Below, one piece after another: positions 1 to 32,738 of a DNA stretch of 32,738 nucleotides. The stretch comes from Betaproteobacteria bacterium (GTDB lineage: Bacteria > Pseudomonadota > Gammaproteobacteria > Burkholderiales > SG8-39). The notes beneath the pieces are model-generated. The model ran no database searches, was not told where the DNA came from, and saw only the letters and a list, made by a program, of their open reading frames with translations. Position numbers and translations under genes: made by a program. Location: the NCBI GenBank assembly GCA_005883675.1, contig VBCM01000193.1, positions 4,821 to 37,558 on the forward strand, in the 5' to 3' direction. The first letter of the stretch is position 1. Each line of letters starts with the position of its first letter.

Positions 1-2
1 GC

Positions 3-3000
3 CTGCTCGAGCATTTCGAGCGGCCGCTCGCCGATACCGCGGAGCAGGTGGCGATCATGTCGCGCTGGCTCACGGAGGGCGCGGCGGGCAAGGCGAGCGC
101 GGCCGCGCCGGCCGGTTTGCGGCCGGAGCTCACGCAGCACGTCAGCGCATTGCAGCTACGCGCGCGCGTCGCCGGGGAGATCCTCACGAACCTGCAATCG
201 GTTGAGCAGGCGCTCGACGCCTATGCGCGCGGCCATGCCGCCAAGGACGCGCTGGCCAAAGTGGCACCGCAGTTGCGGCAGATCCACGGCGCGCTGCGCG
301 TGCTGTCGTGGGAGCGGGCGGCGCTGGTGCTGGAGCGCTGCGAGCGAATGATCGCCGCGCTTACGCCGCAGAGCGAGGACCTCGACTGGGTCGCCGAGGG
401 CCTGAGCAGCCTGAGTCTGTTTGTCGGGCCCTGCGCGCAGGGCCGCGAGCCGCGCGAGCAGGCGCTCGACTTCTTCCTCGCGCGCATGGAGCAGCGGCCT
501 GCGCCACTGCCCGGCGCCGGCGCGCCCGCGCCGAGTGCGAAGCCGGACGAGAGCCTGCTGCAGGTTTTCCTCGAGGAAGCCGTGGAGGTGCTCGCGGCGC
601 TTGCCGCAGGCCTAGTGAACTGCCGCGCCGAGCCGGCTAATCTGGAGGTGCTCGCCAGCATCCGCCGCGGCTTCCACACGCTGAAAGGCAGCGGCCGCAT
701 GGTCGGCCTTGCCGAGCTCGGCGAGGCCGCCTGGCAGCTCGAGCGCGTGATGAACCACTGGCTCGAGCGCGAGCAGCCGGCCACCGGGGAGCTTCTCGAG
801 CTCGCCACCGTCGCCCACGGCTCGTTCACCGGGTGGATCGAGCGGCTGAAGAAGGGCGAGACGCCGGTCATCGACGCTCGGCCCATCAGCGAGCTTGCCG
901 CGAGACTCGCCGGCGAGGACTCTGCCGTTACGCGGGTGCGCGACGTCTATCTCAAGGAAGCCGCCCAGCACCTTGTCACGCTGAGGAGCGAATGCGCGGC
1001 ATGGGCCGCCAGCCAGGCGACGGAAGCTTCAGCCGCGTTTACCCGCGCCGCGCATACCCTTGCCAGCTCGTCGCGCACAGCGCGCGTCGAGCCGATCGCC
1101 CAGGTCGCCGCCCAACTCGAGCAATGGATGCCGCTCGCCGAGCGCACCGTGGAGCCAGCCGACCAGCAGGTGATTGGCGCGGCGATCGAGGAGCTCGCCG
1201 TGATCCTCGCCGCCGTCGGCCGCGGCGAGTCGCCCGCGCCGCCTGCCGAGACGCTCGCCGCGCTGCAGGCGCTCAGGAATCGCCTGCTCGTGCCGTTGCG
1301 GCCGAAGGAAAAGCGCACGGTGCGCGATGACTTCGACGGCGCGCTGCTGCCCGTGTTCCTCGAGGAAGCGCACGAGCTCGTACCGCAGGTGGCGGGCGAC
1401 TTGCGCGCGTGGCGCGCCAATCCGCAGGACCGCACCGCCGCCGACGCGGTGAAGCGCGCGCTGCACACCCTCAAGGGCAGCGCGCGTATGGCGGGCGCGA
1501 TTCGCCTTGGCGAGCTCACCCACCTGATGGAAAGCCGCATCGAATACGCGCTCGAGGCGGGCGAGATCACCGCCGAGCTCTTCGACGAGCTGCAGGCGAA
1601 GCTCGACCGGCTCAGCACCGATCTCGAGAAGCTCGGCGCTTCCGGCGCCCCGGCCCCCGCCGCGGCCGCCAAGGGACCGGAGCCGCGCGTGCCGGCCGGC
1701 GCCCCCGCGGCCCTGCTGCGGGTGAACGCCGAGCGGCTCGACCGCCTGATCACGGAAGCGGGCGAGGCGGCGATCGCGCGCTCGCGCATCGAGGCGGAGC
1801 TGCGCCAGACCAAGCAGGCGCTCGCCGACCTGAACGAGAGCATCGCCCGACTGCGCACGCAGCTACGTGAAGTGGAGATCCAGGCCGACAGCCAGCTGCA
1901 ATCGCGCCGTTCCGAGCTCGCGGAGCACGTACAGGACTTCGATCCGCTCGAGTTCGACCGCTACACGCGCCTGCAGGAGCTCACGCGCATGATGGCGGAG
2001 GGCCTGAACGACGTCGCGACGCTGCAGCAGGGGCTGATGAAGAGCGTCGGCGAGAGTGACGCGGCGCTGCTTCAGCAGGCGCGCATCGGCCGCGAGCTGC
2101 AGCAGGAGCTGATGCGCATGCGCGCGGTGCCGTTTGCGAACCTTGCCGAGCGGCTGCAGCGCATCGTGCGCCAGAGCGCCGCCGAGCTCGCCCGCAAGGC
2201 CGAGCTCTCCATCGAGGGCGGCCAGGTGGAGCTCGACCGCGGCGTGCTCGAGCGCATCTCGGCGCCGCTCGAGCACATGCTGCGCAACGCGCTCGTGCAC
2301 GGCATCGAGCTGCCGGCGGCGCGCGTCGCGGCCGGCAAGCCCGAGGCCGGACGTATCGCCATCAGCCTGCGCCAGGAAGCGAACGAAGTCGTCGTGGGCG
2401 TGGCCGACGACGGCGCCGGCCTCGACCTCGAGCGCCTGCGCGCGAGCGCCGTCGACAAGGGTCTCGTCGCCGCCGACCAGGCGCTCTCCGAGGCCGAGCA
2501 GGTGCAGCTCGTGTTCATGCCGGGCGTCTCGACCGCCGAGTCGGTGACCGAGCTCGCGGGCCGCGGCGTCGGCATGGACGTCGTACGCACCGAGATCCAG
2601 GCGCTCGGCGGCCGTCTCGAGGTGACGAGTGCTCGCGGCCGCGGCACGACCTTCGCGATCTATCTGCCGCTCACCCTCGCCGTCACGCAGACGGTGATGG
2701 TGCGCGCGGGCGGCATCACGCTCGCCATTTCATCGGCGAGCGTCGAGCAGGTCCTGCGCGTCAAGGCCGACGCGCTCGTCTCGCACTACGAGGCGGGCAG
2801 GGTCGAATTCCAGGGCCGCCAATATCCGCTGCACTACCTGCGCCAGCTTCTTGGCAGCCGCGCCGCCACCAACATCCAGGACTGGAACCTCGTGCTCCTC
2901 GTGAGGAGCGGCGCGCATCGCGTCGCCGTGCACGTCGACGATCTCATCGGCAACCGCGAGATGGTGGTGAAGAACATCGGCCCGCAGCTTTCGCGCATGC

Positions 3001-3503
3001 CCGGCGTGGCCGGTGCCACGGTGCTCGCCGACGGCTCGATCGTGCTGATCGTCAATCCGGTGCAGCTTGCCCACCGCGCCCAGGGGCCGATGAAGAGCAC
3101 GGCGACGCCCGAGCTCTCCGGGAGCGCGACGCGCGCGGCGCCGCTCGTGATGGTGGTGGACGACTCGCTCACCGTGCGCAAGATCACCGGGCGCCTCCTC
3201 GAGCGCGAGGGCTACCGCGTGCTCACGGCCAAGGACGGCCTCGACGCGCTCGAGCAGCTCAAGGGCGAGCTGCCCGCCATCATGCTGGTCGACATCGAGA
3301 TGCCGCGCATGGACGGCTTCGACCTCGCGCGCAACGTGCGCGGTGATCCGCGCACCATGGAGATCCCGATCATCATCATTTCCTCGCGCACGGCGCCGAA
3401 GCACCGCTCGCGCGCGGCCGAGCTCGGCGTCAACGCCTTCCTCGGCAAGCCCTACCAGGAGGCGGAGCTCTTGCAGCAGATCGCCGCGCTGGCCCGCGCA
3501 TGA
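3..3503 (+). CDS. chpA: ChpA-like hybrid chemosensory histidine kinase (multiple Hpt, HATPase, CheW-like, C-terminal REC), 5'-partial
   Basis: Hpt motifs FHTLKGSGRM and LHTLKGSARM plus a degenerate AAHTLASSSRT; HATPase boxes (HMLRNALVHGIE, VADDGAGLD, GRGVGMDVV); CheW-like region; C-terminal REC (VVDDSLTVRKI...LVDIEMPRMDG...FLGKP). The frame is open upstream of the listed start at 48 back to the window edge, so the gene is probably truncated. Confidence 0.9.
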   Translation: MLEHFERPLADTAEQVAIMSRWLTEGAAGKASAAAPAGLRPELTQHVSALQLRARVAGEILTNLQSVEQALDAYARGHAAKDALAKVAPQLRQIHGALRVLSWERAALVLERCERMIAALTPQSEDLDWVAEGLSSLSLFVGPCAQGREPREQALDFFLARMEQRPAPLPGAGAPAPSAKPDESLLQVFLEEAVEVLAALAAGLVNCRAEPANLEVLASIRRGFHTLKGSGRMVGLAELGEAAWQLERVMNHWLEREQPATGELLELATVAHGSFTGWIERLKKGETPVIDARPISELAARLAGEDSAVTRVRDVYLKEAAQHLVTLRSECAAWAASQATEASAAFTRAAHTLASSSRTARVEPIAQVAAQLEQWMPLAERTVEPADQQVIGAAIEELAVILAAVGRGESPAPPAETLAALQALRNRLLVPLRPKEKRTVRDDFDGALLPVFLEEAHELVPQVAGDLRAWRANPQDRTAADAVKRALHTLKGSARMAGAIRLGELTHLMESRIEYALEAGEITAELFDELQAKLDRLSTDLEKLGASGAPAPAAAAKGPEPRVPAGAPAALLRVNAERLDRLITEAGEAAIARSRIEAELRQTKQALADLNESIARLRTQLREVEIQADSQLQSRRSELAEHVQDFDPLEFDRYTRLQELTRMMAEGLNDVATLQQGLMKSVGESDAALLQQARIGRELQQELMRMRAVPFANLAERLQRIVRQSAAELARKAELSIEGGQVELDRGVLERISAPLEHMLRNALVHGIELPAARVAAGKPEAGRIAISLRQEANEVVVGVADDGAGLDLERLRASAVDKGLVAADQALSEAEQVQLVFMPGVSTAESVTELAGRGVGMDVVRTEIQALGGRLEVTSARGRGTTFAIYLPLTLAVTQTVMVRAGGITLAISSASVEQVLRVKADALVSHYEAGRVEFQGRQYPLHYLRQLLGSRAATNIQDWNLVLLVRSGAHRVAVHVDDLIGNREMVVKNIGPQLSRMPGVAGATVLADGSIVLIVNPVQLAHRAQGPMKSTATPELSGSATRAAPLVMVVDDSLTVRKITGRLLEREGYRVLTAKDGLDALEQLKGELPAIMLVDIEMPRMDGFDLARNVRGDPRTMEIPIIIISSRTAPKHRSRAAELGVNAFLGKPYQEAELLQQIAALARA

Positions 3504-4867
3504 AGTTCGAGCTCCAGGAGCACATCGGCAAGTACCCGCTGCTGCGCGAGATCGGCGCCGGCGCGACGAGCAAGGTCTATCTCGCGCGCGACCCGTTCGC
3601 CGAGCGCGATGTCGCCATCAAGGTGTTTCTGTTCGACAAGGACGCCGACGGCGAGCAGGAGCGCATGAAGCACAAGTCGTTCATCGCCGAAGCGTCGCTT
3701 GCCGGCAAGCTCGCCCACCCGCACATCGTCGAGATCTTCGACGCCGTGGTCGAGCCCGGCCGCAGCTATCTCGTCATGGAATACGTGCCCGGCACGACGC
3801 TCGAGGCGCACGCCGACGTGGCGCGCCTGCTGCCGGTCAGCAAGGTGGTGGAGATCATCTTCAAGTGCATCCGCGCGCTGGAATATGCGCACCGCCATGG
3901 CGTCATCCATCGCGACATCAAGCCCGGCAACCTCCTGCTTTCCGAGAGCGGCGAGACCAAGGTGAGCGACTTCGGCGCCTCCTTCCAGCAGAAGCTGCAG
4001 GACACGACGCAGATCAGCGGCGTCGGCTCGCCCGCCTACATGTCGCCCGAGCAGGTGCGCCTCGAGCCGCTCACCCTCCAGACCGACATCTACTCGCTCG
4101 GCGTCACCATGTATCGTCTGCTCACCGGGCGGCTGCCGTTCAGCGCCTCGACCCAGCCCGCGCTCACCTACGCCATCCTCAACACCGAGGCGCAGCGCCC
4201 GGCGAAGCTCCGCCCCGAGCTGCCGGGACTGCTCGACGCCATCGTCATGAAGGCGATGGAGAAGAACCCGGCGGCGCGCTACCAGTCATGGCTCGATTTC
4301 GGCAAGGACTTGAGCCAGGCGTTCGCCAGCCTGCGCCTCGCCGGCGCCACGGTGTCCGACTCGGAGAAGTTCACCAAGCTGCGCGACTTCCCTTTCTTTG
4401 CCGACTTCAACGACGTCGCGCTCTGGGAGCTGATCCGCATCGCGACGTGGAAAACGATCGCGCCGCAGACCGTGCTGATCCGCGAGGGAGAGACCGGCGA
4501 GAACTTTTATTTCCTGGTCGAGGGCGAAGTCGACGTCACGCTCTTCAGCAAGCTTCTCGCCACGGTGAAGACGGGGCGCTGCTTCGGCGAGCTGCTCTAC
4601 TTCGCCGAGCGCTCGCAGCGGCGCACCAGCACCGTCACCGCGCGCACGCCGATCACCGTGATGGAGGTGAAGGCGGACGCCATGCGCGCGGCGACCGACG
4701 CCTGCCAGGCCGCGTTCAACAAGGCGTGCATGCGGGTAAGACGTCCTGCGAGCGCTCGAGCGCATAGAAGTGCGCGCGCAGCGCGGGGATGGCATGCGTG
4801 GCGATCGCCTCGGCGCTCCAGCCGCTCTCGCGGTGCACCGAGCGCAGCGGCCGGTTCTGCGACATGA
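3500..4867 (+). CDS. Serine/threonine protein kinase with C-terminal cyclic-nucleotide-binding domain; C-terminus probably aberrant after about nt 4737
   Basis: GAGATSKVYLARD loop, VAIKVF lysine, HRDIKPGNLLL, DFGAS, SPAYMSPEQ; cNMP domain LIREGETGENFYFLVEGEVDV...CFGELLYFAE. ATG overlaps the chpA stop (ATGA at 3500). Confidence 0.88.
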   Translation: MKFELQEHIGKYPLLREIGAGATSKVYLARDPFAERDVAIKVFLFDKDADGEQERMKHKSFIAEASLAGKLAHPHIVEIFDAVVEPGRSYLVMEYVPGTTLEAHADVARLLPVSKVVEIIFKCIRALEYAHRHGVIHRDIKPGNLLLSESGETKVSDFGASFQQKLQDTTQISGVGSPAYMSPEQVRLEPLTLQTDIYSLGVTMYRLLTGRLPFSASTQPALTYAILNTEAQRPAKLRPELPGLLDAIVMKAMEKNPAARYQSWLDFGKDLSQAFASLRLAGATVSDSEKFTKLRDFPFFADFNDVALWELIRIATWKTIAPQTVLIREGETGENFYFLVEGEVDVTLFSKLLATVKTGRCFGELLYFAERSQRRTSTVTARTPITVMEVKADAMRAATDACQAAFNKACMRVRRPASARAHRSARAARGWHAWRSPRRSSRSRGAPSAAAGSAT

Positions 4868-5624
4868 GGAAGATCTCGTTCGCGCGCACGGCAAAGATCT
4901 GCCCGCTCACCTCGCGTGCGGCCTCCGACGCTAGATAGACCGCCAGCGGCGCAATCTTCGCCGTTTGCATGCTTTTCAGCTTTTCCACCCGCGCTTGCTG
5001 GTCCGGCGTCTGGGCCGGGATCGAGCCGATCATGCGGCTCCAGGCGAACGGCGCGATGCAGTTGGAGCGCACGTGGTATTTCGCCATGTCCAGCGCGATC
5101 GACTTCGACAGCCCGACGATGCCGAGCTTCGCCGCGGCGTAGTTCGCCTGGCCGAGATTGCCGATGAGACCGGACGTCGACGTCATATGGACGTATGCAC
5201 CGGACTCCTGGGCCTTGAAGTGCGGCGCCGCGGCGCGCGCGACGTAGAACGAGCCGCTGAGGTGCACGTCGATCACCGCGCGCCAATCATCAGGCGACAG
5301 GTTGAAGAAGAACCGGTCGCGCAGGATCCCGGCATTGTTCACCACCGCATCGAGGCGCCCGAAGGCGTCAAGCGCCGTCTGCACGATGCGATTCGCCGAT
5401 GGCCAGTCCGCCACGCTGTCCGAGTTGGCCACGGCCGTGCCGCCGGCCGCGCGGATCTCGGCCGCCACCTGCCCGGCCGGTGCGCCGCTCGCGCCTTCGC
5501 CTTTGACCGTCGTGCCGAGATCGTTCACCACCACCTTCGCGCCCGCCGCGGCCATGGCGAGGGCAAAGTCGCGCCCGATGCCGCCACCGGCGCCGGTGAC
5601 GAGCACCACCTTGCCCTGGAGCAT
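4716..5624 (-). CDS. Short-chain dehydrogenase/reductase (SDR)
   Basis: VTGAGGGIGRDFALAMAAAGAKVVVND, NNAGILRD, YAAAKLGIVGLSKS; GQIFAVRANEIFLMSQ near the C-terminus. Last ~6 residues (PACTPC) look atypical. Confidence 0.9.
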   Translation of the reverse strand: MLQGKVVLVTGAGGGIGRDFALAMAAAGAKVVVNDLGTTVKGEGASGAPAGQVAAEIRAAGGTAVANSDSVADWPSANRIVQTALDAFGRLDAVVNNAGILRDRFFFNLSPDDWRAVIDVHLSGSFYVARAAAPHFKAQESGAYVHMTSTSGLIGNLGQANYAAAKLGIVGLSKSIALDMAKYHVRSNCIAPFAWSRMIGSIPAQTPDQQARVEKLKSMQTAKIAPLAVYLASEAAREVSGQIFAVRANEIFLMSQNRPLRSVHRESGWSAEAIATHAIPALRAHFYALERSQDVLPACTPC

Positions 5625-5644
5625 CGCCGTATTATGCGCGCGCG
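5625..5644. promoter_or_regulatory. Putative bidirectional -10 region between the divergent SDR and acyl-CoA synthetase genes
   Basis: + strand TATTAT 5630-5635, 9 nt before ATG 5645; - strand CATAAT 5636-5631, 6 nt before ATG 5624; intergenic only 20 bp. Confidence 0.5.
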
Positions 5645-7702
5645 ATGCAGGCGAGCCTCGACGCTGCCCTGAATCCCGCTTCGGTGGCGATCATCGGCGC
5701 CTCGGACAATCCGCACAAAGTGGGCGGGCGTCCGCTGCTCTACCTGCAACGCTATGGCTATCGCGGCGCCATCTATCCCATCAACCCTGCGCGCTCGAGC
5801 GTGCAAGGCCTGCGCGCCTTTGCGCGCATCGCAGATACGCCGCAGGTGCCGGATCTCGCGATCATCGCCATCGCTGGCGATGAAGCCGTCGGCGCCGTCG
5901 AGGCGTGCGCCGCGCGCGGCGTGAAGGTCGCCGTGGTGATGACCTCGGGCTTCGCCGAAACGGGCGAGGCGGGCGCCCGCGCGCAAGCGCGCATGGCTGC
6001 GGCCGCGCGCGGCGGCGGCATGCGGCTCATCGGCCCGAACTGCCAGGGCCTCGCCAACTTCGCCACCGGCATGGTGGCGAACTTCTCGACCATCTTCCAC
6101 GAGCTCGAGGGGCGCGACGGGCCGGTGGCGATCGTCAGCCAGAGCGGCGCCAACTCGCAGGCGATCTACGCGCTGCTGCGCGAGAAGGGTATGAGCGCCC
6201 GCCACGTGCACGCTACCGGCAACGAGGCCGACGTGACCGTCGCCGATCTTGCGGCCGCCGTGGTTGGCGACGAAGGCGTGCGGCTCGTCCTCGTCTACAT
6301 GGAGGCGATCAAGGACCCGCCGACGCTGGCGGCGGCGGCTGCGCGGGCGCATGCGCGCGCTCTGCCGATCCTCGCGCTTAAGGCTGGCCGCACGGCGAGC
6401 GGCCAGCGCGCGGCGAGCTCGCACACCGGCGCGCTCGCCACGGAAGATCGCGTGGTCGATGCCTTCTTCGAGCGCTGCGGCATCTGGCGCGCCGCCGATC
6501 CGCAGGAGCTGGTGCGCGCCGCCGAGCTCTACCTTGGCGCTCACCGCCCGCACGGCAGGCGCCTCGCTTTCGTCAGCAACTCCGGCGCGAGCTGCGTCAT
6601 GGCCGCCGATCAGGCCGAGCGCCAGGGCATCCCGCTCGCCCCGATATCCGCGTCGGCCAAGGAACGGTTGCGACGCGCGCTGCCGGCTTTTGCCGCGCTC
6701 GATAACCCGATCGACGTCACCGGCGCGCTGCTTAGCGACTCCGGTCTTCTCGGCGCGGTGTTGCCGATAATCGGCGACGATGCGCAGACCGATTTGTTGC
6801 TCATCGCGCTGCCGGTCGCCGGCGCGGGCTACGACGTGCCGCGCTTCGCGCGCGACCTGGCGCAGTTCCAACAAACGTATCCCATCACCAGCGCTGCAGC
6901 GGCGCCGCAAGCTGCCGTGCGCCAGGCATTCGCCGACGCCGGCATCGCGACCTTTGCGCGCGAAGGCGAGGCGATGGACGCGCTTGCGCAGCTCGCCGAT
7001 CACGCGGCGCTGCTGCGGCGAGCACCGCCCGCGCCGCTCGTGCGCATCGCGCTGCGCGGCAAGCCGCGCTTTCTCAGCGAGGCCGAGAGCCTCGCGCTCA
7101 TCGCACAGGCGGGCCTGCCGGTGATCGAGCACCGGCTCTGCCGCGACGAGGGCGAGCTCGAGCGCGCGCTCGAGGCGCTCGGCGCTGACATCGTGCTGAA
7201 GGCCTGCTCGCCCGACCTGCCGCACAAGAGCGACCATGGGCTCGTCGCCATCGGCGCAGCCGATCCGCGCGCCGAGTTCCGGCGCCAGCGCGAACGCTGC
7301 CTTGCGCTCGGCGCGCGCTTCGACGGCGTGATCGCCGCGCGGCGCGCTCGCGGCGGCCGCGAGCTCGCGCTCGGCGCCCGACTCGATCCGCATTTCGGCC
7401 CCGTGCTGCTCGTCGGCGCCGGCGGCATCTACCTCGAGGCGCTGAAGGACTACCGGCTCCTGCTCGCGCCGTGCACCGAGGATGAGGTCGCGGCAAAGCT
7501 CGGCGAGCTGCGCATCGCGCCGCTGCTTGGCGCCTTGCGCGGCCAGCCGCCGCGCGACGTGCGCGCGCTGGCGCGCATGGCGGTCAAGCTGGGCGAGGCG
7601 CTCATCGCCTGGGATGGCGAAGTGGCCGCGGTGGATCTCAACCCGGTGATGGTGTTTGATACGGGCGCGATCGCGCTCGACGCGCTGGTCGAAAAGTGCT
7701 GA
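5645..7702 (+). CDS. Acetate/acyl-CoA synthetase, ADP(NDP)-forming family (CoA-binding, succinyl-CoA-synthetase-like and ATP-grasp regions)
   Basis: N-terminal [62 protein letters not shown]-terminal ATP-grasp [21 protein letters not shown]. Confidence 0.88.
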
Positions 7703-7706
7703 TGGC

Positions 7707-7712
7707 TATAAT
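7707..7712 (+). promoter_or_regulatory. Perfect -10 hexamer upstream of etfB, possible leaderless start
   Basis: TATAAT with 6 nt to ATG 7719; 4 nt after the preceding gene's stop. No clear -35. Confidence 0.5.
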
Positions 7713-7718
7713 TTGCCG

Positions 7719-8468
7719 ATGAAGGTCCTCGTCGCCGTAAAGCGCGTCGTCGATTTCAACGTCAAGGTCCGCGTCAAGGCCGACAACAGCGGCGTCGAGA
7801 CCGCGAACGTCAAGATGTCCATGAATCCCTTCGACGAGATCGCCGTCGAAGCGGCGGTGCGGCTGAAGGAAGCGGGCAGCGCCACCGAAATCATCGCCAT
7901 CTCCTGTGGCGTGGCGCAGTGCCAGGAGACGCTGCGCACCGCGCTTGCCATCGGCGCCGACCGCGCGATCCTGGTCGAGACCGCGGCCGAGCTTCAGCCC
8001 CTGGCGGTAGCGAAGCTGCTGAGAGCCATCTGCCAGAAGGAATCGCCGCAGCTCGTCATCATGGGCAAGCAGGCGATCGACGACGATTCGAACCAGACCG
8101 GCCAGATGCTCGCCGCGCTGCTTGGCTGGCCGCAGGCCACGTTCGCCTCCAAGATCGAGCTCGCCGAGGGCCGCGCCAAGGTGACGCGCGAGGTCGACGG
8201 CGGCCTCGAGACCGTGTCGATCAAGCTGCCCGCGGTGATCACCACCGACCTGCGCCTGAACGAGCCGCGCTACGTCACCCTGCCGAACATCATGAAGGCG
8301 AAGAAGAAGGCGCTCGAGACGCTGAAGCCGGAAGCGCTCGGCGTCGATGTGTCGCCGCGGCTGGCGACGCTCAAGGTGGTCGAGCCGCCGAAGCGCAAGG
8401 CGGGCGTCAAGGTGCCAGACGCCAAGGCGCTCCTCGAGAAGCTGCGCAACGAAGCGAAGGTGCTTTGA
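7719..8468 (+). CDS. etfB: Electron transfer flavoprotein beta subunit
   Basis: [27 protein letters not shown]...[17 protein letters not shown]...[30 protein letters not shown]. Start refined from the listed ORF (7656) to ATG 7719. Confidence 0.96.
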
Positions 8469-9406
8469 TGGCGGTCCTCGTCGTCGCCGAGCACGACAAC
8501 AAGTCCATACGCAAGGCCACGCTGAACGCGATTGCCGCCGCGCAGAAGATCGGCGGCGATGTGCACCTGCTCGTCGCGGGCCACCAGGCCGGTGACGCCG
8601 CCAAGGCGGCCGCACAGATTGCGGGCGTGAAGAAGGTGCTGCTAGCCGATGCGCCGCAGCTCGCCGAGGAGCTTGCCGAGAACGTCGCCGCGCTCATCGT
8701 CTCGCTCGCCAAGGACTACTCGCACATCCTCGCTCCTGCCACCTCGACCGGCAAGAACATCATGCCGCGCGCGGCGGCGCTGCTTGATGTGCAGCAAATC
8801 TCGGACATCTGCGCCGTCGAGTCGCCGGACACGTTCGTGCGGCCGATCTACGCGGGCAATGCGCTCGCCACGGTGAAGTCGAAGGACGCGATCAAAGTGA
8901 TCACCGTGCGCACGACGGCCTTCGACGCCGTGGCCGCCACCGGGGGCAACGCGCGGGTCGAAAACGTGCAGGCGCCGGCGGACAGCGGACTTTCAGCGTT
9001 CGTTGGCCGCGAGGTCTCCAAATCGGAGCGCCCCGAGCTCACCGCGGCGAAGATCATCGTCTCCGGCGGCCGCGGCCTCGGATCGGGCGAGAACTTCACC
9101 AAGGTGCTCGAGCCGCTCGCCGACAAGCTCGGCGCGGCGATGGGCGCCTCGCGCGCCGCGGTCGACGCGGGCTTCGTGCCGAACGACTGGCAGGTCGGGC
9201 AGACCGGCAAGATCGTCGCCCCTGACCTCTATATCGCAGTGGGCATCTCCGGCGCGATCCAGCACCTCGCGGGCATGAAGGACAGCCGCGTGATCGTCGC
9301 CATCAACAAGGACGAGGAAGCGCCGATCTTCCAGGTGGCCGACTACGGCCTGGTGGGCGATCTCTTCCAGCTCGTCCCGAACGTGGTGGAGGAGCTAAAG
9401 AAATGA
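8468..9406 (+). CDS. etfA: Electron transfer flavoprotein alpha subunit
   Basis: [39 protein letters not shown]-terminal FAD site [68 protein letters not shown]. Start overlaps the etfB stop (TGATG). Confidence 0.96.
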
Positions 9407-9416
9407 GCACGCCCAT

Positions 9417-11195
9417 ATGAGTACCTACACGGCGCCGCTAAAAGACATGAAGTTCGTGCTGCACGAGCTCGCCGGCCTGGCGGAGGTGGCGAAGCTCCCC
9501 GGCTATGAGGAGGCCTCGCCCGACACGGTCGACGCCATCCTCGAGGAAGCGGGCAAGTTCGCCGCCGGCGTGCTCGATCCGCTCAACGCCACCGGCGACC
9601 GCGAAGGCTCGACGTGGACCGATGGCGCGGTTCGCACGCCCAAGGGGTTCCGCGAAGCCTATCGGCAGTTCTGCGAGGGCGGCTGGAACGCGCTACCGTT
9701 CGAAGGCGAGTGGGGCGGGCAGGGGCTGCCGCGGCTCGTCTCGACGCCGGTGCAGGAGATGTGGAAGAGCGCGAACCTGAGCTTCTCGCTTTGTCCGCTC
9801 CTCACGCAGGGCGCGGTCGAGGCGCTGCTCTTGCGAGGCTCCGATGAGCTCAAGCGCCGCTATCTGCCGAAGATGGTGGAAGGCAACTGGACCGGCACCA
9901 TGAACCTCACCGAGCCGCAGGCCGGCTCGGACCTCTCGCTCGTGCGCACGCGCGCCGAGCGCCAGGGCGACCATTACCTGATCTCGGGCCAGAAGATCTT
10001 CATCACCTACGGCGAGCACGACCTCGCCCAGAACATCGTGCACCTCGTGCTGGCGCGCACGCCGGATGCGCCCGAAGGCGTGAAGGGCATCTCGCTCTTC
10101 GTCGTGCCCAAATTCATCCCGAACGAGGACGGCACGCCGGGCAAGCGCAACCCGGCGAAGTGCGCCTCCATCGAGCACAAGCTCGGCATCCACGCGAGCC
10201 CCACCGCGGTGATGGTCTACGACAAGGCGCTCGGCTATCTCGTCGGCGAGGAGAACCGCGGGCTCGAATACATGTTCATCATGATGAATGCCGCGCGCTT
10301 TGCGGTCGGCCTCGAGGGCGTGGCGATCGCCGAGCGCGCGTTCCAGCGCGCGCTCGCCTTCGCCAGGGAGCGCATCCAGGGCCGCGACCTGGTGCAGGGC
10401 GGTAAATCGGTGCCGATCATCCGCCACCCGGACGTGCGCCGGATGCTGATGCTGATGAAGTCGCAGACCGAGGCGATGCGCGCGCTCGCGTATACGACCG
10501 CCGCGACGATGGACTTCGCGCGCAAGCACCCGGACGCCGAAGCGCGCAAGCGCCACCAGGCCTTCGTCGACCTGATGATTCCCGTCGTCAAGGGCTGGTC
10601 CACCGAGACCGGCATCGAGATCGCCTCGCTCGGCGTGCAGGTGCACGGCGGCATGGGCTTCGTCGAGGAAACCGGCGCCGCGCAGTACCTGCGCGACGCT
10701 CGCATCACCACCATCTACGAAGGCACGACCGGCATCCAGGCAATGGACCTCGTCGGGCGCAAGATCGCGCGCGAAGCCGGCACCACCGCCAAGGCCTGGC
10801 TCGGCTCGCTGAAAGCGCTGGACGCGGAGCTTGCCAAGTCGGCAAACGCCGACGTCAAAGCGCTCCGCGCACAGCTCGCCCAGGGCGTGCAGGCGGTGAG
10901 CGATAGCGTCAACTTCATCGTCGAGACCAAGGACCCGCGCGCCACCTTCGCCGGCGCGGTGCCGTTCCTCAAGCTCATGGGCATCGTCGCCGGGGGCTGG
11001 CAGATGGCGCGTGCCGCGCTCGCTGCCGAAAGGAAGTTGAATTCGGGTGATAAGGACTTCCTCCATGCGAAAATCGCCACCGCGCGCTTCTACGGCGACC
11101 AGGTTCTGGTGCAGGCGCCGGCATTGCGCGACACGGTAGTGAAGGGGGCGGCCGGCGTGCTCGCGCTTTCCGAAGAGCAGTTCCTCGCTGCGTAG
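9417..11195 (+). CDS. Acyl-CoA dehydrogenase with C-terminal extension domain
   Basis: [71 protein letters not shown]. Confidence 0.95.
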
Positions 11196-12936
11196 CCTGA
11201 TCCTACTGCTCGCGTTCGCCGCCGCGCCGGCGTTCGCGGCGGAGCGTGCGCTCGCGGATTTCTTCCGCGAGTTCACGGACGAATGGATGCGCGGCGATCC
11301 GAATCGCGCCGCCGCCACGCGCTATTTCACCGGCGCGGAGCAGGCGGCGCTCGAGCGGAGCCTCACCCCCGAGACGCGCGCCTGGCGCCACGAGCGCGTC
11401 GCGCTCGCGCGAAGAGGGCTTGCCGAGCTCGCGAAATTCGACGCTGCGCATATGTCGCGCGACGAGCGCGTCTCGGCGGAGCTCATGCGCTGGCAGCTCT
11501 CGCAGCTCGTCGAGGGCGAGGCGTACGAGGACTACCGCTTCCCGCTCGACCAGTTCAACGGCCCGAATGTGCAACTGGTGAACACGCTCACGGTGACGCA
11601 TCCGCTACGCAGCCCGGCCGATGCGCGCAACTACGTCGCCCGGCTCGGCCAGGTGCGGCTGCGCATGGAGGAGGCGATTACCGAGGCCGAGCGCCTAGCG
11701 GCGAAGCGCATGATCCCGCCGCGCTTCATCCTGCGCTCGACACTCGCGCAGATGCGGCACTTCATCGGCACGCCGCCCGCGCAGAATCCGCTCGTCGCGA
11801 TCTACGCCGAGCGCATTGCGCCGATCGACGGCATCGGCGCCGAGGAGCGCGACGCGCTCAAGCAGGAGGCCGAGCGCACGGTCGCCGGCGACGTGTATCC
11901 GGCGTGGCAGAAAGCCATCGCGCTCCTCGAATCGCTCATACCGACATCGACCGACGATGCGGGCCTGTGGCGCTTCCCCGGCGGCGCCAAGGCCTATGCC
12001 TACGAGCTGCGGCGCTTCACCACCACGAACCTCGGCCCCGACGAGATCCACGACATCGGGCTGCGCGAGGTGGCGCGCATCGAAGCCGAGATGGACAAGC
12101 TGCTGCAGCGCCTCGGCCGCACCCAGGGCACGCTCAAGGAGCGCACCGATGCGCTCGAGCGCGATCTCGCTTATCCGAACACCGACCAAGGGCGCGCGGC
12201 GATCATGGCCGACATCGAGCGCATCCTGCGCGATGCCGAGAAGCGCTCCGCGACGCTCTTCGCCCAGACGCCGAAAGCGCCGGTCGTCGCGCGGCCCTAT
12301 CCGCCATTCCGCTGGGCGAGCGCGGCGGCGAGCTACAGCTTCCCGGCGCCCGATGGCTCGCGCCCGGGCACCTTCCAGATACCGCTGCGGCCGTCGCAGC
12401 TCACGCGCTTCGGGTTGCGCTCGCTCGTCTATCACGAGACGGTGCCAGGTCACCACTTCCAGATCGCGCTCGAGATGGAGAACCCCGCGCTGCCGCGCTT
12501 TCGGCAGCTACGCGCCTACGGCTTCATCTCGGCCTATGGCGAGGGCTGGGCGCTCTACGCCGAGCGGCTCGCCGCGGAGGCGCTCTGGTACGAGGACGAT
12601 GCGGAGGGCCTTCTCGGCCAGCTCGCGGCGGAGCTCTTCCGCGCGCGGCGCCTCGTGGTCGACACGGGGCTGCACGCCAAGCGCTGGACGCGCGAGCAGG
12701 CGATCGCCTATGGCATCGGCCCGAGCGAGGTCGAGCGCTACGTGGTGTTTCCGGGGCAGGCCTGCTCGTACAAGCTCGGGCAGCTCAAGATCCTGGAACT
12801 GCGCGAGCGCGCGCGACGCGCGCTCGGCAGCCGCTACTCGCCGAAGGAGTTCCACCGCGCGGTGCTCGGTACCGGCACCGTGCCGCTCGAGCTCCTCGAG
12901 CGCGAAGTCGACGCCTACATCGCAACCGCGAAATAA
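11188..12936 (+). CDS. DUF885-family protein, probably exported; start codon non-canonical or uncertain (first ATG in frame is 11287)
   Basis: VYHETVPGHHFQIALEMEN, SAYGEGWALYAERLAAE, QACSYKLGQLKILELRERA; in-frame signal-peptide-like [17 protein letters not shown] precedes ATG 11287. Confidence 0.8.
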   Translation: MRSLILLLAFAAAPAFAAERALADFFREFTDEWMRGDPNRAAATRYFTGAEQAALERSLTPETRAWRHERVALARRGLAELAKFDAAHMSRDERVSAELMRWQLSQLVEGEAYEDYRFPLDQFNGPNVQLVNTLTVTHPLRSPADARNYVARLGQVRLRMEEAITEAERLAAKRMIPPRFILRSTLAQMRHFIGTPPAQNPLVAIYAERIAPIDGIGAEERDALKQEAERTVAGDVYPAWQKAIALLESLIPTSTDDAGLWRFPGGAKAYAYELRRFTTTNLGPDEIHDIGLREVARIEAEMDKLLQRLGRTQGTLKERTDALERDLAYPNTDQGRAAIMADIERILRDAEKRSATLFAQTPKAPVVARPYPPFRWASAAASYSFPAPDGSRPGTFQIPLRPSQLTRFGLRSLVYHETVPGHHFQIALEMENPALPRFRQLRAYGFISAYGEGWALYAERLAAEALWYEDDAEGLLGQLAAELFRARRLVVDTGLHAKRWTREQAIAYGIGPSEVERYVVFPGQACSYKLGQLKILELRERARRALGSRYSPKEFHRAVLGTGTVPLELLEREVDAYIATAK

Positions 12937-12942
12937 ACCCGG

Positions 12943-14472
12943 CTAGGCCTTGGCGCGCAGGCCGAAGAAGCGGCGGATGCGGCTCAAGAGATCGGCCTGC
13001 TCGTTCTGCACCGCCATCGGCTGGGTGGCGAACACCTCGCGCACTTTCTCAAGCTCGGGGCGGCGCGAGGCGATGACGCGAGCGATACCCTCGGCGATCT
13101 CCGGCCGGCCGAGGAGCAGCCCCTGGAACGACTTGCCGTCGAGGCGATAGCACTCGACGTCGGTCTTCGCCACCACGGTGGCGCTCCGCGCGTCGCCCGT
13201 GAGGAGCGCCATCTCGCCGAAGAACTGCCCGGCGCGCAGCGTGCTGAGTGTTTGCGGCGCGGCGTTCGGCGGCTCGTAGCGCACCTCGACCTCGCCGAAC
13301 ATGATGATGTAGAGCCAGTGGGCGATGTTGCCCTGCTTGGTGATGACGTCGCCGCGCGCGAAGGGCGCGTACTGCAGCCGCTCGCCGAGCTCGTTCATCT
13401 CGTCCTCCGCGAGCACCGTGAAGAGATCCACCTGGCGCAGCATCTCGAGGCGCCGGCCGAGCTCGCGCTTTCGCACGAGGTCGGCGTGCGCCTCGTCGCG
13501 CGACACCGCGTGCACCGTGCGCTGCTCCTCCGCGATGCGGATGCCGGCGCGCTGCAGCGAGGCGAAGAGGTGCACGCGCACCATCGAGTCGGTCATCTCG
13601 TCTTCCAGCAGATCGGTCAGGAAATAACGCAACTCGTACTCGAGGTTGCCGGCGACGAAGCCATGCAGCACGGTGCTTGGCGCCGGCGTCTGCGCCACGT
13701 TGGCGATCGGCACGTCGATCATCTCCTCGTTGACGATGGCGATCACGCGCGCCGGCGGCACGCTCGGATCGACCATGAAGCGGAGGCTCCGGCGCCATTG
13801 CAGCGGCCGGCCCTCGCGGCGGCCGAGGATGGCGACGCGGCCCTTCATGATCGCGCTGTTCGGAATGACGATCGTCTCCCAGTTGCGCGTCTCGATGAGG
13901 GTCGAGCGCCAGCGGATATCGCGCACCTGGCCCGCGAGCTCGTCGATCCTCACCCAGTCGCCCACCTGCACGGTGTTGTCGACCTGGATCGAGAGCCCGC
14001 CCAAGAGGTTGCCGAGCGTGTCCTGCATGGCGAACGCGATCACCGCCGTCAGGATGGCTGACGTCGTTACGATGCTGGACAAGTCCACGCCCGCGCCGCG
14101 TAGCTGTGCGAGGCCGTAGATGACGTAGAGGACGAGGATCACCACGTCCTCGACGATGCGCGGCATCGCCCGGCCGATGAGAGGAAGCAGCAGCCGGAAG
14201 AACGTGAAGCCGGCGAGCCGGATGAGCGCGATCGCCGTGACGATGCGGAAAATCGTGTGCACCCCGGACGCAGCGTCGGGCGCGAGCGTCTCGAGCGGGA
14301 CCGCCGTGGCCTGGCCGAAGACGCCGATCAGGAAAAACCACAGCGTGTTGAGATACACGGAGCGCTCGAGCGGCCGGAAGCGCAGCAGCAGCACCGCGAG
14401 CGCGAGTGCCAGCAGCGTCAACCATCCCACTTCGGAATGCAGCAGCGCGTTCAGGCTGTAGTGCTCGGTCAT
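12943..14472 (-). CDS. MscS-family mechanosensitive channel with C-terminal cyclic-nucleotide-binding domain
   Basis: Membrane segments, then MscS core (FAMQDTLGNLLGGLSIQVDNTVQVGDWVRI, VIPNSAIMKGRV) and cNMP domain (ITKQGNIAHWLYIIMFGEVEV...FFGEMALLTGDARSATVVA). Start set to MTEHYSLNA (ATG 14472). Confidence 0.92.
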   Translation of the reverse strand: MTEHYSLNALLHSEVGWLTLLALALAVLLLRFRPLERSVYLNTLWFFLIGVFGQATAVPLETLAPDAASGVHTIFRIVTAIALIRLAGFTFFRLLLPLIGRAMPRIVEDVVILVLYVIYGLAQLRGAGVDLSSIVTTSAILTAVIAFAMQDTLGNLLGGLSIQVDNTVQVGDWVRIDELAGQVRDIRWRSTLIETRNWETIVIPNSAIMKGRVAILGRREGRPLQWRRSLRFMVDPSVPPARVIAIVNEEMIDVPIANVAQTPAPSTVLHGFVAGNLEYELRYFLTDLLEDEMTDSMVRVHLFASLQRAGIRIAEEQRTVHAVSRDEAHADLVRKRELGRRLEMLRQVDLFTVLAEDEMNELGERLQYAPFARGDVITKQGNIAHWLYIIMFGEVEVRYEPPNAAPQTLSTLRAGQFFGEMALLTGDARSATVVAKTDVECYRLDGKSFQGLLLGRPEIAEGIARVIASRRPELEKVREVFATQPMAVQNEQADLLSRIRRFFGLRAKA

Positions 14473-14774
14473 CAGAACTTGATCCGCCCCGTCAGCATGT
14501 CGCGCCACATCGCCCAGTCGCCGAGGAAGCTATAGACCGGGTAGGTGAACGTGGCGGGCTTGTTTTTCTCGAAAAAGAAGTGCCCGACCCAGGCGGCCAT
14601 GGTCGCCAGCGCAGCGATGATGGTCGCGAGGCCGAGCGTAGTCCCGAGGAAGTGCAGCCGCCGGCAGCTGCGGTCGGCATGCTGCGATAGATAAAAGGGG
14701 TAAAACGCGCCAAAACTGCGGTATGGCTCGGCGCTCCCGGACGCCGTATTTTTTTTCTCCCTGCTCCCACCCAT
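14472..14774 (-). CDS. Small membrane protein, DUF962/Mpo1-like
   Basis: YRSFGAFYPFYLSQHADRSCRRLHFLGTTLGLATIIAALATMAAWVGHFFFEKNKPATFTYPVYSFLGDWAMW matches the DUF962 pattern. Start refined to MGGSREKK (14774). Confidence 0.85.
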   Translation of the reverse strand: MGGSREKKNTASGSAEPYRSFGAFYPFYLSQHADRSCRRLHFLGTTLGLATIIAALATMAAWVGHFFFEKNKPATFTYPVYSFLGDWAMWRDMLTGRIKF

Positions 14775-14829
14775 GGAGCCGATTGTACTGGGTCGGAACA
14801 ATCGTGCTGCGACCCGGTCGGATAGCCTA

Positions 14830-17073
14830 GTGGCAAGAATCCTCATCGCGGACGATCACCGCGCGAACCGGGAGGCGCTCGCCGCACTGCTCGAAACCGC
14901 CGGCCACGAGGTGCTGAGCGCGCCGGAGGGCAGCAAGGCGCTCGAGCTCGCGCGCAGCCACCGGCCCGAGCTGGTCATCACCGATGTCCTGATGCCGATC
15001 ATGGACGGCTACGAGCTGACGCGGCGCCTGAAGCTCGAGCCGCAGACGGCTGGCATCAGCGTGATCTTTTACACGGCCTACTTCGGCGGCCAGGACGCGA
15101 AAGAGCTCGCCGCTGCGCTTGGCGTGGCACGCGTGCTGGTGAAGCCCTCCGACAACGCCGCGATTCTGCGCGCGGTAGGCGAAGTGCTCTCGGCGCGCCC
15201 CGCGGCGCCGGCCGACACGCGTGCCGACCTCGACCGCGAGCACCTGCGCCTGATGGTGGATCAGCTCCTCGAGAAGACCGGCGCCCTGGAAGCGCAGCAG
15301 CAGCGCATCGAGCGCATGAACCGCACGCTCGCGATGCTCTCCGCGATCAACGCGCTCATCGTGCGCGCGGATGAGCGCCAGGCACTGCTCGAGGAAGCGT
15401 GCCGCATCGCCGTCGACAAGGGCGGCTTTCGGCTCGCCGCGGTGGGACTCTCCGACGGCAGCCGGCGCCTTGAGCTCGCGGCGCGCGCGGGCGAAGGGAG
15501 CCCCGAGCGCGAGCTCGAGCGCCTGAGACTCGGCACCCAGGCGATGATCTGGAACGACGCCGAGAGCGGCTCGTTCGTCGCGCTGCCGCTCATCGTGGCG
15601 GAGGAGCCGGCGGGCGTGCTGCTGCTCTACGCGCGCGTGCGCGACTTCTTCGACGAGGAAGAGATGCGGCTCCTGCACGAGCTCGCGGGCGACGTCTCGT
15701 TCGCGTTGCATCACCTCGAGCAGAAGGCGCAGATGGATTACCTCGCCTACCACGACTCGCTCACCGATCTCCCGAACCGCAGCCTCTTCACCGACCGCAT
15801 GACGCAGGCGCTGAACGCGGCGCGGCGCGAGAAGCGCTTCGCCGCCGCGGTGTTCGTCGACGTCGAGCGCTTTCGCATGGTGAACGAGACCTTCGGGCGC
15901 AAGGCGGGCGATGATCTCCTGCGCACGATCGGCGCGCGCCTGCGCGCCGCGGCGCGCGAGCAGGACACGGTGGCGCGCATCGGCGCCGACCACTTCGCCG
16001 TCGCGGTCGCGCCGTTTGACCGGCCGGGCGACACCACGCACTGGATGATCGAGCGCCTCGAGCAGGCGTTCACGCCGCCGATCACCATCGACGGCGTCGA
16101 GCTGCGCGTGGCACTCAAGGCGGGCATCGGCGTGTTCCCGGCCGATGGCGAGTCGACCGAGTCGCTTTGCGCCAACGCCGAGACCGCGCTCAGCAAGGCG
16201 AAGGAATTGAACCAGCCCTATCTCTTCTACGCGCCGGAGATGAACGCGCGGGTGGCCGAGTCGCTCGCCATGGAGAACCGCCTGCGCCGCGCGCTGGAGG
16301 AGGGCCGGCTCGCGCTGCACTACCAGCCCAAGATCGACGTCAAGACGGGCGCGGTCGCGGGGCTCGAAGCGCTCATCCGCTGGATCGATCCGGAGCTCGG
16401 CAGCGTGCCGCCGGCCAAGTTCGTCGGGCTCCTGGAGGAGACCGGCATGATCCTCGCCGCCGGCCGCTGGGCGCTGCGCCAGGCGGCGACCGACATCCAC
16501 CATTGGGAGTCGCTCGGCATCGCCGTGCCGCGCATCGCGGTCAACGTCTCGGCGATCCAGCTCCGGCAGAAGGATTTCGTCGATTCGGTGCTCGAGGCGA
16601 TCTCGTCCGCGGGCGAAATGCGCGGCGCTCGCATGCCGCTCATCGATCTCGAGATCACCGAGAGCGTGCTGATGGACGACATCGAGGAGAGCACGCGGAA
16701 GCTGCAGACGCTGCGGCGCGCCGGCATCGAGGTCTCGGTCGATGATTTCGGCACCGGCTACTGCTCGCTCAGCTACCTCGCGCGGCTGCCGGTGGACACG
16801 CTCAAGATCGATCGGAGCTTCGTCGTGCGCATGGGCGAGGCCGGCTATCCGCGCAACATCGTGGCGATGATCGTCTCGCTTGCCCACACACTCGGCCTAA
16901 AGGTCATCGCCGAGGGCGTCGAGGAGACCGAGCAGGTGCACCTCTTGAAGGAGCTCGGCTGCGACCAGATCCAGGGCTACTACGTGAGCGCTCCGGTGCC
17001 GGCGTCGCAGATCGAGGGGCTCCTGCGTCCCGACGCCGGCAGGACGCTGCGCCACCGCATCGCCGCGGCCTGA
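14830..17073 (+). CDS. REC-GAF-like-GGDEF(degenerate)-EAL signalling protein, probable c-di-GMP phosphodiesterase
   Basis: REC: ARILIADDHRANREAL...VLMPIMDG...LVKPS; GGDEF-type domain with GADHF at the signature; EAL: GLEALIRW, ETGMI, NVSAIQL, EITESVLM, VDDFGTGYCSLSYLARLPVDTLKIDRSFV, IAEGVEE. Start inferred as GTG 14830 (VARILIADD). Confidence 0.9.
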   Translation: MARILIADDHRANREALAALLETAGHEVLSAPEGSKALELARSHRPELVITDVLMPIMDGYELTRRLKLEPQTAGISVIFYTAYFGGQDAKELAAALGVARVLVKPSDNAAILRAVGEVLSARPAAPADTRADLDREHLRLMVDQLLEKTGALEAQQQRIERMNRTLAMLSAINALIVRADERQALLEEACRIAVDKGGFRLAAVGLSDGSRRLELAARAGEGSPERELERLRLGTQAMIWNDAESGSFVALPLIVAEEPAGVLLLYARVRDFFDEEEMRLLHELAGDVSFALHHLEQKAQMDYLAYHDSLTDLPNRSLFTDRMTQALNAARREKRFAAAVFVDVERFRMVNETFGRKAGDDLLRTIGARLRAAAREQDTVARIGADHFAVAVAPFDRPGDTTHWMIERLEQAFTPPITIDGVELRVALKAGIGVFPADGESTESLCANAETALSKAKELNQPYLFYAPEMNARVAESLAMENRLRRALEEGRLALHYQPKIDVKTGAVAGLEALIRWIDPELGSVPPAKFVGLLEETGMILAAGRWALRQAATDIHHWESLGIAVPRIAVNVSAIQLRQKDFVDSVLEAISSAGEMRGARMPLIDLEITESVLMDDIEESTRKLQTLRRAGIEVSVDDFGTGYCSLSYLARLPVDTLKIDRSFVVRMGEAGYPRNIVAMIVSLAHTLGLKVIAEGVEETEQVHLLKELGCDQIQGYYVSAPVPASQIEGLLRPDAGRTLRHRIAAA

Positions 17074-17092
17074 CGTCGGCAAACCGCCGACG
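17074..17092 (+). terminator. Hairpin directly after the EAL gene stop; no T tract
   Basis: CGTCGGC-AAACC-GCCGACG perfect 7-bp stem starting at the base after TGA. Confidence 0.4.
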
Positions 17093-17134
17093 CCAAGTCG
17101 CATGGATTCGACGTCACTTTCTGAAGACAGCCGA

Positions 17135-17163
17135 CTGTCAAGCGCCGCGCGCGCCCGTAAACT
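17135..17163 (+). promoter_or_regulatory. Sigma70-like promoter candidate upstream of the 132-aa ORF
   Basis: CTGTCA (17135-17140), 17-bp spacer, TAAACT (17158-17163); each hexamer matches 4/6 of consensus. Confidence 0.3.
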
Positions 17164-17177
17164 GTGCGCCGCTCCCG

Positions 17178-17576
17178 ATGGTTTCAGAACACAGGCCCAA
17201 CGATCTCGTCGCGCTCAGCACGGCGGCCGCCGCCGCCTATCTGGCGCTCGCGCGCCGCGGCTTGCCGCAGGCGCAGGGCCTCCTCGACGTCGCCGCGATC
17301 GCGCTCGCCGCGTGCATCCCGATCTACGGTGCGCGTCATGGGGCCGAGCCGCTGCGCCGCCTCACCGACGCCGATGTCGCCGGCGGCAAGTTCACGCACG
17401 GCGCCTCGCGCCTGCAGTTCGGCGATGGCCGCTCGGCTTTCACCCGCCTCGCGGTCACCGCCGCGGACTTCGCCAAGGGGCTCGAGCGCCTGAAGCGCGC
17501 CGGCGTCAACTTCGCCCACGCGCGTCACGACGCGGCGCCGCGGCGCCTGCCGACCGTGATGCCGCCGCCGGCATGA
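17178..17576 (+). CDS. Hypothetical protein (132 aa)
   Basis: ORF between the EAL gene and the REC gene; stop overlaps the next start (ATGA at 17573) and a promoter-like pair lies upstream. No family recognised. Confidence 0.5.
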   Translation: MVSEHRPNDLVALSTAAAAAYLALARRGLPQAQGLLDVAAIALAACIPIYGARHGAEPLRRLTDADVAGGKFTHGASRLQFGDGRSAFTRLAVTAADFAKGLERLKRAGVNFAHARHDAAPRRLPTVMPPPA

Positions 17577-18154
17577 ACGAAGGCGGCCACTTTGCGCTGA
17601 GCGTGCGCGCCGACGAGCGCGACGCCCTCGTCACCGTGGTGGACGACGGTGCCGGCATCTCCAACGCGCTGCTGCAACGGGCACTCGAGCTCGCGCTCGG
17701 CCGCCGTCCCGCGGAGCGCGCCTACACGGTGCGCATGCCGCTCGACGGCGCGCAGCGGGCCGCGAGCGCACCGCCGCTCACCTACGGCTCCTCGCCGCGC
17801 CGGCGCATCCTGGTGGTGGACGACAATATCGACGCCGCGCAGGGGCTCGCGATGCTCCTGCGCGAGCTCGGGCACGACGTACAGATCGCGCACGACGGGC
17901 ACGCCGCGCTCGAGGCGACGCGGTTGAACCAGCCGCAGCTCGTGCTGCTCGACCTCGGTATGCCCGGCGTCGACGGCTACCGCGTGGTCTCGAGCCTGAA
18001 GAGCGACCCGCGGTTCGCGCGCGTGCGCTTCGTCGCGGTCACCGGCACGGAGGGCGACGAGGCGCGCCGGCGCTCGCGCGAAGCAGGCTTCGACGACTAC
18101 CTGGTGAAGCCCGTGGCGCTCGCGACCCTGCGCGAAGTGCTCGCGCGGCTCTAG
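17573..18154 (+). CDS. Response regulator with a truncated HATPase-like N-terminus
   Basis: GGHFALSVRADERDALVTVVDDGAGIS resembles a kinase N/G1-box region, TVRMPLDG resembles the end of a HATPase domain; full REC follows: RRRILVVDDNIDAAQGLAMLLRELGHDV...LLDLGMPGVDGYRV...VAVTG...YLVKPV. Confidence 0.8.
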   Translation: MNEGGHFALSVRADERDALVTVVDDGAGISNALLQRALELALGRRPAERAYTVRMPLDGAQRAASAPPLTYGSSPRRRILVVDDNIDAAQGLAMLLRELGHDVQIAHDGHAALEATRLNQPQLVLLDLGMPGVDGYRVVSSLKSDPRFARVRFVAVTGTEGDEARRRSREAGFDDYLVKPVALATLREVLARL

Positions 18155-19777
18155 CTACATGTTCGGGTAGTTCGGCCCGCCGCCGCCTTCGGGCGCGACC
18201 CACACGATGTTCTGCCGCGGGTCCTTGATGTCGCAGGTCTTGCAGTGCACGCAGTTCTGCGCGTTGATCTGCAGCCGCGGCTTCGTGTCGACGTCCACGA
18301 ACTCGTAGACGCCCGCCGGGCAGTAGCGGCTCTCCGGCCCCGCATACTCCTCCCAGTTGCGCGCGGCGAGCGCCGGGTCCTTCAGCCGCAGATGCACGGG
18401 CTGGTCCTCGTTGTGGTTGGTGTTCGAGATGAACACTGAGGAGAGCCGATCGAACGTCAGCGCGCCATCGGGCTTGGGATAGACAATCGGCTGCACCTCG
18501 TCCTTGCGCTTCAACGTCTCGTGGTCGGCATGGCGATGGTGCAGCGTCCACGGCGCCCGCCCGCGGAACACGAGCTGGTCTATGCCGACCATCATCGTGC
18601 CCGTGTATAGGCCCTTTGACATCCACGGCTTGAAATTGCGCGCGCGATAGAGCTCGTCGTATAGCCAGCTCGCCCTGAACGCTGCCGGGTACGCGCCGAG
18701 CTCATCGTTCGCGCGGCCCGCCTTCAGCGCCTCGCACGCCGCCTCGGCCGCGAGCACCCCTGACTTGATTGCGCAATGGCTGCCCTTGATCCGCGAGGCG
18801 TTGAGGAAGCCCGCATCGTCGCCAATTAGCGCGCCGCCGGGAAAAACGAGCTTCGGCAGCGATTGCAGTCCACCGGCAGTGATCGCGCGCGCGCCGTAGC
18901 TGATTCTCTTGCCGTGCTCGAAAAACCCACGGATTGCCGGATGCGTCTTGAAGCGCTGGAACTCCTCGTACGGCGAGAGATACGGGTTCTCGTAGCCCAG
19001 CCCGACGACGAAGCCGACGGCGACCTGGCGGTTCTCGAGGTGGTAGAGGAACGAGCCGCCGTAGGTCGCCGCATCGAGCGGCCAGCCGGCGGTGTGCATC
19101 ACGAGCCCCAGTTCGTGCCGCTCGGCCCTCACCTCCCACAGTTCCTTGAGCCCAATGCCATAGACCTGCGGATCGGCGCCATCGCGTAACCGATATCGCT
19201 CCTCGAGCTGCTTGCCGAGCTGTCCGCGGCAGCCTTCGGCGAAGAACGTGTACTTGCCGTGGAGCTCCATGCCGGGCTGATAGGCGTCGGTTTTCTTGCC
19301 CGCCCGATCGATGCCGAGATCGCCGGTCGCCACGCCCTTCACCGCTTTGCCGTCATACAGCACTTCGGCGGCGGCGAAGCCCGGGAAGATCTCGACGCCC
19401 GCGCTTTCTGCTTCTTTCGCGAGCCAGCGGCACACGTTGCCGAGGCTCACGACGTAGTTGCCATGGTTCTGGAAGCACGCGGGCAGCAGCCACGCCGGCG
19501 TTTCGATGGCGCCTTTCTCGCTGAGGAAGAGGAAGCGATCTTTGGTCACCGCCGCGTTAAGCGGCGCGCCTTTCGCTTGCCACTCGGGAACGAGCTCGCC
19601 GATCGCGCGCGGATCCATCACCGCGCCGGAGAGAATGTGCGCGCCGACCTCCGAGCCTTTCTCGAGCACGCAGACCGAAACGTCGGCAGAGAGCTGCTTC
19701 GCGCGGATGGCGGCCGCGAGTCCCGCGGGACCGGCGCCGACGATCACGACGTCGTACTGCATCGATTCGCGCGGCAT
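18155..19777 (-). CDS. Electron transfer flavoprotein-ubiquinone oxidoreductase
   Basis: N-terminal FAD motif DVVIVGAGPAGLAAAIRAKQL, HILSGAVMDPRAIGELVPEW, FAEGCRGQLGKQL, C-terminal 4Fe-4S motif CVHCKTCDIKDPRQNIVWVAPEGGGGPNYPNM. Confidence 0.97.
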   Translation of the reverse strand: MPRESMQYDVVIVGAGPAGLAAAIRAKQLSADVSVCVLEKGSEVGAHILSGAVMDPRAIGELVPEWQAKGAPLNAAVTKDRFLFLSEKGAIETPAWLLPACFQNHGNYVVSLGNVCRWLAKEAESAGVEIFPGFAAAEVLYDGKAVKGVATGDLGIDRAGKKTDAYQPGMELHGKYTFFAEGCRGQLGKQLEERYRLRDGADPQVYGIGLKELWEVRAERHELGLVMHTAGWPLDAATYGGSFLYHLENRQVAVGFVVGLGYENPYLSPYEEFQRFKTHPAIRGFFEHGKRISYGARAITAGGLQSLPKLVFPGGALIGDDAGFLNASRIKGSHCAIKSGVLAAEAACEALKAGRANDELGAYPAAFRASWLYDELYRARNFKPWMSKGLYTGTMMVGIDQLVFRGRAPWTLHHRHADHETLKRKDEVQPIVYPKPDGALTFDRLSSVFISNTNHNEDQPVHLRLKDPALAARNWEEYAGPESRYCPAGVYEFVDVDTKPRLQINAQNCVHCKTCDIKDPRQNIVWVAPEGGGGPNYPNM

Positions 19778-19800
19778 GCGGCGATTATAATCGGCGCCCC
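19778..19800. promoter_or_regulatory. Putative bidirectional palindromic -10 between the ETF-QO and thioesterase genes
   Basis: CGATTATAATCG (19782-19793) is a perfect palindrome, so TATAAT occurs on both strands; 9 nt to + ATG 19801, 6 nt to - ATG 19777. Confidence 0.6.
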
Positions 19801-20202
19801 ATGTCCGCCCGCCGCAAGCTCGTGCATGTGGAGCGCATTGCGATCCGCTGGGGCGACATGGACGCGATGGGCCACGTGAACAACACGGTGTACTTCCGCT
19901 ACATGGAGCAGGCGCGCATCGGCTGGTTCGACGCGCTCGTGCCGCAAGAGGAGGCGTGGAAGTCGACCGCCATCGTGATCGCCAACGCCTCGTGCAACTT
20001 CAAGCGCGCGATCAACTATCCGGGCATGGTGGAAGTGCAGGTCTATGCCGGCGCGCCCGGTGGCTCGAGCGTGCCCACGTATTACGAATTGAAGATCGGC
20101 GGCGAGCTCTACGCCGACGGCGCGGCCACCGTCGTCTTCATCGACATGGCGCGCCAGAAGCCGGTGCGCATTCCGCAAACCATCCGCGAGCGGCTGCAAT
20201 GA
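19801..20202 (+). CDS. Acyl-CoA thioesterase, 4HBT/YbgC family
   Basis: [30 protein letters not shown] hot-dog fold signature. Confidence 0.92.
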
Positions 20203-22115
20203 GCTCGCCGATGTGGACGCCGAGCCCCGAGCGCGCTGCGCAGACGGCGATGGCGCGCTTCATGCGCGAGGTGGGCAAGCGCGACTATGCCGAGCTCCAC
20301 CAATGGTCGGTGGAGCACGCCCCCGAGTTCTGGAACCGCGTGTGGGACTTCTGCGGGGTGATCGGCGAGAAGGGCAGCGAAACGCCCGTGCACGGCGAGC
20401 GCATGCCCGGCGCGCGCTGGTTCCCGAACGCGAGGCTCAACTTCGCGCAGAACCTGCTGCGCCGGCGCGACGGCGCCGAAGCGCTCGTCTTCTGGGGCGA
20501 AGACCGCATCAAGCGGCGCATGACCTACCGGCAGCTCTACAACCTCGTGTCGCGTATCGCGCAGGCGCTCGCCGACGTCGGTGTCGGCAAGGGCGACCGC
20601 GTCGCCGGCTACCTGCCCAACCTGCCGGAGGCGACCGCCGCGATGCTCGCTACCGCGAGCCTCGGCGCCGTGTGGTCGAGCTGCTCGCCCGACTTCGGCG
20701 TGCAGGGCGTGCTGGACCGCTTCGGACAGATCGAGCCGAAGGTGCTCTTTTGCGCCGACGGCTACATCTACAACGGCAAAGAGTTCGACTGCCAGGAAAA
20801 AGCGATGCAGGTGCTCGATCGCCTGCCGAGCGTCGAAGAGCTGGTCGTCATCGACTACATCGGCGAAACCACGACGGCTGGCACCTCGCTTTACGACTTC
20901 CTGGAGCCCTTCGACCCGGGCGAAATCCAGTACCAGTCGGTGGCGTTTAACGACCCGCTGTACATCGTCTATTCATCGGGCACCACGGGCGTGCCGAAGT
21001 GCATCGTGCACGGAGCGGGCGGCACGCTGCTCCAGCATCTGAAGGAGCACCGGCTGCACAGCGACGTGCGCGTGGGCGACCGCCTGTTCTACTTCACGAC
21101 GCTCGGCTGGATGATGTGGAACTGGCTCGTGAGCGGGCTCGCGTCGGAAGCGACGCTGCTCCTCTACGACGGCTCGCCTTTTATTAATCGCGGGCGGCTG
21201 CTCTTCGACTATGCGGATGCCGAGCGCATGACGCACTTCGGCACCTCCGCCAAGTTCATCGATTCGCTCGCCAAGACCGGCCTGAAGCCCATGGAAACGC
21301 ACCAGCTGAAAAAGCTGCGTGCGGTGCTTTCCACCGGCTCGCCGCTCCTGCCCGAGGGCTTCGACTACGTTTACCAGAACGTAAAGAGCGATGTCTGTCT
21401 CTCGTCCATCTCCGGCGGCACAGACATCGTGTCGTGCTTCGTGCTCGGCAATCCGGCGGGCCCGGTGTGGCGCGGCGAGATCCAGGCGAAGGGCCTCGGC
21501 ATGGCGGTGGAAGTGTTCGACGAGCAGGGCCGCTCCGCCGTGGGCGAAAAAGGCGAGCTCGTCTGCACCAGGCCCTTTCCCTCGATGCCGATCGGCTTCT
21601 GGAACGATCCGGACGGCGCGAAGTACCGCGCGGCCTACTTCGAGAAGTATCCCGACGTCTGGCGCCACGGCGATTGGTCGGAGATCACGGAGCACGGCGG
21701 CATCATCATCTACGGGCGCTCCGACGCCGTGCTCAATCCCGGCGGCGTGCGGATCGGCACCGCTGAAATCTACCGCCAGGTCGAGCAGCTCGAGGAGGTC
21801 GTCGAGTCGCTGGTGATCGGCCAGGACTGGCAGGGCGATGTGCGGGTGGTGCTCTTCGTCAAGCTGCGCGACGGCCTCGATCTCGACGACGACACGGTCA
21901 ATAGCATCAAGCGGCGCATCCGCGACAACACCACCCCGCGCCACGTGCCGGCGAAGATCGTCCAGGTCACCGACATCCCGCGCACCAAGAGCGGCAAGAT
22001 CGTCGAGCTCGCCGTGCGCGACGTGGTGCACGGCCGCGCGGTGAAGAATATCGAGGCGCTCGCCAACCCCGAGGCGCTCGAGCAGTTCAAGAACCGGGCC
22101 GAGCTCGCGGACTAG
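20199..22115 (+). CDS. Acetoacetate-CoA ligase (acetoacetyl-CoA synthetase)
   Basis: Acyl-adenylate-forming motifs [82 protein letters not shown]. Start 20199 overlaps the preceding stop. Confidence 0.93.
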
Positions 22116-22127
22116 CCGAGCGCTGGA

Positions 22128-23093
22128 TCATTCGCCCTTGATCCCAGCCTTGGCGATCACCTCCGCCCAGCGCTTGAGCTCAAGCTTCACGATGCGCGCG
22201 AGCTCCTGCGGCGTGCTGCCTACCGGGTCGGCGCTTTGCTCGACGAGCTTCTGTTTCACCTCGGGAAGCTGCACGACTCGCGCCAGCTCCTTGTACATGC
22301 GGGCGACGATCGGCTCGGGCGTCTTCGCCGGCGCGAACACCGCGACCCAGGAATCCACCTCGTAGTCCGGCAGGCCGAGCTCTTCGGCCACCGTCGGGAT
22401 CTCCGGTGCTGCGCTCGTGCGCTTCAACGTGGTGACCGCGAGTGCACGCAGCCTCCCGGAACGCGCTGACGGCAGCGCTGCGGGCGCCGTGATAACGAGA
22501 ATCGGAACCTGCCCGGCGACCGCGTCGGCGAGCGCCGGGCCGCCACCCTTGTACGGCACATGGACGAGGTCGATGCCCGCCCTGAGCTTGAGCAGCTCGG
22601 CAGCGATGTGGCCGGGGGTGCCGTTACCGGGAGAGGCGTACGCGTAGACACCGGGCCGCTCCTTCGCCATGGCGACGAGCTCGCGCAGCGTCTTTGCCGG
22701 CGCGCTCGGGTGCGCGGCGATGAGCTGCGGCACGCTGACGACGAGCGACACCGGCGCGAAGTCGCGCTCGACGTCGTAGCTAAGCTTGTAGAGCATCGGA
22801 TTGATGGTGTGCGACGACAGCGTGAAGAGGAACGTGTAGCCGTCGGGCGCGCTGCGCGCCACGGCTTCGGTGCCGACCGCGCCGCCGGCGCCGCCGCGGT
22901 TCTCGACGATGATCGGCTGCCCGAGGCCCTCGGCGAGGCGCGGCTGCACGATGCGCGCGACGATGTCGACCGTACCGCCGGGCGGGAACGAGACCACGAA
23001 GCGGACCGGTTTCGCCGGGTACTGCTGCGCGAGCGCCGACCACGTGCAAACCTGCAGCAACAGGAGCGCCATCCATTTCCGAAGTGATGTCAT
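22128..23093 (-). CDS. Tripartite tricarboxylate transporter (TctC/Bug) family substrate-binding protein
   Basis: Signal peptide [90 protein letters not shown]. Confidence 0.93.
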
Positions 23094-23132
23094 TGGGACA
23101 CCTTGCGGTGATGTGGGCGCATCACTGTACCG

Positions 23133-23837
23133 TCAGCGCAGCCACAGCAGGCCGAGCACTAGACAAAGCGCGCTCGGCAGCAAAAGCGCCGCGAAGCCGG
23201 CAAGCGCATAGCAAAGCGCGCCGCTCGCCGCACCCGCGGTGAAGGCCAGAATCTGTGGCCACATGCGCGAGAAGCGCTTTCGCGCCTCGGTGCGCCGGGC
23301 CGCCTCCACGTTGCCCGAGAGCAGGACGACAACATCGATCACGCTCTGCGTGACGTTCATCGTCATCACCGTCGTGGAAGGCAGCGATGCCAGCTCGATT
23401 CGCATCATCGCGTTCTGCATGCCCATCGCCGCCGCGGCCATCATGCCGCCGCCGACGGCCGCTGCATCGGTCGCATGAGCAGGGTGCCTTAGCTCGACGG
23501 CGGCAAAGGCGGCGAGCAGCAATGCCGCCTCGATATAGAGGAGGGTGGGAACGCGGGCTTTGTGGCTGCGCTCCAGCGCTTCGGCAACCTTGACCGCCAC
23601 CGCGACCGCCAGAATGAACGCCGGAAAAGCGAGCAGCTTCGGCCAGACCTCACCGCTGCGATGCACGAGCTCCGAGCCGATGAGGACGAAGTTCCCGGTG
23701 ACATGGGCGGTGAAGAGGCCGAAGAGGCCGACGAATACCGCGGTATCCACGTAGCCGGCGGTGAAGCTGAGCGTGCAGGTCTTTGCCCGCTCGGCGGCCA
23801 GCGCCGGTGGCGCCATCTTTGCCGGAACGTCGGCCAC
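23133..23837 (-). CDS. YoaK/DUF1275-family membrane protein
   Basis: LSFTAGYVDTAVFVGLFGLFTAHVTGNFVLIG, GMQNAMMRIELASLPSTTVMTMNVTQSVID. Confidence 0.88.
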   Translation of the reverse strand: MADVPAKMAPPALAAERAKTCTLSFTAGYVDTAVFVGLFGLFTAHVTGNFVLIGSELVHRSGEVWPKLLAFPAFILAVAVAVKVAEALERSHKARVPTLLYIEAALLLAAFAAVELRHPAHATDAAAVGGGMMAAAAMGMQNAMMRIELASLPSTTVMTMNVTQSVIDVVVLLSGNVEAARRTEARKRFSRMWPQILAFTAGAASGALCYALAGFAALLLPSALCLVLGLLWLR

Positions 23838-23840
23838 GGC

Positions 23841-25169
23841 CTAGGCGATGAGCTCGGCGACCGCGCGCGCGTAGTGTGCCGCCGTTCTTTCCTGCAATTC
23901 GTGCCGGCCCTCGCGCACCACCCAGCCGCCGGCGACCATTACATCGCGAACCAGGGTTTCGCTGCCCGAAAAGACAAGCGCGTTCGCGATCGCATCGCCC
24001 GTGCGCTGCGCGATGTCGGGGTGCTCGCCATCGAGCACCACGAGATCGGCGCGCTTGCCACTCGCGAGCGCGCCCATTTCGCGACCGAGCGCCTGCGCGC
24101 CGCCCGCCGCCGCTTCGAGCCAGAGCGTCGTGCCGACGGCGGCGGAGGTCGAGCTGATGTTGAGGTTGCGCCGTCGGCCGACGAGGCGCTGCACGTATTC
24201 GAGCAGCCGCAGCTCCGCCGCCGGATCGCGCGACACGTGGCTGTCGCCGCCGATGCCCCAGCGGCCGCTCGCGCCGCGATAGCCGAGGAGCGCAAAGATG
24301 CCGTCGCCGAGGTCGGCTTCCGTCGTCGGACAAAGCCCCGCCACCGCGCCGCTCGCGGCGAGCGCGGTCAGCTCGGCCGGCTGCATGTGTGTGGCATGCA
24401 CCAGGCACCAGCGGCCATCGATCGCGCAGTTCTCGAGCAGCCATTCCACCGGGCGCTTATGCAGCGCAGCCGTGCATTCCTCGACCTCGCGCGTCTGCTC
24501 CGCGGCATGGATGTGGATCGGCATGCGCTCGTCCACGCCGCCGACAAGCTCTCTCAGCGATTGCGGTTCGACCGCACGCAGCGAATGCGGCGCGATGCCC
24601 ACGTTGATGTCCGGCGTGCGCTCGCGTTGCAGCCGCTTCACTGTGTCGAGCACGGAGCGCACATCGCTCGCAAAGCGCCGCTGGCGCGGCTCGAGCGGCT
24701 TCGCGCCGAATCCCGCCCAGCGATAGAGCGACGGCAGCAGCGTGATGGCGATGCCGGTCTCGCGCGCCGCGGCGAGGTGCCGATCGAGCATCTCCGCCGG
24801 GTGGTGCACGTAGTGGAACTCGGCCACCGCGGTGTAGCCGTGCCGCAGCAGCTCTATATAAAGCTGCGCCGCGATCGCCTGCGCCTGCTCGGGCGTGAGC
24901 CGCTCCATGAACTGGTACATGAGCTCGCGCCAGGACCAGAAATCGTCGTGCGGCGCGGCGCGCACATCGGTAAGGCCCGCCATGGCGCGCTGAAAGGCAT
25001 GCGAATGCAGGTTCGCCATGCCGGGCAGCACCGGGCCGTGCAAGCGCTCCGCGCCCCCCGCGCTGGCGCCGACTTCCACGCCGGCGATCGCGCCATCGTC
25101 GACCGTGATGCACACGTCGCGCGCCCAGCCCGAGGGCAGGAGGGCGTCGCGCGCGTAGTACTTCTTCAC
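23841..25169 (-). CDS. hutF: Formimidoylglutamate deiminase
   Basis: Amidohydrolase: [100 protein letters not shown]. Adjacent hut genes. GTG start. Confidence 0.92.
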
Positions 25170-25186
25170 ATCGCTATCATAGCCAG
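25170..25186. promoter_or_regulatory. Putative bidirectional -10 between hutF and hutI
   Basis: GCTATCATAGC (25173-25183); + strand TATCAT 6 nt before ATG 25187, - strand TATGAT 6 nt before GTG 25169; intergenic only 17 bp. Confidence 0.55.
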
Positions 25187-26377
25187 ATGCATGACGCCGT
25201 CTGGCTGAACGCCCGGCTCGCCACCATGGCGGGTCCGCTGATTCGCGACGGCGCGCTCGCCGCCACGGATGGCCGCATCTCTTGGATCGGCGAGCGCCGC
25301 GAATGGAAGGAGGGCGCGCGCGCGGAGCACGACGCGCAGGGCGCGTGGATCCTTCCGGGCTTCATCGACTGTCACACGCATCTCGTCTATGCCGGCAGCC
25401 GCGCACACGAATTCGAGCTGCGGCTGCAGGGCGCGAGTTACGAGGAGATCGCCAAGGCGGGCGGCGGCATCCTTTCCACCGTGCGCGCGACGCGCGCCGC
25501 TTCGCAAGCCGAGCTCTTGTCGCTGGCGCAGCGGCGGCTTCGCTCCTGGCTCGCCGAAGGCGCCGCGGTGGTCGAGGTGAAATCCGGTTACGGCCTCGAT
25601 CGCGACACCGAGCTCAAGACGCTGCGCGTCGCGCGGCAGCTCACGGGCGTGACGGTAAAGACGACGTTCCTCGGCGCGCATGCGCTGCCCGAGGAATACA
25701 AGGGCCGCGCGGACGCGTATATCGATTTCGTGTGCGATGAGACGCTGCCTGCGGCGGCGGCAGAGAAGCTGGTGGATGCGGTCGATGCGTTCTGCGAGCG
25801 TATCGCCTTCAGCCCCCAGCAGACCGCGCGCATCTTCGAAGTGGCGAAGCGGCTCGGCCTGCCGGTGAAGCTGCACGCCGATCAGCTCTCCGACCTCGGC
25901 GGCGCGGCACTCGCTGCAAAGCACGGCGCTCTGTCCGCCGATCACCTCGAGTACACAGCCGAGTCCGGCGTCGAAGCGCTCGCGCGTTCAGGCAGCGTGG
26001 CCGTGCTTCTCCCCGGCGCGTTCTATTTCCTGCGCGAGACGCGCCTGCCGCCGATCGCAGCACTGCGGCGCCATGGTGTGCCGATCGCGCTCGCGACTGA
26101 CCACAATCCGGGCTCCTCGCCGCTGAGTTCCCCGCTCCTGGCGATGAACATGGCGTGCACGCTCTTTCGCCTCACGCCCGTGGAAGCGCTCGCCGGCTTC
26201 ACCGTGCACGCGGCGCGCGCGCTCGGCATGCAATCGAGCCACGGCACGCTCGAGCTCGGCAAGGCCGCGGACTTCGCGCTCTGGGAAATCGCCTCTCCCG
26301 CAGAGCTTGCCTACGCGATCGGCGCCAATCCCTGCGTCGGCCGCATCCGCGCCGGGAATTCCGATCCAGGGTCGTAA
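25187..26377 (+). CDS. hutI: Imidazolonepropionase
   Basis: [121 protein letters not shown]. Final residues NSDPGS are encoded by the inverted-repeat element. Confidence 0.96.
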
Positions 26378-26439
26378 TTATTTTCATCCCCGGCTCCGGG
26401 ATGACAGTGCGAATAATTACGACCCTGGATCGGAATTCC
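26355..26439. repeat. Perfect 28-bp inverted repeat (29-nt centre) with a nested 7-bp hairpin, between convergent hutI and hutG
   Basis: GGAATTCCGATCCAGGGTCGTAATTATT (26355-26382) and AATAATTACGACCCTGGATCGGAATTCC (26412-26439) are exact reverse complements; centre holds TCATCCC-CGGCTCC-GGGATGA (26384-26404). Confidence 0.97.
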
Positions 26440-27214
26440 GTCCGAGCATCAGTAACAGCTCGACCAGCGTCCTGAGCTGCGGCCGCAGCTCGCGCGCCAG
26501 GTCTTCGCGAAAGCCATAGGGCGGCTGCTCGTCCATGTAGGTTGCTTCCGAGAGCTCGAGCTGCACGGCGTGCACGCCCTTCGCCGGCTCGCCGTAGCGG
26601 CGGGTGATGTAGCCGCCTTTGAAGCGCCCGTTCAGCACCGCGCTGTAGCCTTCGACTGACTTCTCCAGCGCTTCGCCGATTCCCGCCGCGCATGACTTGC
26701 CATCGGCGGTGCCGAGATTCAGATCCGGCAGCTTGCCGGCAAAGAACCGCGGCAGCACGGAAAAGATGGAATGCGCATCCCACAGCAGCGCATAGCCGTG
26801 CTTCGCCTTGATCTGCGCGAGCGCCTGCTGCAGGCGCTGATGGTACGGCTGCCAATAGACGCGAAGCCGCTCGGCCACCTCGTCGTCAGACGGCGCAAAG
26901 CCGGGCAGGTAGATCGGTTCGCAATGGAAGGTGTCCATCGGCACGATGCCGGTGGTGTGCTGCCCGGGATAGAGGTTGGCGTTGTCCGGCGGCCGGTTGA
27001 GGTCGACGACATACCGCGAATGCGTCGCCACGAGCACCGAGGCGCCGATCTCGCCGAGAAAGTCGTAAAGGCGCTCGAGATGCCAGTCGGTATCCGGCAG
27101 GGCGCGGGCTGCCGGGCTCAGCCGCGGCGCGAGCCATTCCGGGATAAACGTGCCGGTGTGCGGCATCGAGACGAGGACGGGCACCTTGCCCTCCCGATAG
27201 CGATAGAGCTCCAT
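26417..27214 (-). CDS. hutG: N-formylglutamate deformylase
   Basis: VLVSMPHTGTFIPEW, DTDWHLERLYDF, VATHSRYVVDLNRPPDNANLYPGQHTTGIVP, LWDAHSIFSVLPRFF, QLELSEATYMDE. Start refined to MELYRYREG (27214). Final residues NSDPGS come from the inverted-repeat element. Confidence 0.94.
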   Translation of the reverse strand: MELYRYREGKVPVLVSMPHTGTFIPEWLAPRLSPAARALPDTDWHLERLYDFLGEIGASVLVATHSRYVVDLNRPPDNANLYPGQHTTGIVPMDTFHCEPIYLPGFAPSDDEVAERLRVYWQPYHQRLQQALAQIKAKHGYALLWDAHSIFSVLPRFFAGKLPDLNLGTADGKSCAAGIGEALEKSVEGYSAVLNGRFKGGYITRRYGEPAKGVHAVQLELSEATYMDEQPPYGFREDLARELRPQLRTLVELLLMLGRNSDPGS

Positions 27215-28686
27215 CAGAGGGACGGCAGCAACCCCGGCGTGAAGCGATGAAAGGCGCCGGCCTCGATCAGCGCCTGGATCGCGGTGATGTCGGGCGCGAA
27301 ATAGCGGTCGTGATCGTAGAAGCCCACCTTCGAGCGGACGAGCGCATGCACTTCCTGTAGCCGCGCGGAAGTGCGCAGTGGCGCGCGGAAATCGATGCCC
27401 TGCGCCGCGGCGAGGAGCTCGATGGCGACGATGCCGGCGCTGTTCGCCGCCATGTCGCCGAGCCGCCGCGCGGCGAAGGTCGACATGCTGACGTGGTCCT
27501 CCTGGTTCGCGGAGGTGGGCAGGCTGTCGACGCTCGCCGGATGCGCGAGCGACTTGTTCTCGCTCGCGAGCGCTGCTGCCGTGACCTGGGCGAGCATGAA
27601 CCCGGAGTTGACGCCGCCGTGCTCGACGAGGAAAGGCGGCAGCCCCGAGAGCGTCGGATCGATCAGCAACGCGGTACGCCGCTCGGAGAGCGCGCCGATC
27701 TCGGCGATCGCCACGGCGAGCGCATCGGCCGCCAGCGCGATCGGCTCGCCGTGGAAGTTGCCGCCGGGCAGGATCTCGTCGCCGACGATGAGCGGATTGT
27801 CGGTGACCGCGCTCGCTTCGGTTTCCAGGATGCGCGCCGCGTAGCGCAGCTGCTCGAGGCACGCGCCCATCACCTGCGGCTGGCAGCGCAGGCTGTAGGG
27901 GTCCTGCACGCGCGGGTCGTTCTCCAGATGCGAGTGTCGGATCTCGCTCCCGCCGAGCAGCGCGAGGTAATGCTTGGCGACATCGCGCTGGCCCGCATGG
28001 CCGCGCAGTTCATGGATGCGCGCATCGAACGGCGTATCGCTGCCGGCGGCCGCATCGACCGACAGTCCGCCCGCAGCCACCGCGGCGGCGAATACATCTT
28101 CGGCGGCGAACAGGCCCCTGAGCGCGAGCGCAGTTGACACCTGCGTGCCATTGAGGAGCGCCAGCCCCTCTTTCGGCGCCAGCTTGATCGGCTGCGGATG
28201 CTGTACCTCGCCGATGCCAAGGAGCGCAAGCGACAGATGTGCAAGCGGTGCGAGGTCGCCCGATGCGCCGACCGAGCCCTTTGCCGGGATGCGCGGATAG
28301 AGCCGGCGGTTATAGAGATCGAGGAGCCGCTCGACGAGGAGCGGCCGCACGCCGGAATAGCCGCGCGCGAGGCTCTCAATCTTGAGCGCCAGCGTCAGGC
28401 GGACGGTCGCATCATCGAGCATTGGTCCGGTGCCCGCGGCATGCGAGAGCACGATGTTCCGCTGCAGCTCCTCGAGCTCCGCTTCCGCGATGCGCGTCTG
28501 CGAAAGCCGCCCAAACCCGGTGTTGATGCCGTAGGCAGGTTTGCCAGACGCAAGGATGCGACCTACCGCCGCCTCGCTGGCGCGCATGCGCGCCACTGCG
28601 GCGGATTCCAGCTCGAGCGGTGGCGCCTCGCGCGCGATGGTGCGCAGCTCTGCGAGCGACAGTCGGCCAGTGCCGAGCTTGATCAC
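27214..28686 (-). CDS. hutH: Histidine ammonia-lyase
   Basis: [35 protein letters not shown] (Ala-Ser-Gly MIO motif), [18 protein letters not shown]. Start inferred as GTG 28686 ([13 protein letters not shown]); the longer listed ORF overlaps hutU. Confidence 0.96.
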
Positions 28687-30341
28687 TTTGCGAGCGGCAG
28701 GTCGAGGCCTTGCGCGCGCGCGCAGGCGAGCGCCGCCTCGTAGCCGGCATCGGCGTGGCGCATGACGCCGCTCGCCGGGTCGTTCCACAGCACGCGCTCG
28801 ATGCGCCGCGCCGCCGCGTCGGTGCCGTCGCACACGATCACCTGTCCCGCGTGCTGTGAATAGCCCATGCCGACGCCGCCGCCGTGATGGAACGACACCC
28901 ACGTCGCGCCGCTCGCGCAATTGAGGAGCGCGTTCAGCACCGCCCAGTCCGACACCGCGTCCGTGCCGTCGCGCATGGCTTCCGTCTCGCGGTTCGGGCT
29001 CGCCACCGAGCCGGCATCGAGATGGTCGCGGCCGATGACAATCGGCGCCTTCAATTCGCCCGAGCGCACCATCTCGTTGAATGCGAGGCCGGCACGATGG
29101 CGCTGGCCGAGGCCGAGCCAGCAGATGCGCGCCGGCAACCCTTGGAACCGGATGCGTTGGCCTGCGAGGTCGAGCCACCGGTGCAGGTTTTTATCCTCCG
29201 GGAAGAGTTCCCGGACTTTCGCATCTGTGCGCGCGATGTCCTGGGGCTCGCCGGAGAGCGCCACCCAGCGGAAAGGGCCTTTGCCGACACAGAAGAGCGG
29301 ACGCACATATGCGGGTACGAAGCCCGGATAGTCGAACGCGTTATTCACGCCGGCGTTCTTCGCTTCCTGCCGGATGTTGTTGCCGTAATCGACGCACGGG
29401 ACGCCCATCGCCTTGAAGCCGAGGATAGTGCGCACGTGCTTGGCGATCGACTCGCGCGCCGAGAGCGCCACCTCGTCCGGTTCGCGCTGCCGCAGGTCTT
29501 TCCACTTGCCGAGTGACCAGTGCTCGGGCAGATAGCCATGCGCCGGGTCGTGCGCCGAGGTCTGGTCGGTGACGAGCGACGGGCGAAACGCCGAGCTCTG
29601 CGCGCGCTTGAGGAATTGCGGCAGCAGCTCGGCGGCGTTGCCGACGAGGCCGATGGAAATCGGCCGTCCGGCCTGTTGCACCATGGCGGCGGCTTCATCG
29701 ACGCTTTTCGCCTGCGCGTCGAGGTAGCCGGTTTTCAGGCGCATCTCGATGCGCGCCGGGTCGCATTCGATGGCGATCAGCGACGCGCCATTCATCGTCG
29801 CCGCGAGCGGCTGCGCGCCGCCCATGCCGCCGAGCCCGGCGGTGAGGATCCATTTGCCCGACCAGTCGCCATTGCAATGCTGGCGGCCGGCTTCGGCGAA
29901 GGTCTCGTAAGTGCCTTGCACGATGCCCTGGCTGCCGATGTAGATCCAGGAGCCGGCCGTCATCTGCCCGTACATCATCAAGCCCTTGCGGTCGAGCTCG
30001 TGGAAGTGCTCCCACGTGGCCCACGCAGGCACGAGGTTCGAATTCGCGATGAGCACGCGCGGTGCATCGGGATGGGTACGGAAGATGCCGACGGGCTTCC
30101 CGGACTGCACGAGGAGCGTCTGATCCGATTCCAGGCGGCGCAGCGCCGCGACGATCGCGTCGTAGCACTCCCAGTTGCGCGCGGCCTTGCCGATGCCGCC
30201 GTAGACGACGAGCTCCTCCGGGCGCTCGGCGACCTCCGGATCGAGGTTGTTCATCAGCATGCGCAGCGGCGCCTCGGTGAGCCAGCTCTTGGCGCTGAGC
30301 TGGCTCCCGCGCGGCGCGCGCACGATGCGGGGCGTGTGCAT
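28683..30341 (-). CDS. hutU: Urocanate hydratase
   Basis: [144 protein letters not shown]. Confidence 0.98.
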
Positions 30342-30359
30342 GGCGCAATGCTAGCGCCA
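30341..30359 (-). promoter_or_regulatory. Putative hutU -10 (TAGCAT) inside an inverted repeat (candidate operator)
   Basis: TGGCGC-AATGCTA-GCGCCA (30341-30359); - strand TAGCAT 30353-30348 is 6 nt before ATG 30341. Confidence 0.4.
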
Positions 30360-30393
30360 AGTTAGAATGGCGCGTCCATCGCGGGAGACCCAA

Positions 30394-31323
30394 ATGAAAT
30401 GGCTAGCGTTGATTGCTGCTGCCTGCGTCGCGTGCGCGACGCAGGCGCAGGAGAAGGTCGTGCTCGGCATGAGTGGCTGGACGGGCTTTCAGCCGCTCAA
30501 GCTCGCCGAGCTCGCCGGCATCTTCAAGAAGAACGGCGTGGACATCGAGACGCGGTTCATCGCACCGGTGCAGCGCTCCGCGGCGCTCGCTTCGGGCGCC
30601 TTGAACGCAGCGGCCACGACCGTGGACCAGCACATCGTCTGGACCTCCGCGGGCATCCCGACGGTGCAGGTCGCGCTCATCGACAAGTCGAACGGCGGCG
30701 ACGGCCTTGCGGTTCGCAATAACATCAAGTCGCTGCACGAGCTGAAGGGCAAGACCGTCAATGTCGACGGCCCGGGCACGGTGCAGCACTTCATGCTCTC
30801 GTACATCCTCGAGAAGAACGGCATGTCGATCCAGGACGTGACGCGCTCGACGCTCGCGGCCCAGCCCGCGGCGCAGGCGTTCGTCGCCGGGCAGGGCGAC
30901 GCGGCGCTCACGTACGAGCCGTATCTCTCGAGCATCCGGGCGAAGCCCGAGGCGGGCAAGATTCTCGTCACGTCCAAGGACTATCCGGTGGTGGTCGACG
31001 TGCTCGTCTTCAAGAAGGACTTCATCGAGAAGAATCCGAAGATCGTAAGAGCGACGGTGGAGAGCTTTTTCGAAGCGCTCGACATGATCAAGCGCGAGCC
31101 CGACAAGGCCTACGAGCTGATGGGCAGCGTCGTGAAGCAGCCCGGCGACGCCTTCGCGAAATCCGCCGCCTACATTGCCTGGCAGGACCGCGCGGCGAAC
31201 AAGGCCTATTACGCCAATGAGCATAAGCCGTTCGTCGACTTCGCGGTGCGCGTGCTCAAATCCACGCGAGTGATCGAGAAGGAGCCGAAGGCCGAAGAGA
31301 TGGTCGACCTCCGCTTCCAATAG
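30394..31323 (+). CDS. ABC transporter substrate-binding protein, NitT/TauT (NMT1/SsuA-like)
   Basis: Signal peptide MKWLALIAAACVACATQAQEKVVLGMSGWTGFQPLKLAELAGIFKKNGVDIETRF; ALASGALNAAATTVDQHI; DAALTYEPYLSSI. GGGAG Shine-Dalgarno-like sequence upstream of ATG 30394. Confidence 0.88.
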   Translation: MKWLALIAAACVACATQAQEKVVLGMSGWTGFQPLKLAELAGIFKKNGVDIETRFIAPVQRSAALASGALNAAATTVDQHIVWTSAGIPTVQVALIDKSNGGDGLAVRNNIKSLHELKGKTVNVDGPGTVQHFMLSYILEKNGMSIQDVTRSTLAAQPAAQAFVAGQGDAALTYEPYLSSIRAKPEAGKILVTSKDYPVVVDVLVFKKDFIEKNPKIVRATVESFFEALDMIKREPDKAYELMGSVVKQPGDAFAKSAAYIAWQDRAANKAYYANEHKPFVDFAVRVLKSTRVIEKEPKAEEMVDLRFQ

Positions 31324-31329
31324 AAGAAT

Positions 31330-31352
31330 AAATGGGGACGGACCCCATTTTT
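31330..31352 (+). terminator. Terminator/REP-like hairpin with T tract between binding-protein and permease genes
   Basis: AAATGGGG (31330-31337) - ACGGA - CCCCATTT (31343-31350), with T run 31348-31352. Confidence 0.65.
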
Positions 31353-31357
31353 CTCAT

Positions 31358-32128
31358 TTGGAGCCCCTAAAACCGGTTTCGCATCGCGCCCGGCTGCTGC
31401 TGGGCGCGTCGTTCTTCGCGCTGTTCTTCGCCGTGTGGGCGCTCGTCACCTTCGGCGGGGTGATCGACGCGATGTTCCTGAAGGACCCGCTCTACACCTT
31501 GCGCACGGGCGTGGATCTCTTCCGCGAATTCGGCTTCAGCAAGGATGTCGGCATCACCGTGTTTCGCGTGGTCGGCGGCTTTATCCTCGCCGCGCTCGTC
31601 GCCGTGCCGCTCGGGATACTCATGGGCGCATACAAGCCGGTGGAAGCGTTTATGGAGCCATTCGTGTCCTTCGCACGCTACCTTCCGGCGTCCGCGTTCA
31701 TACCGCTACTCATCCTCTGGGCGGGCGTCGGCGAGAAGCAGAAGCTCGCGGTGATCTTCATCGGCTCGGTGTTCCAGATCATCCTCATGGTCGCGCTGAT
31801 CGTCGGCTCCACGCGCCGCGACCTGATCGAGGCCGCCTATACCTTGGGGGCGGATTCCGGCGCCATCGTGCGGCGCGTGATGCTGCCGGGGGCCGCGCCG
31901 CAGATCGCCGAATCGCTGCGCCTGGTCCTCGGCTGGGCGTGGACCTACGTGATCGTCGCCGAGCTGGTCGGCGCGGAGAGCGGCATCGGCCACATGATCA
32001 TGGACAGCCAGCGCCTCCTCGACACCGGCCAGATGATCTTCGGCATCTTCTGCATCGGCGTGATCGGCCTCATCTCCGATCTCATCTTCAAGTGGGCGAA
32101 CCAGCGCCTGTATCCATGGGCCTTCTGA
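31358..32128 (+). CDS. ABC transporter permease, NitT/TauT type; TTG start
   Basis: Multispan protein with FVSFARYLPASAFIPLLILWAGVGEKQKLAVIF and EAAYTLGADSGAIVRRVMLPGAAPQIAESLRLVLGWAWTYVIVAELVGAESGIGHMI (EAA-loop-like). No ATG/GTG in frame upstream. Confidence 0.9.
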   Translation: MEPLKPVSHRARLLLGASFFALFFAVWALVTFGGVIDAMFLKDPLYTLRTGVDLFREFGFSKDVGITVFRVVGGFILAALVAVPLGILMGAYKPVEAFMEPFVSFARYLPASAFIPLLILWAGVGEKQKLAVIFIGSVFQIILMVALIVGSTRRDLIEAAYTLGADSGAIVRRVMLPGAAPQIAESLRLVLGWAWTYVIVAELVGAESGIGHMIMDSQRLLDTGQMIFGIFCIGVIGLISDLIFKWANQRLYPWAF

Positions 32129-32738
32129 TCGACGGCGTCGCACATCAATTTCCCGGCGTGCGGGGCGGGCCGCCGACAGAGGCGCTCGCGCGCACGCACC
32201 TCGCAGTGGAAGACAATGACTTCATCGCCATCCTCGGACCATCGGGCTGCGGCAAATCGACGCTCCTTCGCATCGTCGCCGGGCTCGAGAGCCCCACCAC
32301 TGGCCGCGTGCTGCTCGATGGCCAGCCGGTGAGCAGCCCGGGCCCCGATCGCGGCATGGTGTTCCAGTCCTATACGCTCTTCCCATGGCTCACCGTGGAG
32401 CAGAACATTTTGTTCGGCTCGCGCGCGACGACCGAGCGAGCCCGGCAGCTCATCGGCCGCGTCGGCCTGCGCGGCTTCGAGCGCCACTATCCGAAGATGC
32501 TCTCCGGCGGCATGCAGCAGCGCACGGCGCTTGCCCGGGCTTTGGCCAACGATCCCAAAATCCTGCTGCTGGACGAGCCATTCGGTGCGCTCGACAACCA
32601 GACGCGGGCGCTCATGCAGGAGCTGCTGCTTGGCATTTGGGAAGCAGATCGCAAGATCGTGCTATTCGTGACGCACGATATCGACGAGGCGATCTTCATG
32701 GCGAACCGCGTCGCCGTGCTCTCGGCGCGCCCCGGGCG
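32116..32738 (+). CDS. ABC transporter ATP-binding protein, NitT/TauT type, 3'-partial
   Basis: Walker [12 protein letters not shown]-loop [14 protein letters not shown], signature [16 protein letters not shown], Walker [14 protein letters not shown]-loop [12 protein letters not shown]. Overlaps the permease stop; runs off the window so it is absent from the ORF track. Confidence 0.93.

Follow-up and report, generated by a model that had tools for sequence, protein, structure and literature searches.

How two divergent genes of one pathway can be expressed across an intergenic region hardly larger than a promoter element is the question raised by the hutF/hutI junction, which lies in a 32.7-kb window, the whole stretch of DNA that was analysed, from a Betaproteobacteria bacterium. 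The gap reads ATCGCTATCATAGCCAG, and the junction in full is CAC-ATCGCTATCATAGCCAG-ATG, with hutF starting on a minus-strand GTG (25169-25167) and hutI on a plus-strand ATG (25187-25189). On the plus strand TATCAT is followed by AGCCAG and the hutI ATG, on the minus strand TATGAT is followed by AGCGAT and the hutF GTG, and the centre of the gap is a perfect 11-bp dyad, GCTAT-C-ATAGC (25173-25183). An earlier sequence-only reading had given these coordinates, the 17-bp gap and the two hexamers at 6 nt from their start codons, all of which were exact when the sequence was re-read, and had stated that no room is left for a Shine-Dalgarno (SD) sequence, in keeping with which no GGAG, GAGG, AGGA or AAGG occurs within 25 nt upstream of either gene. 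Its assignment of both genes to histidine degradation is borne out by family matches that exceed the NCBIfam cut-offs (Table 1). The hutF and hutI starts are the first ATG, GTG or TTG in their respective open frames, and the N-termini are as expected, the HutF_N domain beginning at residue 5 of hutF and the N-termini of relatives being conserved. Other genes of the pathway, hutG, hutH and hutU, adjoin on the minus strand and are convergent with hutI; hutU has TAGCAT-N6-ATG at 30339-30353 on the minus strand and also looks leaderless.

Table 1. Coordinates of the hutF/hutI junction, its proposed promoter elements and the flanking genes.
Feature	Position	Strand	Basis
Proposed bidirectional core promoter, the 17-bp hutF/hutI gap	25170..25186		Read directly; exactly 17 bp in nine loci, four genera
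Symmetric heptamer TATCATA, shared -10 element	25175..25181		TATSATA in 17/17 compact homologous junctions; 18 TATNATA genome-wide
-10 hexamer TATCAT for hutI, 6 nt before ATG	25175..25180	+	
-10 hexamer TATGAT for hutF, 6 nt before GTG	25176..25181	-	
Predicted hutI transcription start, A of ATG	25187	+	Inferred from TANNNT-N6 spacing and the 18-bp rule
Predicted hutF transcription start, G of GTG	25169	-	Inferred from TANNNT-N6 spacing and the 18-bp rule
hutI, imidazolonepropionase, 396 aa	25187..26377	+	TIGR01224, E 7.6e-140, 466 bits (cut-off 298)
hutF, formimidoylglutamate deiminase, 442 aa	23841..25169	-	TIGR02022, E 1.4e-168, 561 bits (cut-off 413); NF006684; HutF_N domain

The reading favoured here, with a probability of roughly three in four, is that the 17-bp gap constitutes one bidirectional sigma70-type core promoter yielding two leaderless mRNAs. 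RNA polymerase would bind the symmetric -10 element (TATCATA/TATGATA) in one orientation or the other, but not in both at once. Transcription would begin 7 nt downstream each way on the first base of hutI or hutF, the 6-nt gap from the -10 placing the starts on the A of ATG (hutI) and the G of GTG (hutF), 18 bp apart. A site occupied in one orientation only would mean that the two directions compete. Both mRNAs would be translated from a 5'-terminal AUG or GUG without SD pairing, as is expected because there is no SD and TANNNT lies about 12 bp before each start, and the basal output of two enzymes of the same pathway would be tied to one small element.

Both halves of this proposal have precedents. 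In E. coli and Salmonella, the mapped start sites of bidirectional promoters are most often 18 bp apart (Warman et al. 2021, via PMC12825309 and PMC10268837), and the available text of these sources describes this spacing as preferred because the -7T and -11A of both directions then coincide, and a -18T as favouring bidirectional promoters. The hut junction resembles these promoters in its shared symmetric -10, in its predicted starts, which have the preferred spacing, in the reciprocal -7T/-11A (T25180 and A25176 on the plus strand and their complements on the minus strand, within TANNNTA) and in mRNA both ways, which for hut is predicted. It differs in that the predicted starts are both start codons, the promoter would be the entire gap, both mRNAs would be leaderless, and the -18T is present in one direction only: hutF has it, opposite the A of the hutI ATG, whereas hutI has a C, opposite the G of the hutF GTG. 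Relatives with an ATG-started hutF have -18T in both directions. Leaderless mRNAs are not mentioned in the available bidirectional-promoter texts (PMC12825309, PMC10268837).

Leaderless genes are marked by TANNNT some 12 bp ahead of the start codon (PMC3160421), and this signature is present on both sides of the gap, with the first T of TANNNT 12 bp upstream of each hut start and no SD. Unlike the genes of that survey, in which divergent or bidirectional layouts are unmentioned, one hut hexamer would serve two genes. The closest mapped likeness is the M. tuberculosis gene prpD (Rv1130) with its divergent regulator (Rv1129c), both of whose mRNAs were mapped as leaderless (PMC3898074), as is predicted for hutF/hutI; that pair, however, joins a catabolic gene to a regulator and was mapped experimentally, and a shared symmetric -10 is not described in the available text of the source, whereas hutF and hutI are two enzymes on one heptamer. 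Bidirectional promoters and leaderless genes are known kinds, and the fully compacted, conserved, doubly leaderless form appears to be new, although it is not claimed to be the first; a shared -10 that is conserved and doubly leaderless was described nowhere in the literature searched, the coverage of which was limited.

The comparison with hutF/hutI junctions of relatives, which the sequence-only reading had proposed as a check, was made by a homology-first survey with the hutI protein as query against relatives and 98 genomes of the family. TATSATA is kept in 17/17 of the compact divergent hutF/hutI junctions (17-23 bp) that this protein-based search recovered, which come from six genera; nine of them are exactly 17 bp long (genera g1, g2, g3 and g7), and the other eight measure 19-23 bp (g7, g15 and g21); the gaps of L244 and L246 were measured by eye, the blast alignment having stopped short of the start codon. 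The hutI-side spacing is 6 nt in 15/17 compact junctions and the hutF-side spacing ranges from 6 to about 11 nt, being exactly 6 at nine loci from four genera. The layout earlier called perfectly symmetric is so in the window, but its 6/6 spacing belongs to one set of genera only, and what is conserved is the shared -10, the perfect mirror layout being a state of some genera. When the nine 17-bp loci are compared, no change is seen at the six A/T positions or at the GC that follows them, the central base is either C or G, and the flanking bases differ; at fourfold-degenerate sites of the same genes 14/107 are invariant, none of which is A/T. These nine loci were extracted with the motif, and the search pattern CAY-N5-TATNATA-N5-RTG can return only loci that have the core; conservation was therefore counted on homology-found loci only, 17/17 being the unbiased count. 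A 20-bp junction with the same core is also present in a different family of the order (G057, locus L014). Within the family, exceptions are widened junctions of 130 bp without the core (G022) and of 96 bp with TATGATA kept beside hutF (G032), and a genome in which hutF and hutI are not adjacent (G029). As separate observations, hutI of genus g14 (L248, L250 and L257) has no detected divergent hutF, yet TATSATA lies about 23 bp upstream of its start, and the family member G070 (L243) shares an identical hutF/hutI junction with a public record, Betaproteobacteria bacterium isolate NC_groundwater_869 (L112), which would place the family of the window among Betaproteobacteria.

Genome statistics were obtained from a 675-kb sample and from pattern searches of the whole 4.0-Mb genome, which has a GC content of 67%. 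TATNATA occurs at one site in the window and at 18 sites in the genome, and 8/18 of the genomic sites lie between divergent starts, counted where an ORF of 80 aa or longer starts within 20 nt on each side; about 0.7 would be expected (random positions, 4%; P about 2e-7). The reversed motif ATANTAT, used as a control, has 8 genomic sites, one of which scored as two-sided (L238), and is not fully inert, this locus itself being a divergent pair with TANNNT-like boxes. At L238 (position 1501), ATAATAT is common to two divergent ABC ATPase-like genes, 6 nt from one start and 7 nt from the other, in what seems to be a further arrangement of overlapping promoters. In the 675-kb sample TANNNT-N6-ATG is found 51 times versus about 20 at other spacings, a significant excess, and TATNAT is rare (47 sites), about a third having an ATG 6-9 nt downstream. 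Around the junction itself, no TANNNT occurs on either strand of 24987-25386 (200 bp either side) besides the shared TATCATA/TATGATA pair. The symmetric hutF/hutI element is not a product of chance, because its core is conserved throughout the compact junctions, it is the sole TANNNT within 200 bp, and the layout is in excess genome-wide. The shared symmetric -10 and two leaderless transcripts implied by the earlier reading are probable on the combined evidence of conservation, the 18-bp spacing, the lack of an SD and the genome-wide enrichment.

The two-way layout is not confined to hut and is found again at further divergent pairs. Most two-sided TATNATA sites are flanked by real gene pairs as judged by Pfam, for example ABC ATPase/PagL, lyase (purB-like)/uracil-DNA glycosylase, YicC/protein kinase, TctC/amidohydrolase, two solute-binding proteins, and enoyl-CoA hydratase/sugar dehydrogenase. 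The exact 23-bp CAY-N5-TATNATA-N5-RTG is present in 20/98 family genomes versus 4 for the reversed pattern. In the same genus it separates a FAD oxidoreductase (dadA-like) from a hexapeptide protein (gamma-carbonic-anhydrase-like) at five loci (L041, L040, L044, L047 and L048), in two of which the oxidoreductase frame is interrupted, and at L046 (G004) the hexapeptide gene has a different divergent partner, an alpha/beta hydrolase, with the layout retained. It is found elsewhere between moaC and an M48 peptidase gene (G034), between hydantoinase and methyladenine glycosylase genes (G135) and, in another family, between a yceG-family gene and a long divergent ORF, while a number of matches in other genomes are not flanked by genes and look fortuitous. 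A tentative generalization, given somewhat less than even odds, is that CAY-N5-TATNATA-N5-RTG is a lineage-wide 23-bp cassette in which promoter, both transcription start sites and both start codons coincide; polymerase could serve only one of the two leaderless genes at a time from their common site, the A that opens one ATG would provide the -18T for the opposite direction, and the cassette would be kept or re-acquired on a change of partner.

The window also contains a second likely bidirectional promoter, ATTATAAT, in a gap of 23 bp (19778-19800). To its left lies an ETF-QO gene (ATG 19777, minus strand) with TATAAT-N6-ATG, and to its right a 4HBT thioesterase-like gene (ATG 19801, plus strand) with TATAAT 9 nt before the ATG. 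At 7707-7721, an ETF-domain gene (ATG 7719) has TATAAT exactly 6 nt upstream, just past the stop of the preceding gene.

Some features weigh against a shared leaderless promoter at hutF/hutI. It is without a -35 or a TGN extended -10, neither of which was found conserved across the nine 17-bp loci; the hutF start is GTG, whereas leaderless mRNAs of E. coli reportedly need ATG according to the available text of PMC3898074; hutI has a C in place of the -18T; and the hutF-side spacing drifts to 9-11 nt in some genera, suggesting that strict leaderlessness of hutF is not conserved everywhere. An unlikely alternative is that only hutI is truly leaderless, that hutF transcripts start from this -10 but often with a short leader of several nt, or come from elsewhere, and that the symmetry mostly reflects near-palindromic -10 sequences. 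The nearly constant spacing on the hutI side beside the variable one on the hutF side fits this alternative, as does the GTG start of hutF in several genomes, including that of the window, but the nine loci of four genera with exactly 6 nt on the hutF side and the lack of a second TANNNT for hutF within 200 bp argue against it.

It is highly improbable that the palindrome GCTATCATAGC serves not as a promoter but as the operator of a dedicated regulator, whether HutC-like or of another kind. The perfect dyad, the frequency of shared operators between divergent catabolic genes and the usual control of hut genes by HutC (PMC5343134) would all suit an operator. The best TIGR02018 match in the genome of the window (G000, 92% complete), however, scores 49.8 bits versus a cut-off of 220, and HutC exceeds the family cut-off in 1/12 genomes tested, being below it in G000 and ten of the eleven others. 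In the exception (G061), hutC lies about 0.8 kb beyond hutI and the 17-bp junction is still kept. Furthermore, the nine 17-bp loci vary at the outer bases of the dyad, the identical core is present at unrelated gene pairs, and the 17 bp contain no palindrome of the ATGTNTANACAT type known from Alphaproteobacteria; HutC control through this site was rejected on the general absence of HutC, the variable outer bases and the missing palindrome. Alphaproteobacteria have the same two genes in the same divergent orientation, but their junctions measure about 50-200 bp and often contain HutC-like palindromes resembling ATGTCTAGACAT or ATGTATATACAT, whereas the gap here has no room for a separate operator; in the family of the window, most junctions are collapsed. 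Promoters inside the opposite coding regions, giving overlapping leadered transcripts with the symmetric element incidental, are equally improbable and were rejected, as there is no TANNNT on either strand within 200 bp except the shared one, a sigma70 consensus scan of the hutF/hutI region gave no match, neither gene has an SD, and the A/T core is conserved despite the high GC content of the genome.

Under the favoured reading of a single bidirectional, doubly leaderless promoter, hutF/hutI would fuse a bidirectional promoter and leaderless mRNAs in a nearly minimal divergent unit conserved in several genera. For annotation, the junction is a caution that very short divergent gaps without an SD can be correct. 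It offers natural, phylogenetically replicated material for asking whether polymerase competition at a shared -10 couples two enzymes of the same pathway, and it bears on whether GTG-started leaderless mRNAs work in Betaproteobacteria and on how a hut junction with an operator came to be replaced by one without.
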